From Sphingopyxis sp. OAS728 (GTDB taxonomy: Bacteria > Pseudomonadota > Alphaproteobacteria > Sphingomonadales > Sphingomonadaceae), in assembly GCF_014873485.1 (NCBI RefSeq), contig NZ_JADBDT010000001.1, positions 1,860,001 to 1,924,000 of the forward strand: DNA of 64,000 nucleotides. The letters are read 5' to 3'. Positions 1 to 64,000 of this stretch are shown one piece after another (the stretch's first letter is position 1; the number at the start of each line of letters is the position of its first letter). The translations under genes were made by a program, and so were the position numbers. Below the pieces are notes generated by a model. It searched no databases. It worked only from the letters and a program-made list of their open reading frames with translations, and was not told where the DNA came from.

Positions 1-29
1 TGGGGAGCTCCCTGGGGTTCGCGTTATAT

Positions 30-44
30 TGTTGCAATGCAACA
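30..44. promoter_or_regulatory. 15-bp inverted repeat, possible operator
   Basis: TGTTGCA, one A, then TGCAACA form a perfect 7-bp inverted repeat near the left edge of the window. The gene it might control lies outside the window or cannot be recognised, so no function can be assigned. Confidence 0.25.
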
Positions 45-143
45 TGTCTTGAACGTCAGGGAATACAAGCGGACCGCGCGGGCACGTGCCGGATACAAGA
101 TGATCCGTGCGGATAGCATTTGGTGTGCCACGATGGAGCAAAG

Positions 144-169
144 CGGCCCGGGTGGCAGACCCCGGGCCG
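144..169 (-). terminator. GC-rich hairpin downstream of the porin gene
   Basis: CGGCCCGGG (144-152) pairs with CCCGGGCCG (161-169) around an 8-nt loop, beginning 9 bases beyond the stop codon of the minus-strand porin gene. On the minus strand it is followed only by GCTTTGCT, so the U-tract is poor. It is a plausible terminator or 3' stabilising hairpin for the porin mRNA. Confidence 0.4.
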
Positions 170-177
170 TGCACATG

Positions 178-996
178 TCAAAAGGCGGCCGTTACGCTCG
201 CCACCACCGCGCCGTCGGCAATCGAACCGGTGCCATCACCCCCCTTGCTGAAATTGGGCTGCAGGAGCGCTGCTTCCGACTTGCTGATGTCGGTATCGAC
301 ATAGGACAGATTGAGGGTCAAGTTGCGCCAAGTCGCATCCATGCCGAGCGACCAGTCCCAATAACGACCCGTCGGCGCGACGCTGGTGCCGTTGGGGCCG
401 AGGCCGGGATTGCCGTCGGAATAGCCGATATGCGCCTTTGCGGCGAACGGCGTTCCCGCGATCGCGACCGCCGCATCGCCCCATAGATAGAGATTGTCAT
501 CTTTCTGCCCGCGGCTGTTGGGCGCATTCGAGACATTGGCGAGGGCATGTTGCTTGGGCGCATAAGCGGCGCCGGCGGTCAAGGTCGCGGGACCCGCGGT
601 TCCGGTGAGCTTCACATAGGGTTCGGCAAAATCGGATTCGTCGGCGCCGCCCGGATACATGTACCAGACGAGCCCGACGTCGAGCGCGGCCTTTTCACCG
701 AGCGGCATCTTGTAACCGCCGATCAGGTCGAGTTCCATATTGGCGCCGCCGAAGGTGCCCCAGCCGGCGAGGTTGGAGCCCCAGACACCCGCATAGAGAC
801 CGCTTTTATGCGTCAGGGTGACGCCGCCCTGAACCGCCATTTCCTTGTCGGATTGCGACACGCCGCGGAAACGATAGTCGGACGCGATGGTTGTCGAGCC
901 CGTGATCGTGACGGACTTTGCCTCTTCGTCCTGCGCGAAAGCGGCGGCCGGGAGCATTGCCGCGAGAAGCGCGGCGGCGGAGATAATGATCTTCAT
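178..996 (-). CDS. TorF-family putative outer-membrane porin
   Basis: The 272-residue protein has a classic signal peptide (residues 1 to about 21, ending AAAFAQ) and a mature part rich in alternating beta strands that ends in a C-terminal phenylalanine (VTAAF), as expected of an outer-membrane beta-barrel. The early segment with SDYRFRGVSQS is characteristic of the TorF/CHP02001 family of putative porins. The family is often described as a passive channel with uncertain substrate. GAGGACAAT precedes the ATG. It lies at the end of the kdp gene block on the same strand and carries upstream one of four copies of a two-part motif that also precedes the kdp operon, so a role in ion entry during potassium limitation is a reasonable inference. 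The fold assignment is firm; the substrate is unknown. Confidence 0.75.
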   Translation of the reverse strand: MKIIISAAALLAAMLPAAAFAQDEEAKSVTITGSTTIASDYRFRGVSQSDKEMAVQGGVTLTHKSGLYAGVWGSNLAGWGTFGGANMELDLIGGYKMPLGEKAALDVGLVWYMYPGGADESDFAEPYVKLTGTAGPATLTAGAAYAPKQHALANVSNAPNSRGQKDDNLYLWGDAAVAIAGTPFAAKAHIGYSDGNPGLGPNGTSVAPTGRYWDWSLGMDATWRNLTLNLSYVDTDISKSEAALLQPNFSKGGDGTGSIADGAVVASVTAAF

Positions 997-1067
997 ATTG
1001 TCCTCTTGATGGGCCTCTTTCCGGAGTGGGGAGGCTGGCGAGGACGCCCAACTAGATCAGCGCGGCA

Positions 1068-1117
1068 TTGGAAATCGAGAGCGCCGGACGCTCATTTGCA
1101 TAGTGATTTCACTATGC
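1068..1117 (-). promoter_or_regulatory. kdp-locus motif copy A, upstream of the porin gene
   Basis: Read on the plus strand, TTGGAAATCGAGAG starts at 1068 and GCATAGTGATTTC starts at 1098, exactly 30 bases later, the same arrangement as copies C and D. Copy A also has a perfect 9-bp inverted repeat, GCATAGTGA-TT-TCACTATGC (1098-1117), which overlaps the stop codon of the upstream small membrane gene. It lies about 70 bases before the porin start. Confidence 0.5.
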
Positions 1118-1456
1118 GGCGGATCGACTTTGCATCGCGGGCTCGACATCATTTTCCAAGTCGCGCTCGATGAAAATCGGTGAGGTTGAGGCGAGCGTCG
1201 GGACGCGCTTCCATCGCGCCGACACCTCGACACTTTCCCAAAGACCGCCGCCGACAAACAGCAGCGCGCTGCCGGCGCTTGCGCAGAGGAAGGTCAGCGC
1301 GGACAGCAGGATCATCAGCGAGCTCGCATCGCGCGGCGTGGTCGCCTGGGCCATGTGATGGAGCCTGAGGGCAAGCAGCCAGACGATGCCGAGCAGCGCG
1401 GCGCCCCCGGCGCGCAGACCGATATCGGCGGCGCGGTTTTCGTGCCATTTCTTCAT
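1112..1456 (-). CDS. Small two-helix inner-membrane protein of unknown function
   Basis: The 114-residue protein has two hydrophobic helices (about residues 18-36 and 48-70) and a charged C-terminal tail. I do not recognise the family. The ATG at 1456 is chosen because GGAGG lies seven bases upstream; an in-frame start 30 bases earlier lacks such a site. It sits between the kdp operon and the porin gene on the same strand and is preceded by copy D of the shared motif (1502-1544), so it probably belongs to the same response. Several kdp loci carry small membrane proteins, but no function can be claimed for this one. Confidence 0.55.
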   Translation of the reverse strand: MKKWHENRAADIGLRAGGAALLGIVWLLALRLHHMAQATTPRDASSLMILLSALTFLCASAGSALLFVGGGLWESVEVSARWKRVPTLASTSPIFIERDLENDVEPAMQSRSAA

Positions 1457-1501
1457 ATTGCGACCTCCAGCAGGGAGGCCATCCAATTACGCATCATCGC
1501 G

Positions 1502-1544
1502 TAGAAATTCGAGATCGGGAAACAGCGCGGCGCATTGAGATTGC
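1502..1544 (-). promoter_or_regulatory. kdp-locus motif copy D, upstream of the small membrane gene
   Basis: The first half, aligned from 1502, reads TAGAAATTCGAGAT, and GCATTGAGATTGC begins at 1532, exactly 30 bases later as in copies A and C. The second half matches the 13-mer of copies B and C at 9 positions. It is the most degenerate copy but keeps the spacing, and it lies 46 bases before the membrane-protein start. Confidence 0.4.
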
Positions 1545-1567
1545 GTATAATTTGGGAGGACCGGGGT

Positions 1568-1717
1568 TCAGCTCATCTTGTCGGCAAGAAACGCGACCAG
1601 CGCCACGATAGCGCACATATAGATGGTGAGTGTCGAGGGCCCTTGCGCGCCCAGCCAGTCGATGACCCGGTCGTGTCGCGAAGCACTGGGCGGGTTTTTG
1701 AAATCGTCGCCTATCAT
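1568..1717 (-). CDS. Possible 49-residue single-helix membrane protein
   Basis: An ATG-initiated frame of 49 codons ends in TGA. It has a charged N-terminus (MIGDDFKNPP), then a hydrophobic helix around residues 30-44 (LTIYMCAIVALVAFL), and ends ADKMS. No strong ribosome-binding site precedes it. Its location just after kdpE, and motif copy B 26 bases upstream, support it being a real member of the kdp-associated group. It is short enough that chance cannot be excluded. Confidence 0.4.
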   Translation of the reverse strand: MIGDDFKNPPSASRHDRVIDWLGAQGPSTLTIYMCAIVALVAFLADKMS

Positions 1718-1742
1718 GACAATCAGATAGGCGTGCACCGCA

Positions 1743-1796
1743 TTTGAAATCGAGAGCGGGTCCGACCGGACTTCATATGATCGGCATAGTATTTGC
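1743..1796 (-). promoter_or_regulatory. kdp-locus motif copy B, between kdpE and the 49-codon ORF
   Basis: TTTGAAATCGAGAG (1743-1756) and GCATAGTATTTGC (1784-1796) match copy C at 13/14 and 13/13 positions. The spacing between the two parts is 41 rather than 30 bases, one helical turn more. It lies in the short gap after the kdpE stop codon. Confidence 0.5.
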
Positions 1797-1800
1797 GCGA

Positions 1801-2514
1801 TTATTGCCCCTGCCCGGCTTCTTCGCCTACCGAGCGCAGGCGATAGCCGATGCCGAGTTCGTTGCTGATGATCTGCGGCTGTTGCGGATCGCTCTCGAGC
1901 TTCTGGCGCAAAGTGCGGACGAGGACGCGCAGATATTCGACATGATGTTCGACCTCGCGCGGCCAGACCTCCGCCATGATCTGGTTATGCGTGATGACGC
2001 GGCCCGGGTGCCGCGCAAGCTGCGCCAGCACCGCATATTCCTTGGGGGTCAGATGGACCTCGCGCCCCGCCTTGACGACCGTGCGCGCGATCAGGTCGAT
2101 CGTCACATCGCCCGCGGTCACCGCCAGCATGCCGCCGTCGCGGGTCATGCGGTTACGTAAGGCGACGCGCACGCGCGCGAGCAATTCGTCGGTGTCGAAG
2201 GGTTTGGTCAGATAATCGTCGGCGCCCAGATCAAGCGCGGCGACCTTCTGGTCGGTTGCATCGCGCGCCGAGACGACGATCAACGTCGTATCGGACTGCT
2301 GCTTGACGAGGGGGACGAGCTCCAGCCCGTCGCGATCGGGCAGGCCGAGATCGAGCAGCACGATATCGGGGCGCTCGTCGCGCAGCAGGTCGAGCGCTTC
2401 GCGGGCGTTCTCGGCCTCGACGATCGCATAGTCGGCGCGCGCCAGCGCGGCATGGATCAGCCGGCGGATATGGAGCTCGTCATCCACGATCAACACCTTG
2501 TGGCGGACTTTCAT
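1801..2514 (-). CDS. kdpE: KdpE, OmpR-family response regulator of potassium-transport genes
   Basis: The 237-residue protein has an N-terminal receiver domain with acidic pair D11/D12, phosphoacceptor D55 (LLDLGLPD) and conserved K104 (TKPF), then a C-terminal winged-helix DNA-binding domain ending in the typical ELGIGYRLR segment. KdpE is phosphorylated by KdpD and activates kdpFABC when potassium is scarce or osmolarity is high. The start is fixed by an ATGA overlap with the kdpD stop; the frame stays open well upstream but inside kdpD. It is the last gene of the kdp operon. Four motif copies in the surrounding intergenic regions are candidates for its binding sites. Confidence 0.93.
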   Translation of the reverse strand: MKVRHKVLIVDDELHIRRLIHAALARADYAIVEAENAREALDLLRDERPDIVLLDLGLPDRDGLELVPLVKQQSDTTLIVVSARDATDQKVAALDLGADDYLTKPFDTDELLARVRVALRNRMTRDGGMLAVTAGDVTIDLIARTVVKAGREVHLTPKEYAVLAQLARHPGRVITHNQIMAEVWPREVEHHVEYLRVLVRTLRQKLESDPQQPQIISNELGIGYRLRSVGEEAGQGQ

Positions 2515-5180
2515 GGTAGTTCCTTGTCGTTCAGATGCGTGATGATCAGCCCCTCGGGGATGCGAATGGTGAAGCAGGCGCCGTGCGGATCGTCGTTGTT
2601 GCTCGCCTCGACCGACAGCCCCATCGCCTCGGCAAAGCCCTTGACGATGGCGAGGCCGAGGCCGGTCCCATGCTTCACGCGGTCGCTGCCCTCGAGGCGG
2701 GTGAATGTCTCGAAAACGCGCTTTTCGTTTCCGGGTGTGATCCCCGGCCCCTGGTCGATGATCGACATGAAGATCGCGTCGGCCCCGCGCCGGGCGCGAA
2801 TGGTGATCGGCGTGCCCGGATCGGCATAGCGCCCCGCATTGTCGAGCAGGTTGATCAGGCAATGGTGGAGCAGCACCGGATCGACGCGCACCAGCGGGAT
2901 ATTGGGCGAGATGTCGACCTTGACCTCATGCCCCAGCAGCGACGCGCGCGTGTCGTGCGCGGCGCTCGCGGCGGCGTCGAACAGGTCGGTGGCCTCGACC
3001 TTCATCGGCAGCGCGCCCGCTTCGACGCGCGCCATGTCGAGCAGGTTCGAGACGAAGCGGTTGAGCCTGAGCGCCTCGGTCTCGACCGTCTCGGCCAGCT
3101 GCGGCGACGGATGGCGCCGCATCTCCTGCGCGGCCGACAGGATCGTCGTAAGCGGGGTCCTGAGGTCGTGGCTGACAGACGACAGCAACGCCGAACGCAG
3201 CCGGTCGCGTTCGTCGACCTGCCGTGTGCGGAGCGACGCCTCTTCAAGCTCCATGCGGTCGAGCGCAATCGACGCCTGATCGAGCAGACTCATGAGCAGC
3301 GGCACCTGATCCGAGCGGACCGGCTCGCGCGCATCGTTGCGGGTGAGGCCGAGCACCCCGAGCACCCCGCGCGTCGTGCGCAGCGGGTGGAAAAGCCAGT
3401 CCGACGCGGTGAGCGTCGAAGATCCGCGCCCGGCTGGCTGCTCATTGTCCATCGCCCATTGTGCAGCGGCGCGCTCAATCTGTTCGAGGCGGTCCTCGGG
3501 TGGCACCGCCGCGCGGAGCGTCGGCCCGTCGGCCGACGGCAGCAGGAGCACGGTGCGAACATCGAGCAGACGGCCGACCTCGGCACAGATTGCCTGCATC
3601 AGCGTATCCTGATCGGGTGCCGCGGTGAGCAGCCGCGAGAAGCTGGCGAGCGCGGCATTCTGGCGCGCGCTCGATTGCGCGAGGTCGGCCTGCGCCCGCA
3701 CCCGCGCCGCAAACTGGCTGGTTACGATCGCCACGCCGAGCAGCACGAGGATGCTGACGACATTTTCCGGATTGTTGACGGTCAGCGTGCCCGTCGGCGG
3801 CAGGAAGAAGAAATTATAGGCGAGGCTCGACGCGAGCCCCGCGAACAGGCCCGCGCGCACGCCGAAGGTCGCGGCGGCGAACATCACGGGGACGAGATAG
3901 AGCAGTGAGATATTGCCGAGGTCGATGACCTCGAGCAGCAGACGGCCAAGCGCGGTCATCAGCGCGACCATGGCGAGCGCCAGCAGATAATCCGACGGTC
4001 TGCCCCAGCGACCGGGAACGACCACCGCGCTGCGTGGAGCCGCCTTCGCGTCGGGCTCTCCGGGCAACACATGCACCGCGACATCGTCGATCGTCCGCAC
4101 GAGCTGGTCGACGACCGAGCCGTGGCGCATCTCGAACCACCAAGGGCGCGCCGACTTGCCGATCACGATCTGCGTCGCGCGCGCGTCGGCGGCAAAGGCG
4201 CGCAGCCCCTCGACGACGCTCGCCGCAGGCACGGTCGCGGTCGAGGCGCCGAGCCGCGAGGCGAGCGCCAGCGTGTCCGCGAGCTGGCGGCGATCATCGT
4301 CGGTCATGCCCTGACTGCGCCGCGTCTCGATATAGACCGCGCTCCACGGCGCCTTCAGCGCATCGGCGAGCCGCTTGCCCGCGCGGACGAGTTCGGCGGC
4401 GACGGGCAGTTCGCTGACCGCAACGACGATCCGCTCGCCGACCGCGAAGCTTCCCGCGAGCGCATGGCTGCGGACATGGTCGAGCATCTGCGCATCGACC
4501 GCCTGCGCGGCGCGACGGAGTGCGAGTTCGCGCAGCGCGGTGAGGTTCGATTTGGAGAAGAAATGGGTGAGCGCGCGCGTCGCTTCCTGCGGAATATAGA
4601 CCTTGCCGTCGCGCAGCCGCTCGATCAGTTCGTCGGGAGGGATATCGACGACCTCGATTTCGGCATTTTCGAGAATGCTGTCGGGCACCGTCTCGCGGAC
4701 GCGGACGCGGGTGAAGGAGGCGACGACGTCGTTGAGGCTTTCGACGTGCTGGATGTTGATCGTCGAATAGACATCGATGGCGGCATCGAGCAGTTCCTCT
4801 ACGTCCTGATAACGCTTGGGATGCCGGCTGCCGGGCGCGTTGGTATGCGCAAGCTCGTCGACGAGCACCAGCTGGGGCCGCCGTTCGAGGATCGCGTCGA
4901 TGTCCATTTCGCCAAGGCTATGCCCCTGATGGTCGACGTCGCGGCGGGGGATGATCTCATGGCCATGGACGAGCGCTTCGGTCTCGCGCCGGCCGTGCGT
5001 TTCGACGACGCCGATCACGACATCGACTCCGGCCTCGCGCCGTTGCCGTCCGTCGGTGAGCATCTCCCATGTCTTGCCGACGCCGGGCGCGGCGCCGAGG
5101 AACACCTTCAAACGCCCACGGCCTTCCTGCGCCGCTTGGCGCAGGAAGGCCTCTGGAGATGGTCGATCCTTGTCTGTCAC
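2511..5180 (-). CDS. kdpD: KdpD, potassium-responsive sensor histidine kinase
   Basis: The 889-residue protein has the full KdpD layout. An N-terminal KdpD domain carries a Walker A motif GAAPGVGKT (29-37) and a VDELAHTN segment, followed by a universal-stress-protein-like domain. Four closely spaced membrane helices lie around 400-500, then a GAF-like region, and a HisKA domain with phosphorylated H671 (SHDLRTPL). An HATPase domain follows with [13 protein letters not shown] and GTGLGL boxes. It senses low potassium and controls KdpE phosphorylation. It starts with GTG, overlapping the kdpC stop by four bases, and its own stop overlaps kdpE, so kdpC-kdpD-kdpE are translationally coupled. Confidence 0.95.
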
Positions 5181-5767
5181 GCGGCGGGTTTAGCCCCAAA
5201 AGCATCGAGCCGTCGATTGAGCTTGAACACATTGACGCGCGGCTCGCCGAGAATCCCGAGAAGCGGTTTGTCGACGCTCTGTTCGACCAGCCCGCGGACG
5301 GCATCCGGCGCAAGGCCGCGCGCCTTGGCAACGCGATCGACCTGATAGAAGGCCGCTTCGGGGGTGATGTCGGGGTCGAGCCCCGAACCCGATGCGGTGA
5401 CGAGATCGGCCGGGACCGCCTTGCCGGGTTCGGCGGCCTTCAATTTCTCGACATCGCCCTTCACGCGGTCGACAAGCGCCTGCGATGTCGGCCCGAGGTT
5501 GGAGCCCGACGACGCGAGCCCGTCATAGCCCTTGCCCGCCGCCGACGGACGCGTGTTGAAATAGCGCTCCGACGTGAACGCCTGGCCAACGACGGTCGAA
5601 CCGACGACCTTGCCATTTTCCTCGACGAGGCTGCCGTTCGCTTGGTTCGGGAAGAGCGCCTGCCCGATGCCGGTCAGCGCCAGCGGGTAAGCGAGCCCCA
5701 GAAGCAGCGCGAACAGCAGCGTCATAACGAGCGCCGGACGCAGCGAGCTGATGAGATCCTTGTTCAT
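5177..5767 (-). CDS. kdpC: KdpC, accessory subunit of the potassium-transporting ATPase
   Basis: The 196-residue protein has one N-terminal membrane helix (about residues 12-34) and a periplasmic domain with the family signatures [11 protein letters not shown] and [10 protein letters not shown]. KdpC stabilises the KdpFABC complex. The ATG at 5767 follows AGGAG and starts 10 bases after kdpB ends; in-frame codons further upstream would run into kdpB. The length is normal for the family. Confidence 0.95.
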
Positions 5768-5777
5768 ATCGGTCTCC

Positions 5778-7814
<2,037 letters not shown>

Positions 7815-7824
7815 TTGGATATCC

Positions 7825-9528
7825 TTAGAAAAGCTGGCCGTTGATCATCGCGAGATGATCGGCGATCGGACCGAGCGCGAGGCTGGGCAGGAAGGTCAGG
7901 CCGCCAACGATCAGCACGATGCCGATCAGCAAACCCGTCCACAGCGGCCCCGTTGTCGGGAAGCTGCCCGCCGATTCCGGCGTATATTTCTTCGCTGCAA
8001 GCCCACCCGCGATCGCCAGCATCGGAATGATGATGAAGAAGCGGCCGAGCCACATCGCAAGGCCGAGCAGGCCGTTGTAGAAGGGTGTGTTGGCGGTAAG
8101 CCCGGCGAAGGCCGACCCGTTGTTCCCCACCGCGCTGGTGAAGGCGTAGAGGATTTCGGAGAAGCCGTGCGGCCCCTTGTTGAGCGGCCCGGCGAGCCCC
8201 GCCTCGGTCACCGACGCGATGGCGGTCAGGCCGAGAATCATCAGCGGCAGCACCGCAATCGCAAGCACCGCGAGCTTGACCTCGCGTGCTTCGATCTTCT
8301 TGCCGACATATTCGGGCGTGCGTCCGACCATCAGCCCGGCAACGAACACCGCGAGGATCGCGAAGAGCAGGAAGCCATAGATGCCCGCGCCGACGCCGCC
8401 GATCACGACTTCGCCGAGCTGGATGTTGAGCAGCGGGATCATGCCGCCGAGTGCGGTAAAGCTGTCGTGCATCGCGTTCACCGCACCGCACGAGGCCGCG
8501 GTGGTGACGACCGAGAAGAGCGCCGAGGCAGCGATGCCGAAGCGAACTTCCTTGCCCTCCATATTGCCGCCGGCGGCGCCAAGCTGGTGGAGGATCGGAT
8601 TGCCGGCGGCTTCCTGCCAATAGGTGATCGTGACGCCCGCGAGGAAGATCGTCACCATCGCGGCGAGGATTGCCCAGCCCTGGCGGGTGTTTCCGACGGC
8701 CCTGCCGAAGGTCCAGGTCAGGCCGAAACCGATCATGAAGATCGACAGCATCTGGACGAGGTTGGTCACCGCGTTCGGATTTTCGAACGGATGCGCCGAG
8801 TTGGCGTTGAAGAAGCCGCCACCGTTGGTGCCAAGCATCTTGATCGCTTCCTGCGACGCGACCGGTCCCAGCGCGAGCGTCTGCTTGACGCCTTCGAGCG
8901 TCGATATATCGACCGAACCGGCGAGCGTCTGCGGCACGCCGTTCGCGATCAGAAAGATCGCATAGACGATGCAGATCGGCAGCAGCAGGTAGAGCGTCAC
9001 GCGCGTCATATCGGCCCAGAAATTGCCGATCGTCTTCATCTGACGCCGTGCAAAGCCGCGGAAGAGAGCGAACGCGAGCGCAATGCCCGTCGCCGCCGAC
9101 AGGAAGTTGTGGATCGTCAGGCCGAGCATCTGGCTGAGGTTCGACATCGTCGACTCGCCGCCATAGCTTTGCCAGTTGGTGTTGGTCGTGAAGCTGACCG
9201 CCGTATTGAACGCAAGATCCGCCGTCGTGCCATCATAGCCGAGCGGGTTGAGCGGCAACACGCCCTGAAGGCGCAGGATCACGTAGGTAAAGAGCAACAG
9301 AACCGCATTGAAGATCAGCATATGAACAGCATAGCGGCGCCAGCCCTGCTCTTCGTTCGGGTCGATACCCGACAGGCGGTAAAAGCCTGCCTCGACCGGC
9401 CCGAATATGCGGTGCAACGGCGTGTGGCGCCCTTCGTAAAGCGCGAACAGCCACTGTCCCATCGGCTTGGTCAGCAGGAGCAGAATGGCGACGAACGCAA
9501 TGATGAGAAACCATCCCTGAAAGGTCAT
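7825..9528 (-). CDS. kdpA: KdpA, potassium-translocating channel-like subunit
   Basis: The 567-residue inner-membrane protein has about ten hydrophobic helices and the four selectivity-filter-like loops expected of the superfamily of K+ transporters, for example [30 protein letters not shown] and [14 protein letters not shown]. KdpA binds and moves potassium, with energy from KdpB. It starts 13 bases after kdpF and ends 10 bases before kdpB, consistent with one kdpFABCDE transcript. Confidence 0.97.
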
Positions 9529-9541
9529 GAGATCGTCTCCC

Positions 9542-9631
9542 TTAGAAGCGTTCGGGCCGTGCGAGCACGGCGACGAGATAGATGAGAAGGCCGAGCGCGG
9601 TCGCGCCCGCGAACCAAAGGTCGAGAGTCAT
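9542..9631 (-). CDS. kdpF: KdpF, 29-residue stabilising subunit
   Basis: A 29-codon frame encodes a single hydrophobic helix ([19 protein letters not shown]) ending RPERF, which is the KdpF pattern of one helix followed by a short R/P/E/x/F tail. AAGGAT precedes the ATG. It sits directly before kdpA in the expected order. Confidence 0.85.
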
Positions 9632-9642
9632 GGCATCAATCC

Positions 9643-9726
9643 TTATGCGTCGTCGCACAGGCGCGCGTAGCCGAGGGTGGCCGCGAGCAGGGCGAGGATG
9701 ATGCCGACCCAGATGAGATCCTGCAT
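9643..9726 (-). CDS. 27-residue membrane peptide preceding kdpF
   Basis: A 27-codon frame encodes a single hydrophobic helix (about residues 4-20) ending ARLCDDA. It is the first frame downstream of the presumed kdp promoter and lies 11 bases before kdpF. From memory, similar tiny ORFs with a C-terminal LCDR-like ending precede kdpF in other bacteria, but I could not check this. It may be a further small subunit or regulator of the Kdp complex. Confidence 0.5.
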   Translation of the reverse strand: MQDLIWVGIILALLAATLGYARLCDDA

Positions 9727-9803
9727 GGGTTTGCTCCAGCATGGCGCTGGCCACGGGACGTGGCACGAGTCGTCTGCGGACTCCCAAATAGGTGAGGCGC
9801 ACG

Positions 9804-9846
9804 TTTGAATTCGAGAGACCGAAAGTATCGCTCGCATAGTATTTGC
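9804..9846 (-). promoter_or_regulatory. kdp-locus motif copy C, upstream of the kdp operon
   Basis: TTTGAATTCGAGAG (9804-9817) and GCATAGTATTTGC (9834-9846) form the two-part motif with 30-base spacing. It lies 78 bases before the first small ORF of the kdp operon, in a 290-base promoter region that is otherwise unassigned (9727-10016). It is the best candidate for a KdpE-dependent promoter element. Confidence 0.5.
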
Positions 9847-10016
9847 ATATGATTTTGCAGATTTTCGGAGCGCATGCGCGAGCCCTCGAAAACAAATGAA
9901 AATACAATGGGCGGCGCCCTTCCTCGATCTCGAATCCCTATGCGCGACCCCATAGATTGCCCGCATCGAGTCCCGGTTTTCGGGGGTCGATTTGAGTAGC
10001 CAAGGAGCATCTCACC

Positions 10017-10283
10017 ATGACTTCTGCGATTTCCGCGGAGCCCGACCCTTCGGGGTCAATCATATTCGTCGGCCGCGATGCGGCCGGTCACTGGCTCGTT
10101 CAGGGCCACCAAGGACAACTTGAAGGTCGCTTCGTTTCGCGCACCGCCGCCTGGGCCTTTGCCCGGTCCGAGTGCCGCGGCTTTCCCGGCGCGCGGATCG
10201 TTGCCGCGCTGCGTCCGCTGATCCCAGCCGTATCGTTCGAGCCTTTACGCCACGACGAATGCGCGATCGACCGCGCAGCTTGA
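10017..10283 (+). CDS. Small conserved-looking protein of unknown function
   Basis: The 88-residue soluble protein has no signal peptide. AGGAG precedes the ATG. The core (IIFVGRDAAGHWLVQ followed by FVSRTAAWAFARSE) resembles small domains that pair a VxRxxxGxWxVQ strand with a helix of aligned alanines, loosely like DUF2188 proteins, but the match is by eye only. It is divergent from the kdp operon, and the next gene starts 11 bases downstream. Confidence 0.5.
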   Translation: MTSAISAEPDPSGSIIFVGRDAAGHWLVQGHQGQLEGRFVSRTAAWAFARSECRGFPGARIVAALRPLIPAVSFEPLRHDECAIDRAA

Positions 10284-10294
10284 GGAGGCTCGTG

Positions 10295-10810
10295 ATGCAT
10301 TATTCCTATGGTGCCCCCGTCGGCATCGTCTGGATGACCCCCGCCACGGGCATGTGGGGTGCATCGGCACAGAGCGCGCAAGATCGCGCCGATAAGGATC
10401 GCCGCTGGCCCGCGATGCTTCGCAAGCTCCGGGGTCTGCGCAAACGCGGACGCCGCAGCATCCGTATCGTCGACGCCGATTGCGGCGCCGGTGAATTGCT
10501 GATCCACGCCGTCCGGCGCGCACGCGAGATGGGCTTCGTCGCGATCGAAGGTCGCGGCATCGACGCCGACCCGCGCCTGATCGCTAGCGCGTGCCGCGCC
10601 GCCGCGCGGCAGAGCGATCCGGCGATCGGCCTCGTCTTCGAACAGGGCGACCCCGACGAAGCGATGCGCGAAGAGGCCGAATATCCGGCCGACCTGCTGC
10701 TCTGCCCTGCATCCGATACCGGCACGCGCAAACGCGCGGCTCTCGCCCGAACGGCGGCCGACACCGTGTTGTGGGACCGCAAGGCGCAGCGGGAGCGCGA
10801 GCGGTCATGA
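10295..10810 (+). CDS. Putative class I SAM-dependent methyltransferase (small)
   Basis: The 171-residue protein has a motif-I-like glycine loop (VDADCGAGELL) and, after a helix, an acidic motif II (EGRGIDADP), the pattern of a Rossmann-fold methyltransferase. The C-terminal half is short and the catalytic motifs are unclear, so it could be a degenerate or accessory form. GAGGAGG lies six bases before the ATG at 10295; a GTG three bases earlier is also possible. It overlaps the next gene by four bases (ATGA), indicating an operon of small genes from 10017 to 11061. Confidence 0.5.
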   Translation: MHYSYGAPVGIVWMTPATGMWGASAQSAQDRADKDRRWPAMLRKLRGLRKRGRRSIRIVDADCGAGELLIHAVRRAREMGFVAIEGRGIDADPRLIASACRAAARQSDPAIGLVFEQGDPDEAMREEAEYPADLLLCPASDTGTRKRAALARTAADTVLWDRKAQRERERS

Positions 10811-11061
10811 CCCAACGCGACCTTTTGTGGCGCGCCGCCGGCGCGGCGCTGGTCGGCATCGGCTATGCCCTGACCCGCGTCGCGACCAATGCAGCTGCAG
10901 ACCTCATCGGCATCGTCGGCCTGCTCGTCGCCGCGGCCGGCCTTCTCCTCCTGCTCGCAGGCAAGAAGGCTGCGCTCGCGCTGCGCGTCGAGCGGAGCCG
11001 CCACCGCGAACTGCCGGGCGCGATCCGCGCGTCGCGCCGCGCCCGGCGCGACCAGCGCTAA
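10807..11061 (+). CDS. Small two-helix membrane protein of unknown function
   Basis: The 84-residue protein has two hydrophobic stretches (about 8-26 and 32-53) and a very basic C-terminus (RASRRARRDQR). Its ATG overlaps the methyltransferase-like gene's TGA. It lies 26 bases before lysA. No family was recognised. Confidence 0.5.
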   Translation: MTQRDLLWRAAGAALVGIGYALTRVATNAAADLIGIVGLLVAAAGLLLLLAGKKAALALRVERSRHRELPGAIRASRRARRDQR

Positions 11062-11087
11062 ACCCATCTCACCAAAGGATCAATTTG

Positions 11088-12371
11088 ATGTCCTCCTTTC
11101 ACTTGCTCGGCGGCGAAATGCACGCCGAAGCGGTTCCCCTCGCCGCCATCGCTGCGGCGGTCGGCACCCCCGCCTATGTCTATTCGGCCGACGCGCTGCG
11201 CCGCTCGGCGCAGCGCTTCCGCGCCGCGCTCGGCAAGGTGCCGCGCAAGCAGCTGATGTTCGCGGTCAAGGCCAATCCCTCGCCCGCCGTGCTTCGCGTG
11301 CTCGCCGATCAGAATTACGGCGCCGACATCGTGTCGGGCGGCGAACTCGATTGCGCGCTCGGCGCGGGGATCACCGCGAACCACATCGTCTATTCGGGAG
11401 TCGGCAAGACCGCGCCCGAACTGATCGCCGCGCTCGACGCCGGAATCGGTCGCTTCAATCTTGAGCTCGAGCGCGAAGGGCAGCTATTGTCGGCGCTCGC
11501 ATTGCAGCGCGGACGCCGCGCGCCGGCCCTGCTCCGCGTCAACCCCGACGTCGATGCCAGCACGCATGCCAAGATCACCACGGGTCGGCTCGACAGCAAG
11601 TTCGGCATCCCGATCGACGAGGCGCTTGGCATGTACGATCGGCTCGCGGCGCTTCCCGGCCTCGACCTCCATGGCCTCGCGGTCCATATCGGCAGCCAGA
11701 TCGTCGATCTCGCGCCGCTCGAGGCCGCCTATCGCAAGATTGGCGATCTTATCCGCGCGCTGCGCCAGCGGGGGCACCGCGTCTACCATGTAGATCTCGG
11801 CGGCGGGCTCGGCGTCTCCTACCGTCCCGGCCAGCCGGGCGCCGATGCCGAAGCCTATGGCGACATGGTCGCCGAGGTCACGCGCGACTGGGACGCCACT
11901 TTGCTGTTCGAACCCGGGCGCTTCATCGCGGCCGAGGCCGGAATCCTCCTGACGCGCGTGCTGTGGGTCAAGCCGGGTGCCCGCCACCCCTTTGTCGTCG
12001 TCGACGCGGCGATGAACGACCTCGCGCGCCCCGCGATGTATGACGCGTGGCACGAATTCACGGCGGTCCGCCCCGCAGGTGGGACATTTGTAGCCAATAT
12101 CGTCGGCCCGGTCTGCGAAAGCGGCGATACCTTTGCAAGGGAACGCGAGATCGATCGCGTGCAGGAGGGCGACCTCGCCCTCTTCAAAACGGCGGGCGCC
12201 TATGGAGCGTCGATGGCGTCGACGTATAACTGCCGTGCAATCGTGCCCGAAGTGCTCGTCGACGGGAATCGCTACGCTACGATCAGCGAACGCATCCCGG
12301 CACATCAGCTGCGAAAGCAGCGACTGGCCCCGTGGATGGACGACGATACTCCATCGACCCGCGCGGCGTAA
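11088..12371 (+). CDS. lysA: Diaminopimelate decarboxylase
   Basis: The 427-residue fold-type III PLP enzyme converts meso-diaminopimelate to lysine. The PLP lysine is K61 in FAVKANPSP. Other family landmarks are HIGSQI, the phosphate-binding DLGGGLGVSY, EPGR, CESGDTFA with the catalytic cysteine, and GAYGASMASTYN. The ATG at 11088 lies after AAAGGA and directly follows the small membrane gene; open frame upstream belongs to the overlapping genes. Confidence 0.93.
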   Translation: MSSFHLLGGEMHAEAVPLAAIAAAVGTPAYVYSADALRRSAQRFRAALGKVPRKQLMFAVKANPSPAVLRVLADQNYGADIVSGGELDCALGAGITANHIVYSGVGKTAPELIAALDAGIGRFNLELEREGQLLSALALQRGRRAPALLRVNPDVDASTHAKITTGRLDSKFGIPIDEALGMYDRLAALPGLDLHGLAVHIGSQIVDLAPLEAAYRKIGDLIRALRQRGHRVYHVDLGGGLGVSYRPGQPGADAEAYGDMVAEVTRDWDATLLFEPGRFIAAEAGILLTRVLWVKPGARHPFVVVDAAMNDLARPAMYDAWHEFTAVRPAGGTFVANIVGPVCESGDTFAREREIDRVQEGDLALFKTAGAYGASMASTYNCRAIVPEVLVDGNRYATISERIPAHQLRKQRLAPWMDDDTPSTRAA

Positions 12372-12469
12372 CTTTCTGGCCGGCTTAGACGAAGGTGTCA
12401 TAGCGGCAGGCGCGCGGTCGTCCCATCTCGCGCCTGCTCGACCGATCACCATCGAAGGACAGCCAGTTT

Positions 12470-13567
12470 ATGCCACCCAAAGGACGCCGATGGGCTTTTG
12501 CCAGCGTCGCGGCGATCGCCGCGATCGGGGCTGTCGTCACCTGCTTCGGCGACATTCCCGGCGGACCGCTCGCCAACCGGACGATTCCGGTCGCCGGCGC
12601 CGCCGAGACGGTTTCGCGGCCGCTCGCCGCGTTGGCGGAGGGCGGTCCCTGGCTGGAAAAGGACGCGCCGCAGGCGCTGCGCGGCAAGGTCGTCCTCGTC
12701 AATTTCTGGACCTATTCGTGCATCAACTCGCTGCGCCCGCTGCCCTATCTTCGCGACTGGGCGGCGAAGTACAAGGACGACGGCCTCGTTGTCGTCGGCG
12801 TGCACACGCCCGAATTCGGGTTCGAAAAGGATGCCGGCAATGTCCGCCGCGCCGCCGCCGAGCTGGGCGTCACATGGCCCGTCAAGCTCGACAGCGATTA
12901 TGCGACCTGGCAGAAGTTCGGCAACGACGGCTGGCCGGGTTTCTATTTCATCGACGCCAAGGGCCGCGTCCGCCACCATCGCCTTGGCGAAGGCGATTAT
13001 GCCGCATCCGAGCGGCTGTTGCAGGAACTGCTGACCGAGGCGAACGGCAAGCCGGTCAACGCGCCGCTCACCGGCGATATCGGCAAGGGTATCGAAGCTT
13101 CGCCCGACTGGGACGGTATCCGCACGGGCGAAACCTATGTCGGCTATCGGCAGGCCGCGAACCTCGCGCCTTCGCAACGACTCAAATCCGACACCTCGGC
13201 GCAATATGACGCCCCGGCGTCGATCGGCGCGAACCAATGGAATCTGTCCGGACGATGGACCGTCGGCGGCGAGTCCGCCCGCGCCGACGCGCCGTCGGCC
13301 AAGATACGCTATCGTTTTCAGGCCCGCGACCTGCATCTGGTGCTGGGCGCACGGCCCGACGGCAAGCCGGTTCGCTTTCGCGTAACGCTCGACGGGCTGC
13401 CGCCTGCCGCCGATCACGGCGTCGATGTCGATGCGAACGGGATGGGCAGCGTGACGAGCGACCGCCTATACCAGCTGGTGCGGCAGTCGGCGGGAGCACG
13501 AGCGCGGACGTTCGAGATCGAATTCCTCGATCCCGGCGTGCGCGCCTATTCCTTCACCTTCGGCTAG
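12470..13567 (+). CDS. DipZ-like thioredoxin-fold protein lacking the resolving cysteine
   Basis: The 365-residue protein has an N-terminal hydrophobic anchor or signal (about 8-25), a thioredoxin/AhpC-TSA-like domain (about 55-200) and a C-terminal beta-rich domain (about 220-365) like the one at the end of DipZ proteins. The active-site segment reads WTYSCINSLRPLPY, where DipZ-type redoxins normally have WTYSCINCLR. Thus C84 remains but the second cysteine is serine S87 (codon TCG). It may work as a one-cysteine peroxiredoxin-like or isomerase-like protein, or be inactive as a disulfide exchanger. Its stop codon overlaps that of the convergent hutC. Confidence 0.75.
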   Translation: MPPKGRRWAFASVAAIAAIGAVVTCFGDIPGGPLANRTIPVAGAAETVSRPLAALAEGGPWLEKDAPQALRGKVVLVNFWTYSCINSLRPLPYLRDWAAKYKDDGLVVVGVHTPEFGFEKDAGNVRRAAAELGVTWPVKLDSDYATWQKFGNDGWPGFYFIDAKGRVRHHRLGEGDYAASERLLQELLTEANGKPVNAPLTGDIGKGIEASPDWDGIRTGETYVGYRQAANLAPSQRLKSDTSAQYDAPASIGANQWNLSGRWTVGGESARADAPSAKIRYRFQARDLHLVLGARPDGKPVRFRVTLDGLPPAADHGVDVDANGMGSVTSDRLYQLVRQSAGARARTFEIEFLDPGVRAYSFTFG

Positions 13568-14244
13568 GGGCTGGCGTTGAATTCGGCGACCAGATCGAAG
13601 CGATCGCCGCGGAAAAGCTGCCGGACATGCGTCACGACACGCCCCGCACGCCAGGTCGTGCGGTCGAGTTCAAGGCACGCCGCGCCCGCCCCGATCGTCA
13701 ATAGCGCCGCCTCCTTGCGCGTCGGCGTCACCGCGCGGATGACGTGGCGCGCCTGTGTCCAGGGGATATGGCCGAGCAGCCATGTCCCCGGCGCTTCGTT
13801 TGCAAAATCCGCGCCCGCCGCCTCGGGCACCTCGCCGAGCGCGATGAAGCGGCGTTCGAGCGCGAAGGCTTCGCCCGCCGCCATATGCACACCCTCGATC
13901 CGCAGCGCCGGACCGGCGAGCAGATCGTCGCCCGCATCCGCGGTTTCGATCGATGCCAGCTCCCAGCGATAGGCCTCGCCCCTCGCGGCGATGAGTTCGG
14001 CGAGATCGGGCACGGTCATCACCGCCGAATGGACCGGCGGATGTGCCACGAAAGTCCCCGCCTTGCGCCGCCGCTCGACCAACCCCGATGCCGCGAGCTC
14101 GCCGAGTGCCTTGCTCACCGTTGCGCGCGCGCAGCCATAGCGCGCGGCGAGTTCCTGTTCGGTCGGGACGCGGTCGCCGGGGCGCCATTCGCCCGACTGG
14201 ATCGATGCGGCAATCTCGTCGCGGATGCGGCGTGCGGGGTTCAC
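13564..14244 (-). CDS. hutC: HutC, GntR-family repressor of histidine utilisation
   Basis: The 226-residue protein has an N-terminal winged helix of GntR type (residues about 5-65, PGDRVPTEQELAARYGCARATVSKAL) and a C-terminal UTRA ligand-binding domain. HutC represses hut genes and is released by urocanate. The GTG start overlaps the hutF stop (GTGA), which sets the start and shows co-transcription with hutF. The palindrome 15604-15621 between hutF and hutI is the obvious target. Confidence 0.88.
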   Translation of the reverse strand: MNPARRIRDEIAASIQSGEWRPGDRVPTEQELAARYGCARATVSKALGELAASGLVERRRKAGTFVAHPPVHSAVMTVPDLAELIAARGEAYRWELASIETADAGDDLLAGPALRIEGVHMAAGEAFALERRFIALGEVPEAAGADFANEAPGTWLLGHIPWTQARHVIRAVTPTRKEAALLTIGAGAACLELDRTTWRAGRVVTHVRQLFRGDRFDLVAEFNASP

Positions 14245-15587
14245 GCGAGCAGCCGCGCGATGCAGGCGCGATAGGCGGCACCGATCGCGTCCGCCTCGAC
14301 ATGCCGGCCCCTTTCGACGCGCTTGACGCCCGCGCGCCATACACTGTCGACTGCCCCCGCCCGCGCCGAAAAGATCCAGCGGTCGAGGAGGGTCGCATCG
14401 TCGGTTCCGGCAAAAGCGGGGTGGTCGAGGTCGAGCGAGACGATGTCGACGGCATGGCCGACCGCGAGCCCCGCCGGCACGCCCAGCGCCTGCGCCCCGC
14501 CCTGCACCGCGTGTGCAAACAGGTTCGCGCCGACGAAGGGTGCTTCCTCGCTGGCGAGCAGCGCGCGGGCGCGCTGCGCCAGCCGCTGCGAATATTCAAG
14601 CACGCGCAATTCCTGCGCTGCGTCGACGAGGATATTGCTGTCGGTGCCGACTCCGAAGCGGCCACCCGCCGCGAGATAATCGACCGCCGGGAAAATGCCG
14701 TCGCCCAGATTGCCCTCGGTGATCGGGCACAGCCCGGCGACCGCGCCGCTCGCGGCGAGCCGCGACACTTCGTTCGCGTCAAGGTGAGTCGAGTGGATCA
14801 GGCACCAGCGTTCGTCGACCCCGGCGTTGTCGAGCAGCCATTCGACCGGCCGCGCGCCGCTCCACGCGACGCAATCGGCGACCTCCTTCACCTGTTCGGC
14901 GGCGTGGATGTGCACGGGGCCGGTAGACGACAGTTCGAGCAGCGCCGCGAGTTCATCGGGCGTGACGGCGCGCAGCGAATGCGGCGCGATGCCGATATTG
15001 GCGTCGCCCGACAGCTTAGACCGCGATGCATCGAGCAACGTCGCGAAGCCGTCCACGTCATTCAGGAAACGCCGCTGTCCGGGGCTCGGCGGCGCCGCGT
15101 CGAAATTGCCGTGCGCGTAGAACACCGGCAACAGCGTCAGACCGATGCCCGTGTCACCGCTCGCGCGCGCGATCGCGCCCGCCATCTCGGCGGGATCGGC
15201 ATAGGTGGCGCCCGCCGGATCGTGATGCAGATAGTGAAACTCGCCGACACGCGTGAAGCCCGTCTCCAGCATCTCGGCATAGGCCTGCGCGGTGATCGCC
15301 GCGACATCCTCGGGCGTCAGCCGATCGAGGAAGCGGTACATGATCTCGCGCCAGCTCCAGAAATTGTCGTCAGGCCGGCTGCGGCGTTCCGAAAGCCCCG
15401 CCATGCCGCGCTGGAAGCCGTGGCTGTGGACGTTGCACAGGCCCGGCAGCGCCACGCGGTGGCGTTCATCGCCATGCTCGGCCGCGACGCCGGTCTCGAT
15501 CGACGCGATCCGGCCGTCGGCGACACCGACCCGCACGTCCTTCGCCCAACGATTGTCGATCCACGCGCGTTCGAACCAGAGAGCCAT
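14241..15587 (-). CDS. hutF: Formimidoylglutamate deiminase
   Basis: The 448-residue amidohydrolase-superfamily enzyme hydrolyses N-formimidoylglutamate to N-formylglutamate and ammonia. It shows the metal-binding [11 protein letters not shown] near residue 55, [16 protein letters not shown] and GTDSNI motifs of the family. With hutG it forms the five-step histidine route that releases formate rather than formamide. GAGGA precedes the ATG. It is divergent from hutI across a short operator region and co-transcribed with hutC. Confidence 0.92.
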
Positions 15588-15641
15588 TGTCGTTCGTCCT
15601 CATATTATGTCTAGACATAATGGCGCATCCGAACGACAGTG
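15585..15641. promoter_or_regulatory. Divergent hutF/hutI operator region with 18-bp perfect palindrome
   Basis: ATTATGTCTAGACATAAT at 15604-15621 is perfectly palindromic, the form expected for a dimeric GntR/HutC site. It is flanked by a second, looser inverted repeat: CATTGTCGTTCG (15585-15596) matches the reverse complement of 15630-15641 at 11 of 12 positions. The core centre is offset by half a base from the flanking arms. The whole space between the divergent starts is only about 60 bases, so one bound dimer would block both promoters. Confidence 0.75.
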
Positions 15642-15646
15642 TCCAG

Positions 15647-16831
15647 ATGGAGCAACGCTGGACGAACGCCCGACTCGCAACGATGGCCGATGGCGACCTC
15701 GGCCTGATCGACGACGGCGTCGTGGCGGCGAAGGACGGCCGGATCGTCTATACCGGACCCGCCGATGGCGCCCCGGCGGCCACGGGAACCGTCCATGATT
15801 GCCAGGGCCGGCTCATCACCCCGGGCCTCGTCGACTGTCACACCCACCTCGTCCACGGCGGCAACCGCGCGAACGAATGGGCGATGCGGCTTGAAGGCGC
15901 GAGCTATGAAGAGATCGCGCGCGCGGGCGGCGGCATCGTCTCGACGATGCGCGCGACGCGCGCGGCGAGCGAGGCCGAACTGGTGGCGAGCGCCCTCCCG
16001 CGCCTCGACGCGCTGATCGCCGAGGGCGTCACGACGATCGAGATCAAATCGGGTTACGGCCTGTCGACCGACGACGAACTCAAGATGCTGCGCGCCGCGC
16101 GGGCGCTCACCGGACACCGCAACATTCGCGTCGAACCGACCTTCCTCGGCGCGCACGCGCTGCCCCCCGAATATAAGGGCGACAGCGACGCCTATATCGA
16201 CCTCGTCGTAAACGAGATGATCTTCGCCGCCGCGCCGCTCGCGACCTCGGTCGATGCTTTTTGCGAAGGCATCGGCTTCTCGCCCGCGCAATGCGCCCGC
16301 GTCATTGAAGCGGCGAAGGCGCACGGGCTCGCGGTCAAGCTCCATGCCGAACAATTGTCGGCGCTCCACGGCAGCGCGCTTGCCGCAAGCCATGGCGCGC
16401 TGTCGGCGGACCACCTCGAGCATGCGACCGACGACGACGTCCGCGCGATGGCCGAGGCGGGCACCGTCGCGGTGGTGCTCCCCGGCGCTTATTATTTCAT
16501 GCGCGAGACCAAGCTGCCGCCGATCGACGCGATGCGCCGCCATGGCACGCGTATCGCGCTCGCGACCGACAACAACCCCGGCACCTCACCGACCACCTCG
16601 CTGCTGCTGATGCTCAACATGGGCGCGACTTTGTTCGGGCTGACGGTGGTCGAGGCGCTGCGCGGTGTGACGGTCAACGCCGCCGCCGCGCTCGGGCTCA
16701 GCGCCGAGCTCGGTACGCTCGAGCCCGGCAAGGCATGCGACCTCGCGATCTGGGACGTCCGCGACCCCGCCGAGCTCGTTTATCGCATCGGCTTCAACCC
16801 GCTTCACCAACGTATCAAGGACGGACAATGA
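15647..16831 (+). CDS. hutI: Imidazolonepropionase
   Basis: The 394-residue amidohydrolase opens imidazolonepropionate to formimidoylglutamate. Visible motifs are the metal-binding [28 protein letters not shown] and the late ATDNNPGT. The start at 15647 gives normal family length and begins downstream of the operator; an in-frame ATG at 15620 lies inside the palindrome and is less likely. Neither start has a good ribosome-binding site. Its stop overlaps hutH by ATGA. Confidence 0.92.
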
Positions 16832-18348
16832 TCATCGAGCCCGGGCATATTTCGCTCGCCGACTGGCGCGAAATCTATGAGGGCGCGAGCGCCGAATTGA
16901 GCGACGCCGCATGGGACGCGATCGACGCCAGCGCCGCCGCGGTCGCGCGGATCGTCGCCAAGGGCGCGCCGGTCTATGGTATCAACACCGGTTTCGGAAA
17001 GCTTGCGAGCGTCCGCATCGCCGACGACGATCTGGCGACGCTCCAGCGCAATATCGTGCTCAGCCATGCCGCAGGGACCGGCGCGCCGTCGCCGACGAAG
17101 ATCGTTCGGCTGATGATGTCGCTGAAGCTCGCGAGCTTCGGCATGGGCGCGTCGGGCGTGAAGCGCGAGACCGTCGCGATGCTCGAAGCCATGCTGGCGA
17201 AAGGCCTCACCCCCGTCGTCCCGTCGCAGGGCTCGGTCGGCGCGAGCGGCGACCTTGCGCCGCTGTCGCATATGGCGGCGGCGATGATCGGCGTCGGCGA
17301 GATCGAGGCCAGCGGCAAGACGCTGCCCGCCGCGGACGCCCTCGCACAGGCAGGCCTCGTCCCGCTCGACCTCGGCCCCAAAGAGGGCCTCGCGCTGCTC
17401 AACGGCACGCAATTTTCGACCGCCAACGCCCTCGCCGGCCTCTTCCGCGCGGAAACCATCTTCCGCTCGGCGCTGATCACCGGCGCGCTCTCGACCGAGG
17501 CCGCCAAGGGCTCCGACGCCCCCTTCGATGCGCGCATCCATGCCCTGCGCGGTCACGCCGGCCAGCGCGAGGTCGGCGATGCGCTCCGCGGTCTGATGGC
17601 CGGTTCGGCGATCCGGGCGTCGCACGCGGTCGACGATCCGCGCGTGCAGGACCCCTATTGTCTCCGCTGCCAGCCGCAGGTGATGGGCGCGGCGCTCGAC
17701 CTGCTGCGGCAGGCGGGAACGACACTCGGCATCGAAGCGAACGGCGTCTCCGACAATCCGCTCATCTTTGCCGACACCGACGAGGCGCTGTCGGGCGGCA
17801 ATTTCCACGCCGAGCCCGTCGCTTTCGCCGCCGACATGATCGCGATGGCCATCTGCGAGATCGGGTCGATTGCGGAACGCCGCATCGCGATGCTCGTCGA
17901 CCCGGCGCTCTCGGGCCTCCCCGCCTTCCTCACCCCGCGCCCCGGCCTCAACTCGGGCTTCATGATCCCGCAGGTCACCGCTGCCGCGCTCGTCAGCGAG
18001 AACAAGCAGCGCGCCTATCCCGCGAGTGTCGACTCGATCCCGACCTCTGCCAATCAGGAAGATCATGTCTCGATGGCCGCGCACGGCGCGCGCCGCCTGC
18101 TCGACATGGCCAACAATGCCAGCGCGGTGATCGGGATCGAACTGCTCGCGGCGTGTCAGGGCATCGATTTCCACGCACCGCTGAAATCGAGCGACGCGCT
18201 GGAGGCCGCGCACCGGCATTTGCGCGCCGACGTGCCGACGCTCGAGGATGACCGGCACTTCCATCCCGACATGGAAACCGCGACCGCGCTGATCCGCACC
18301 GGCAGCCTCGTCGCGGCGGTGCCCGCCAGCCTGCCGGGCGTCGGCTGA
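16828..18348 (+). CDS. hutH: Histidine ammonia-lyase
   Basis: The 506-residue lyase deaminates histidine to trans-urocanate. The self-cyclising triad A139-S140-G141 of the MIO cofactor is present in [12 protein letters not shown], as are YGINTGFG near 50-57 and [17 protein letters not shown] late in the protein. It overlaps hutI at its start and shares one base with the hutG start, so hutI-hutH-hutG-hutU are one coupled operon. Confidence 0.96.
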
Positions 18349-19151
18349 TGGACTGGCTGCGCGTCCACCGCGGCGACGCGCCGCTCGTCATCGCCTTCCC
18401 GCACGGCGGCACCGATCTCGCGGGCCTCGACGAGCAATATGTTTCGCCTTGGCATGCGCAGATCGACACCGACTGGTACATCGCCGAGCTTTACGCCTTT
18501 GCGGCCGACATGGGTGCAACGCTGGTCGCGACGAACATCTCGCGCAGCGTGATCGACATGAACCGCGACCCATCGGGCGCGTCGCTCTATCCGGGGCAGG
18601 CGACGACCGAACTATGCCCGACGACGACGTTCGACGGCGATCGGCTCTATCGTTTCGACGACCCCGACGAGACCGAAATCAACCAGCGCCTCCATCTCTA
18701 TCATCGGCCCTATCATGAGGCGCTGAGCGAAGAGCTGCACCGCCTGAAATCGGCGCACGACCGCGTTGTCCTCTACGACGCCCATTCGATCCGCAGCCAT
18801 GTGCCGCGCTTGTTCGACGGCGAGCTGCCGCAGTTCAACATCGGCACCAACGGCGGCGCGACCTGCGCGCCCGAGCTCGAAACCATCGTCGCGAACATCT
18901 GCGCCGCGAGCGGACGCAGCCATGTCGTCAATGGCCGCTTCAAGGGCGGTTGGACGACGCAGCATTACGGCCAGCCCGACAACGGCATCCACGCGATCCA
19001 GATGGAGCTCGCGCAGCGCGGCTATATGGCCGAGCCCGACGCGATCACCCACGCCAACTGGCCCTCCCCCCTCGATCCCAATCCCGCGATCCGGCCCGTG
19101 CTCGAACAGGTGATCGCCGCGACCCTCGATTTTGCGAAAGGAAAGTCATGA
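18348..19151 (+). CDS. hutG: N-formylglutamate deformylase
   Basis: The 267-residue protein of the N-formylglutamate amidohydrolase family cleaves N-formylglutamate to glutamate and formate, the last step of the hutF-dependent route. Metal and catalytic segments such as AFPHGGTD and [16 protein letters not shown] are present. The ATG overlaps the hutH stop by one base and the hutG stop overlaps hutU by four. Confidence 0.92.
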
Positions 19152-20812
19152 CCACCCGCCTCGACAACAGCCGCGTGATCCGCCCGGCGACCGGTCCCGA
19201 GATCAGCGCAAAGAGCTGGCTCACCGAAGCGCCGATGCGGATGCTGATGAACAATCTCCACCCCGACGTGGCCGAGGCACCGCACGAGCTGGTCGTCTAT
19301 GGCGGTATCGGACGCGCCGCGCGCGACTGGGAAAGCTATGACCGGATCGTCGAGACGCTGAAACGGCTCGAAGGCGACGAAACGCTGCTGATCCAGTCGG
19401 GCAAACCCGTCGGCGTGTTCCGGACGCACGAGAATGCTCCGCGCGTGCTGCTCGCCAATTCGAACCTCGTCCCCGAATGGGCGAACTGGGAGCATTTCCA
19501 CGAGCTCGATAAAAAGGGCCTGATGATGTACGGCCAGATGACGGCCGGGAGCTGGATCTACATCGGCAGCCAGGGCATCGTTCAGGGCACCTACGAAACC
19601 TTTGTCGAAATGGGCCGCCAGCATTATGGCGGCAGTCTCGCGGGCCGCTGGCTGCTCACCGCCGGGCTGGGCGGCATGGGCGGCGCGCAGCCGCTCGCGG
19701 CGGTCATGGCGGGCGCGAGCTGCCTCGCGATCGAATGCCAGCCGAGCCGCATCGAAATGCGCCTGCGCACCGGCTATCTCGACAAGCAGGCAGGCAGCAT
19801 CGACGAGGCGATCGCGATGATCGAAGCGAGCCATGCCGAAGGCAAGCCCGTCTCGGTCGGCCTGCTCGGCAACGCTGCCGAAACCCTGCCCGAAATCGTT
19901 CGCCGCGGCATCCGCCCCGACCTGCTCACCGACCAGACCTCGGCGCACGATCCGGTGAACGGCTATCTCCCCGCCGGCTGGACGCTCGACGAGTGGTTCT
20001 CGAAGCGCGAGAGCGACCCCGCTGCTGTAGCGAAGGCCGCCAAAGCGTCGATGGCGGTGCATGTGCAGGCGATGCTCGACCTGCAGGCCGCCGGCGTGCC
20101 GACGACCGACTATGGCAACAACATCCGCCAGATGGCGAAGGACGAAGGCGTCGAAAATGCCTTCGACTTCCCCGGCTTCGTCCCCGCCTATGTCCGCCCG
20201 CTCTTCTGCCGCGGCATCGGCCCCTTCCGCTGGGCCGCGCTGTCGGGCGATCCCGAGGATATTTACAAGACCGACGCGAAGGTGAAGGAGCTGCTCCCCG
20301 ACAACGCACATCTCCACAACTGGCTCGACATGGCGCGCGAGAAGATCAAGTTCCAGGGGCTACCCGCACGCATCTGCTGGGTCGGGCTCGGCGACCGCCA
20401 CCGGCTCGGCCTCGCGTTCAACGAGATGGTCGCGTCGGGCGAACTCAAGGCCCCCGTCGTGATCGGCCGCGATCATCTGGACTCGGGCTCGGTCGCTTCC
20501 CCGAACCGCGAGACCGAGGCGATGCGCGACGGATCGGATGCGGTCTCCGACTGGCCGCTGCTCAACGCCCTCCTCAACACCGCCTCGGGCGCGACCTGGG
20601 TGTCGCTCCACCATGGCGGCGGGGTCGGCATGGGCTATTCGCAACATAGCGGCATGGTGATCGTCGCCGACGGCACCCCCGAAGCGGCAAAGCGGCTCGA
20701 ACGTGTGCTCTGGAACGATCCCGGCACGGGCGTGATGCGCCACGCCGACGCAGGTTACGACATCGCGATCGACTGCGCGCGCGAGAAAGGGCTCGACCTG
20801 CCGAGCATCTGA
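19148..20812 (+). CDS. hutU: Urocanate hydratase
   Basis: The 554-residue enzyme hydrates urocanate to imidazolonepropionate using bound NAD. The sequence follows the family closely, including [27 protein letters not shown] (dinucleotide binding), [10 protein letters not shown] and [20 protein letters not shown]. It is the last gene of the hut operon. No histidine permease or outer-membrane transporter of the hut type is seen in the window. Confidence 0.96.
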
Positions 20813-20851
20813 CGTTTGTTTCAGTTGCGCCGAAACAGCTTCGCATTCTAA

Positions 20852-20879
20852 GGCTCTCCCCGAAGATCAGGGGAGAGCC
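20852..20879 (+). promoter_or_regulatory. Perfect 10-bp hairpin just before the acyl-CoA dehydrogenase start
   Basis: GGCTCTCCCC (20852-20861) pairs with GGGGAGAGCC (20870-20879) across an 8-nt loop. The right arm contains the only purine-rich ribosome-binding sequence for the gene starting at 20888. No U-tract follows. It may end or stabilise the hut transcript, or may mask translation of the next gene. Confidence 0.5.
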
Positions 20880-20887
20880 GAACGCCG

Positions 20888-22051
20888 ATGTCCGAAGCCC
20901 AGCCGCAGAGCTACCCTGAAATCCGCGAGGCGGTGCGCCGACTCTGCGGCGAATTCCCCGGCGAATATTGGCAGCGCCTCGACCGCGACCGTATCTATCC
21001 GACCGAATTCGTCCGCACGTTGACCGAGGCGGGTTTCCTCTCGGTCCTGATCCCCGAGGAATATGGCGGGTCGGGCCTCGGTCTCGGCGCCGCGACCGCC
21101 GTGCTCGAGGAAATCCATCGCTCGGGCTGCAACGGCGGCGCGTGCCACGCGCAGATGTACACGATGGGCACCCTGCTCAAGCACGGGTCGGAGGCGCAGA
21201 AGCAGGCCTATCTGCCCGCCATCGCCAGCGGCGAGCTGCGCCTGCAGGCCTTTGGCGTCACCGAACCGACTGCGGGCACCGACACCACGCGCATCCGCAC
21301 TTTCGCCAACAGGGTCGGCGACAAATATATCGTCAACGGCCAGAAAATCTGGATCAGCCGCGCCGAACATTCGGACCTGATGGTCCTGCTCTGCCGCACC
21401 ACCCCGCGCGAGCTATGCGCCAAGCCCTCCGACGGGATGAGCGTGCTGCTCGTCGACATGCGCGAGGCCGCAGGTAATGGCCTCACGATCCGCCCCGTCC
21501 GCACGATGCTCAACCATGCAACGACCGAACTCTTCTTCGACGACCTCGAAGTTCCCGCCGACAATTTGATCGGCGAGGAGGGCAAGGGCTTTCGTTACAT
21601 ATTGTCGGGCATGAACGCCGAGCGCATACTGATCGCGTCCGAATGTATCGGCGACGGGCGTTTCTTCATCGACCGCGCGACCGCCTACGCCAAGGACCGC
21701 TCGGTGTTCGGCCGCGCTATCGGCGAAAATCAGGGTGTGCAGTTCCCGATCGCGCGCGCCTATGTGCAGATCGCGGCGGCCGCCGAGATGGTCGACAAGG
21801 CCGCGCGCCTGTTCGACGTCGGCGCCGATTGCGGGACTGAAGCGAACATGGCGAAGATGTTGGCGTCCGAGGCGAGTTGGTACGCCGCCGACATGTGCGT
21901 GCAGACGCACGGCGGCTTCGGCTTTGCCGAGGAATATGACATCGAACGCAAGTTTCGCGAGACGCGGCTTTATCAGGTCGCACCGATCAGCACGAATTTG
22001 ATCCTCAGCCATGTCGCAACCCACGCGCTCGGCCTGCCCAAGAGTTTCTGA
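20888..22051 (+). CDS. Acyl-CoA dehydrogenase
   Basis: The 387-residue flavoprotein has the acyl-CoA dehydrogenase layout: an N-terminal helical domain, a middle beta domain (AFGVTEPTAGTDTTRI and WISRAEHSDL) and a C-terminal helical domain with RSVFGRAIGENQGVQFPIA and QTHGGFGFAEEYDIER. It should form a trans-2,3 double bond in an acyl-CoA. The chain specificity cannot be read. The next gene, a hotdog hydratase, starts on the last base of its stop codon, so the two probably catalyse consecutive dehydrogenation and hydration steps. Confidence 0.88.
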   Translation: MSEAQPQSYPEIREAVRRLCGEFPGEYWQRLDRDRIYPTEFVRTLTEAGFLSVLIPEEYGGSGLGLGAATAVLEEIHRSGCNGGACHAQMYTMGTLLKHGSEAQKQAYLPAIASGELRLQAFGVTEPTAGTDTTRIRTFANRVGDKYIVNGQKIWISRAEHSDLMVLLCRTTPRELCAKPSDGMSVLLVDMREAAGNGLTIRPVRTMLNHATTELFFDDLEVPADNLIGEEGKGFRYILSGMNAERILIASECIGDGRFFIDRATAYAKDRSVFGRAIGENQGVQFPIARAYVQIAAAAEMVDKAARLFDVGADCGTEANMAKMLASEASWYAADMCVQTHGGFGFAEEYDIERKFRETRLYQVAPISTNLILSHVATHALGLPKSF

Positions 22052-22887
22052 TGGACGATTATTCCGCCTGTGTCGGCCGCAGCGAAACGCGCGAGGATGT
22101 TGCCACCGCAGCACCGCTTGCGGGCCTTGCCGCGCTACTCGATCATGACGTCACGCCGTGGGTTTCGGGCGAGGTACCGCCGCTCGGCCACTGGCTCTAT
22201 TTCCTGCCCACCGCGCCCCAGTCGGAGATCGGTGCGGACGGCCACCCGCGCCGCGACGGCGAAGGCTTGCTCCCGCCCGTCCCGCTGCCCCGCCGTATGT
22301 GGGCGGGCAGCCGCATCGAGTTCCTCGCACCAATTGCGGTTGGTGCCGCGTTGAGCCGCGTCACAACGATCGACGCGATCAAGCCCAAGCGGGGCGCGAG
22401 TGGCGACCTGCTCTTCGTGACGCTGCGGCACGACATTGCCGCCGACGGCGTCGCCGCGATCCGCGAAGAGCAGGACATCGTCTTTCGCGAACCCGCGCCG
22501 ATGATCCCTGCAACCGCCGCCGCTCCCCTCGCGCCGCCCGAACCCGACCCCGCCGATGCGGTGCGCAGCGTCTCCCCCGACCCGGTTTTGCTGTTCCGCT
22601 ACTCAGCGCTCACCTTCAACGCGCACCGCATCCACTACGACCGCGACTATGCCCGCGATGTCGAAGGCTATGCCGGGCTCGTCGTGCATGGTCCGCTTAT
22701 CGCGACATTGCTGATGGATCATGCCCTGCGCGCGGGCCTCTCCCCCCGCTGCTTCGATTTCCGCGCCGAAGCGCCGCTGATCGATGGCGCCCCTTTCGAC
22801 CTCTGCCTTGCGCACGACGATGGCGGTACGCGGATGTGGGCGCGCGACGCGACGGGACGCGCGACGATGCGGGCAAAATTGTCCTGA
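22051..22887 (+). CDS. HTD2/MaoC-like acyl-CoA hydratase (mesaconyl-C4-CoA hydratase type)
   Basis: The 278-residue protein has two hotdog halves. The first is FAS1-dehydratase-like (LGHWLYFLPTAPQSEIG, then LPRRMWAGSRIEF). The second has the MaoC-type signature FNAHRIHYDRDYARDVEGYAGLVVHGPL split by normal spacing, with the catalytic H in HRIHYD. This is the architecture of HTD2-type and mesaconyl-/itaconyl-CoA hydratases. It overlaps the acyl-CoA dehydrogenase stop by one base. The precise substrate is unknown. Confidence 0.75.
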   Translation: MDDYSACVGRSETREDVATAAPLAGLAALLDHDVTPWVSGEVPPLGHWLYFLPTAPQSEIGADGHPRRDGEGLLPPVPLPRRMWAGSRIEFLAPIAVGAALSRVTTIDAIKPKRGASGDLLFVTLRHDIAADGVAAIREEQDIVFREPAPMIPATAAAPLAPPEPDPADAVRSVSPDPVLLFRYSALTFNAHRIHYDRDYARDVEGYAGLVVHGPLIATLLMDHALRAGLSPRCFDFRAEAPLIDGAPFDLCLAHDDGGTRMWARDATGRATMRAKLS

Positions 22888-23002
22888 TGGCGGAAATGAC
22901 GCGCGAACTTGTCGCTGTTCCTTTGGCCCCGATCGGGGTAATATCGATGCACAGGGACTTACCCGCAGGTTGCCGGGGCCGCGGGGGTGGGACATTCGGG
23001 TC

Positions 23003-23635
23003 ATGAGTGACAATCCTCCGGCTATCCGGATATTGGTCGTCGACGATCACCCCGTGCTTCGCGCCGGGGTCGCGGCCATGCTGGAGAACCAAAACGATCT
23101 CGCCGTCGTCGGCGAGGCGGCCGACGGCGCAGAGGCGCTGTCCCAATTTCGCGCCCTGCAACCCGATGTCGTCATCATGGATCTGCAAATGCCGCGCATG
23201 AACGGGATCGAGGCGACGATGGCCATTCGCGCGGAGGCCCCGTCGGCAAAGATCCTGGTCCTCACAACCTACGCCGGCGATGTTCAGGCGGTGCGTGCGC
23301 TTCGCGCCGGCGCCACGGGTTATCTGCTCAAGAACAGCCTGCGGACGCAGATCGTCGATGCGGTTCGCAGCGTGCATGCCGGCCGTCGACATATAGCGCC
23401 CGACGTGTCCGAACAGATTGCGCTGCACGTCACCGACGAACAGCTGACCGAGCGCGAGCTGTCGGTTCTCGAACTGATTGCACTGGGGCACGCCAACAAG
23501 GAGGCGGCGGCCGAACTCGGCCTCGCCGAAGAGACGGTCAAAGCGCATCTCAAGAACATTTTCCTGAAGCTCGACGTCAATGACCGCACGCGCGCGGTCA
23601 CCGTGGCGATGGAGCGAGGGATTTTGGAAATCTAG
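23003..23635 (+). CDS. NarL/FixJ-family response regulator (LuxR-type HTH)
   Basis: The 210-residue protein has a receiver domain with D15/D16-type acidic pocket, phosphoacceptor D60 (VIMDLQMP), and a LuxR-type helix-turn-helix near the C-terminus (LTERELSVLELIALGHANKEAAAELGLAEETVKAHLKNI, read across 150-190). NarL-type regulators usually pair with HisKA_3 kinases, and the only such kinase nearby is the propeller kinase at 26375. The start is the ATG at 23003; a longer open frame upstream overlaps the hydratase gene. Confidence 0.85.
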   Translation: MSDNPPAIRILVVDDHPVLRAGVAAMLENQNDLAVVGEAADGAEALSQFRALQPDVVIMDLQMPRMNGIEATMAIRAEAPSAKILVLTTYAGDVQAVRALRAGATGYLLKNSLRTQIVDAVRSVHAGRRHIAPDVSEQIALHVTDEQLTERELSVLELIALGHANKEAAAELGLAEETVKAHLKNIFLKLDVNDRTRAVTVAMERGILEI

Positions 23636-23780
23636 CGCCACCCCCGAATGGGGCAGTGCGAACCCCCGACGTCGGGGATGGTGGACGAGCAAAGGCGGCC
23701 TATCCTGACCTCGGGGACCGTGCCCGTTTCGCGACCTCGCGCATGTGCGCGGCTACTCCCTGACAGGGCTGGAGGACGTC

Positions 23781-24479
23781 ATGGAGGATGGTGAACCGCT
23801 CATCGTGATCGTCGACGACGACGACGCAATTCGCGACGCCGTGACCAATCTTCTTGCCTCTGTGGGCATCGACGCCGTCGGATTTGGGTCGCCGGTCGAG
23901 GCCGTTCAGGCGTCGCTGCCCGATCGGCCCGGCTGCTTCATCCTCGACGTCCGCATGCCCGGTGCGAGCGGTCTCGACTTTCAGCGCCAACTCGGCACCG
24001 GGCCGCACCGCGGAAAGCCGGTCATTTTCCTTACTGCGCATGGCGATATTCCAATGTCGGTACAGGCGATGAAGGCCGGAGCGATCGATTTTCTCACCAA
24101 GCCATTTCGCGACCAGACGTTGCTCGACGCGATCCAGACCGCGATCGAACGCGACCTCGCCCAGCGCAAGGCGAGCCGGATTTGCGACGACCATCTCGAA
24201 CGGTTTTCGGCCCTGACGCCGCGCGAGCGCGAGGTCATGCGGCATGTCGCGATGGGGCGCTTGAACAAGCAGATCGCCTATGACCTTGGCATTACGGAGG
24301 TCACGATAAAATTGCATCGCAGCAACGTGATGCGGAAAATGAACCTCGCCTCGGCCGGCGATCTCGTCCGGTCGTGGGAAACCATGGCGCCCCACCTTCC
24401 GCGATCGGTGCCCGTGGAAGTGTCCGCCGCCGCCCAATCAGCCAATCCTCTGCGGCCTCACCGGGCTTACGGCACCTAG
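23781..24479 (+). CDS. FixJ-type response regulator
   Basis: The 232-residue protein has a receiver with acidic residues VDDDD (11-15), phosphoacceptor D56 (FILDVRMP) and K in FLTKPF, a linker, and a LuxR-type HTH (LTPREREVMRHVAMGRLNKQ). The ATG at 23781 follows GGAGG. FixJ-type regulators pair with PAS kinases that carry an AHEVxQPL histidine box, as in the next gene. It resembles the regulator at 36797. Confidence 0.85.
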   Translation: MEDGEPLIVIVDDDDAIRDAVTNLLASVGIDAVGFGSPVEAVQASLPDRPGCFILDVRMPGASGLDFQRQLGTGPHRGKPVIFLTAHGDIPMSVQAMKAGAIDFLTKPFRDQTLLDAIQTAIERDLAQRKASRICDDHLERFSALTPREREVMRHVAMGRLNKQIAYDLGITEVTIKLHRSNVMRKMNLASAGDLVRSWETMAPHLPRSVPVEVSAAAQSANPLRPHRAYGT

Positions 24480-24586
24480 GCATTCTTCACCGGGGCAAAT
24501 GCCCTCCCCGTTCGGGGCTCGAATTTTGCGGCAACCGGCCGCAGGATTGTCGAGGAACTCCATCGGATTCGAGATCGGAATGACGA

Positions 24587-26305
24587 ATGGAAACCGCGGC
24601 GAAGCAACGAAAGCGCCGGGGCGGAGATCGGGCACCTGCGCCCAAGGTGCGTAAAGCCGCTACTGCGACAGTGCCGGGGCCAATCGATCATAACGAGCCG
24701 CACGGCTTCGACATCATCGATCAGGCGACACAGAGCATTATCGCCTATGAAGCCGACGGAACCGTTCGCACCTGGAATCCCGCTTCCACGCTGCTCTATG
24801 GCTGGCCCGCCAGCACCGCAGTCGGACATCGTCTCGACCCACTGGCGTTACGCGACTGGATCGACTGGGACGAAATCGGCGATCAAGATGAATGGTCGGG
24901 TACAACGTCCCGCCGCCGGATGGACGGCCTTTTCATGGACGTCCCGATACGGCTGATCCGGCGTTCAGGCGCGGACGGAAAAACCATCGGCTTTGTCGAA
25001 TTTGGACCGGTCCCGGCGCTCGATGACCGGTCGCTCGTCGATCCGGACGCTACGCGCGACGCTCCAACCGAGGTCCAGCCGGGTGCGGTCGCGAGGGAAC
25101 GCGGCGTATTCAAGCGACTACTAGAGCATATGCCGGTGCCGCTCTGGCAGGTCGACGCCCGAAGCCCCGGCCACGCATTCGAAGCATTGCGCGACCAGGG
25201 GGTTACCGACATCGAGGCGTATCTGGCCGAACATCCCAAATTCGTCGAGTTCGCGTGCAACACGGTCGTCGTGACCGATGTTAATCGTGCCGCGATCACG
25301 CTGCTCGGCGGCACCGAAGCGCAGTTTCTGAATCCCGTACGCTATATTTTCGAGGCGACGCCGAACGCGGCCGCGCGCGTGACCGCCGCCCATTACAACG
25401 GCAAATGCAATCATGCCGAAGAGATCAGGATCAACACTTTCGATGGCCGCACGCTCGACGTTCTGTTCCTGATCACTTTCCCCCAGCCGCCCGAGGATAT
25501 GAAGACCACCTTCATCACGATGATCGACATCACCGATCAAATCCGCGCCGAAACGGAACTGCGCCAATTGCAGGCCGATTTTGCCCACGCCGCGCGGATT
25601 TCGACGTTGGGCGAGATGGTCGCGACGATCGCGCATGAAGTGAAGCAACCTTTGACCGCGATCGTCGCCAATGGCGGCGCCAGCATGCGTTGGCTTTCGC
25701 GCGGCGGCGCGCTCGACCGGGTCGCCGACCGGATCGAACGCATTATCGAGAGCGCCGAACACGCCAACGAGATCATCCTGCGCATCCAGCGCATGGCGGC
25801 AAATCGCGAACCGGCATGGACCAATCTCGACATGAACGACGTCGTCAGAGAGGCGCTTCGCTTTATGCAACGCGAAAGCCGGGAGAAGCGGATCAGGATC
25901 GGCACGCACCTCGATCCCGATCTGCCGACGATCAATGGAGACCGGGTTCAGTTGCACCAGCTTCTGATCAATCTGCTCGTGAACAGCTTTCAGGCGATCG
26001 ACGCCGGGGCCGGTGACGAGCGGTGGGTCGATATCCACAGCGGCTGCAGTCCGGGATGGGTGGAACTCGCGGTGACGGATTCGGGGCCCGGCATTGCCGC
26101 CGAGCATATCGACAAGGTCTTCAAAGGATTTTTCACGACGAAAGAAACCGGAATGGGGATCGGCCTTGCAATCTGCCAGTCGATCGTGGGCAAGCATGGC
26201 GGCAGTATCGCGATCGAAAATCTGGATGGCGGCGGCGCCGCGGTTCGCGTCAAACTCCCCCTGAGCCGCGTCACCCCGCAAACACGGTGGCCGTCGCAAG
26301 TTTGA
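24587..26305 (+). CDS. PAS-domain sensor histidine kinase (FixL-like class)
   Basis: The 572-residue soluble kinase has two PAS-like regions (about 40-145 and 170-320), then a HisKA domain with H350 in TIAHEVKQPL and an HATPase domain (LLVNSFQAI, DSGPGI, GMGIGL). No membrane helix or heme-binding histidine context typical of FixL is obvious. The second PAS region (VPLWQVDA ... AYLAEHPKFV) aligns by eye with that of the kinase at 37914, so the two are paralogues. It should phosphorylate the FixJ-type regulator upstream. Confidence 0.85.
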   Translation: METAAKQRKRRGGDRAPAPKVRKAATATVPGPIDHNEPHGFDIIDQATQSIIAYEADGTVRTWNPASTLLYGWPASTAVGHRLDPLALRDWIDWDEIGDQDEWSGTTSRRRMDGLFMDVPIRLIRRSGADGKTIGFVEFGPVPALDDRSLVDPDATRDAPTEVQPGAVARERGVFKRLLEHMPVPLWQVDARSPGHAFEALRDQGVTDIEAYLAEHPKFVEFACNTVVVTDVNRAAITLLGGTEAQFLNPVRYIFEATPNAAARVTAAHYNGKCNHAEEIRINTFDGRTLDVLFLITFPQPPEDMKTTFITMIDITDQIRAETELRQLQADFAHAARISTLGEMVATIAHEVKQPLTAIVANGGASMRWLSRGGALDRVADRIERIIESAEHANEIILRIQRMAANREPAWTNLDMNDVVREALRFMQRESREKRIRIGTHLDPDLPTINGDRVQLHQLLINLLVNSFQAIDAGAGDERWVDIHSGCSPGWVELAVTDSGPGIAAEHIDKVFKGFFTTKETGMGIGLAICQSIVGKHGGSIAIENLDGGGAAVRVKLPLSRVTPQTRWPSQV

Positions 26306-26374
26306 TCCACACGCATTTTAGACTTCGCCCGCGCATCGCCCAAAGCTAGTGTCTCTCCTGTTGGAGGGGCCAGC

Positions 26375-29300
26375 GTGCGAAAATCGATCGCAATTTTGAT
26401 CTGCATCCTGCTCGCCCTGCTGCCGGGTCGGGCGATGGCGGCGTTCGAGCGGTCGATCCTTCAATATCACCACCGCCACTGGAGCGAAGAAAGCGACGCG
26501 CCGAAACCGGTCTTCGCGGTGAAACAGGGCCAGCGCGGTTACATGTGGGTCGCCTCTGCGAGCGGCCTGTTCCGTTTCGACGGCATCCGATTCGACAATG
26601 TCAGCGACGGCATCGACCTGGTCCAGCACGGTCCGCCATCGGCGATCCTCGTCCGCCGCAACGGCGAAATCTGGACCAATTTCGAACGATCGGGGCGCTT
26701 CGCCGTCTATCGCGGCGGCCGCTTGCGCTTTCTCGACGCGCCGCGGTCGCCCGATCGGGTCCAAGCGATGCACGAGGCCGCCGACGGTACGATCTGGGTC
26801 CTGACCGAGCGAACCGGATTGCCGCTGCTGCGCTATCGCCACGGCAAATGGACGCAATTCGGGGCGAAGGCTGGCGCGCCGGTCGACAATCCCTTCAGCA
26901 TGGTGGTGACGCGCGATGGCACCGTCTGGGTCTCCTTCACCGGATCGGTTGCCCGCTTGCGCGCCGGCGAAACGCATTTCGAGACGGTGCGAAGCAAGCT
27001 GCGCGCGCTCGGCCGCCTGTCGATCGATCCGCAGGAGCGCATCTGGCTGACCGAGATCGACGGCACCTATCCGATCACCGGCGTCGGCGGGCGCGGCGAC
27101 CCGCCGCCGCTGCGCCACGCCTATGCGACCGACGCCGCCGAGATTCGCGGCTGGCCGATGTTCGATCGCGAAGGCAATTTGTGGATATCGACCTATTATG
27201 ACGGGATCCAGCGCGTCGCCCGCCCCGATCCCCGCGGCGCGACGACCCGCGCGGAAGCCATCGCCCGCGTCGAGCATTTCACCGCGCGCGACGGGCTGTC
27301 ATCGAACGCGACCACCGCGATCTGGCAGGATGACGAAGGCAATGTCTGGGCCGGCACCGAAAATGGCATCGACCGCTTCTGGCCGGCGACGCTTCGCTTT
27401 GAATCCGAACTGACCGACCCCGCGGCCTTTGGCGACCTGCTGCTTCAGGCATCGGACGGCGCGGTCTACATCGGTCAGGCGTCGGCCATTTATCGCGTCC
27501 GCCCCGGCGGCCACCCCGAGGTCATTTTCAAAACCCAGGGTGAGCCGAGCACCTTGTGCGAGGCGCCCGACGGCGCAATCTGGATCGGCGTCGGCCGCGA
27601 GGTCGTGATCTGGCGCGACGGCCGGGTGCGGCGGCTGCCTGGGCGCGTTCCGGTGAACCGGACAATCTATGACTGCGCGTTCGATGCGAACGGCGATTAT
27701 TGGGTCACGGCGTCCTTCGGCGGCATGGCGCGCTTCCGGGCGGGCCGCTGGGACCAGCCTTTCGGACCCGCGCGCGGCGACTTTATCCCGAAATCGATGG
27801 TGGCCGACCGCAACGGCCGCATCGCCGTGCAGTGGACCAATCGCATGCTCGGCTGGATCGACGGCGACCGACGTCGCACCGTGCCGATCCCATGGGACGG
27901 CTATGAGCCCGACGATGCGGCATTATATGACGCACCCGACGGCGGCTTGTTCGTCGCCGGCCGTTTCGGCCTCGCGCGCTTTCAGGACGGACGCGTCCAG
28001 ACGATATCGGCGCGCCGCGCGCCCGTGCTCAGCGGCGTCAACGGGATGGTCCAGACGCCCGATGGCGATAGCTGGCTCGCGGGTCCCGCCGGGATCATGC
28101 AGATCCCGTCGAGCCGTCTGGCGGCCGCCCTCGCCAATCCCGGTCCACCACCGGCGTTTCGGGTTTTCGGCGCGCTCGACGGCCTCAGAAGCCTGCCGCA
28201 CGACCATAGCCGCCGCTCGATCGTTCGGGGCGGCGATGGCCGGCTGTGGATCGCGACGCAAACGGGAACGCTCTGGCTCGACCCGAGCGACATCGCGCGT
28301 AACCGCCGGCCGCCGAAGGTCCACGTCAGTGCGCTCTCCGCCGATCGGCTCTACCGCGATCCACAGCGCGTGAAGCTGCCCGCCGGAACGTCGGACATCG
28401 AGATCGACTTCGCGGTGCTCAGCTTCGCCAACCCGCGCGCGACGCGCGTGCGATACCGGATCGAGGGACAGGGCGTCGAATGGGTCGACGCCGGAACGCG
28501 GCGACAGGCCTTTTATACCAACCTTGCCCCCGGAACTTATCGTTTCCACGTTATCGCCGCGAACGACGATGGCGTGTGGAACGAAGCGGGCGCCACGGTC
28601 GCGTTCGAAATCCCGCCGACCTTTGTTCAGTCGCGCTGGTTCCTGCTGCTCTGCGTGGCGGCGGGGGTTCTTCTCCTGTGGGCGATATTGCAATGGCGCT
28701 ATGCCGAAGCAATGCGGCGCATGCGCAGCCGGCTCGAAGAACGCGTCGGCGAACGCGAACGGATCGCCCGTGACCTCCACGACACCTTGCTTCAAGGCGT
28801 GCAGGGCCTTGTGCTGCAATTTCAGGCGATCGCCGACCGTATGCCGGGCAACAACGGTGAACGCGCCGCGCTTCAAAAAGCGCTGACCCTTGCCGACGAC
28901 GTCATCCTCGAAGGACGCGAACGCGTTCAGGCGCTCCGCGGCCATCAGGACGCCACCGATCTGGAGACCGTCGTCCACAATCTCGTCAAGACGCATCCCT
29001 TTTACCCCGCGGTTGAGGTGCGGGTCGCGATAGAGGGCGCGGCGCGCCCCGTCGATCCGCTTGTCGCGTCCGAACTGGCGCTTATCGGTGGCGAGGCGCT
29101 CTTCAATATCGCGCATCACGCCGGTGCGACCGAAGTCGGCATCCTCGTCGACTTTGGGCGCGACGAGCTTTCGATCCGGTTTCGCGACAATGGCGCGGGG
29201 ATCCCCGCCGATATCCTTCGCGAAGGGCGGCGCGAAGGCCATTTCGGGCTGGTTACGATGCGCGAACGCGCCGAGAGGATCGGCGGCAAATTCGCGATCG

Positions 29301-29440
29301 ACAGCGCGCCCGGACAGGGAACGGTCGTGTCCGTCACTTTGGGGGCGAACCTCGCCTATGGCGGCGCGCGGCGCGCAAGCCTCTGGAAGCGCCTGAAGGA
29401 TTATCTTTCCGGCGGCTCAGACCATCCCCGTCTCGATTGA
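26375..29440 (+). CDS. Beta-propeller sensor histidine kinase (two-component regulator propeller, Y_Y_Y, HisKA_3)
   Basis: The 1021-residue protein starts at GTG 26375 after TTGGAGGGG and has a signal/anchor (residues 1 to about 23). The periplasmic part contains many propeller repeats of the W-x-G/A-T-x-x-G-I/L type (WVASASGLFRFDG, WAGTENGIDRFW, WIATQTGTLWLD) up to about 640. A Y_Y_Y immunoglobulin-like domain, one membrane helix (about 765-785), a HisKA_3 domain with H802 in RDLHDTLLQGVQG, and an HATPase domain follow. Such reg_prop kinases sense sugars or other ligands in Bacteroidetes and in some Proteobacteria. There is no fused receiver, so the NarL-type regulator at 23003 is the likely partner. 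Confidence 0.88.
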   Translation: MRKSIAILICILLALLPGRAMAAFERSILQYHHRHWSEESDAPKPVFAVKQGQRGYMWVASASGLFRFDGIRFDNVSDGIDLVQHGPPSAILVRRNGEIWTNFERSGRFAVYRGGRLRFLDAPRSPDRVQAMHEAADGTIWVLTERTGLPLLRYRHGKWTQFGAKAGAPVDNPFSMVVTRDGTVWVSFTGSVARLRAGETHFETVRSKLRALGRLSIDPQERIWLTEIDGTYPITGVGGRGDPPPLRHAYATDAAEIRGWPMFDREGNLWISTYYDGIQRVARPDPRGATTRAEAIARVEHFTARDGLSSNATTAIWQDDEGNVWAGTENGIDRFWPATLRFESELTDPAAFGDLLLQASDGAVYIGQASAIYRVRPGGHPEVIFKTQGEPSTLCEAPDGAIWIGVGREVVIWRDGRVRRLPGRVPVNRTIYDCAFDANGDYWVTASFGGMARFRAGRWDQPFGPARGDFIPKSMVADRNGRIAVQWTNRMLGWIDGDRRRTVPIPWDGYEPDDAALYDAPDGGLFVAGRFGLARFQDGRVQTISARRAPVLSGVNGMVQTPDGDSWLAGPAGIMQIPSSRLAAALANPGPPPAFRVFGALDGLRSLPHDHSRRSIVRGGDGRLWIATQTGTLWLDPSDIARNRRPPKVHVSALSADRLYRDPQRVKLPAGTSDIEIDFAVLSFANPRATRVRYRIEGQGVEWVDAGTRRQAFYTNLAPGTYRFHVIAANDDGVWNEAGATVAFEIPPTFVQSRWFLLLCVAAGVLLLWAILQWRYAEAMRRMRSRLEERVGERERIARDLHDTLLQGVQGLVLQFQAIADRMPGNNGERAALQKALTLADDVILEGRERVQALRGHQDATDLETVVHNLVKTHPFYPAVEVRVAIEGAARPVDPLVASELALIGGEALFNIAHHAGATEVGILVDFGRDELSIRFRDNGAGIPADILREGRREGHFGLVTMRERAERIGGKFAIDSAPGQGTVVSVTLGANLAYGGARRASLWKRLKDYLSGGSDHPRLD

Positions 29441-29450
29441 TCGCCAGCAA
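29437..29450 (+). promoter_or_regulatory. Possible FNR/FixK-type box
   Basis: TTGATCGCCAGCAA matches the TTGAT-N4-ATCAA consensus at 9 of 10 positions. It overlaps the kinase stop and lies about 180 bases before the first gene of the secreted-protein operon. About two matches this good are expected by chance in 64 kb, so the evidence is mostly positional: a Crp/FNR-family gene belongs to the same cluster. Confidence 0.2.
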
Positions 29451-29630
29451 ATCCACCCACAGAGATCATCTGGGTATTTCTCCGCCCCCGACATTGCCAA
29501 TTCGCAAAGCGGGCCATGCCGGTGCGCATCATGATCACCTTGTTCGCACCGATGCGGACGGAGTCGGGGAGGATCCGCATCAGCAATGCCGTTCGGCATC
29601 GCGAGCCATCCCCTTTTTAGGAGAGAAGTC

Positions 29631-30161
29631 ATGATGAAGAAAGTCATGCTGGCGGTGTCGACGCTGGCGCTTGCCGTCACGGCCGCACCTGCGTTCGCGC
29701 AAACTCAAGCCGAGAATGACGCCAACAACAATGGTGCTTCGGGGAACAACAGCGACAATGACACCGTCGTTGTGAACGATCTGATCGACCTGTTCGTTCA
29801 GGACAATGCCGCCGACACCTTCTCGGACGACGATCAGGACAATGACGGCAATGGCTCGTTCAACGGCAACAGCCTCGTTGTCGCGACCCAAACGCTGAGC
29901 GCCACCAACACCAACCAGAATCTCGACGAAGTCGTCGATATGGACGGTGAAGACGGCAGCGAAACGCCCGTCGGCTACAACAGCGGCAACAACTCGGTGC
30001 GCGGCAGCGCCTTTGCGGCCTACGCCGGCATCCTGAACGCCGCCTGGAACACGGGCATCAACGCCAACACCCAGGCCGCGACCAACATCGCTGCGAGCGG
30101 CACTGTCAGCTTCGGCGACAGCGGCAGCAACGGCGGCGCCGGTGGCGGCGGCGGCGACTGA
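29631..30161 (+). CDS. Secreted Asn/Asp/Gly-rich protein, candidate amyloid subunit 1
   Basis: The 176-residue protein has a clear signal peptide (1-23, cleavage after AFA) and an acidic mature part very rich in N, D, G, S and T. Residues 81-90 (SLVVATQTLS) resemble residues 71-80 of the 30245 protein, and NAAWNTG (136-142) aligns with NLLINTG there and NILVNTA in the 31391 protein. The C-terminus is a glycine run. This composition, with N/Q-bearing motifs, recalls curli and Fap subunits. AGGAGA precedes the ATG at 29631 (a second ATG follows directly). A strong hairpin follows the gene. No double-glycine site is obvious. The subunit role is inferred. Confidence 0.6.
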   Translation: MMKKVMLAVSTLALAVTAAPAFAQTQAENDANNNGASGNNSDNDTVVVNDLIDLFVQDNAADTFSDDDQDNDGNGSFNGNSLVVATQTLSATNTNQNLDEVVDMDGEDGSETPVGYNSGNNSVRGSAFAAYAGILNAAWNTGINANTQAATNIAASGTVSFGDSGSNGGAGGGGGD

Positions 30162-30175
30162 TCAAGTCCCCCCGG

Positions 30176-30209
30176 ATGGCCGGCCCGGCTCCACTGACGG
30201 GCCGGCCAT
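30176..30209 (+). other. Perfect 12-bp hairpin between the first and second operon genes
   Basis: ATGGCCGGCCCG (30176-30187) pairs with CGGGCCGGCCAT (30198-30209) around a 10-nt loop. There is no U-run after it. Its place between two co-directional genes 83 bases apart fits mRNA stabilisation or partial termination, which would give more of the first gene product than of the rest. Confidence 0.6.
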
Positions 30210-30244
30210 TTCCCAAAGTTTCGCGTTCAAGGAGCGTCCGTGTC

Positions 30245-30652
30245 ATGAAACCCCCGATCGTCCCGGTCTTGCTGGTCCTGGCGGGCCTGTCCGCGCCCGT
30301 ATCGGCGCAGTTGCCGCCACCCGATCCCGCCGCTCCCCTCGTGGCCGAGGCCACCGCGACCGAAGTTCGCGCAGCCCCGGCCCTTCCGGTGGCGCCCGAA
30401 CGCAAATCGCCGATGCTGAAGGATACCGAGCTCGATACGCTGCGCGGCGGCCAGTCGCTCGTCATCACCAATCAGACGATGGACTCGATCGTCAGCGGCA
30501 ACGTCCTCAATGGCGACTATACGGCGGGATCGGTCACGCTGAGCGACCTCGCGCTGTCCAATTTCAACGGTGTCGGCAATCTGCTGATCAACACCGGCGC
30601 GCAGGTCAGTGCCCAGAGCGGCATGAACCTGACCATCAACCTCGGCGACTGA
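30245..30652 (+). CDS. Secreted small protein with double-glycine site, candidate amyloid subunit 2
   Basis: The 135-residue protein has a signal peptide (1 to about 21), a Pro/Ala-rich linker, then ELDTLRGG at 62-69. That sequence matches the double-glycine leader consensus cut by C39 peptidases (E at -8, L at -7, L at -4, G at -2 and -1). The 66-residue part after it begins QSLVITNQT and contains NLLINTG (112-118) near a C-terminus ending in alternating hydrophobic and Asn/Gly residues (MNLTINLGD). The peptidase gene starts 8 bases downstream. It probably yields a small, beta-prone secreted peptide after cleavage; this is inferred. Confidence 0.6.
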   Translation: MKPPIVPVLLVLAGLSAPVSAQLPPPDPAAPLVAEATATEVRAAPALPVAPERKSPMLKDTELDTLRGGQSLVITNQTMDSIVSGNVLNGDYTAGSVTLSDLALSNFNGVGNLLINTGAQVSAQSGMNLTINLGD

Positions 30653-30659
30653 GCGCACC

Positions 30660-31394
30660 ATGCGGGCCCTGCGCACCTTGATCGCGGGTCTGCTGTGCGC
30701 CGCAGCCGCGGCGCCCGCTGCCGCCGAAGTCCGGCTGACCGGCCCCGAAACGGGCGGCAATTATCAGCTCCAGGTGATGACCTGGTGGGACATCCCCTTC
30801 CGTTCCGTTATTCGCCAACGTTATGATTTCAGCTGCGGCTCAGCCGCGATCGCGACCCTGCTAACCTATCATTATGGCGCACCGACATCGGAGACGATGC
30901 CCTTTCGCGCGATGTGGGAAAAGGGCGACCGCGAGGCGATTCGCAAGGTCGGCTTCTCGATGCTCGACATGAAAACCTACCTCGCCTCGCGCGGCTTTCG
31001 CGCTGAAGGCTTCCGGATCACCGCCGAGCAATTGAAACAGGTGAAGCGTCCGACCATCGTCCTGATGGATCTCAAGGGATTCAAGCATTTCGTCGTCGTC
31101 AAAGGCGTTCGCGGCGACCGCGTGCTGACGGGCGACTCGGTGCTCGGCCTCAACGAATATTCGCTCAGCGACTTCGAAAAACATTGGAACGGCATCGCGC
31201 TTGCGATCGTCGAGGGCGGCACCAAACGGCCCGCGTTCAACCTCGCTGGCGACTGGGGCCCCTGGTCACAGGCGCCGCTCGAAGCAGACGGGTCGCTTCA
31301 CGTCTCGGTCGGCGATCTGACGACCAACCTGCCCCCCCAATATCAGCTGACGCCGCAGATCCTGCTCGATGTGCGCGTCGGCACCGTGAAATGA
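30660..31394 (+). CDS. Periplasmic C39-family cysteine peptidase (FapD-like)
   Basis: The 244-residue protein has a signal peptide (1 to about 22) and a peptidase C39 domain with oxyanion Q53, catalytic C59 (RQRYDFSCGSAA), H143 (FKHFVVV) and D159 (TGDS). It lacks the transporter and ATPase domains of bacteriocin exporters, so it should act in the periplasm as a stand-alone protease. Stand-alone C39 peptidases of this kind occur as FapD in the Pseudomonas functional-amyloid operon. Candidate substrates with an L-x3-R-G-[GT] site are encoded on both sides and in the convergent outer-membrane gene. Its stop overlaps the next gene by ATGA. Confidence 0.8.
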   Translation: MRALRTLIAGLLCAAAAAPAAAEVRLTGPETGGNYQLQVMTWWDIPFRSVIRQRYDFSCGSAAIATLLTYHYGAPTSETMPFRAMWEKGDREAIRKVGFSMLDMKTYLASRGFRAEGFRITAEQLKQVKRPTIVLMDLKGFKHFVVVKGVRGDRVLTGDSVLGLNEYSLSDFEKHWNGIALAIVEGGTKRPAFNLAGDWGPWSQAPLEADGSLHVSVGDLTTNLPPQYQLTPQILLDVRVGTVK

Positions 31395-31969
31395 GGCCGA
31401 CCATGTCCCCCCGCATCCTCCTGCTCGCCTTTGCGCCCATACTCCTCGCGGCGAGTGAGCCGACGGCCGACGATCCGCTCGCGGACGCCGAGACGGTGCC
31501 CGATGAGGTGCTGGCGACACAGCGCGGCGGCTTCGCTTTTCAGGGCATGGTGATCGCGTTCGGTGCAGACATTCGCAGCTTCGTGAACGACGAGCTTGCG
31601 CTGCGCACGATCGTCAGCTGGACCCCGCAGGGATCCTCGATCGAGCGCTTCGTATCGCCGGCGCTGACCGCGGTCGACGCCGCGCAGATTCAAGGCGGCA
31701 TTTTGACAAGCGGCGGCATCACGATGCGCGTCGGCGACGAGCCGGTGTTCCTCGCGAACAATGGCCAGACGGCGCTGATCCAGAACACCGATGCGATCCA
31801 GAATATACTCGTCAACACCGCCAGCAACGTCTCGCTGAACCAACAGGTCGACGCCGTGCTCGATATCAGCGGTTATGAAGGGTTCCGCGATGGACTGGCC
31901 TCCACGCGTATGAGCGACGCGATCGGCGCCGCAATGGGTGCACAGACCCTCAGCGCGCTCGGCAACTGA
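31391..31969 (+). CDS. Secreted protein with double-glycine-like site, candidate amyloid subunit 3
   Basis: The 192-residue protein starts at the ATG overlapping the peptidase stop (another ATG is four codons in). It has a signal peptide ending near LLAA (about 21), then EVLATQRGG (39-47) with L at -7 and GG at -2/-1. The part after it is hydrophobic, with short beta-like segments, and contains NILVNTA (138-144) aligned with the NT motif of the other two secreted proteins. It ends in a small amphipathic helix. It is followed by two hairpins, the second a good terminator, so it closes the operon. Confidence 0.6.
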   Translation: MRPTMSPRILLLAFAPILLAASEPTADDPLADAETVPDEVLATQRGGFAFQGMVIAFGADIRSFVNDELALRTIVSWTPQGSSIERFVSPALTAVDAAQIQGGILTSGGITMRVGDEPVFLANNGQTALIQNTDAIQNILVNTASNVSLNQQVDAVLDISGYEGFRDGLASTRMSDAIGAAMGAQTLSALGN

Positions 31970-31977
31970 ACGACCCC

Positions 31978-32038
31978 CCGTCCCCGTTTCGACGGGGACG
32001 GTCACCTCGCCCCGCCTCTTTTGGCGGGGCTTTTCTTT
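31978..32038 (+). terminator. Tandem hairpins ending the secreted-protein operon
   Basis: The first hairpin, CCGTCCCCGT-TTCG-ACGGGGACGG (31978-32001), has a perfect 10-bp stem and a UUCG-type tetraloop. The second, GCCCCGCC-TCTTTT-GGCGGGGC (32009-32030), is followed by TTTTCTTT and is a canonical intrinsic terminator. They lie between two convergent transcription units. Confidence 0.85.
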
Positions 32039-32080
32039 GCGAGGATGGGCGTTTGCGAGAAGAGGCGGTCGGGAGGGGGG

Positions 32081-33520
32081 TTATAATTTCCCGCCAAACG
32101 GCATGCGCAGCGTGATCGACACGTCGGGCGCATCCTCGGTCACGCCGATTTCGAAGCCCATGTTCAGAACGTCGCGCTCGGTCAGGCGATAGGACATTCC
32201 GAAGTTGAGCGAACCGACGTGGATATAGTTGGATTTCTGCTGCGTATCGCCAATCTCGGTCTTGGTCGGGAAGATGTAATTGTGCCGATATCCCAGCGAG
32301 AAGGAAAAGCGCGGGTTGAGCGCGAAGCCGAAGCCGATATTGGCCGACACTGCATCGCCCGGGTCGACGCGTCCGATCAGCACGTCGCCGACCAATTTGT
32401 TCACGTCGCGCGGGATGTGATAAAGATAGGCTGCTCCGCCGTAAATCACCGCGGGATCCGACGGCATCAGGAAATTGACCCCCGGCTGAACCGCCCAGAA
32501 ACCCGATCCGGTCGCGAGTCCGGTGGCAACGCCGAATTCGTCGTAGCCGATCTCGAACGGCCCTTTGCCCGTGTCCGATTTGACCCGCAGCGTTCCGACG
32601 AAGATCGGCTTTTGACCGACCGGGCGATTGAATTGGTACCGGAGCGAGAATTCGGCGTCGCCGACCCCGTCCTCGCGCAGCGCGATCGACCGGACGATGC
32701 CCTCGTCACGCTGCTGGACAACCTCGATCCGGTCGTTCCGATAAAGATAGGGTATGCGCACTTCGGCTTCGAGCCGGTCGGTAATTCCGTAGCGCATCGA
32801 GGCCGTTCCGACGAGCGTATCACGATCAGCGTCAGTCGCCTCGATCAGGCCAATCTGGATCCCCGGGATCAGTTCGATCCCGCGAAAGACGAGGCGGTTG
32901 GTCGACGAGCGCGTATATTCGAGCGAGGGTTCGAAAATGAGGTGGCCGGCGCGGGTCAACACGCCCTGTCCTTCGGGAACCGCCGCGACGCGTTCGGCGG
33001 TCGACTCGGTCGGTGGCGGGGCTTCGCCCACGGGCGCATCGGGCAAGGCGACCGCGTCGCTGCCCGGGCCGGGAAGCGCAGGGCCGGCAACGCCTTGTCC
33101 CCCCATGCCGGTGCCGCGGAACATCTCCAGCGGCGCCTCTGCGAGCGCGAAGGACGAGAGCCGGTCGATCTGCGCCTGCTGCGTGATAAGCTGCCCCTGC
33201 ATCTTCACAATCTGCTGCCGCTGCTCCACCAGCATCGCATTTTGCTGGTCGATCAGCGCGCGCTGTTCGGCCAGGATTCGCCGCTGCGCATCGATCTCGC
33301 TCTCGACGCTCGCCGCCGGCGGGCTTTCGGCCGCAGCGCCCGCACCCGCGGCCGCGGCATTCCATGTCGGCGCAGTGTCGAGGAATGGCAGTGCGTCGCA
33401 CAGGCATTCAAGCGCTGGCGTCTCGTGCGCCTTGGCCTGCGAAGGCGAAAAAACCGCGGACAGCCCGACGGCCGCCACGCCGACATGGCGCAGCACGGGC
33501 GGCGCTATCAAGTTGCTCAT
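32081..33520 (-). CDS. Outer-membrane protein with coiled coil before a beta-barrel (FapF-like)
   Basis: The 479-residue protein has a signal peptide (1 to about 31). A Gln-rich coiled coil follows at about 72-125 (repeats such as LAEQRALIDQQ and LITQQAQIDRL). A Pro/Gly-rich linker contains LEMFRGTG (131-138), and a C-terminal region (about 190-479) has long alternating strands like a barrel. The Pseudomonas Fap exporter FapF has the same order: an N-terminal coiled coil that gates a barrel. The linker motif resembles the L-x3-R-G-G sites of the secreted proteins, so the same C39 peptidase may cut here. The start overlaps the regulator stop (ATGA). I see only fold-level resemblance, not clear sequence identity. 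Confidence 0.65.
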   Translation of the reverse strand: MSNLIAPPVLRHVGVAAVGLSAVFSPSQAKAHETPALECLCDALPFLDTAPTWNAAAAGAGAAAESPPAASVESEIDAQRRILAEQRALIDQQNAMLVEQRQQIVKMQGQLITQQAQIDRLSSFALAEAPLEMFRGTGMGGQGVAGPALPGPGSDAVALPDAPVGEAPPPTESTAERVAAVPEGQGVLTRAGHLIFEPSLEYTRSSTNRLVFRGIELIPGIQIGLIEATDADRDTLVGTASMRYGITDRLEAEVRIPYLYRNDRIEVVQQRDEGIVRSIALREDGVGDAEFSLRYQFNRPVGQKPIFVGTLRVKSDTGKGPFEIGYDEFGVATGLATGSGFWAVQPGVNFLMPSDPAVIYGGAAYLYHIPRDVNKLVGDVLIGRVDPGDAVSANIGFGFALNPRFSFSLGYRHNYIFPTKTEIGDTQQKSNYIHVGSLNFGMSYRLTERDVLNMGFEIGVTEDAPDVSITLRMPFGGKL

Positions 33521-34197
33521 GCACCCGCCCCCTGCCCGGTAAAGCCTCGCCGCGACCGCATCGCGCCCATCTTGTCGATCGCCACGCCCATCTCTTCGCC
33601 GGCGATCGCGCGAAGCCCGTCGAGGTCGACCAGCCGGCACAATTGCGGCCCCTCCAGCTCGATCAGCCCTTGGCGGACAAAGCCCGAGATCGTCCGGCTG
33701 ACCGTATGGATCGTGAGGCCCAGATGATCGGCAATATCGCCGCGCGTCATCGGCAGGGGGATGCTGCCAAGTGCCGACAGCCGCTTCGCTGCGATCAGCA
33801 GAAATGCTGCGACACGTTCGTTGGCGTTCCGCCGGCCGAGCAGGAATATGCACTGATTCGCGCTGTCTAGCGCCCGTTCGAGCGCGCGATTCTGTCCAAA
33901 CGAATCGGGGTCGCCGTTCAGTGCCGGACGGCGCGTCAGGATCGTGTTGGTAACCGCTTCGGCGGCGGCATCGCGCGAGCCATATTCGACGCCGAACACG
34001 TCGCCCTGATAGAAGAATCCCGTCAACTGGCGGTGACCGTCAACGTGGAAATGGCATGTTCTCACCGTGCCCGAGATGACCTCGAACCAGCAATCGCCCG
34101 GATCACCCTGCGAAAAGATGATCTCGCCCTTACGAAATTTTAGAATCGTATCCTGCGGAATCGAACCGCGTTGAAACTCTGCCGAAAGCCCTTGCAC
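33517..34197 (-). CDS. Crp/FNR-family transcription regulator
   Basis: The 226-residue protein has a cyclic-nucleotide-binding-like beta domain (about 20-130) and a C-terminal winged helix with DIADHLGLTIHTVSRTIS as recognition region. The N-terminal cysteine cluster of oxygen-sensing FNR is absent, so it resembles FixK-type members. It begins with GTG at 34197, and its stop overlaps the start of the FapF-like gene. Translational coupling of a regulator to the exporter gene suggests it controls this secretion cluster, possibly both arms. Confidence 0.85.
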   Translation of the reverse strand: MQGLSAEFQRGSIPQDTILKFRKGEIIFSQGDPGDCWFEVISGTVRTCHFHVDGHRQLTGFFYQGDVFGVEYGSRDAAAEAVTNTILTRRPALNGDPDSFGQNRALERALDSANQCIFLLGRRNANERVAAFLLIAAKRLSALGSIPLPMTRGDIADHLGLTIHTVSRTISGFVRQGLIELEGPQLCRLVDLDGLRAIAGEEMGVAIDKMGAMRSRRGFTGQGAGA

Positions 34198-34476
34198 GCC
34201 ACGTCTCCAATCTCAAATTGGTATTTGCGGCGACCCCGTTTGCGAGTCTCATCTGCCTTTGTGGCGGCAGACGCCATCCGGGTAAAAACCAAGAAATTAG
34301 TGTGTATGAACAGCCTAGCAAAATCACTTACGTAATTTTCCTTAGCATTTCAGGAAAGATTAAGACTGAATTTCAGTAGCATAGATGTATTGGCACGCAC
34401 CGTGCCGCTACATGCTTAATTAGCTTAGGTTAATTGCTAAACAGCGCGCAAAGGGATATCATCGGAGCCAGAGCAG
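34198..34476. promoter_or_regulatory. AT-rich divergent promoter region
   Basis: This 279-base stretch between the Crp/FNR gene and the LuxR-type gene is markedly more AT-rich than its surroundings. It contains TTACGTAA near 34330 and two TTAATT segments in CTTAATTAGCTTAGGTTAAT near 34415-34435. I see no gene in it. It presumably carries both divergent promoters, but no clear consensus box was found. Confidence 0.4.
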
Positions 34477-34821
34477 GTGGGTTGCGGCATTGCCGCGCAA
34501 AAGATGCTCGTCGGTCGCAAAGTGTCTACGCCTTGGGTGTCAGGGGATTGCACCGTGCATCGAAACGCTTTGAACGTCGAACCGCATTTGACCTTTCGTG
34601 AGCATCAAATATTGGAATTGGTAGCAGTGGGCTGCTCGGCCAAGCAGATTGCGCTCGAAATCAATATCGCTCCACGAACCGTCGAACGGCATATCGAGAA
34701 TGTGCGGCTAAAGCTCAATGCGCGAAACCGCGCGCATCTGATCACCCAGGCCATGCACCTCGGCCTGTTGGTCATCGAAACGCCGCCACCGGACGAACCG
34801 ACACTCTTCGAACTCAAATGA
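34477..34821 (+). CDS. Stand-alone LuxR-type HTH regulator
   Basis: The product, up to 114 residues, consists essentially of a LuxR/GerE helix-turn-helix (LTFREHQILELVAVGCSAKQ to VERHIENVRLKLNARNRAHLI, about residues 38-90) with no receiver or ligand domain. The start is uncertain: GTG 34477, ATG 34504 and GTG 34555 are all in frame. It lies divergent from the Crp/FNR gene of the secretion cluster. Its target is unknown. Confidence 0.7.
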   Translation: MGCGIAAQKMLVGRKVSTPWVSGDCTVHRNALNVEPHLTFREHQILELVAVGCSAKQIALEINIAPRTVERHIENVRLKLNARNRAHLITQAMHLGLLVIETPPPDEPTLFELK

Positions 34822-34944
34822 TGGCAAAAGCCCACCAAGCCTCGGTCGGGGCTCGCCAGTTCATCAGTTCGAATGAGCTGCCAATCCCGGGGCACCGTCA
34901 ACAGGTCTGCGCCCAGCGCGGCGCGCAACGCGGTCAGATAGGTG

Positions 34945-35493
34945 CTAGTCGCCGTAACCCGACTGCAGAATTTCGGTCGCCAGCGAGGGGGATCGCACCG
35001 CACGTGCAAGGATCAGCGAGCCGATCAACTGCGCAATGACCCGAATCGCCCCTTCCCGGTCCTCGCCATCGGGAAGAACGGCCGATATTTGCGCGATCGA
35101 GGCTTCCAGCCCCGTCTCGAAAGCCGCTCCGAGCGCATCGGAATGCCGCGGCGCCTCGGCGGCGAGCGCAGCATAGGCGCAGCCGTTCGCGGGATGATCG
35201 CGGTGCGCCCCCGACAGATACCAGCGACGCAGCGCCGCCACCGGATCATCCGGCGCCTTCACCATCGCTTCGGCCCAATTTTCCTTATTGTCGGACAGCG
35301 CCCGCGCCGTCGCCTCGACCATCAGCGCATCCTTGTCGGCGAACAGCTTGTAGAAGCCGCCGTGGGTTCGCCCGGCGGCCTCCATCAACCCCGCGATTCC
35401 GACGCCGTCATAGCCAAATTCCCTGAACTGGCGCGCGGCGACACCGACGATCTTGTCGCGGTTTCGCGCGGCTTCCTCTCGGTTCATTCGCAT
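34945..35493 (-). CDS. TetR-family transcription regulator
   Basis: The 182-residue protein has an N-terminal TetR HTH (AARQFREFGYDGVGIAGLMEAAGRTHGGFYKLFADKD split across residues 15-52) and a C-terminal ligand domain. The ATG at 35493 follows AGGAA; a second ATG lies two codons in. It sits 31 bases after the thiolase gene on the same strand, so it probably regulates that gene and itself. Confidence 0.85.
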   Translation of the reverse strand: MRMNREEAARNRDKIVGVAARQFREFGYDGVGIAGLMEAAGRTHGGFYKLFADKDALMVEATARALSDNKENWAEAMVKAPDDPVAALRRWYLSGAHRDHPANGCAYAALAAEAPRHSDALGAAFETGLEASIAQISAVLPDGEDREGAIRVIAQLIGSLILARAVRSPSLATEILQSGYGD

Positions 35494-35524
35494 GTCGCTC
35501 GTTCCTGCCTGTCTTTCCGGCCTG

Positions 35525-36685
35525 TCAGACGGCCTCGAGAATGGTCGCAATGCCCTGCCCGCCGCCGATGCACTGCGTGGCGAGCGCGTAGCGGCCGCCG
35601 GTGCGCCGCAATATCTGCGCCGCCTTCGCGGTGATGCGTGCGCCCGTCGCGCCGAGCGGGTGGCCGAGCGCGAGCGCGCCGCCGTCGATATTGACGATCT
35701 CGCGCGGGATTTCGAGCTCGTTCATGCAGGCGACCGCCTGACTGCCAAAGGCTTCGTTGAGTTCGACGACATCGAGATCGCCAACCGTCAGGCCCGCGCG
35801 CGCCAGCGCCTTGCGCGTCGCGGGGACCGGGCCGATGCCCATATATTCAGGTTCGACCCCGGCGACCGCGGTCGAGCGAATGCGCGCGAGGATATCGAGA
35901 CCGTGCTTCACGGCGAATTCCTCGGACGTCACCAGCGTCGCCACCGCGCCGTCGGTGAGCGGCGACGAGGTTCCGGCGGTGACGAGGCCATCCTCACGAA
36001 ACGCCGGCTTCAGGCCCGCCAGCACGTCGAGCGAGGTGCCGGGACGAATGCAGCCGTCCTGGTCGACGATCGTGCCGTCGGGCAGCACAACGGGCACAAT
36101 CTCTTCGGCGAGCAGGCCTTCCGCCTGCGCCTTCGCCGCCTTGGCGTGCGATTCGACGGCGAGCAGGTCCTGCTCGGCGCGCGCGATATCGTAGCGCGCA
36201 GCGACATTTTCTGCCGTCTGCCCCATCGCGATATAGGCTTCGACGACCTGATCGGTGCCCGGCTCACCGCGGAACGGGAAACGCGGATTGGGCGAGAAGT
36301 TGAAGCCGCCCTGCGGCACCATCGTCATACTTTCGACGCCGCCTGCGATAAAGGCCTCGCCCGCGCCGATCGCGATCTGCCCGGCGGCGATATGGATTGC
36401 GTACATCGACGAACCGCAGAATCGATTGACCGTGCCGCCGCCCAGTTCCTGCGGAAGGCCAGCGAGAAGCGACGCAATTCGGGCGATATTATTGCCCTGC
36501 GCCGCCTCGGGATAGGCGCAGCCGAGCAGCACATCCTCGATCAACGCCGGGTCGAGCCCGCTACGATCGACCAGCGCACGGATCGCCAGCGCGGCGAGAT
36601 CGTCGGGACGGCTGTCCTTGAGCAACCCCTTGCGCGAAAAATGGAACGGGGTGCGTGCATATCCCGCGATGACGGCGTGGGTCAT
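35525..36685 (-). CDS. Thiolase (acetyl-CoA acyltransferase)
   Basis: The 386-residue thiolase has the acyl-accepting cysteine C90 (NRFCGSSM), the GHPLGATGAR segment with the catalytic histidine and the C-terminal CIGGGQG with the second cysteine. It cleaves 3-ketoacyl-CoA with CoA or condenses acyl-CoAs. No partner dehydrogenase lies next to it. AAGGAG precedes the ATG. The gene is followed by a TetR regulator and preceded by a possible operator at 36715-36736. Confidence 0.9.
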   Translation of the reverse strand: MTHAVIAGYARTPFHFSRKGLLKDSRPDDLAALAIRALVDRSGLDPALIEDVLLGCAYPEAAQGNNIARIASLLAGLPQELGGGTVNRFCGSSMYAIHIAAGQIAIGAGEAFIAGGVESMTMVPQGGFNFSPNPRFPFRGEPGTDQVVEAYIAMGQTAENVAARYDIARAEQDLLAVESHAKAAKAQAEGLLAEEIVPVVLPDGTIVDQDGCIRPGTSLDVLAGLKPAFREDGLVTAGTSSPLTDGAVATLVTSEEFAVKHGLDILARIRSTAVAGVEPEYMGIGPVPATRKALARAGLTVGDLDVVELNEAFGSQAVACMNELEIPREIVNIDGGALALGHPLGATGARITAKAAQILRRTGGRYALATQCIGGGQGIATILEAV

Positions 36686-36714
36686 GGTTCAAGCTCCTTC
36701 GGCATTCGACACAA

Positions 36715-36736
36715 TTAGATGTCGATTATAATCTAA
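36715..36736 (-). promoter_or_regulatory. Inverted repeat upstream of the thiolase gene, possible TetR operator
   Basis: TTAGAT (36715-36720) and ATCTAA (36731-36736) form 6-bp arms around a 10-base spacer that includes ATTATAAT. It lies 30-50 bases upstream of the thiolase start, in a promoter position. The TetR gene downstream in the same unit is the natural candidate binder. Confidence 0.4.
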
Positions 36737-36796
36737 AACAATCTGGGAAGAGCGATGCGACGCGTCAAGAAGCGGCCGATGTTTTTTCCGCCGGCC

Positions 36797-37456
36797 TCAG
36801 CCGGGGCGATGGTAACGGGTGACGCTGGTGTCGCGCGCGCCGAGCGCCTCGGCCATCCGGACAAGGTCGGCGAGCGATCCGGCCGCCATCTTGCGCATCA
36901 GATTGCCGCGATGGATTTTCACAGTGATCTCGCTGAGCGACAATTTTCCCGCGACCTGCTTGTTCATCAGCCCTGCGGTCACCAGCGCCATGACCTCGCG
37001 CTCGCGCTCTGTCAGCGTGTCGAAGCGCAGGCGGACATTGCGGTCGCGCCCCTCGGAGTCGCGGCGGCGGCGGTCGACTTCGACCGCCTCACGGACGGCG
37101 AGCAGCAGCGCCTCCTCATCGAACGGCTTAGCGAGAAAACTGACAGCGCCGGCCTTCATACCACGAACGGTCTGGGGAATATCGCCATGCCCGCTGATCA
37201 GGATCACCGGCACATGAAATTCGCTGTCGAGCAGCGCCTGCTGGAAATCGAGGCCGTTGGCGCCCTGGAGCTGGATGTCGAGCAACAGGCAGGCGGCACG
37301 ATCAGCATCGGCAGAGGCGAGATAATCGTCGGGCCCGGCAAAGGCGAGGACCGCGAAACCGGCGGAGCGCAGCAAGCTGTCGAGCGAACCGCGAACGCCG
37401 GCGTCGTCGTCGACGATGCAGATCAGGGGCGGCTGTTCATCGGCATGCTCGGTCAT
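36797..37456 (-). CDS. FixJ-type response regulator
   Basis: The 219-residue protein has a receiver domain with DDD (16-18), phosphoacceptor D60 (LLLDIQLQG), K in FLAKPF, and a C-terminal LuxR-type HTH (LTEREREVMALVTAGLMNKQ). It is encoded 3 bases after a single-domain receiver and downstream of a PAS kinase, so the three genes form one operon. It resembles the regulator at 23781. Confidence 0.86.
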   Translation of the reverse strand: MTEHADEQPPLICIVDDDAGVRGSLDSLLRSAGFAVLAFAGPDDYLASADADRAACLLLDIQLQGANGLDFQQALLDSEFHVPVILISGHGDIPQTVRGMKAGAVSFLAKPFDEEALLLAVREAVEVDRRRRDSEGRDRNVRLRFDTLTEREREVMALVTAGLMNKQVAGKLSLSEITVKIHRGNLMRKMAAGSLADLVRMAEALGARDTSVTRYHRPG

Positions 37457-37459
37457 TGA

Positions 37460-37843
37460 CTACTCCGTCGTTTCGCGGCCGCTCAGGATCGCGTCGATCC
37501 GTTCGAGCAATCCGTCCGGGTCGACCGGCTTCTCCAGAAAGGCCGCCGCGCCCAGCTCCGCCGAGCGCTCGCGCGCCGCCGCGGTCGGATAAGCGGTTAT
37601 GACGATCACCGGGAATGCGCGCCCGATATGATTGAGTTGCTGCTGAAGCGCCAGCCCGTCCATGCCGGGCATGTGCAGGTCTGTGACGAGGCAGCCGGTC
37701 TCGCCGCGATCGGGTGATGCGAGGAAGCTGGCGGCGGACTCGAAGGTCCGCACCTCCCGCCCCGCAGCGCGCAGATAATTCGCGAGGCTGGAACGAACGC
37801 TTTCGTCATCGTCGATGACACAAATGACCGGGTATCGCTTCAA
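37460..37843 (-). CDS. Single-domain CheY-like response regulator
   Basis: The 127-residue protein is only a receiver domain, with DDD (11-13), phosphoacceptor D55 (LVTDLHMPG) and K in FLEKPV. It may act as a phosphate sink or competitor for the FixJ-type regulator encoded next to it, both served by the kinase at 37914. Confidence 0.85.
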   Translation of the reverse strand: MKRYPVICVIDDDESVRSSLANYLRAAGREVRTFESAASFLASPDRGETGCLVTDLHMPGMDGLALQQQLNHIGRAFPVIVITAYPTAAARERSAELGAAAFLEKPVDPDGLLERIDAILSGRETTE

Positions 37844-37913
37844 AACTCTGCTCCGTCCGGCCGTCGTTGGCCGGGATTCGCATCATGTTGCCGCGCGCGG
37901 GCCGGCATTTCCA

Positions 37914-39446
37914 TCATACGGAGGTTTCGATCGGCAGTGTGAAGGCGATGGTGGCGCCGCGTTCGATATTGTTCGCCGCGGCGATGCGGCCGCCTTGCGC
38001 CTCGACGATCGACCGGCAGATCGACAGGCCAAGGCCCATGCCGTCGCCTTTGGTGGTGAAGAAGGGATCGAAAATCCGCGCCGGGTCGCCGGCGATGCCC
38101 ACGCCGCTGTCGATCACCGCGAGGCGCACCGCATCCGCGTCCCGGTCCAGCCGAACCTGCAGCCGGCGCGGCGCGGGGCTCGCGCGCATCGCCTGGATCG
38201 CATTCACGAGCAAGTTGACGAGCACCTGCTGGACCTGGACGCGATCGCCGATCACATGCGGCACCGGTGCCCCATCGGCGATCTCCACCGAAACGCCCGC
38301 CGCGCCCGCTTCGCGAGCGACGAGGCCGGTCGCTTCCTCCACCAGTTCCTGAAGGTCGAGCGGCCCGGGTTCGGGCACGGTCTTGCGGGCTTGTGACCGG
38401 ACGCGCGCGACGACCTCGGCGGCGCGATTGCCGTTGGCAACGATATGATCGAAACAGCCCTCCGCCTCGTCGATGTTCGGCACATCGCGCACCAGCCAGC
38501 GCTTGCCCGATTTGCCATAGTTGACGATTGCGGCGAGCGGCTGGTTGACTTCATGCGCGATCGAGGCGGCGAGCTGGCCGAGCGTCGACACGCGCGCGGC
38601 ATGCGCCAGTTCGGCCATCGTCTGTTCGACCCGCGCGCGCGCCTCGTTGCGCTCGGTCACGTCGAGCGCGATCAGCAGCGCGCGCGACCAGGGATCGCCC
38701 TCGGCAATCAGCCGCACGCGCAGCACGACATCGACAGTGCGGCCGTCGCGCGTGACATAGCGCACGTCGTTCTCGGCCATCTCGGCGCCCTCGGCGAGCG
38801 ATACCAATATGTCGACGAGCGCGGGCTCGGCACCGGGGGCATGCTCGCCGGCCTGGCTCTGCCCGACCATTTCGGCGCGGGTGCCGCCGAACAGGTCGGC
38901 CGCCGCTTGGTTCGCCTGACCGATGACGGCCTTGCCAACCGCAGCGCGCACGGCGTCCGGATGCGCGGCCAGCCAGGCGCGGCGATCGACGTCCGCGGGC
39001 ACCGTATCGAGAAGATATTGCCGCGTCCCCGACCAGTCGGATTCCCAGATGGGAAAGCCCGCCCCGTCGAATATGGTGCGATAGCGCTGTTCGGATCGCC
39101 GCCGTTCGGCCTCGGTCCGCAATTGCCCGATCGACAAGAGCGTCGTTGCGGCGATCGCCACCAGGCTGACGCCCAGCCGGACATAAGCGGCGTCGATCGG
39201 GTCGCCCAGATGGTCGGCGGCGAAGGCGGTCAAGGCCAGCCCGGCGCAGACGGAGCCGGCGACGAACACCGCGCGCGGCCCGCACGCGCGGGCCACCAGC
39301 AGCACGACGATGATGTAGAGCACCGCCACCGCGCCCTGCAGCGGGCTGAGGAGATCGGCAACGAAGATTCCGAGCCCGATAAAAAAGGCGGCGGCGAGCG
39401 GTGCCCGGCGGCGTCCGGGCAAAGGCATCCATTCCTGATCCATCAC
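37914..39446 (-). CDS. Membrane-bound PAS sensor histidine kinase
   Basis: The 510-residue kinase has three to four N-terminal membrane helices (about 17-107), a PAS region (about 118-265) and a HisKA domain with H298 in SIAHEVNQPL. An HATPase domain (LLVNAIQAM, DSGVGI, GMGLGL) follows. The PAS part (FPIWESD ... AWLAAHPDAV) resembles that of the kinase at 24587, but this one is membrane-bound. The downstream CheY-like and FixJ-type genes are its likely targets. Confidence 0.87.
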   Translation of the reverse strand: MMDQEWMPLPGRRRAPLAAAFFIGLGIFVADLLSPLQGAVAVLYIIVVLLVARACGPRAVFVAGSVCAGLALTAFAADHLGDPIDAAYVRLGVSLVAIAATTLLSIGQLRTEAERRRSEQRYRTIFDGAGFPIWESDWSGTRQYLLDTVPADVDRRAWLAAHPDAVRAAVGKAVIGQANQAAADLFGGTRAEMVGQSQAGEHAPGAEPALVDILVSLAEGAEMAENDVRYVTRDGRTVDVVLRVRLIAEGDPWSRALLIALDVTERNEARARVEQTMAELAHAARVSTLGQLAASIAHEVNQPLAAIVNYGKSGKRWLVRDVPNIDEAEGCFDHIVANGNRAAEVVARVRSQARKTVPEPGPLDLQELVEEATGLVAREAGAAGVSVEIADGAPVPHVIGDRVQVQQVLVNLLVNAIQAMRASPAPRRLQVRLDRDADAVRLAVIDSGVGIAGDPARIFDPFFTTKGDGMGLGLSICRSIVEAQGGRIAAANNIERGATIAFTLPIETSV

Positions 39447-39550
39447 GCGCGCTATGTCCCCTCCTTCGGATGGCTCGCCATCGGTCCGCGGACGATAGGC
39501 GGCATCGACGCGGCAAACCAGAGCGGGTGCGCCAACCTTCGTATGATTGA

Positions 39551-39625
39551 GGTTCCCCCTCCCCGATCCACTCCTTCAGCTTCCATGCGTCGAACGAGGC
39601 GTTTGCCGATCTGAAGGCGCGCTAG
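39551..39625 (+). pseudogene. Possible remnant of an epoxide hydrolase N-terminus
   Basis: One plus-strand frame reads HSFSFHASNEAFADLKAR and then stops. This resembles the first residues of epoxide-hydrolase N-terminal (EHN) domains, which run on as ADLKxRLxxTR. No start codon or continuation is present. It ends two bases before the stop codon of the convergent sulfatase. The resemblance covers only about 18 residues and could be chance. Confidence 0.25.
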
Positions 39626-39626
39626 C

Positions 39627-41345
39627 CTAGCTTCCGTTCACCATCGCACCCGGTAATTGCGGGGTGTCGGCACCGCCCCAGATTTGACGCGCGCGTCCCT
39701 TGAGGTTGTTGTCATAATCGTCGCTCCACGCATCGACATAGCTGCGCGCCGCCCAATCGTCCCACTGCTGCGCCATCGTGCGCACGCGGTCCGGATGGCT
39801 GGCGGCAAGGTCGTGCATCTCGGCGCGATCGGACGTCATGTCGAAAAGCTGCCAGGGCTTCTGGAAACCCGCGACGAGTTTCCATTTTCCGTCGCGAACG
39901 GCGCGGTTTCCCTCGTGCTCCCAGAAGATCGGCTTGCCTCGCGTCAGAGCCTCGCCGCGAAAGGCAGGAGCCATCGAGCGTCCCTCCATCGGCAGGATGG
40001 CATGCCCGTTGAAATTCCGGGGATAGGTCGCGCCGGCGAGTTCGACGAGCGTCGGCATGACGTCGATCAGGTGTCCCGGCTCGCGGACGAGCGTGCCGCG
40101 CGTCTTTGCGGCGATCCCGCGCGGCCAGTGCGCGATCAGCGGCGTCGCGATCCCGCCCTCGTAAGTGTGGTGCTTGTAATATTGGAAGGGCGCGTTCTGC
40201 AGCGTCGCCCAGTTCATTCCGGTCCAGACGACCGACTGCGCGCTGCCCGGCAGTCCTTCGCCCCTCAGGCGGCCGTCGGGCCCGCTTTCTGCGGTGCCGC
40301 CATTGTCGCTCATCAAGAGGATCAGCGTATTGTCGAGCTCGCCCGATTGCCGCAGCCTTTCGACGAGCGTGCCGATCGCGCGATCGACGCGGTGGATAAC
40401 CGCAGCGTAGACCGCCATCATCGTGTCGAAACGATCCTTCTCCTCATCCGACAATTTATTCCAGTCATAGCTGCCTGGCAGCGCGGCGGGCAGTTCGGCA
40501 TCGGCGGCGATGATGCCGAGCTTCTTTTGCCGTTCGAACCGTTCGCGGCGGATGACCTCCCACCCACGCATGTACCGGCCCTTGAATTTTGCCACATCTT
40601 CGGCCGGGGCCATCAGCGGAAAATGGGCGCCGACGAAGGGCATATAGAGGAAGAAGGGCTTATGCTGTTCGCGCGCCTCGCCGATGAACTTCGTCTGCCA
40701 GTCGACGAACATGTCCGACGAATACCAGTTGCCCTTGCCGACGCGCGGCGAGCTGGCCGGAACGCGCTCGCCGTCGATATACACCGATTGCGCAAGCGGC
40801 TGGGGCTGGTCGGGATAATAGAGCTCGCCCGAGGGCGAAGCGAGCGACCGGTCGAAACCGCGCTGCCACGGTCCGACCCCGCGCGAGATACCAAGGTGCC
40901 ATTTGCCCGCCATTGCAGTGAAATAGCCCGCCGACTTCATGACTTCCGCCAGCGTGACGACGCGGTCCGACAGCTTGCTGTGCAGCCCCTTCGACCCGGG
41001 CACTTCGACCGACTCCAAATGCCCCAATCCCGCCTGGTGCGGATAGGTGCCGCTCAGCAGCGAGGCGCGCGACGGGCTGCACCGCGCATTATTGTAGAAT
41101 TGCGTAAAGGCGAGGCCTCCCTTCGCCAGCGCGTCGATGTTGGGCGTCGGGATTTCGCCGCCGAAGGCGCCCATGTCGGAAAAGCCGACATCGTCGAGCA
41201 GTATGACGACGACGTTGGGCCGGGTTGGCTGCGGGTGGGTCGGCGCCTCAGCCGCGATCGCCGCCGAAGGCAAAATGGTCGCCGCGAGGGTCGCAACGGC
41301 ACAACTCGTATGGGTCAGCAGGCGGACGACGCGTTTGATATTCAC
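39627..41345 (-). CDS. Arylsulfatase-type S1 sulfatase
   Basis: The 572-residue protein has a signal peptide (1 to about 32). The sulfatase domain shows the metal-binding DD (51-52), formylglycine site C89 in CSPSR followed by ASLLSGTYPHQAG, GKWHLG, and late SDNGGTAESGPDGRLRG. Maturation requires conversion of C89 to formylglycine; the enzyme at 53909 could do this. It is divergent from the TonB-dependent receptor at 41572 and marks the left border of the polysaccharide locus. Confidence 0.9.
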   Translation of the reverse strand: MNIKRVVRLLTHTSCAVATLAATILPSAAIAAEAPTHPQPTRPNVVVILLDDVGFSDMGAFGGEIPTPNIDALAKGGLAFTQFYNNARCSPSRASLLSGTYPHQAGLGHLESVEVPGSKGLHSKLSDRVVTLAEVMKSAGYFTAMAGKWHLGISRGVGPWQRGFDRSLASPSGELYYPDQPQPLAQSVYIDGERVPASSPRVGKGNWYSSDMFVDWQTKFIGEAREQHKPFFLYMPFVGAHFPLMAPAEDVAKFKGRYMRGWEVIRRERFERQKKLGIIAADAELPAALPGSYDWNKLSDEEKDRFDTMMAVYAAVIHRVDRAIGTLVERLRQSGELDNTLILLMSDNGGTAESGPDGRLRGEGLPGSAQSVVWTGMNWATLQNAPFQYYKHHTYEGGIATPLIAHWPRGIAAKTRGTLVREPGHLIDVMPTLVELAGATYPRNFNGHAILPMEGRSMAPAFRGEALTRGKPIFWEHEGNRAVRDGKWKLVAGFQKPWQLFDMTSDRAEMHDLAASHPDRVRTMAQQWDDWAARSYVDAWSDDYDNNLKGRARQIWGGADTPQLPGAMVNGS

Positions 41346-41370
41346 CGGATTCTCTCCCTTTGGAATCGCG

Positions 41371-41400
41371 TTATAACCTATATATCATATATATATTGAC
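41371..41400. promoter_or_regulatory. AT-rich divergent promoter with relaxed copy of the locus motif
   Basis: The region between the sulfatase and the receptor has a long AT run. On the minus strand 41379-41388 reads ATGATATATA, one base off the ACGATAWATA motif found at 49320, 52337 and 60528. In such an AT-rich run this single weak match is not strong evidence. Confidence 0.25.
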
Positions 41401-41571
41401 TTTCTTTATCCGCTTGGTCAACTTCGCGGTCAAGGCGTCGACGAGAAGGTGCGGATAACTGCTCGAAATCGGGATCGCGGCCCGCGCGACACCGCCCGGC
41501 TTCCCGGCAGCCCTCCTCCTTCCCGACGCTTCAAGGGCAAAAATGCCCGATCGACGTTGGGAGAGGACAGG

Positions 41572-44382
41572 ATGAGGAAGACAGGTTTTTCGGCCGCTGT
41601 ATCGGTGCTCGCGCTCGTCGCGAGCGCGCCGGCATGGGGACAATCCACCGATACGAATGATGCGCCCGCCACCGATGCGGTCGCCACCGCGGCCCCGGAG
41701 GCCGACGATGCCATCGTCGTCACCGGGATCCGCCGCTCGCTCGAACGCGCCGCCGATATCAAGCGCGATTCGGTGCAGGTCGTTGACGCGATCGTCGCGC
41801 AGGACATCGGCAAGCTGCCCGATCCCACAACCGCCGCCGCCTTGCAGCGCGTGCCCGGCGTCCAGGTGTCGGTGAACCGCAACAACGAACTTGGCGACGT
41901 GCGCGTGCGCGGCCTTCCCGATGTGCTGACCACGGTCAACGGCCGCGAGGTGTTTTCGACCATCGGCCGCAATTTCGACCTGCAGGACATGCCCGCCGAG
42001 GCACTGTCGCGCGTCAACGTCTTCAAATCGCAGACCGCCGACCTGACCGAAGGCGGTCTTGCCGGCGTGATCGACCTCCAGCTCAACCGCCCGTTCAATT
42101 TCAAGGATCCGACCGTCGTGCTCGGCGGCCGCGCGAACTACGGCGACCGCGTCGACAAGATCAATCCGCAGTTCAGCCTGCTCGCGACCGACCGTTGGGA
42201 TACGGGCATCGGCGAGATCGGCGCGCTGATCAACGGCACCTATTCGAAATCCGACTATTATCGCGCGACGACCGTGCTGTTCCAGCGGCGCAGCACCAAT
42301 ACCGCGCCGTTCAACCGGCCGGGATATGTCATCCCCGGCATCCTTCAGAATTTCCCCCAGCAGGGCTTTATCGAACGGCATCAACTCAACGGTGCGCTGC
42401 AATGGCAAGCGTCGTCGTCACTCGAAGCCTATGTCGAGGGTTTCTATACCTATTTCCGCGACCGCGGCAGCCGCAACGGCGCGAATATCCAGCCCTTCAC
42501 CACCGGCACGACGATCACCAGCGTCACCCCCGGCGACAGCTGTATCCAGACGCGCGTCCGCCGCAACAACGGCAATAATCCGGTGATCCAGACCGATGCC
42601 GCGGGCAATCAGACGCTGACCCCCTATGACAAGGTCGAACTGTGCCAGCCCGAAAGCATGACCTTTGCCAATCTGGTGTCGAACCAGACGACGCAGGCGC
42701 GCGACCTCAACCAGCGCAACAAGCAGTTCGCGGGTGGCCTCAAATACAACGAAGGGGCGCTGAACGCGGTCTTCGACGTCGCGTATCAAACGTCGAAGTA
42801 CAAGCTTCAGAACATCACGTCAGACATCGGGAAGCGGCTTCCGAGCCTGACCGTGACGATGGATGTCGACGGCCATGCCGAATATACGGTGCCGGGCGAT
42901 GCGCTGCTCAGCCGCGACGGTCTCTACATCCGCAACGCGCTGATCCAGAATTTCACCGAGAATAGCGGCAAATTGTTCCAGGCGAAGGGCGATGTCGATT
43001 ACGACCTCGATTCTTTCCTGTCGAACATCGCGGTCGGCGTCCGCTATGCGCACCGGTCGGCGGAGGAGCAGTCGGTCAACCTCAACACCGCGACTCCCGG
43101 CGGCAATATCGGCACCGGAAACGACGCAGCGGCGGTGCTGGTATCGAATACCGGCCTGCCCGAGGATTTCCTTGTACTCGGCTCCGCTGCGCCCGACCTA
43201 AACGGCGGATCGCGCTTCTATATCCCCAATCCCGATTTCCTGCTGTCGGAGGAAGGGCTCGACGCCGCGCGTGCCTATTTCCGCCTGCCCGCGGGACGTC
43301 CCGCCTACGACCCGGGACGCGCATTCGATGCAACCGAGGATTCGATTGCGGGCTATGTGCAGGGCAAATATGAGGCCGATCTGTCGAACAGCATCACGCT
43401 CGATGGCGTTGTCGGCGCGCGCTACATCCGCACCAGCCGGACAATCGGCACCAACGTTCCGGCCGGCGGCGGCGCCTTCGACCGGCTGACCGCAAAAACC
43501 GTCGATCACGACTGGCTGCCCAACGCAACCGCGCGTTTCCGGATCGGCGACGATATCCAGATCCGCTTCGGCTACGCAAAGTCGCTGCGCCGGCCCAATT
43601 TCGCGTCGCTCAACCCGGCGATCACACTCAACCAGTCGAACAACCCGCTCGTCCAGAGCACGGGCAATGCGGGCAACCCTGACCTCAAGGCGCAAAAGTC
43701 CGAAAGCCTCGACGCGACCTTCGAATATTATTTCCCGAGCGGCTATATCGCCGTCGCCGGCTATTACCGCGACATCACCGACCGCGTCATCACCAGCGGC
43801 GCGGTCGAAACGATCGACGGCGTCGACTATTCGGTGTCCCGCCCGCGCAACGTCGGGCAGGCAACGCTGAAAGGCATCGAACTCAGCACCCAATATTTCC
43901 TCGATTTCCTGCCGGGTGCGCTGTCGGGCCTCGGGGTGCAGGGCGCCTTCACGCTCGCCGATTCCAAGGTTGGCGGCGACGATCCGCTCGCGGGATATCC
44001 GCTACAGGGCGTGTCGAAATATAACTACACCGTCGGCCTCTTGTACGAAAAGAGCGGGGTCAGCGCGCGGCTGGTCTACACCTACCGTTCCAAATATCTG
44101 TCGCTCGACGCGAGCGGCGAACCGACGTTGCGCCCCTTCACCGACGAGACGATCGACGTCGTCGCGGTGCCCGCGCTCGTCACCTATGCGCGCGGCGCGG
44201 GGCGGCTCGACTTCAACATCGGCTACGACATCACCGACAAGATCCGCGTCGATGTCGGCGGCACCAATATCCTCGGCAGCAACACATCGACCTATTACGA
44301 CTATCCCGGTTATACGAATATCAACAACGAGATGGCGTATGACGAGACGACCTGGTCGGCGGGCGTCCGGGTGAAATTCTGA
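41572..44382 (+). CDS. TonB-dependent receptor (glycan transporter type)
   Basis: The 936-residue outer-membrane protein starts at ATG 41572 after GGGAGAGG (open frame upstream lacks a signal). It has a signal peptide (1-22), a TonB-box-like AIVVTG, a plug domain (KRDSVQVVDAIVAQDIGKLP onwards) and a long beta-barrel ending VRVKF. It imports oligosaccharides into the periplasm using TonB energy. It is a close paralogue of the receptor at 57669. It is divergent from one sulfatase and convergent with another. Confidence 0.92.
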   Translation: MRKTGFSAAVSVLALVASAPAWGQSTDTNDAPATDAVATAAPEADDAIVVTGIRRSLERAADIKRDSVQVVDAIVAQDIGKLPDPTTAAALQRVPGVQVSVNRNNELGDVRVRGLPDVLTTVNGREVFSTIGRNFDLQDMPAEALSRVNVFKSQTADLTEGGLAGVIDLQLNRPFNFKDPTVVLGGRANYGDRVDKINPQFSLLATDRWDTGIGEIGALINGTYSKSDYYRATTVLFQRRSTNTAPFNRPGYVIPGILQNFPQQGFIERHQLNGALQWQASSSLEAYVEGFYTYFRDRGSRNGANIQPFTTGTTITSVTPGDSCIQTRVRRNNGNNPVIQTDAAGNQTLTPYDKVELCQPESMTFANLVSNQTTQARDLNQRNKQFAGGLKYNEGALNAVFDVAYQTSKYKLQNITSDIGKRLPSLTVTMDVDGHAEYTVPGDALLSRDGLYIRNALIQNFTENSGKLFQAKGDVDYDLDSFLSNIAVGVRYAHRSAEEQSVNLNTATPGGNIGTGNDAAAVLVSNTGLPEDFLVLGSAAPDLNGGSRFYIPNPDFLLSEEGLDAARAYFRLPAGRPAYDPGRAFDATEDSIAGYVQGKYEADLSNSITLDGVVGARYIRTSRTIGTNVPAGGGAFDRLTAKTVDHDWLPNATARFRIGDDIQIRFGYAKSLRRPNFASLNPAITLNQSNNPLVQSTGNAGNPDLKAQKSESLDATFEYYFPSGYIAVAGYYRDITDRVITSGAVETIDGVDYSVSRPRNVGQATLKGIELSTQYFLDFLPGALSGLGVQGAFTLADSKVGGDDPLAGYPLQGVSKYNYTVGLLYEKSGVSARLVYTYRSKYLSLDASGEPTLRPFTDETIDVVAVPALVTYARGAGRLDFNIGYDITDKIRVDVGGTNILGSNTSTYYDYPGYTNINNEMAYDETTWSAGVRVKF

Positions 44383-44394
44383 CAAAAGGGGGGT

Positions 44395-44423
44395 CCCCGC
44401 CGCGTTCGCGCGGCGGGGATATT
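44395..44423 (+). terminator. Hairpin between convergent receptor and sulfatase genes
   Basis: CCCCGCCGCG-TTCG-CGCGGCGGGG (44395-44418) is a perfect 10-bp stem with a tetraloop, followed by ATATTTC. It starts 12 bases after the receptor stop. The U-tract is weak but the stem is very stable. Confidence 0.65.
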
Positions 44424-45899
44424 TCATCGCGCCCGATATGGGGGCAGCGCCGCCATCCAGGCCTTGAGCTTGCCAAGCAGGCGGTCGCGGACCGCAGGCT
44501 CGCTCGCCGCGACATCGTTCGCCTCGACGGGATCGCTCGCAAGATCGAAGAGCTGGGGGCTGGCGCCGCCCGCTTCGGCGAGAAGTTTCCAGTCGCCCTC
44601 GCGGATCGCGAAGGGCGGCGCCTGGTCGCGTTCGAGCGCGGGCTGCGGCGGCTCCTTCGCCGCGCCTTCCTTGCCATAGGCCCAATAGAGGTCGGGCCGC
44701 CGCGGAACCGAGCGCCCCTCGATCACCGGCGACAGGTCGATCCCGTCGACGCCCGCCGGAACGCGCGCGCCGACGATATTTGCGAGCGTCGGGAGCAGAT
44801 CGACGCCCTGCGCCACAGTCCGCTCGTCGCGGTGGCCGGCCTTGGCGTGACCCCGCCAGGAAAGGATGAGCGGCTGGCGGATGCCGCCTTCGTAGAGGCT
44901 CCATTTGCGCCCGCGCAGATTCTCGGTGCTGCCGGGTGCGACCTGCCCGTCCTTGTAATAGCGCTGCGCCGACGACGGGCCATTGTCGCTGGTGACGATG
45001 ACCAGCGTGTTGTCCATCTCACCCATCTGGTCGAGGCGGTCGAGCAGGCGGCCGAGCGTCTTGTCCATCTTGACCAGCGAGGCGAGCATCCGGTCGTCGT
45101 CGGAGGATGTGCCCTTGCCCATGACGTCCGACAGGCTTTCGTCGTCGGGCGCCCAAGGGTCGTGCATGTCATTGAGCCAGAGGTTCACGAACCACGGTTT
45201 GTCGGCGTGCTGCGCGACGAAATCGACCATCATATTCGCATAGAGCGACGTGAGATTGGTCTTGATCTCCCAGAAGCGCGGACCTTCTCCGAGCTCGTCC
45301 GACTGCTGCGCGAGAAAGCGTTCCTCGTCGGACACGAGCACGCGCGGACCGAGCCCTTCGAAGGTCGTAAAGCTATGGTCGAAGCCATAGGCGGTCGGCC
45401 ACGGCGCATCGCCGATGTCGCGCCCGCCGCCCAGGTGCCATTTGCCGATGTGCGCCGTCTCATATCCCGCCCCCTTCAGCAGCCGCGCGATATTGGGCAG
45501 CTTGGGGTCAAGCCAGTCGGCCTGCCCGATCGCCTTGTTATAGGCGCGGTCGCTGACATAGTTGATGAAACCGACCTCGGCGGGAAAACGCCCCGTGAGC
45601 AGCCCCGCGCGCGATGCCGAACAGATCGGCGCCGCGTCATAGAATTGCGTCATCAACACGCCTTCGCGCGCGAGGCGGTCGAGGTTCGGCGTCTGGACCT
45701 TCTTGTTCCCCATCACCGACAGGTCGCCGAAGCCCATATCGTCGACGAGGATGAACAGGATGTTGGGCTTGCCGGCCGGTTTAGCCGAAGCCGGCGGGGC
45801 GGCAGCGGGAGCCGCCATGCCCGCGGGCGCCGCGACGCCCATGAGCGCCGCGAGCATGGTGGTCGCGGCCCAGCGGGCCATCGCGGTGCGTCGTGCCAT
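44424..45899 (-). CDS. S1 sulfatase
   Basis: The 491-residue periplasmic sulfatase has a signal sequence (1 to about 30), metal-binding DDMGFGD (53-59), formylglycine site C93 in CSASR-AGLLTGRFPAEVG, GKWHLGGGRD and SDNGPSS. The CxAxR form is acceptable to known maturases. It is strongly similar to the sulfatase at 52389 over its whole length (for example DAPWPTAYGFD and FTTFEGLGPRVLVSDEER are shared), so the two arose by duplication. It lies 15 bases after the GH2 gene in an operon MFS-GH2-sulfatase. Confidence 0.9.
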   Translation of the reverse strand: MARRTAMARWAATTMLAALMGVAAPAGMAAPAAAPPASAKPAGKPNILFILVDDMGFGDLSVMGNKKVQTPNLDRLAREGVLMTQFYDAAPICSASRAGLLTGRFPAEVGFINYVSDRAYNKAIGQADWLDPKLPNIARLLKGAGYETAHIGKWHLGGGRDIGDAPWPTAYGFDHSFTTFEGLGPRVLVSDEERFLAQQSDELGEGPRFWEIKTNLTSLYANMMVDFVAQHADKPWFVNLWLNDMHDPWAPDDESLSDVMGKGTSSDDDRMLASLVKMDKTLGRLLDRLDQMGEMDNTLVIVTSDNGPSSAQRYYKDGQVAPGSTENLRGRKWSLYEGGIRQPLILSWRGHAKAGHRDERTVAQGVDLLPTLANIVGARVPAGVDGIDLSPVIEGRSVPRRPDLYWAYGKEGAAKEPPQPALERDQAPPFAIREGDWKLLAEAGGASPQLFDLASDPVEANDVAASEPAVRDRLLGKLKAWMAALPPYRAR

Positions 45900-45914
45900 C
45901 GGCTTTCCCCTCGC

Positions 45915-47918
45915 CTATTTATCCTCGAACAACGGCTTTGCGATCTTCGCGAAGTCCTCGACCGGCAGCTTCGACACCGCACGGTCGTAGGTGAGAAGGC
46001 CGTTGAGTTCGCCTTCGACATCGCTCGTCTCGGTATAGACCGATGCGGCGAGCCCGACTTCCTTCGCCTGACGGATGATCTCGTCGAACTTGATCTTATA
46101 GCGGCGGCGATAATCTTCCTTGTCGGTCGCGAACTGATAGATGCGCGCGTCGCGATCGGTGAACCAGAGATGCCCGGGGATCGGCAGGCCGACGCCGCCG
46201 AACTCGCCGGTCACGATCGGGCGATCGGCCTGCGGTTCGGGGACCAGCGGCACCTCGTCATAGGTGTGGATGTCATAGACGTCCGACCCGCTGCCCGGCA
46301 CGTCGAACCAGCCACTCGCATTGTTGACCAGGCGGCTCGGGTCCATATTCTTGGCGATGGCGCCGACGGTTTTAACGTCATACTGGCCCCAGCCCTCGTT
46401 GTTGGTCACCCACATGACGATCGACGGGAAGGCACGGAGCGCACCGATCATGCGCGCCAGTTCGGCCTGATATTGCGCCATGCCGCCAGAGGTGAAAGTC
46501 GCCTCGCGGTCGCTGGGTCGCCGCACGGCCTGATCGCCGAACGCGCCCGAGGGCATGTCCTGCCAGATCAATATGCCGAGCCGGTCGGCGTCGCGATAAT
46601 ATTGCGCGGGCTCGACCTTGATATGCTTGCGCAGCATGTTGAAGCCGGCCTTCTTCAGGAAGACAATGTCGCTGCGCGCCGCTTCCTCCGACGGCGGGGT
46701 CAGCAGGCTTTCGGGCCACCAGCCCTGATCGAGCGTGCCGTTGTGAAAGAGCGGCTTGTTGTTGAGCAGCAGCGCCATCTTGCCCGTCTTGGGATCGATG
46801 CCGGTCGAAATCTTGCGCATCCCGAAATAGCTTTTGACGCTGTCGCTGGGCGAGCCGGTTACCGTCGCCGCGGCATAAGCCTCCGCCTCGCGTCCGGTCA
46901 TCGGCGGCAGCCCGGTGCGGTCGTTCCCCGCGCCCGTCGGCGGCGTCACCTTCACCAGTTCGGCCGACAGGTCATAAAGATAGGGATCGTCGGGCGACCA
47001 GAGCCGCGCCTTCGGAATCTTGAGCACGCCCTGCCGGTTGCCGCGGACGATCGTGCTCGCGATCACCTTGCCCTTGTCGCGCGCGGTGATGCGGACCGCG
47101 TCGCTCGGCGTAGCCGTGCTGCTGAGCGCGACATCGACCGTCAATTCGCCCTTGTCGATGTCGGGTACCGCACGAAGGTCGGCGATGTGGAGGTCGGCGA
47201 CGGGCTCGAGCCACACCGTCTGCCAGATGCCGCTGACCGCGGTGTACCAGATACCGCGCGGTTCGAGCGTCTGCTTGCCGCGCGGCTGGTCGCCGGTCGA
47301 GGTCGGGTCGGTGACCTGTACGACCAGTTCGTTCGCGCCGGCGCGCAGATAGCGGGTGACATCGAAGCTGAACGGATCGGAGCCGCCCTTGTGGCTGCCG
47401 ACCACCACGCCGTTCACGAGCACGGTCGATTCGAAATCGACCGCGCCGAAGTGGAGCAAAGTGCGCTGGCCCGGCCATTTCGTGGGCAGCGTGAAGCTGC
47501 GCTTATACCACAGCCGGTCGTCGGGCATCAGCTTGCGCGCGACGCCCGACAGCTTCGACTCGACAGCAAAGGGGACGAGGATCTTGCCGTCCATCGTCGC
47601 CGGCTGCGGCTCGTTCGCCGGGCGGATCGCATAATCCCAATGCCCGTTGAGGTTCATCCACGTGTCGCGTTCCATCTGCGGGCGCGGATAGCTGCGCCAT
47701 GCATTTTCCGGCGTCACCTTGCGGCCCCACTCGGACATGATCGGTCCGACATAGGCGGGCCCACCCTCGGTGCTGCCCGGCGCAGTGTAGCCTGCGGTGT
47801 TGGTCGTCGAATTGGCGGGCTTCTTCGGCGGCGGCGCGGCGGTCTGCGCATAGGCGGCAATGCTGGCGCTACCCGCCAAGAGCGCGGCAACCACAAGCAA
47901 CTTCGAAACAGGCTTCAT
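45915..47918 (-). CDS. Glycoside hydrolase family 2 (beta-galactosidase/glucuronidase type)
   Basis: The 667-residue protein has a signal peptide (1 to about 24), a jelly-roll sugar-binding domain (about 65-235), an Ig-like domain and a TIM barrel. The acid/base glutamate is E508 in VTNNEGWGQ and the nucleophile E572 in TGEFGG, so the enzyme should be active. GH2 enzymes remove terminal beta-galactose, glucuronate or mannose; the adjacent galactonate genes favour galactose. It is co-transcribed with the MFS gene upstream and the sulfatase downstream. Confidence 0.9.
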   Translation of the reverse strand: MKPVSKLLVVAALLAGSASIAAYAQTAAPPPKKPANSTTNTAGYTAPGSTEGGPAYVGPIMSEWGRKVTPENAWRSYPRPQMERDTWMNLNGHWDYAIRPANEPQPATMDGKILVPFAVESKLSGVARKLMPDDRLWYKRSFTLPTKWPGQRTLLHFGAVDFESTVLVNGVVVGSHKGGSDPFSFDVTRYLRAGANELVVQVTDPTSTGDQPRGKQTLEPRGIWYTAVSGIWQTVWLEPVADLHIADLRAVPDIDKGELTVDVALSSTATPSDAVRITARDKGKVIASTIVRGNRQGVLKIPKARLWSPDDPYLYDLSAELVKVTPPTGAGNDRTGLPPMTGREAEAYAAATVTGSPSDSVKSYFGMRKISTGIDPKTGKMALLLNNKPLFHNGTLDQGWWPESLLTPPSEEAARSDIVFLKKAGFNMLRKHIKVEPAQYYRDADRLGILIWQDMPSGAFGDQAVRRPSDREATFTSGGMAQYQAELARMIGALRAFPSIVMWVTNNEGWGQYDVKTVGAIAKNMDPSRLVNNASGWFDVPGSGSDVYDIHTYDEVPLVPEPQADRPIVTGEFGGVGLPIPGHLWFTDRDARIYQFATDKEDYRRRYKIKFDEIIRQAKEVGLAASVYTETSDVEGELNGLLTYDRAVSKLPVEDFAKIAKPLFEDK

Positions 47919-47950
47919 CGGACCCTCCCAATTTATATGATCAATGTGTT

Positions 47951-49255
47951 TTATAAAGAGTCGCCGGACGTGGCAACCGGAAATCGGTCGCGCCCTCCGC
48001 GCGGAATATGGCGTTCGATCAGAAAGATCGCGGCGGCCGAAAAAGCGAGCATGGCAGCGAGGAAGGTCATCGGAGCAAGGTCGCTGCCGGTCGCATCATG
48101 GATTTTCGGCACGATCGCCTGCGCGACGAAACCGCCGAGATTGCCAACCGAATTGATCGCCGCGAAGCCCGCCGCCGCCGCCGCCCCGGTCAGGAAACGC
48201 CCCGGGAGCACCCAGAAAAAAGGCTGGCCGGCAAAGATCGCCGCGGCGGCGATACATAATGCGGTGAACTGCAGCACCGGCGACGGCAGCGCTGCGGCCA
48301 ATACCAAGCTGAAGGCGCCCACCAGCGCCGGCCCCACCGTGAAGCGCCGCGACCCGGCACTGCGCGCCGCGAGGCGCGGGAGCCACCACAAGGCCGCCGC
48401 TACCGCGAGCCAGGGGATGATATTGAGCAGGCCGTTGGTCGCATCGCTCACGCCGAAACCGCGAACGATCGTCGGGAGCCAGTAGCTGAGGCCATAGGCC
48501 GAGAGCGGAAAGCCGAGGAAGGCGACGCAGAGCAGCAACACGCGCAGGTCGCCAAGCGCGCGTAGCGGATTGGCATGTTCGCGCGTGCCCCCCTCTGCGG
48601 CGAGGGTTGCCGCGAGCCACGCCTTTTGATCGTCGCTCAGCCATCGCGCCTCGGCCGGCCCGCGCGGCAGGCGCGTAAGCACGACGGGGACGAGCAGCAG
48701 CGCCGGGATCGCAGTGACGATGAACACCCATTGCCATCCGCGCAGCCCGGCGGTGCCGTCGAGTTCGAGCAGCAGCCCGCCAAGCGCCGCGCCCACGGCA
48801 TTGGCGAACGCGCTGGCGATCAGGAAAAGTCCGATCGCCCGCGCGCGCTCCGCCTGCGGGAACCAGAGCGTGAGCAGATAGAGGACACCCGGAAAGAAGC
48901 CTGCCTCGGCCACCCCGAGCAGGAAGCGGAGGATGTAGAAGCTCGTCGGTGTCCATGCGAAACCGAGCGCGAGCGTCACAAGACCCCACGCCCCGATGAT
49001 CCGCGCGAACCACAGCCTTGGCCCGATGCGCTCGAGGATCAGGTTGCTGGGTATTTCGAAGATGCAGTAGCCGAGGAAGAACAGCGCCGATCCCAATCCA
49101 TAGGCGGCTTCGCTGAGGCCAAGGTCGCCGACCATCTGCAGCTTCGCATAAGCGACATTCTGCCGGTCGATATAGGCGACCAGATAGAGCAGGCAGAGCA
49201 GCGGCATCAGCCGCCAGGTGATGCGCCGGACCGTCGCCGCGCCGATGTCGTCCAT
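47951..49255 (-). CDS. MFS transporter, anion:cation symporter (ACS) type
   Basis: The 434-residue inner-membrane protein has about twelve hydrophobic helices. YIDRQNVAYAKLQM in helix 1 and YCIFEIPSNLILERIGPRLW in the loop 2-3 region are typical of the ACS family, which imports sugar acids and other organic anions. It is the first gene of the MFS-GH2-sulfatase operon and divergent from the GH5-like gene. The cargo is probably an acidic or sulfated sugar product of the locus. Confidence 0.87.
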   Translation of the reverse strand: MDDIGAATVRRITWRLMPLLCLLYLVAYIDRQNVAYAKLQMVGDLGLSEAAYGLGSALFFLGYCIFEIPSNLILERIGPRLWFARIIGAWGLVTLALGFAWTPTSFYILRFLLGVAEAGFFPGVLYLLTLWFPQAERARAIGLFLIASAFANAVGAALGGLLLELDGTAGLRGWQWVFIVTAIPALLLVPVVLTRLPRGPAEARWLSDDQKAWLAATLAAEGGTREHANPLRALGDLRVLLLCVAFLGFPLSAYGLSYWLPTIVRGFGVSDATNGLLNIIPWLAVAAALWWLPRLAARSAGSRRFTVGPALVGAFSLVLAAALPSPVLQFTALCIAAAAIFAGQPFFWVLPGRFLTGAAAAAGFAAINSVGNLGGFVAQAIVPKIHDATGSDLAPMTFLAAMLAFSAAAIFLIERHIPRGGRDRFPVATSGDSL

Positions 49256-49310
49256 ATCCGCCTCTCCCCGTTTTCAATTGCGGGCCGTCGAGGCGGTTGG
49301 CCGCCTTCAC

Positions 49311-49331
49311 ATTAATTATACGATATATATG
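49311..49331. promoter_or_regulatory. Locus motif copy between MFS and GH5-like genes
   Basis: TAATTATACGATATATAT includes ACGATATATA at 49320-49329. It lies in the 174-base divergent intergenic region and resembles the copy at 52337 in its flanks as well (TAATTA before, ATAT after). Confidence 0.4.
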
Positions 49332-49429
49332 CTTCCTATCGGCGCAAATCGAATCTATCAATGGTCCATCGGTTGTAACGCGGGGGCGAACCGACTCCCG
49401 CCAAGGACACCAGAAGAGGGAGAAGAGAG

Positions 49430-50584
49430 ATGATCCGCCGGAGCTTCCTGCTCACCGCCGCCGCCGTTTTCACCATCGCCGCCACCGCCGCCCAGCCTGC
49501 CATGGCGCGCGAGCAGTGGACGAAGGAACAGGCGAACAAATGGTACGACAAGCAGCCCTGGCTGATCGGTGCCAATTACAACCCCGGCTCGGCGGTAAAC
49601 GAACTCGAAATGTGGCACGAGCCCACCTTCGACCCCGCGACGATCGACAAGGAACTCGGCTGGGCCGCGGGCATCGGCATGAACACGATGCGCGTCTTCC
49701 TGCACAACCTGCTCTGGGAAAACGACCCCGAGGGCACGAAGAAGCGGATGAACGAGTTTCTCGCCATCGCCGACAAGCATAAGATCAAGATCATGTTCGT
49801 GTTGTTCGACAGCGTCTGGGATCCCAATCCCGTTTATGGCCTGCAAAGCCCGCCGATCCCCGGCGTCCACAATTCGCGCTGGGTGCAGGCGCCGGGCGAA
49901 GCGCGGCTGAAGGACGCGAGCCAGTACGGCAAGCTCGAGGGCTATGTGAAGGACATCGTCGGCACCTTCGCCAACGACCCGCGCATCATCGCCTGGGACG
50001 TGTGGAACGAACCGAACAACAAGGGCGGCGGCAATTACGAGCATATCCCCGACAAGAACAAATATGTCGCGCTGCTCCTGCCCCAGGTCTTCGAATGGGC
50101 GCGCAGCGCGAACCCGACCCAGCCGCTGACCTCGGGCGTCTGGATAGGGCAAGATTGGGATAATCTGGACAAGGTCGACGCGGTCGAGCGCACGCAATTA
50201 ACCCAGTCGGACATCAACAGCTTTCACGATTACAGCTGGCCCGAAACCTTCGAGAAGCGCGCGAAACAGATGTTGAGCTATGGCCGGCCGGTGCTCTGCA
50301 CCGAATATATGGCGCGCGGTAACGGATCGACCTTCGACGGCTCGCTACCGCTCGGCAAGAAATATAATATCGGCATGTACAATTGGGGTTTCGCCGACGG
50401 CAAGACGCAGACGCGCCTGCCGTGGGACAGCTGGAAAAAGCCCTATACCTATGACGAGCCGACGATCTGGTTCCACGAGGTCTTCCGCGCGGACGGCAAG
50501 CCCTATCGCCAGGCCGAAGTCGACCTGATCAAGCGCCTTGCCGCCGCGCCCAAGGGCGTGGTCCCGATGGCGAACGCCAAGTGA
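49430..50584 (+). CDS. Clan GH-A (GH5/cellulase-like) glycoside hydrolase
   Basis: The 384-residue protein has a signal peptide (1-26, ending PAMA) and a TIM barrel with the acid/base E194 in AWDVWNEPNN and nucleophile E292 in LCTEYMARG, the GH-A clan pattern. Several similar proteins are labelled beta-xylanase or cellulase without proof. Given its neighbours it more likely acts on a sulfated galactan oligosaccharide. GAAGAGAGAG precedes the ATG. The downstream GH43 gene overlaps by four bases. Confidence 0.85.
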   Translation: MIRRSFLLTAAAVFTIAATAAQPAMAREQWTKEQANKWYDKQPWLIGANYNPGSAVNELEMWHEPTFDPATIDKELGWAAGIGMNTMRVFLHNLLWENDPEGTKKRMNEFLAIADKHKIKIMFVLFDSVWDPNPVYGLQSPPIPGVHNSRWVQAPGEARLKDASQYGKLEGYVKDIVGTFANDPRIIAWDVWNEPNNKGGGNYEHIPDKNKYVALLLPQVFEWARSANPTQPLTSGVWIGQDWDNLDKVDAVERTQLTQSDINSFHDYSWPETFEKRAKQMLSYGRPVLCTEYMARGNGSTFDGSLPLGKKYNIGMYNWGFADGKTQTRLPWDSWKKPYTYDEPTIWFHEVFRADGKPYRQAEVDLIKRLAAAPKGVVPMANAK

Positions 50585-51519
50585 TCTGGCGGCCGGTGTC
50601 CCGCGCTCTCCTCGCCGCGCTGCTCGTCGGCGCGGCGGCGATGGCGGCGGAGGCGCCGGCCCCGCTCTCGTTCGACGGCGCCGATCCCGACATCGAAGCC
50701 GCCGACGGGCGCTATTATATCTATCCGACCAATTCGGGCGGGACGGGACAGTTGCACGTCTGGACTTCGCCCGACCGGCGCCACTGGCAAAAGGGCGCCG
50801 AGCTGATCCGGCTCGACCAGATCGGCTGGATCGGCGACGACGGCGCGCCGCGGCATGCCTTGTGGGCGCCCGACATGGTCGCGGCAAACGGGCGTCACTA
50901 TCTCTATTTCTCGGTCGGCCCGCAGAATCCGACGCCGAGCCGGATCGGCGTCGCAAGCTGTGCGAGCCTCGAAGGGCCGTGCACCGACAGCGGCAAGCCG
51001 CTGATCACTGGCGGCACCGGATTCGAAGCGATCGACCCCGCGGTCTTCGTCGATCCGGCCACCAAAACACCCTATCTTTATGCGGGCGGCAGCGCAGGCG
51101 CGAAGCTGCGCGTCTGGGTGCTCAAACCCGACATGGTGACGATCGATCGCGAAATCCCGGTCGAAACGCCGCCGCACTTCACCGAAGGCGCGTTCGTGCA
51201 CGAACGCGGCGGCACCTATTATCTGTCCTATTCGTCGGGCAGTTATCGCCACGACAGCTATCAGGTCCATTATGCGACCGCACCGTCGCCGACGGGCCCC
51301 TGGACCTGGCGCGGCAAGGTCGTCGAGAGCGACGCGCGCTTCAAGGGCCCCGGCCATCATGCCTTTCTGCACGATCCCGCCGATGGCCGCTGGTATATCG
51401 CCTATCACCGCTGGGAAGGACAGACTGGCCCCGGTCCGTACAAGGGCAGCCGCAAATTCACCGTGCAACCGATCGCCTATCGCGCCGATGGCACGATCGC
51501 CCCGCTGGACATGCGCTAG
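50581..51519 (+). CDS. GH43-like glycoside hydrolase
   Basis: The 312-residue protein starts with GTG overlapping the previous stop (GTGA). A signal peptide (1 to about 23) precedes a five-bladed propeller: GADPDIEAADGRYYIYPT gives the general-base Asp, AIDPAVFVDPATKTPYLY the pKa-modulating Asp and FTEGAFVHERGGTYYLSYS the general-acid Glu. This is the family 43 pattern. The substrate may be arabinose, xylose or galactose linked. It is coupled to the GH5-like gene and convergent with the GntR gene, only one base apart. Confidence 0.85.
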   Translation: MIWRPVSRALLAALLVGAAAMAAEAPAPLSFDGADPDIEAADGRYYIYPTNSGGTGQLHVWTSPDRRHWQKGAELIRLDQIGWIGDDGAPRHALWAPDMVAANGRHYLYFSVGPQNPTPSRIGVASCASLEGPCTDSGKPLITGGTGFEAIDPAVFVDPATKTPYLYAGGSAGAKLRVWVLKPDMVTIDREIPVETPPHFTEGAFVHERGGTYYLSYSSGSYRHDSYQVHYATAPSPTGPWTWRGKVVESDARFKGPGHHAFLHDPADGRWYIAYHRWEGQTGPGPYKGSRKFTVQPIAYRADGTIAPLDMR

Positions 51520-51520
51520 G

Positions 51521-52252
51521 CTATTTCTCCGCGTCGTCGATCAGCGTCAGCACGTCGCCGATCAGGTGGCGCATCGCGCTCCGCGCCGCATCCGGATCGT
51601 GCGCCGCGATCGCGTCGCGCACCGCGGCATGGTCGGCCACGCTCGCGCTGCGCCCCTTGATCCGGTTGGTAAAACGGATCGAGGTGCGCAAGGCGGTGCT
51701 GACCACGTCGCGAAACTGCGCATAAAAGGGATTGTTCGACGCGCGCAGGATCGAAACATGAAAGGCGATATCGGCCTCCAGCGTATCATCCTCGCCCCGC
51801 TCGGCCGCCGCCATACGGTCGAGCCCGTCGCCGATGCGCTTGAGCTCTTCGGGGCGCCCGAATTGCGCCGCGAGCGCCGCCGCTTCGGGTTCGATCGCGA
51901 CCCGCAGCTGGTTGAACTGCTTGAGCAGCTCGATCGAAAATTGCCTCTCGAGCAGCCAGCGCAGCACGTCGGTGTCGAACAGGTTCCACGACGAAGTCGG
52001 TTGCACCACGGTTCCCTGCCGCGGCCGCGCGCTGAGCAATCCCTTCGCGGTCAGCATCTTCACCGCCTCGCGCGTCACCGACCGGCTGACGCCATGGCGC
52101 TTGGTCAACTCGGCCTCGGTCGGGAAGGCTTCGTCGTCGAACTGGCCGGTGACGATCGCCCGCCCAAGATTGTCGAGCAACCCATAGGTCAGGTTGCGCC
52201 CGAGCGAAGCCGGCGCGTCGCCATGATCAAGTCCCGATTGTTCGAACGACAC
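51521..52252 (-). CDS. GntR-family (FadR/FCD) transcription regulator
   Basis: The 243-residue protein has an N-terminal winged helix (TEAELTKRHGVSRSVTREAVKMLTAKG, about 45-72) and an all-helical FCD ligand domain with metal-type residues (IEPEAAALAA, ADIAFHVSILRASNN, DHAAVRDAI). FCD regulators typically sense sugar acids or their intermediates. It is the only regulator inside the polysaccharide locus and lies divergent from the sulfatase-FGE-sulfatase operon, with the ACGATAWATA motif in between. Confidence 0.88.
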   Translation of the reverse strand: MSFEQSGLDHGDAPASLGRNLTYGLLDNLGRAIVTGQFDDEAFPTEAELTKRHGVSRSVTREAVKMLTAKGLLSARPRQGTVVQPTSSWNLFDTDVLRWLLERQFSIELLKQFNQLRVAIEPEAAALAAQFGRPEELKRIGDGLDRMAAAERGEDDTLEADIAFHVSILRASNNPFYAQFRDVVSTALRTSIRFTNRIKGRSASVADHAAVRDAIAAHDPDAARSAMRHLIGDVLTLIDDAEK

Positions 52253-52329
52253 GGTCAGCGTCTCCTTATGCGTGGCCGCAAATCGACCTTGACTCCGATG
52301 GTAAACCCAACAGAAAACTAGACAAGCCT

Positions 52330-52350
52330 AATTAATACGATAAATATACA
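52330..52350. promoter_or_regulatory. Locus motif copy between GntR and sulfatase genes
   Basis: TAATTAATACGATAAATATA includes ACGATAAATA at 52337-52346. It sits in the 136-base divergent region next to the GntR gene, the expected place for an autoregulatory operator. Confidence 0.45.
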
Positions 52351-52388
52351 TAAATGCCTCGACGGGAACCGGGAGGCTGGGAGAGAAT

Positions 52389-53912
52389 ATGTTCTATCGG
52401 TCATCCACCGCCCCCACATCGCTCGCTGGAAAGAAGCGCGGCCAAGCCGGTTCCGCCGCGACCAAGCGATTTTTCGCGACGGCGGCGATGGGGTTGGCGG
52501 CCATCGCGACACTGCCGTCCACGGCGGCTCTGGCGCAGACATCGCCCCACGCTCCCAAGGCAGCAGCGCAGGCCGAACGTCGCCCGAACATCCTTTTCAT
52601 CCTCGTCGACGACATGGGCTTTGGCGATCTGTCGGTGATGGGGAACAAGAAGGTCGCGACGCCGAACCTCGACCGGCTTGCCCGCGAGGGCGTGCTGCTC
52701 ACCAAATTCTACGACGCCGCACCGATCTGTTCCTCGTCGCGCGCCGGTTTCCTCACCGGGCGGTTCCCGGCGGACGTCGGTTTCGTCGGCATCACGGCGG
52801 CGCGCGCGCGCAATGCCGAAATCGGACAGGTCGACTGGCTCGATCCGCAGCTGCCGACGATCGCGCGGCTGCTCCAGCAGAACGGCTACAAGACCGCGCA
52901 TATCGGCAAATGGCATCTGGGCGGCGGCCGCGACATCGGCGATGCACCGTGGCCGACGGCGTATGGCTTCGACAAGAGCTTCACGACCTTCGAGGGGCTC
53001 GGGCCGCGCGTGCTTGTTTCCGACGAGGAACGGTCGTTGGCCCAGCAGTCGGACAAGCTCGGCGAAGGGCCGCGCTTCTGGGAAATCAAGACCAACCTTA
53101 CCGGGCTGTACGCCGACATGACGGTCGATTTCGTCGCACAGAATTCGGACAAGCCCTGGTTCGTGAACCTCTGGCTCAACGACATCCACGATCCCTGGGC
53201 GCCCGACGACGAAAGCCTGTCGTACGTCATGGGCAAGGGCGCGTCGTCCGACGACGACCAGATGCTCGCTTCGCTGGTCAAGATGGACAAGACGCTCGGA
53301 CGTCTGCTCGAACGCCTCGATCAGATGGGCGAGCTGGACAATACGCTGGTCCTCTTCACTTCCGATAACGGACCGTCGTCGCTCGCGCGTTATCACGAGC
53401 GCGGCGAAACCGCGCCGGGGAGCACCGAGGGTCTGCGCGGCCGCAAGTTCAGCCTTTACGAAGGCGGTATCCGCCAGCCTTTGATCATGCACTGGCGCGG
53501 CCATATGAAGGCGGGAACGCGCGACGAGCAGACGGTGGCGCAGGGCGTCGACCTGCTCCCGACCTTCGCCAGCATCATCGGCACCAAGAAACCGGCGGGT
53601 GCCGCCGGAATCGATCTGTCACCGGCTCTGCAAGGCCAGCCGGTCACCGGCCGGCCCGACCTGTTCTGGGCCTATGGCAAGGAAGGCCGCCCCATGTTGG
53701 GCAAACCCAGCCAGCCGATCGACGTGTCGCCGCGCTTTGCGGTGCGCGAGGGCGACTGGAAGCTGCTCGCGAACGACGGCGGCGCCGACGTCGAACTCTA
53801 TGACCTCGCGCGCGATCCGATGGAAAAACAGGATCTGGCGGCGAGTGAACCCGAAGTGCGCGGGCGGTTGCTCGCCAAGCTCAAGAAATGGCTTGCCCAG
53901 CTGCCCAAATGA
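52389..53912 (+). CDS. S1 sulfatase with unusual CSSSR maturation motif
   Basis: The 507-residue protein has a long N-terminus with a hydrophobic signal (about 28-50), metal-binding DDMGFGD, GKWHLGGGRD and SDNGPSS. The maturation motif reads C114-S-S116-S-R, with serine where formylglycine sulfatases usually have proline or alanine; the codons TGT TCC TCG TCG CGC are unambiguous. Otherwise it closely parallels the sulfatase at 44424, which has CSASR. It overlaps the FGE gene by four bases. Confidence 0.88.
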   Translation: MFYRSSTAPTSLAGKKRGQAGSAATKRFFATAAMGLAAIATLPSTAALAQTSPHAPKAAAQAERRPNILFILVDDMGFGDLSVMGNKKVATPNLDRLAREGVLLTKFYDAAPICSSSRAGFLTGRFPADVGFVGITAARARNAEIGQVDWLDPQLPTIARLLQQNGYKTAHIGKWHLGGGRDIGDAPWPTAYGFDKSFTTFEGLGPRVLVSDEERSLAQQSDKLGEGPRFWEIKTNLTGLYADMTVDFVAQNSDKPWFVNLWLNDIHDPWAPDDESLSYVMGKGASSDDDQMLASLVKMDKTLGRLLERLDQMGELDNTLVLFTSDNGPSSLARYHERGETAPGSTEGLRGRKFSLYEGGIRQPLIMHWRGHMKAGTRDEQTVAQGVDLLPTFASIIGTKKPAGAAGIDLSPALQGQPVTGRPDLFWAYGKEGRPMLGKPSQPIDVSPRFAVREGDWKLLANDGGADVELYDLARDPMEKQDLAASEPEVRGRLLAKLKKWLAQLPK

Positions 53913-54934
53913 TCGTGCAGCAAAGCACCGAGCCACCACCGAACGAGACGCCCCCGACTATGAAAGCCGCTTCGCGCACCGCCGCCCCAGCCCCCGCCCC
54001 GTCGCACGAAGGAATGCGCTTCATCGAAGGCGGCGCCTTCACCATGGGCTCCGATCGCTTTTATCCCGAGGAACAACCGCAGCGCCGCGTCAAGGTCGAC
54101 AGCTTCTGGATCGACGAGACGCCGGTGACCAACCGCGCTTTCGCCGAATTCGTCGCGGCGACGGACTATCGCACGCTGGCCGAGCTGCCGGTCGACCCGA
54201 AGCTTTATCCCGGTGCAGACCTCGAAGGCGTCGAGCCCGGATCGCTCCTGTTCCGCAAAGCCGACGGGCTGATCCCACTCGACGATCCGTCGGGATGGTG
54301 GGCCTTCGTCCCCGGCGTCGACTGGCGCCATCCGACCGGCCCCGAAAGCTCGATCGAAGGGATGGAGGATCATCCTGTCGTCCATGTCGCGCATTGCGAC
54401 GCCGAAGCCTATGCGAAATGGGCCGGCAAGTCGCTGCCGACCGAGGCCGAATGGGAATATGCGGCGCGCGGCGGAGCCGATGGGCAGGAATATGCCTGGG
54501 GCGACGAGCTGGCACCCGACGGCGCGATCCTCGCCAACTATTGGCTCGGCCTGTTTCCCGTTTCGACGACCAAGGCCGATGGCAATTATCGCACAACGCC
54601 GGTCGGCAGCTTTCCGGCCAATGGCTATGGCCTCGTCGACATGATCGGCAATGTCTGGGAATGGACCCGCGACTGGTATGCTGCGCCGCAAGCGGCGAAG
54701 ACCCGGTCGCCGTGCTGCGCGATCGCCAACCCGCGCGGCGCGACGCTCGCGCAAAGCTATGATGGCAGCGCCCCCGGCGCGCGCATCGGCCGCAAGGTCC
54801 TGAAGGGCGGTTCGCATCTTTGCGCCGTCAACTATTGCCAGCGTTACCGCCCGGCGGCGCGGCATCCGCAACATGTCGACAGCGCAACGAGCCACATCGG
54901 CTTTCGCTGCGTGTCGCGACGAAAGGGAGAATGA
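53909..54934 (+). CDS. Formylglycine-generating enzyme (sulfatase maturase)
   Basis: The 341-residue FGE-sulfatase domain protein carries both copper-binding catalytic cysteines, C305 and C310, in GGSHLCAVNYC-QRYRPAAR, and ends HIGFRCV. This is the spacing of aerobic FGE, which oxidises the sulfatase cysteine to formylglycine. Other marks are GGAFTMGSD, LPTEAEWEYAARGG and GNVWEWTRDW. No signal peptide is seen, so it should act in the cytoplasm before export. It is coupled to sulfatases on both sides (ATGA at each end) and could serve all five in the window. A start 51 bases further in is possible. Confidence 0.93.
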   Translation: MIVQQSTEPPPNETPPTMKAASRTAAPAPAPSHEGMRFIEGGAFTMGSDRFYPEEQPQRRVKVDSFWIDETPVTNRAFAEFVAATDYRTLAELPVDPKLYPGADLEGVEPGSLLFRKADGLIPLDDPSGWWAFVPGVDWRHPTGPESSIEGMEDHPVVHVAHCDAEAYAKWAGKSLPTEAEWEYAARGGADGQEYAWGDELAPDGAILANYWLGLFPVSTTKADGNYRTTPVGSFPANGYGLVDMIGNVWEWTRDWYAAPQAAKTRSPCCAIANPRGATLAQSYDGSAPGARIGRKVLKGGSHLCAVNYCQRYRPAARHPQHVDSATSHIGFRCVSRRKGE

Positions 54935-56499
54935 ACATGCCACGTACCACGCACTGGACCCGCAGGGCCATGCTGGCCCTGCTGATCACTGCGACGTCGG
55001 CATGCGCGCAGGCGCCCGCGCCCCGCGCGGGCCTCCCTGCGCCGGCGCCAGCGACAGCGCAGAGGCCCAACGTCCTGCTGATCCTGATCGACGACCTCAA
55101 GCCCGCACTCGGCACCTATGGCGACCGCACTGCGATCACCCCCAACATGGACCGGCTCGCGGCGCGCGGCGTGCGCTTCGACCTCGCCTATGCCAACGAG
55201 GCCGTATGCGCCCCGAGCCGCATCAACCTGATGAGCGGGGCACGCTCGACGAGCAGCGGCATCTATAATTTCGGGATGAACCTGCGCGACTATATGCCCG
55301 ACGCGGTGACGCTGCCCGACTATTTCATGCGCGCGGGCTACCACACCGAAAGCATGGGCAAGGTCTATCATATCGGCCACGGCACCGTTGGCGACACCGC
55401 CGGCTGGTCGGTCCCGCACCACAAGGAAAAGGTGATCGAATATGTCGATCCCGCGAGCACTGGCGGGAAGCCGACGCAGGAAGAGGCGCTGTTCGAGGAA
55501 ATCCCGGTGCCCGAGGGCAACCCCTTCGCCTATGCGCGCACGCTCGCGCGCGGCGCGGCGTGGGAGATGCCCGATGTCGCCGACGACGCCTATGCCGACG
55601 GCCGCACTGCCAAGCGCGCGGAAGAACGGCTGAAGGCGCTGAAACAGGGCAACCAGCCCTTCTTCCTCGCCGTCGGCTTCGCGCGCCCGCACCTGCCCTT
55701 CTCGGTCCCCAAAAGCTATTGGGACATGTATGATCCCGCGAAGCTTCCGATGCCGGGCTTCGAACAATTGCCCGAAGGCGCACCCGCCTACACCGACAAG
55801 CAGGGCGGCGAGATCAACGCCTATCGGGAGCCGCCGCAAAATGTCCGCGGCGACCAGTTCTCCCCCGAGATGAAGCGCCAACTGCTCCATGGCTATTATG
55901 CCGGGGTGTCCTATGTCGACGTCCAGATCGGCAAGGTGCTGAAAGCGCTCGAGCGCGAAGGCCTCGCCGACAATACGATCGTCGTTCTGTGGGGCGACCA
56001 TGGCTATCACCTCGGCGATCATGGCATCTGGACCAAACACACCAATATGGAGCAGGCGACCCGCATTCCGCTGATTTTCGCCGGCCCCGGGATCGTGCGC
56101 GGACAAGGCACCCGCCAGCTCGCCGAAACTGTCGATATCTATCCCACGCTCGCCGCGCTCGCTGCGCTGCCCGCCCCCAAGGGACCGCAGCCGATCGACG
56201 GCACCTCGCTCGCGCCCGTCCTGCACGACCCCGCGGCACGGGTGCGGGGCTATGCTTGTCACGCCTACCCCCGCCCCGGGCGTCTCGGCCAGGCAATCCG
56301 TACCGACCGCTATCGCCTCGTCCGCTGGACCGAGGAAAAGACCGGCGCGCGCGACTATGAGCTCTATGACCTCGTCGCCGATCCCGAAGAGACGCGCAAT
56401 CAGGCGAGCGCGCTGCCCAAGATACGCGCCGAACTCGACGCGATCCTCGACAGCCAGCCCGCGGCACGGCCGATCAATGGCAAACCTCGCAAAAACTGA
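54931..56499 (+). CDS. Iduronate-2-sulfatase-like S1 sulfatase
   Basis: The 522-residue protein starts at the ATG overlapping the FGE stop. It has a signal (1 to about 25; TSAC might be a weak lipobox), the DDLKPALG metal site (54-61) typical of iduronate-2-sulfatase-like enzymes, formylglycine C93 in CAPSR, FARPHLPFSVPK, and WGDHGYHLGDHGIWTKHTN. The fold subgroup does not prove the substrate. It ends the sulfatase-FGE-sulfatase operon and is followed by a strong terminator. Confidence 0.9.
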   Translation: MNMPRTTHWTRRAMLALLITATSACAQAPAPRAGLPAPAPATAQRPNVLLILIDDLKPALGTYGDRTAITPNMDRLAARGVRFDLAYANEAVCAPSRINLMSGARSTSSGIYNFGMNLRDYMPDAVTLPDYFMRAGYHTESMGKVYHIGHGTVGDTAGWSVPHHKEKVIEYVDPASTGGKPTQEEALFEEIPVPEGNPFAYARTLARGAAWEMPDVADDAYADGRTAKRAEERLKALKQGNQPFFLAVGFARPHLPFSVPKSYWDMYDPAKLPMPGFEQLPEGAPAYTDKQGGEINAYREPPQNVRGDQFSPEMKRQLLHGYYAGVSYVDVQIGKVLKALEREGLADNTIVVLWGDHGYHLGDHGIWTKHTNMEQATRIPLIFAGPGIVRGQGTRQLAETVDIYPTLAALAALPAPKGPQPIDGTSLAPVLHDPAARVRGYACHAYPRPGRLGQAIRTDRYRLVRWTEEKTGARDYELYDLVADPEETRNQASALPKIRAELDAILDSQPAARPINGKPRKN

Positions 56500-56522
56500 G
56501 ACGAGCTCGGAGACAAAGAAAA

Positions 56523-56550
56523 GGCCGCGGTCAACCCCGCGGCCTTTTTT
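56523..56550. terminator. Bidirectional intrinsic terminator
   Basis: GGCCGCGG (56523-56530), loop TCAACC, CCGCGGCC (56537-56544), then TTTTTT on the plus strand and an A-rich run before the stem that gives U residues on the minus strand. It separates the convergent sulfatase and GH43 genes. Confidence 0.9.
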
Positions 56551-56568
56551 GTTACACGAATAAGGGCG

Positions 56569-57657
56569 TTAGCGGCCGCGCGATGGAACCGGAAGCGGGG
56601 TATCGCCGGCAACGGGCTCGCCAAACTCGGGCCAGCCTGCGTCGCTCCATCCGAAACGCTGGATATGCGGCGCACGCGCGGGCGTGCATTTCATCCCCGG
56701 CCCCGGGTTGGCGTGATAGATGATCCAGCTTTCCTTGCCGTCGGGCGAGGTGAAAAAGCCGTTGTGCCCCGTCGCATAAACGCCGTTCGCGCTCTTGAAG
56801 ACCGGCTGCGCGGTCTTTGTCCATACCTTTGGATCGAGCACATCGGACCCCGCAGGCGCGTGGAGCAGGCCGAGCGAATAATCGTCGGACCAGCAGGCGC
56901 TCGCCGAATAGGTCAGGAACAGATCGCCCTTCGGCCCGCGCAAAAACTCGGGTCCTTCGAGGATCTGGCGCCCGCCCTGTTTTTCCCAGGCCTTGTCGGG
57001 CATGGCGATCACGCTTTCACCTCCGGTGAGCGTCCAGGGATTGCTCATCTCCGCGATCGCAAGCCCGCTGTCGGAACCGATATAGGGCGAGTAGGCGAAA
57101 TAGCGCTTGCCGCCATGTTCGAACACGGTGCCGTCGATACCCGCCCGCGCCGTGTTGACGCGTCCACGATCGACCCACTCACCCTGCATCGGATCGGGGC
57201 CGGCATTTTCGAGCACGAAGACTGCGCGGTGCGCATCGTCCTTGAAGCCGCTCGCGGTCGCCGAATAATAGAGATACCATTTGCCGTCGAGGCGGTGCAG
57301 CTCGGGCGCCCAGATGCTGTGCGCGTTCGCACCCTTGGCAGGCGGCGTCCACACGACGCGCTTCTCCGCCTTCGCGAGGTCGGCGATATTGTCGGTGCGC
57401 CATAGCATCAGGCGATTGCCGAGCGTGTGCGTGTAATAATAGACGCCGCCCTCCTGCGTGATCCATGGATCGGGCCCCGACGTCAGCAGCGGGTTGGTGA
57501 AGGTCGGGGCGGCTGGAACCTCCGCCGCGCCGGGCCCGCTCAACCCTGCGAGCAAGGCGGCCGCCAGCAGCGCAACCGGGCGCAACCGGCGCCCGTCATT
57601 CTCTATGCCGGCGCGGCGGATCGACCCCGCCGCGCCCTGCTTCCACCAATTTTTCAC
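56569..57657 (-). CDS. GH43-like glycoside hydrolase
   Basis: The 362-residue protein starts at GTG 57657, four bases after GGGAGG; the frame runs further upstream but without a ribosome site. It has a signal/hydrophobic segment (about 26-44). The propeller follows with TSGPDPWITQEGGVYYYTHT (base Asp), ARAGIDGTVFEHGGKRYF (modulating Asp) and LEGPEFLRGPKGDLFLTYS (acid Glu). It differs from the GH43 at 50581. It is 11 bases after the second TonB-dependent receptor gene and co-transcribed with it. Confidence 0.86.
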   Translation of the reverse strand: MKNWWKQGAAGSIRRAGIENDGRRLRPVALLAAALLAGLSGPGAAEVPAAPTFTNPLLTSGPDPWITQEGGVYYYTHTLGNRLMLWRTDNIADLAKAEKRVVWTPPAKGANAHSIWAPELHRLDGKWYLYYSATASGFKDDAHRAVFVLENAGPDPMQGEWVDRGRVNTARAGIDGTVFEHGGKRYFAYSPYIGSDSGLAIAEMSNPWTLTGGESVIAMPDKAWEKQGGRQILEGPEFLRGPKGDLFLTYSASACWSDDYSLGLLHAPAGSDVLDPKVWTKTAQPVFKSANGVYATGHNGFFTSPDGKESWIIYHANPGPGMKCTPARAPHIQRFGWSDAGWPEFGEPVAGDTPLPVPSRGR

Positions 57658-57668
57658 TAAACCTCCCG

Positions 57669-60458
57669 TCAGAATTTCACGCGCGCACCGATGCTGTAGA
57701 CTGTCTCGTCGCCGTTGAGCTGGAACACGACGCGCTCGTCGCCCCAATAGGTCGACGTCTTGTTGCGCAGGATATTCGTCCCGCCGATGTCGAGCCGCAG
57801 CGCCTCGGTCACGTCGTAACCGACGCTGAAGTCGAGGCGGCCGGCGGGCCGGACATAGGACAGGAAGACCGGCACATAGGCCTCGTTCACCCGGTCCGGA
57901 TCGAAGGGACGCAGCGCGACACCGCCGGTATTGTCGGCGTTGATATATTTCGAGCGGAAGGTGTAGATCAGGCGCGCGCTGAGCCCCTTCTTGTCGTAGA
58001 GCAGCCCGGCGGTGTAATTATATTTGGACACGCCGACGAGCGGGTTGCCCGCGAGCGGGTCGTCGCCCTTGATCGTCGAATCCGCGAGCGTGAACGCCCC
58101 CTGCACCCCGAAACCGGAGAGCGCGCCTGGCAGGAAGTCGAAGAAATATTGCGCGCTGACCTCGATCCCCTTGAGGTCGACCGAGCCGACGTTGCGCGGG
58201 CTGGAAATCAGGAAGTTGAGCCCATCGATCGTTTCCTGCGTGTTCGAATTGACGACGCGATCCTTGATCGAGCGATAATAGCCGGTGACAGCGATATAGC
58301 CGCTCGGGAAATAATATTCAGCCGTCGCGTCAAAGCTGTCGGACTTTTGCGGACGAAGGTCGGGGTTCCCGCGTGTCCCGTTGTTAAGCAGGAACACATT
58401 CCCGACCAGTGTCAGCGACTCGCTGGGATTGAGAGATGCAAAGTCGGGGCGCCGCATCGAGCGCGAGTAAGTGAAGCGCGTCTGGAACGATTCCCCGAAC
58501 TTGAGCCGCGCCGTCGCCGACGGCAGGATGTCGGTATCCGACCGCTTGGCAACGATGGGAGTGAAGGTCTTGCCCGTCCGCTCGAATCCGGAGATCGTGC
58601 GATCGGTGCGGATGATACGCGTGCCGATCACGCCGTCGAGCGTCAGCGAGCCGAGCGGAATCTCGTAGCTACCCTCGACATAGCCGGCGTAGGTCGTCTC
58701 GTCCGCATTGAACTCCTTCGTCGGATCGAAGTCGGGCTGGCGCAGCGGCAGGTTGAATAGTGCGCGCAGTTCGTTCCGCCCGCGCTCCGAGCGAAGATAG
58801 GCCGGATTCACGCCAAGAAATGCCGATCCGCCGTTGAGCCGCGGCGCGACCCCGATCACGCCGAGGAAATCGGGCGAGAGCGGCAAGCTCGAAATCAACC
58901 GCGCATTGGCTTCGGTCGGCGTCCCGATATTGCCAAAGCCGATCGACTGCACCGTGTTGGTCTGGCGCACTTCCTGGAACCGTGCCTCGCGCTTGGCGTA
59001 GCGGAGCCCTGCCTTGATCTTGGGCAGAATGCCGCCGACTTCATATTCGCCGTCGGCGCGCGCCTGCAGCAGATTGCCTTCGCCCAGCGTATAATTCTGG
59101 TTGATCGAATTGCGGAGCGACAGGTTGGTCGAGCTTAAGGGAATCGACGGATCGATTGTGAAGGACGGCCCATCGTTATCGTTGAATTCGACGAACACCG
59201 TCGGAACACGCTGGCCGACCTCGGCGTTGAAATTCTGGAGGAAGGACCGCGACGTCTGATAGGCGGCATCGACGGTCAGCTTGAGGCGGTCCTGTTCAAA
59301 AAGGGCACCGCCTGCCACCATCTTGTTCTTTTGCGTAATGTCTTCCGACGAACTGTTCTGATTGATCACGACATTGTCGAAGCGGGCGCTCTTGATTTCG
59401 CACAATCGCTGGACGGTGAACGGCTGGATCCCGACCGTGCCGTCGGCATTGTTGACCAGCGTCGGGTTGGTGCCGCCCGAATTGACGCGCGCGTCGAAGC
59501 AATAGTCGCTCGCCGTGACTTCCGACATCCGCGAATTGTTGGTGAAGGGCTGTGGATTGAAACCGGCGAAGCCGGTCGTGCTCCGGAAATAGGTGTAGAG
59601 GCCGTCGACATAAAATTGCAGTTCGGGCGTTGCCTGCCATTGCAGCGCGGCATTGGCCTGGAAGCGCGTGATGTCGCCGACGTCGGGCATGTTACGCAGA
59701 ACCTGCGGCACCAGATAGCCGGGGGTGTTCAACGGCGTGCCGCTCGACGAGCGGCGCTCGCCGAGGTTGGTAACGCTGCGGATATTCTGGGCCTCTGAAT
59801 AGGTCACATTGACCAATGCCCCGAACTCGCCGATCGACGTCTCGGTCTTGCCAGCGGCGAGAATGCCGAACTGGGGATTGCTCGCATCGGCGATCGTCGC
59901 ATAATTCTGGCGTGCGGTCAGGACCAGTGTCGGGTCGCGAAAGCTGAAGGGGCGGTTTAGCCTGAGGTCGAGCGTGCCCGCGACCCCGCCCTCGATCTGG
60001 TCCGCGGTCTGCGATTTGAACGCGTCGATCCGCGCCAGCGCTTCGGCCGGCACATCCTGCAGGTCGAAGCCGCGACCGGTGGTGGTCGCGACCTCGCGCC
60101 CGTTCACCGTTGTCAAAATGTCGGTGAGACCACGGATGCGGACGGTGGACAGTTCGTTATTGCGGTCGTTCTGGACCTGGATACCGGGCACGCGCTGCAG
60201 CGCCGCGGCGACGGTGGGATCGGGCAGCTTGCCGATATCGGTCGCAACGATCGAATCGACCACCTGCACCGCGGTACGCTTCACCTCTGCTGCGCGTTCA
60301 AGCGACTGCCGGACGCCAGTGACGATGATGTCGCCATCGGTGCTGTCCGCCTGCTCCGTGGCGTCCGCTGTTTCCGACGGTGCAGTTTCCTGCGCGGCGA
60401 CCGGCATCGAAACAAAAATCGCCGTTACCGATACGGCGCCCAACAAAGCCTTGCGCAT
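57669..60458 (-). CDS. TonB-dependent receptor (glycan transporter type)
   Basis: The 929-residue receptor starts at ATG 60458 after GGGAGAGGG. It has a signal peptide (1-23), IIVTG, a plug (KRTAVQVVDSIVATDIGKLP) and a barrel ending ARVKF. It is clearly paralogous to the receptor at 41572 (LTTVNGREV and FDLQDVPAEAL match closely), yet the barrel loops differ, so the two may take up different oligosaccharides of the same polymer. Confidence 0.92.
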   Translation of the reverse strand: MRKALLGAVSVTAIFVSMPVAAQETAPSETADATEQADSTDGDIIVTGVRQSLERAAEVKRTAVQVVDSIVATDIGKLPDPTVAAALQRVPGIQVQNDRNNELSTVRIRGLTDILTTVNGREVATTTGRGFDLQDVPAEALARIDAFKSQTADQIEGGVAGTLDLRLNRPFSFRDPTLVLTARQNYATIADASNPQFGILAAGKTETSIGEFGALVNVTYSEAQNIRSVTNLGERRSSSGTPLNTPGYLVPQVLRNMPDVGDITRFQANAALQWQATPELQFYVDGLYTYFRSTTGFAGFNPQPFTNNSRMSEVTASDYCFDARVNSGGTNPTLVNNADGTVGIQPFTVQRLCEIKSARFDNVVINQNSSSEDITQKNKMVAGGALFEQDRLKLTVDAAYQTSRSFLQNFNAEVGQRVPTVFVEFNDNDGPSFTIDPSIPLSSTNLSLRNSINQNYTLGEGNLLQARADGEYEVGGILPKIKAGLRYAKREARFQEVRQTNTVQSIGFGNIGTPTEANARLISSLPLSPDFLGVIGVAPRLNGGSAFLGVNPAYLRSERGRNELRALFNLPLRQPDFDPTKEFNADETTYAGYVEGSYEIPLGSLTLDGVIGTRIIRTDRTISGFERTGKTFTPIVAKRSDTDILPSATARLKFGESFQTRFTYSRSMRRPDFASLNPSESLTLVGNVFLLNNGTRGNPDLRPQKSDSFDATAEYYFPSGYIAVTGYYRSIKDRVVNSNTQETIDGLNFLISSPRNVGSVDLKGIEVSAQYFFDFLPGALSGFGVQGAFTLADSTIKGDDPLAGNPLVGVSKYNYTAGLLYDKKGLSARLIYTFRSKYINADNTGGVALRPFDPDRVNEAYVPVFLSYVRPAGRLDFSVGYDVTEALRLDIGGTNILRNKTSTYWGDERVVFQLNGDETVYSIGARVKF

Positions 60459-60523
60459 AAACCCTCTCCCTATGTGGCGCGTTTCGCGCGCTCGTTCGCC
60501 GCCGCTGGTCGGGTGGCGATTCT

Positions 60524-60537
60524 TGAAACGATAAATA
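60524..60537 (-). promoter_or_regulatory. Locus motif copy upstream of the second receptor
   Basis: ACGATAAATA at 60528-60537 is identical to the core of the copy at 52337. It lies about 70 bases upstream of the receptor start. Confidence 0.4.
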
Positions 60538-60590
60538 AGATAAAACAGAGAAACGATCAACGGTCTATCGTCGCGTTGGGTGATTCGACC

Positions 60591-60625
60591 AAAAAAAACC
60601 GCACCGGAACGTGCGTCCGGTGCGG
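60591..60625 (-). terminator. Intrinsic terminator of the sugar-acid/sulfatase operon
   Basis: On the minus strand CCGCACCGGA (60625-60616) pairs with TCCGGTGCGG (60608-60599), followed by a run of eight T. It lies 28 bases after the stop of the sulfatase at 60653 and insulates the receptor gene downstream. Confidence 0.92.
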
Positions 60626-60652
60626 TCGTCGTTCTGCGAAGCTCGTGGCCGG

Positions 60653-62077
60653 TCAGTCGCCCTCGCCGCCCATTGGTCCGCGCTCGAAGCGCGGCTTTGC
60701 GCTGACCTGCCCGGCATCGCCTTGCGACTTGCGCCAGGCCGCCAAGCGGCTGCGAAGCTCCGCCAATTCCTTGGCATGGCGCGGATCCTTGGCAAGATTC
60801 ACCTTCTCGTCAGGGTCGGCCCGCAGGTCATAGAGTTCCTCCGCGGGACGCTTGTAATAGCTGTCGACGATCGCCTTTGCGGCGGGATCCTTTTCGGCCG
60901 CCTCACGCCATGACGGAAAATAGGCACCCGAGTCCGTCCGCATCACCTTGAGGTCGATGTGCGTCGTGTAGGTCCAGTCGGGATGCAGATTCTCGATATA
61001 TTTCCAGCGGTCGGTGCGAATGCTGCGCATCGGATAGACGTTGACGCGCACGTCATTGTTATGCGTCGTGAAAATCTCCTTGCGCCCGGTAGTCGCCGGT
61101 CCGACGCCAAGCAGGCCCGCGAAGGAGATCCCGTCGATGCCCTGGGGCGCCTTGCCGCCGGCGAGCTGGACGAGCGTCGGCAGCACATCGACCCAGCTGA
61201 CCATCGCATCGGTCCGCGTGCCCGGTTTCACATGACCGCCCCAGCGGACAACCATCGGTACGCGGGTGCCGGTGTCGTAGAGGTTCCATTTGCCGAACGG
61301 CCACTGCGTCCCGTGATCGGTCGAATAGAGGACGAACGTATCCTTGCCGAGCACGGCGTCGACCACATCCATCGTCGAGGCAAGATCCTGGTCCATCCGC
61401 GTCACTGCGGCATAGAAGCGCGCGCGCGCATCGCGCGTGATCGGCGTGTCGACCGTCTTGGGCGGCAGTTTCATCGCCGCCGGGTCATAGCCTTCGGTCG
61501 TCCGCGGCCATGGCACATGCGGCCAGTTGGTGCCGACAAACAGCGCGAGCGGACGCTTGTCCTTGCGCGCCTTCAGCCATTCGGCGGCCGCAGGGATGCC
61601 CTTGTGATCGTGGAAGGTGTCGTTGGCATAATAGTCGAAGCCATAGGTTCCGGTGTGCTGGTAATGCGCGACCTTGCCAAAGGCGACGACTTCATAGCCC
61701 TGTTCCTGCAGGTAGGAGGGGAGCTTGCGGATCGTGGCATTCGCCCGGTCATGGTTCGCCTCGGCGCCGTTGTGCGCGGGCATCATACCCGTCAGCAGCG
61801 CGGCGCGGCTCGGCGCGCATGCAGGCGATGCGACGAAGGCGCGGTCGAACGACATCCCTTCGGAAGCGAGACGCTGCAGTGCCGGGGTGCGGACATTCGC
61901 ATCGCCGCCGAGCGGAACGTCGGCGTAGCTGAGATCGTCGGCGAGGAAGATCACGATATTGGGCTTCGCAGCCGCCTGGCCGCCATCACCCTGCGCCTGC
62001 CCCGGCACAGCCGAAGCGAAGGAAAAAGCGATGACGCTCGTCGCAAGGACGAGGTCGCGCCGGTTGAATTTGAACAT
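60653..62077 (-). CDS. S1 sulfatase (heparan N-sulfatase-like subgroup)
   Basis: The 474-residue protein has a signal peptide (1 to about 29), metal site ADDLSYADVPLGGD, formylglycine C87 in CAPSR-AALLTGMMPAHNG, FVGTNWPHVPWP and STDHGTQWPFGKWNLYD. The overall pattern is that of the sulfamidase-like S1 subgroup, which also contains enzymes for algal glycans. It is 24 bases after dgoA in the same operon. Confidence 0.9.
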   Translation of the reverse strand: MFKFNRRDLVLATSVIAFSFASAVPGQAQGDGGQAAAKPNIVIFLADDLSYADVPLGGDANVRTPALQRLASEGMSFDRAFVASPACAPSRAALLTGMMPAHNGAEANHDRANATIRKLPSYLQEQGYEVVAFGKVAHYQHTGTYGFDYYANDTFHDHKGIPAAAEWLKARKDKRPLALFVGTNWPHVPWPRTTEGYDPAAMKLPPKTVDTPITRDARARFYAAVTRMDQDLASTMDVVDAVLGKDTFVLYSTDHGTQWPFGKWNLYDTGTRVPMVVRWGGHVKPGTRTDAMVSWVDVLPTLVQLAGGKAPQGIDGISFAGLLGVGPATTGRKEIFTTHNNDVRVNVYPMRSIRTDRWKYIENLHPDWTYTTHIDLKVMRTDSGAYFPSWREAAEKDPAAKAIVDSYYKRPAEELYDLRADPDEKVNLAKDPRHAKELAELRSRLAAWRKSQGDAGQVSAKPRFERGPMGGEGD

Positions 62078-62101
62078 CGATTATCTCCCGGATTATGATT
62101 T

Positions 62102-62731
62102 TTATCGGCCTAGCGCGGCAATGAAGGCGCGCGCGCGGTCGCCAACCTCGTTCGCGCTCAATCCCGGCCGGTAGAGCGCCGACCCCAGGCCAAAGCCGGC
62201 CGCACCTGCGGCAAGCCATGGCGCCATCGTCTCGGGCGCAATCCCCCCGACGGGCAGCAAGCGCGTCCCCGGCGGAACGACCGCTCCGAACGCCTTGAGC
62301 ACGGCCGGGCTGGCCGCTTCGGCAGGAAACAGTTTCAGCGCGGTGGCGCCCGCGCGGAGCGCGGCAAAGGCTTCGCTGGGGGTCGCAAAACCCGGGAGCG
62401 AGACGAGACCCGCACTTGCCGACGCCGCGATGACGTCGACGTTGGTGTTGGGCGAAATGATCATCGTCCCGCCGGCGTCGGCTACGGCAGCGACATCGGC
62501 CGTCGTCAGCACGGTGCCGGCGCCGATGACGGCGCGCCCTTTCAGCCGATTAGCAAGGCGGCCGATGCTGTCCAGCGGATCGGGCGAGTTCAGCGGCACT
62601 TCGATCAGGGCAAAACCGGCGTCGGCCAATGCCTCGCCAATCGCCTCGACCTCGTCCGGCTTCACGCCGCGCAAGATCGCGATCAGCGGACAGCGCGCGA
62701 ACGCGGCATCGAAGGCGGCAACATGGGTCAT
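62102..62731 (-). CDS. dgoA: 2-dehydro-3-deoxy-6-phosphogalactonate aldolase
   Basis: The 209-residue class I aldolase of the KDPG/KDPGal family cleaves 2-keto-3-deoxy-6-phosphogalactonate to pyruvate and glyceraldehyde 3-phosphate. The Schiff-base lysine lies in ATALKLFPAE, with LIAILRG near the N-terminus and IEVPLNSPDP as the DgoA-type segment. The start is set by an ATGA overlap with dgoK. Confidence 0.88.
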   Translation of the reverse strand: MTHVAAFDAAFARCPLIAILRGVKPDEVEAIGEALADAGFALIEVPLNSPDPLDSIGRLANRLKGRAVIGAGTVLTTADVAAVADAGGTMIISPNTNVDVIAASASAGLVSLPGFATPSEAFAALRAGATALKLFPAEAASPAVLKAFGAVVPPGTRLLPVGGIAPETMAPWLAAGAAGFGLGSALYRPGLSANEVGDRARAFIAALGR

Positions 62732-63603
62732 AGGGCTTTGTCTCCAATCGCAAGGATGCCGCGCGCAAAAGCGCTGTGGCTGTCGACGATCACCGGCTCG
62801 CGGCCGGTCGCCGCGACGGCGGCGGCGTAAAGATTGCCGAGTTCGGGATCGGCAAGAATGTGGATCTGCTCGAACGCGCAATCGTCCATGCGTGCGGCGA
62901 CGTCGCTGCCGATCAGCACGCCGCTCGCGAAGGACGCCGCATCGGCATCGTCGCGCAAGCCCAGCACCGAAGCCGCGCGGATACCAAACAGCGACGCGGC
63001 GAGATCGCGCCGTGCGCCCTCGGCCAACCCTTCGCGAAATGCGTCGCCGTCCGTAACATTGGCGGTCAGCGACCCTGAGAGCAGGCTATGCCCGCGAAGC
63101 AGGGCGAACAACTCGCCCGTCATCGCGGTGGTGAAGCTGGCGATGCGCCCATTTTCCATCCTGGCCCATTTGCAATGGGTCCCGGGCTGCGCGAGCAGCG
63201 CATCGGGCGGCACCATCCAGCCCGCGACAGCGCCGAGCAACTGCACTTCCTCGCCGCGCATCACGTCGGCGCGGCCGTTCTTCGAACAGGAAACGCCCGG
63301 AACGATCGCCGTGCGGTCGTCGATCCAGTCAAGCCCCGCGACAAGTTCGTCCACCCCCGCGGGTGCCGCGACATAGGGAACCACGCGCCAGCCGACGGTC
63401 GAGCCGACCATGCCGGCAAGCAGCATCGGCAGGTCGCCGAAGCGTTCACGGATCGCGGCGACCTCGCCCGCGAAGTCGGTGACCGACGCGGCGCCGCGAC
63501 CATCGCGCTCGGTATGCGCGACGGCGCCGTCCTCGAAGCGGAACACACGCCGGTTGGTGGTGCCCCAGTCGACGGCGAGAAAGGCCGACGGCGCGCTCAC
63601 CAC
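62728..63603 (-). CDS. dgoK: 2-dehydro-3-deoxygalactonokinase
   Basis: The 291-residue kinase phosphorylates 2-keto-3-deoxygalactonate. DWGTTNRRVFRF is the ATP-binding loop, and LLAGMVGSTVGW and QPGTHCKWARM are characteristic of DgoK. It begins with one of two tandem GTG codons (63603 or 63600), the second overlapping the transporter stop. With dgoA it completes the lower part of the De Ley-Doudoroff pathway and of 3,6-anhydro-D-galactose breakdown. Confidence 0.88.
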   Translation of the reverse strand: MVSAPSAFLAVDWGTTNRRVFRFEDGAVAHTERDGRGAASVTDFAGEVAAIRERFGDLPMLLAGMVGSTVGWRVVPYVAAPAGVDELVAGLDWIDDRTAIVPGVSCSKNGRADVMRGEEVQLLGAVAGWMVPPDALLAQPGTHCKWARMENGRIASFTTAMTGELFALLRGHSLLSGSLTANVTDGDAFREGLAEGARRDLAASLFGIRAASVLGLRDDADAASFASGVLIGSDVAARMDDCAFEQIHILADPELGNLYAAAVAATGREPVIVDSHSAFARGILAIGDKAL

Positions 63604-64000
63604 CAGGTCGCGTACAGCGCGATGAGGACGAGGATCACACCGACGCCCGCGACGTTGAACATCGTGGGGGTCGCGAAGCTGACGCCCTGCATCGTGATGC
63701 GATTGGCATCGCCGCGGCCCTTGAACATAAGGCTGATCCCTACCGCGAGCGCGAGGCTGATCAGGAAGACGAGGCCCATGCGATTCATGAACGGGAAGTC
63801 GGGCATACCGATCTTGAAAGCGTAGGACAGGGCGACCGACGCGACGGCGGCGGCAATGGCCCCTGCCTCACTCGCCTTTTTCCAGAACAGGCCGAGCAGG
63901 AAGATCACCGTGATTCCGGGGGTGAAGAAGCCCGAGAATTCCTGGATGAACTGGAACGCCTGATCCGAATTGCCGAGCAGCGGGCGGGCGGTAAGCAACG
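63597..64000 (-). CDS. Sodium:solute symporter (SSS), C-terminal part only
   Basis: The last 133 or so codons of a gene whose start lies beyond the window. The fragment has at least four hydrophobic helices, with FIQEFSGFFTPGITVIFLLGLFWKKASEAGA, read in parts, typical of SglT-like sodium/galactose or glucose symporters. It is the upstream member of a symporter-dgoK-dgoA-sulfatase operon, so it probably imports a monosaccharide from the same glycan. Confidence 0.8.
   Translation of the reverse strand, partial: LLTARPLLGNSDQAFQFIQEFSGFFTPGITVIFLLGLFWKKASEAGAIAAAVASVALSYAFKIGMPDFPFMNRMGLVFLISLALAVGISLMFKGRGDANRITMQGVSFATPTMFNVAGVGVILVLIALYATWW

Follow-up and report, generated by a model that had tools for sequence, protein, structure and literature searches.

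How does a periplasmic C39 peptidase contribute to the export of proteins through an outer-membrane pore, and what does it cut? The question is a long-standing one for the Fap amyloid, where the peptidase FapD is essential for secretion and where, in the accessible text of papers from 2017 to December 2025, its target is called unclear or is described as what FapD 'is thought' to process (PMC5557850, PMC6173800, PMC12822426). In the accessible text of the 2017 paper, mutation of the active-site Cys of FapD abolishes FapC secretion, full N-terminal processing is seen for FapE alone among the Fap proteins, the missing part of FapE amounting to about 70 residues in tryptic data, and the Fap proteins are described as being without canonical C39 sequences (PMC5557850). 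Here, we analyse a cluster of six genes (Table 1) in a stretch of 64,000 nucleotides from Sphingopyxis sp. OAS728, referred to as the window, which poses the same question in another setting. The best reading of its sequence is that the cluster belongs to a lineage that is sister to Fap and occurs widely in Proteobacteria, and the comparisons suggest that a conserved bacteriocin-style site is what its peptidase would cut in small exported proteins.

Gene order and conservation of the locus

All of the genes in the preliminary description were found open and in place. The ATG of g4 overlaps the stop codon of g3, while the proposed coupling of a Crp/FNR regulator to the cluster is borne out by g6, the stop of which overlaps the start of g5, and which recurs in 10/10 congener loci and in 25 fetched loci other than the window. 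The expectation that the gene set would co-occur in related genomes also held, with all ten congeneric loci fetched preserving the order and orientation of the six genes, g1 orthologues included, and with pairwise dN/dS values between the window and eight of these loci of 0.02-0.39 for all six genes; the cluster is therefore more than a chance assemblage. The loci fetched for comparison comprised 20 of the 30 from one search and 20 places from each of two further searches, and signal peptides were called by eye and with a crude pattern. Across the wider clade, a member of the g2 family lies upstream of the C39 gene on the same strand in 108 of 116 loci, and the C39 gene sits between two motif genes (g2- and g4-type), all on the same strand, in 107, the 116 including at least four duplicate pairs (two copies of one genome).

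Table 1. Positions in the window of the six genes, the intergenic hairpin and the leader motifs.
Feature	Position	Strand	Description
g1	29631-30161	+	176 aa secreted Asn/Asp/Gly-rich protein; reading frame open
g2	30245-30652	+	135 aa; Sec signal and variable linker ahead of a double-glycine leader and the mature part
Double-glycine leader motif of g2	30416-30451	+	LKDTELDTLRGG, residues 58-69
g3	30660-31394	+	244 aa predicted periplasmic C39 cysteine peptidase, FapD homologue
g4	31391-31969	+	192 aa; double-glycine leader between a Sec-type N-terminus and a beta-rich mature part
Double-glycine leader motif of g4	31496-31531	+	VPDEVLATQRGG, residues 36-47
Terminator-like hairpin	32009-32030	+	8 G-C pairs, T-rich tail; between convergent g4 and g5
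g5	32081-33520	-	479 aa predicted outer-membrane protein: coiled-coil helix, linker, FapF-type barrel
Leader-like motif of g5	33110-33145	-	LAEAPLEMFRGT, residues 126-137, after the coiled coil; variant ending RGT
g6	33517-34197	-	Crp/FNR-type regulator (FixK-like)

Hairpin-type matches are no more numerous in the hairpin region than in shuffles, and Rfam gave weak matches only, under the gathering score. A candidate FNR/FixK box (TTGATNNNNATCAA, one mismatch, 194 bases 5' of g1) was rejected; the window alone has one among the 11 upstream regions compared, and such boxes occur in it at chance level (2 found vs 0.80 expected).

A peptidase and a barrel homologous to FapD and FapF

The product of g3 matches the Pfam C39 family at E 1.1e-16 and the NCBIfam FapD model at E 1.1e-46 (159 bits, under the cut-off of 330), which makes it a homologue and not an equivalog. 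Its residues Q53, C59, H143 and D159 are invariant among 19 aligned C39 proteins, in agreement with the earlier description of a stand-alone periplasmic peptidase with an intact C59/H143/D159, and by sequence it would be a FapD-type periplasmic C39 peptidase with intact active-site residues. In a C39 tree (FastTree, rooted on one mini-system), the window falls in a clade of 115 loci (support 0.94) and 15 canonical Fap loci form a separate clade (support 0.90) to which g3 does not belong, with one genome, G182, holding one C39 of each clade. The idea that g3 is the sole C39 of its genome proved wrong: two further C39 domains lie elsewhere, in frames of 741 and 789 aa typical of ABC exporters.

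Its counterpart in the outer membrane, g5, is a FapF homologue, the NCBIfam FapF match being under the cut-off. The coiled coil previously proposed to precede a barrel is present in the AlphaFold2 model as a long helix at residues 71-126 (block pLDDT 84-97), followed by a linker of low confidence and, from residue 193, a barrel, so that g5 appears from its sequence to be an exporter with a FapF-type coiled coil and a 12-stranded barrel. Canonical FapF differs in having an FF pair in the plug region and a plug helix, both of which are absent from g5 and its model. It is extremely improbable that g5 is instead an uptake channel of the COG4313 type (Pfam Phenol_MetA_deg) with unrelated neighbours; a search of g5 gave no match to that family (PF13557) over the gathering score. 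The Fil cluster of Acinetobacter (NCBIfam FilB and FilC, 'putative pilus system') likewise combines a C39 peptidase with a barrel, but the matches of g3 to FilB (E 3.1e-28) and of g5 to FilC (E 6.3e-17) are both below cut-off and weaker than those to FapD and FapF.

The suggestion of a reduced, divergent Fap counterpart thus stands as far as FapD and FapF homologues are concerned; the cluster is not a canonical one. Against the NCBIfam models for FapA, FapB, FapC and FapE, g1, g2 and g4 gave no match at E<=1, even though NCBIfam holds all six Fap models and five of them (FapA-FapE) find their targets in L131, a Pseudomonas-like control. Subunits of the FapB/FapC kind, with three imperfect repeats, were not found in the cluster. 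One related repeat had been picked out by eye in each of g1 and g2 and was rejected on HMM and profile comparison: a repeat HMM built from 29 repeats misses both at E<1 and matches an intermediate only, L208 (E 3.4e-4), and profile comparison gave probabilities of 0.2-20%. The mature parts of g1, g2 and g4 have no significant homology to FapB, FapC or FapE.

The motif region of g4, by contrast with its mature part, aligns with canonical FapE at a probability of 96.3. Identity of g4 as FapE by overall homology was rejected, since two comparisons of the mature parts gave 10% and 1% probability and the motif region alone is significant; the NCBIfam FapE model does not match g4 and matches only one of 76 members of its family (E 0.0022). 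A loosely iterated g4 profile did reach canonical FapE, which is not taken as proof, since a profile iterated at E 1e-4 within a small set may drift. By position and motif, g4 is nonetheless the FapE counterpart: as in Fap, an E-like protein follows the protease and carries the same leader motif, which ends in RGG in the window lineage and mostly in RG[RK] in Fap. The window lineage is unlike Fap in having a second motif-bearing protein, g2, before the protease and no recognisable FapA, FapB or FapC.

Double-glycine leaders behind Sec signals

In the leaders of class II bacteriocins, positions -12 and -7 are hydrophobic, -8 is often Glu and -2 is Gly. Both proteins flanking g3 carry a double-glycine leader of this type behind a Sec signal, LKDTELDTLRGG in g2 and VPDEVLATQRGG in g4, and in both, as in their relatives, the hydrophobic -12 and -7 positions go together with Gly-Gly at -2 and -1 and with an adjoining C39 gene. 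Neither these motifs nor the RGT variant of g5 figures in the preliminary description. Relatives of g4 have RGG in 111/115 sequences (72/76 when dereplicated) and a hydrophobic residue at -7 in 115/115 and at -12 in 114/115, with 10 rows gapped at the motif column dropped; in the g2 relatives, after the loss of 18 such rows and of 2 further rows removed by hand as g1-like, G occupies -2 in 103 of 108, hydrophobic residues occupy -7 in 106 and -12 in 102, and the ending is RGG in 59, with R/K at -1 in 32. When a profile of the mature part of g4 only was used, the strict motif stood upstream in 64 of the 74 matches, vs 0.30 in shuffles; the 10 without it count against trimming. As a background, 3014 signal-peptide-like ORFs, picked by a crude pattern and with non-genes among them, gave 20 strict-motif matches, 11 of which are FapF-family proteins. 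In all 20 canonical loci, FapE, confirmed by NCBIfam in every case, carries the motif with a G[RK] ending; in the L131 precursor, it lies near residue 41.

Residues seen at -1 are Gly, Arg, Lys, Thr and Ala. Arg or Lys at this position is unusual for C39 enzymes, and its presence in canonical FapE and in those 32 g2 relatives leaves the scissile bond uncertain. A form of the motif also follows the coiled coil of FapF in 49 of 109 non-canonical proteins (GVLTP matches being excluded from the real count and kept in the shuffles), a share small enough to count against the favoured explanation as well, and the FapF of all ten fetched congener loci has the motif corresponding to that of g5, ending RGT in eight and RGA in two.

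The earlier account of three small signal-peptide proteins with Asn/Gly-rich or beta-prone mature parts was confirmed. The mature part of g1 is 16% Asn, 14.5% Gly and 12% Asp, making it a candidate fibre subunit; it has no double-glycine motif, and its C-terminal stretch resembles g2 in profile (hhalign probability 89.5%). The mature part of g2 is 66 aa long, conserved and Asn-containing, identity among 10 Sphingopyxis-type sequences being 0.61 in the linker, 0.86 in the motif and 0.95 in the mature part. For g4, AlphaFold2 (pLDDT 85.7) places a helix over the leader and predicts a folded beta-rich protein with no Foldseek match at E<=0.001, which is not obviously amyloid and so speaks against the explanation favoured below.

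A proposed export route and its alternatives

On the whole, we regard it as probable that the cluster encodes an export system of the Fap type, from a second lineage, in which g3 trims g2 and g4 at Gly-Gly. We infer the following order of events: Sec would carry g1, g2, g4 and the protease into the periplasm; g2 and g4 would keep their second, class II bacteriocin-type leader behind the Sec signal; g3 would recognise the leader helix through the hydrophobic residues at -12 and -7 and the acidic residues between them, and cut at Gly-Gly. Trimmed g2 and g4 would then be released, together with the untrimmed Asn-rich g1, by way of g5, a trimeric coiled-coil barrel, and would most likely form a fibre on the cell surface. 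The protease may also reset or gate the pore by acting on the variant that follows the coiled coil of g5 and, in canonical Fap, the motif with Arg or Lys at -1 would mark FapE as a FapD substrate, although in L131 it falls short of the approximately 70 residues missing in the tryptic data (PMC5557850, as accessible).

One alternative, in line with the earlier suggestion of a reduced counterpart, is that the operon is a canonical Fap one from which fapA has simply been lost and in which the subunits have become shorter; it could draw on the FapD and FapF homology and on a gene order that matches in part (subunit, protease, E-like, barrel). It is very unlikely given sub-threshold matches to FapD and FapF, the failure of the FapA, FapB, FapC and FapE models on g1, g2 and g4, and a C39 tree that separates the clades and has both represented in G182. 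The leaders themselves raise the prospect of a bacteriocin or microcin secretion system, with g2 and g4 as its toxic or signalling peptides, since class II bacteriocins and microcins with C39 ABC exporters (PCAT1, ComA) share the C39 fold and the leader pattern, and residues 53-70 of g2 have a weak, below cut-off match (E 0.098) to an NCBIfam bacteriocin-like peptide family. Yet g3 has its own Sec signal and is without an ABC transporter, the cluster contains neither an ABC exporter nor an immunity gene, the genome's two exporter-type C39 frames lie elsewhere, and the mature parts (66 and 145 aa) are conserved, beta-rich and partnered by a FapF-type pore, so that we hold this reading to be highly improbable. 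The Sec signal also precedes the leader in the window, and cutting would therefore be periplasmic. A subtler alternative is that the RGG motif is an uncut docking element for FapF, or for a protease acting as a chaperone; some C39-like domains bind substrate only (accessible text of PMC5557850), and the tolerance at -1 would fit. We find this rather unlikely, as the catalytic residues are invariant and, in the accessible text of the same paper, the FapD C38A mutant loses secretion and the N-terminus of FapE is absent from mass spectrometry data (PMC5557850).

The favoured reading, trimming of g2 and g4 by g3, extends Fap-type export to a clade beyond canonical Fap, one that published Fap screens would probably pass over because, in the accessible text, they require FapB/C repeats (PMC12392863, PMC12822426). 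The window-type clade has the canonical C39 sequences and, by comparison, reveals a matching motif in canonical FapE, which reduces the FapD-target question to one assay, for cleavage at a named bond, and gives a testable answer on where FapD cuts. We give even chances to a broader proposal, a general and so far unrecognised tandem-leader export route, in which a Sec signal is followed by a bacteriocin-type leader, the latter is taken off by a free C39 peptidase in the periplasm, and its removal licenses release through FapF-type coiled-coil pores. Canonical FapE would carry the code for such a route in the G[RK] form, and g2 and g4 in the GG form; small 'LWDE' proteins in the vicinity of some clusters would have it too, as would FapF itself, where it would serve as a self-gating switch. 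With this code in common, the Fap amyloid would be one member of a larger family of proteobacterial secretion systems.

Organization and spread of the cluster

The preliminary description presented g1–g6 as a reduced, divergent Fap-like amyloid export cluster, and all six genes are indeed present as it set them out. An ATGA overlap joins g3 and g4, g5 and g6 overlap each other, and the two converging groups meet at a hairpin.

Features of the cluster and its surroundings (window positions)
Feature	Position	Strand	Description
Sensor	26375-29440		two-component sensor (domains: Reg_prop propeller, Y_Y_Y, histidine kinase) lying before g1
Conserved stretch	29470-29630		non-coding DNA 5' of g1
g1	29631-30161	+	secreted, Asn-rich
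g2	30245-30652	+	small protein with leader motif
g3	30660-31394	+	C39 peptidase, FapD homologue
g4	31391-31969	+	small protein with leader motif
Hairpin	32009-32030		meeting point of g1–g4 and g5–g6
g5	32081-33520	-	coiled-coil barrel, FapF homologue
g6	33517-34197	-	Crp/FNR regulator
LuxR-type gene	34477-34821		small regulator, HTH only, adjoining g6

The closest named relatives are in Sphingopyxis, with 95% C39 identity in locus L151, which makes this the probable genus of the window. Searching 35 further genomes of the genus gave a C39 match in 12, 11 of them at 80-93% identity and the remaining one (genome G015) at 42% and of the canonical, Pseudomonas-type fapABCDEF kind. The order of g1–g6 and the adjoining LuxR gene is kept in all ten loci fetched from those 11 genomes. 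Every one of the six has dN/dS of 0.02-0.39 (8 comparisons per gene), indicating purifying selection.

Several neighbouring features were also observed. The LuxR-type gene, kept in 10/10 congener loci, is a possible regulator of the cluster. About 150 bases of the non-coding stretch are strongly conserved in at least 9 of the 10, with a possible hairpin close to its end and no Rfam family reported. The sensor precedes g1 in only 2/10.

Among named C39-bearing loci from a species collection (best 80 of at least 592), a FapF-like gene occurs in 73/80, a g4-like gene in 79/80, a g2-like gene in 75/80 and all of these together in 69/80; among these best 80 are Sphingopyxis, Novosphingobium, Caulobacter, Brevundimonas, Massilia, Cupriavidus, Paraburkholderia, Marinobacter, Thioalkalivibrio, Acidithiobacillus and Geobacter relatives. 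In 116 loci of the window's kind, which contain at least four duplicate pairs, g2, C39 and g4 follow in that order on a single strand in 107. FapF accompanies 108 of the loci and is convergent in most of these (70). Among 289 Alphaproteobacteria sampled, three genomes carry canonical clusters and eight, not counting the window's own, carry clusters of its type; one carries both.

Rooted with a single small three-gene system, a FastTree phylogeny covering 139 C39 proteins groups the 15 canonical loci together (support 0.90) and places 115 loci, including the window, in a second group (support 0.94), four of which have a -1 residue (the last of the leader motif) that is non-Gly or undetermined. 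The groups differ at two positions close to the active site: four residues N-terminal of Cys59 (Tyr/Phe versus mostly Thr) and two residues C-terminal of it (Ser versus Ala). In systems of the rooting type, seen in Alphaproteobacteria (L050, L092-L098), the three genes encode a short C39 peptidase, a short FapF-like barrel with a coiled coil, and a short secreted protein that in some of them bears a leader-like motif (LSDTQMDSVVGG in L094).

A double-glycine leader in two of the small secreted proteins

C-terminal to the Sec signal, g2 and g4 carry the motif hydrophobic-x-D-x-E-L-x-x-x-R-G-G. Among g4 relatives having the motif column (n=115), RGG is found in 111 (72/76 after dereplication); counting back from the motif end, position -7 is hydrophobic in all 115 and position -12 in 114. 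The 108 g2 relatives have RGG in 59, Gly at -2 in 103 and Arg/Lys at -1 in 32. Because these rows had been picked by a profile containing the motif, the search was repeated with the mature part alone, and the strict motif lay upstream in 64/74 g4 matches (0.30 expected from shuffles) and in 55/134 g2 matches, which include motif-less g1-type proteins (0.27 expected); a wider pattern, frequent by chance (18 and 24 expected), was given no weight. Of 3014 other signal-peptide-like ORFs in the same loci, 20 have the strict motif: 11 FapF-family, three 'LWDE' proteins and one g4-like among them. C39 leaders are expected to be helical, and the g4 structure model has a helix in the leader region (residues 8-14 of the modelled piece).

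The preliminary reading of the cluster is supported in part. Its small proteins cannot be recognised as Fap subunits: g1, g2 and g4 have no match at E<=1 to the NCBIfam FapA, FapB, FapC and FapE models, although in a Pseudomonas-like control locus these four and the FapD model each hit the intended protein. Nor do g1 and g2 match, at E<1, an HMM built on 29 FapB/C repeats, itself without matches among shuffled and reversed controls. Profile comparison with FapB/C gave 10-20% for g2 and 0.2-9% for g1; the three proteins share C-terminal Asn-rich patterns (g2-g1 89.5%, g2-g4 81%).

Relation to canonical Fap and a probable mechanism

Canonical Fap has the same motif: in the best 20 FapF loci from 398 Proteobacteria genomes, a protein bearing it is present in all 20. 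It ends RG[RK] in 18 of these proteins and HGK or TGK in one each, and NCBIfam assigns all 20 to FapE, 7 over the cut-off. Motif included, g4 aligns with canonical FapE at 96.3% probability across 34 columns (reversed control 0.5%); with it left out there is no alignment. Such a motif, its end being RG/KG followed by one of G, T, A, K, R and S, stands in 49/109 non-canonical FapF-family proteins (1.3 expected) and in 1/15 canonical ones.

Close to both canonical and non-canonical clusters are small secreted proteins (L135, L139, L150, L176, L186, L208) with a motif ending RGG/RGR/TGR, then a V-x-LWDE stretch, and no match among the families tested; these may be further protease substrates. FapA in canonical loci L131-L134, L136, L137 and L141 has a similar stretch (e.g. 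LSDSDFAGVTSG; LGDADFARVSGG in L134), and as FapA was uncut in published mass spectrometry, this might be a decoy or docking site.

In earlier work, the FapD target is called unclear, Fap proteins are said to be without canonical C39 sequences, and FapE is described with GG and GA motifs and a loss of ~70 N-terminal residues (PMC5557850). A double-glycine motif is noted in FapF (PMC5135000), and in December 2025 FapE and FapF are named as proteins that FapD 'is thought to process' (PMC12822426), so that both targets are already proposed. Also reported are Fap from Beta-, Gamma- and Deltaproteobacteria (PMC3792158), the co-occurrence of fapD with fapF in five further phyla (PMC6173800), and 1602 clusters found with FapB/C repeats, >90% canonical (PMC12822426). 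Searches of openly licensed PMC papers yielded no description of the conserved leader, its GG form, the second clade or a role of g2 as an additional target.

The homologies and the conservation and placement of the motif are established. In the mechanism we consider most likely, Sec would carry g1–g4 into the periplasm, where g3 would trim g2 and g4 at the motif, the exact bond being uncertain because -1 can be Arg or Lys. Trimmed g2 and g4 would then be released through g5 along with untrimmed g1 and would assemble into a fibre. The motif in FapF would fit the published idea that FapD may cut FapF, thereby closing the pore (PMC5557850).

One alphaproteobacterial genome, G182, holds both a canonical and a window-type cluster (L081, L085), and the two types therefore probably do different jobs. 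The cluster is a real, conserved and widespread variant of Fap, whose products would be cleaved and would form a fibre.
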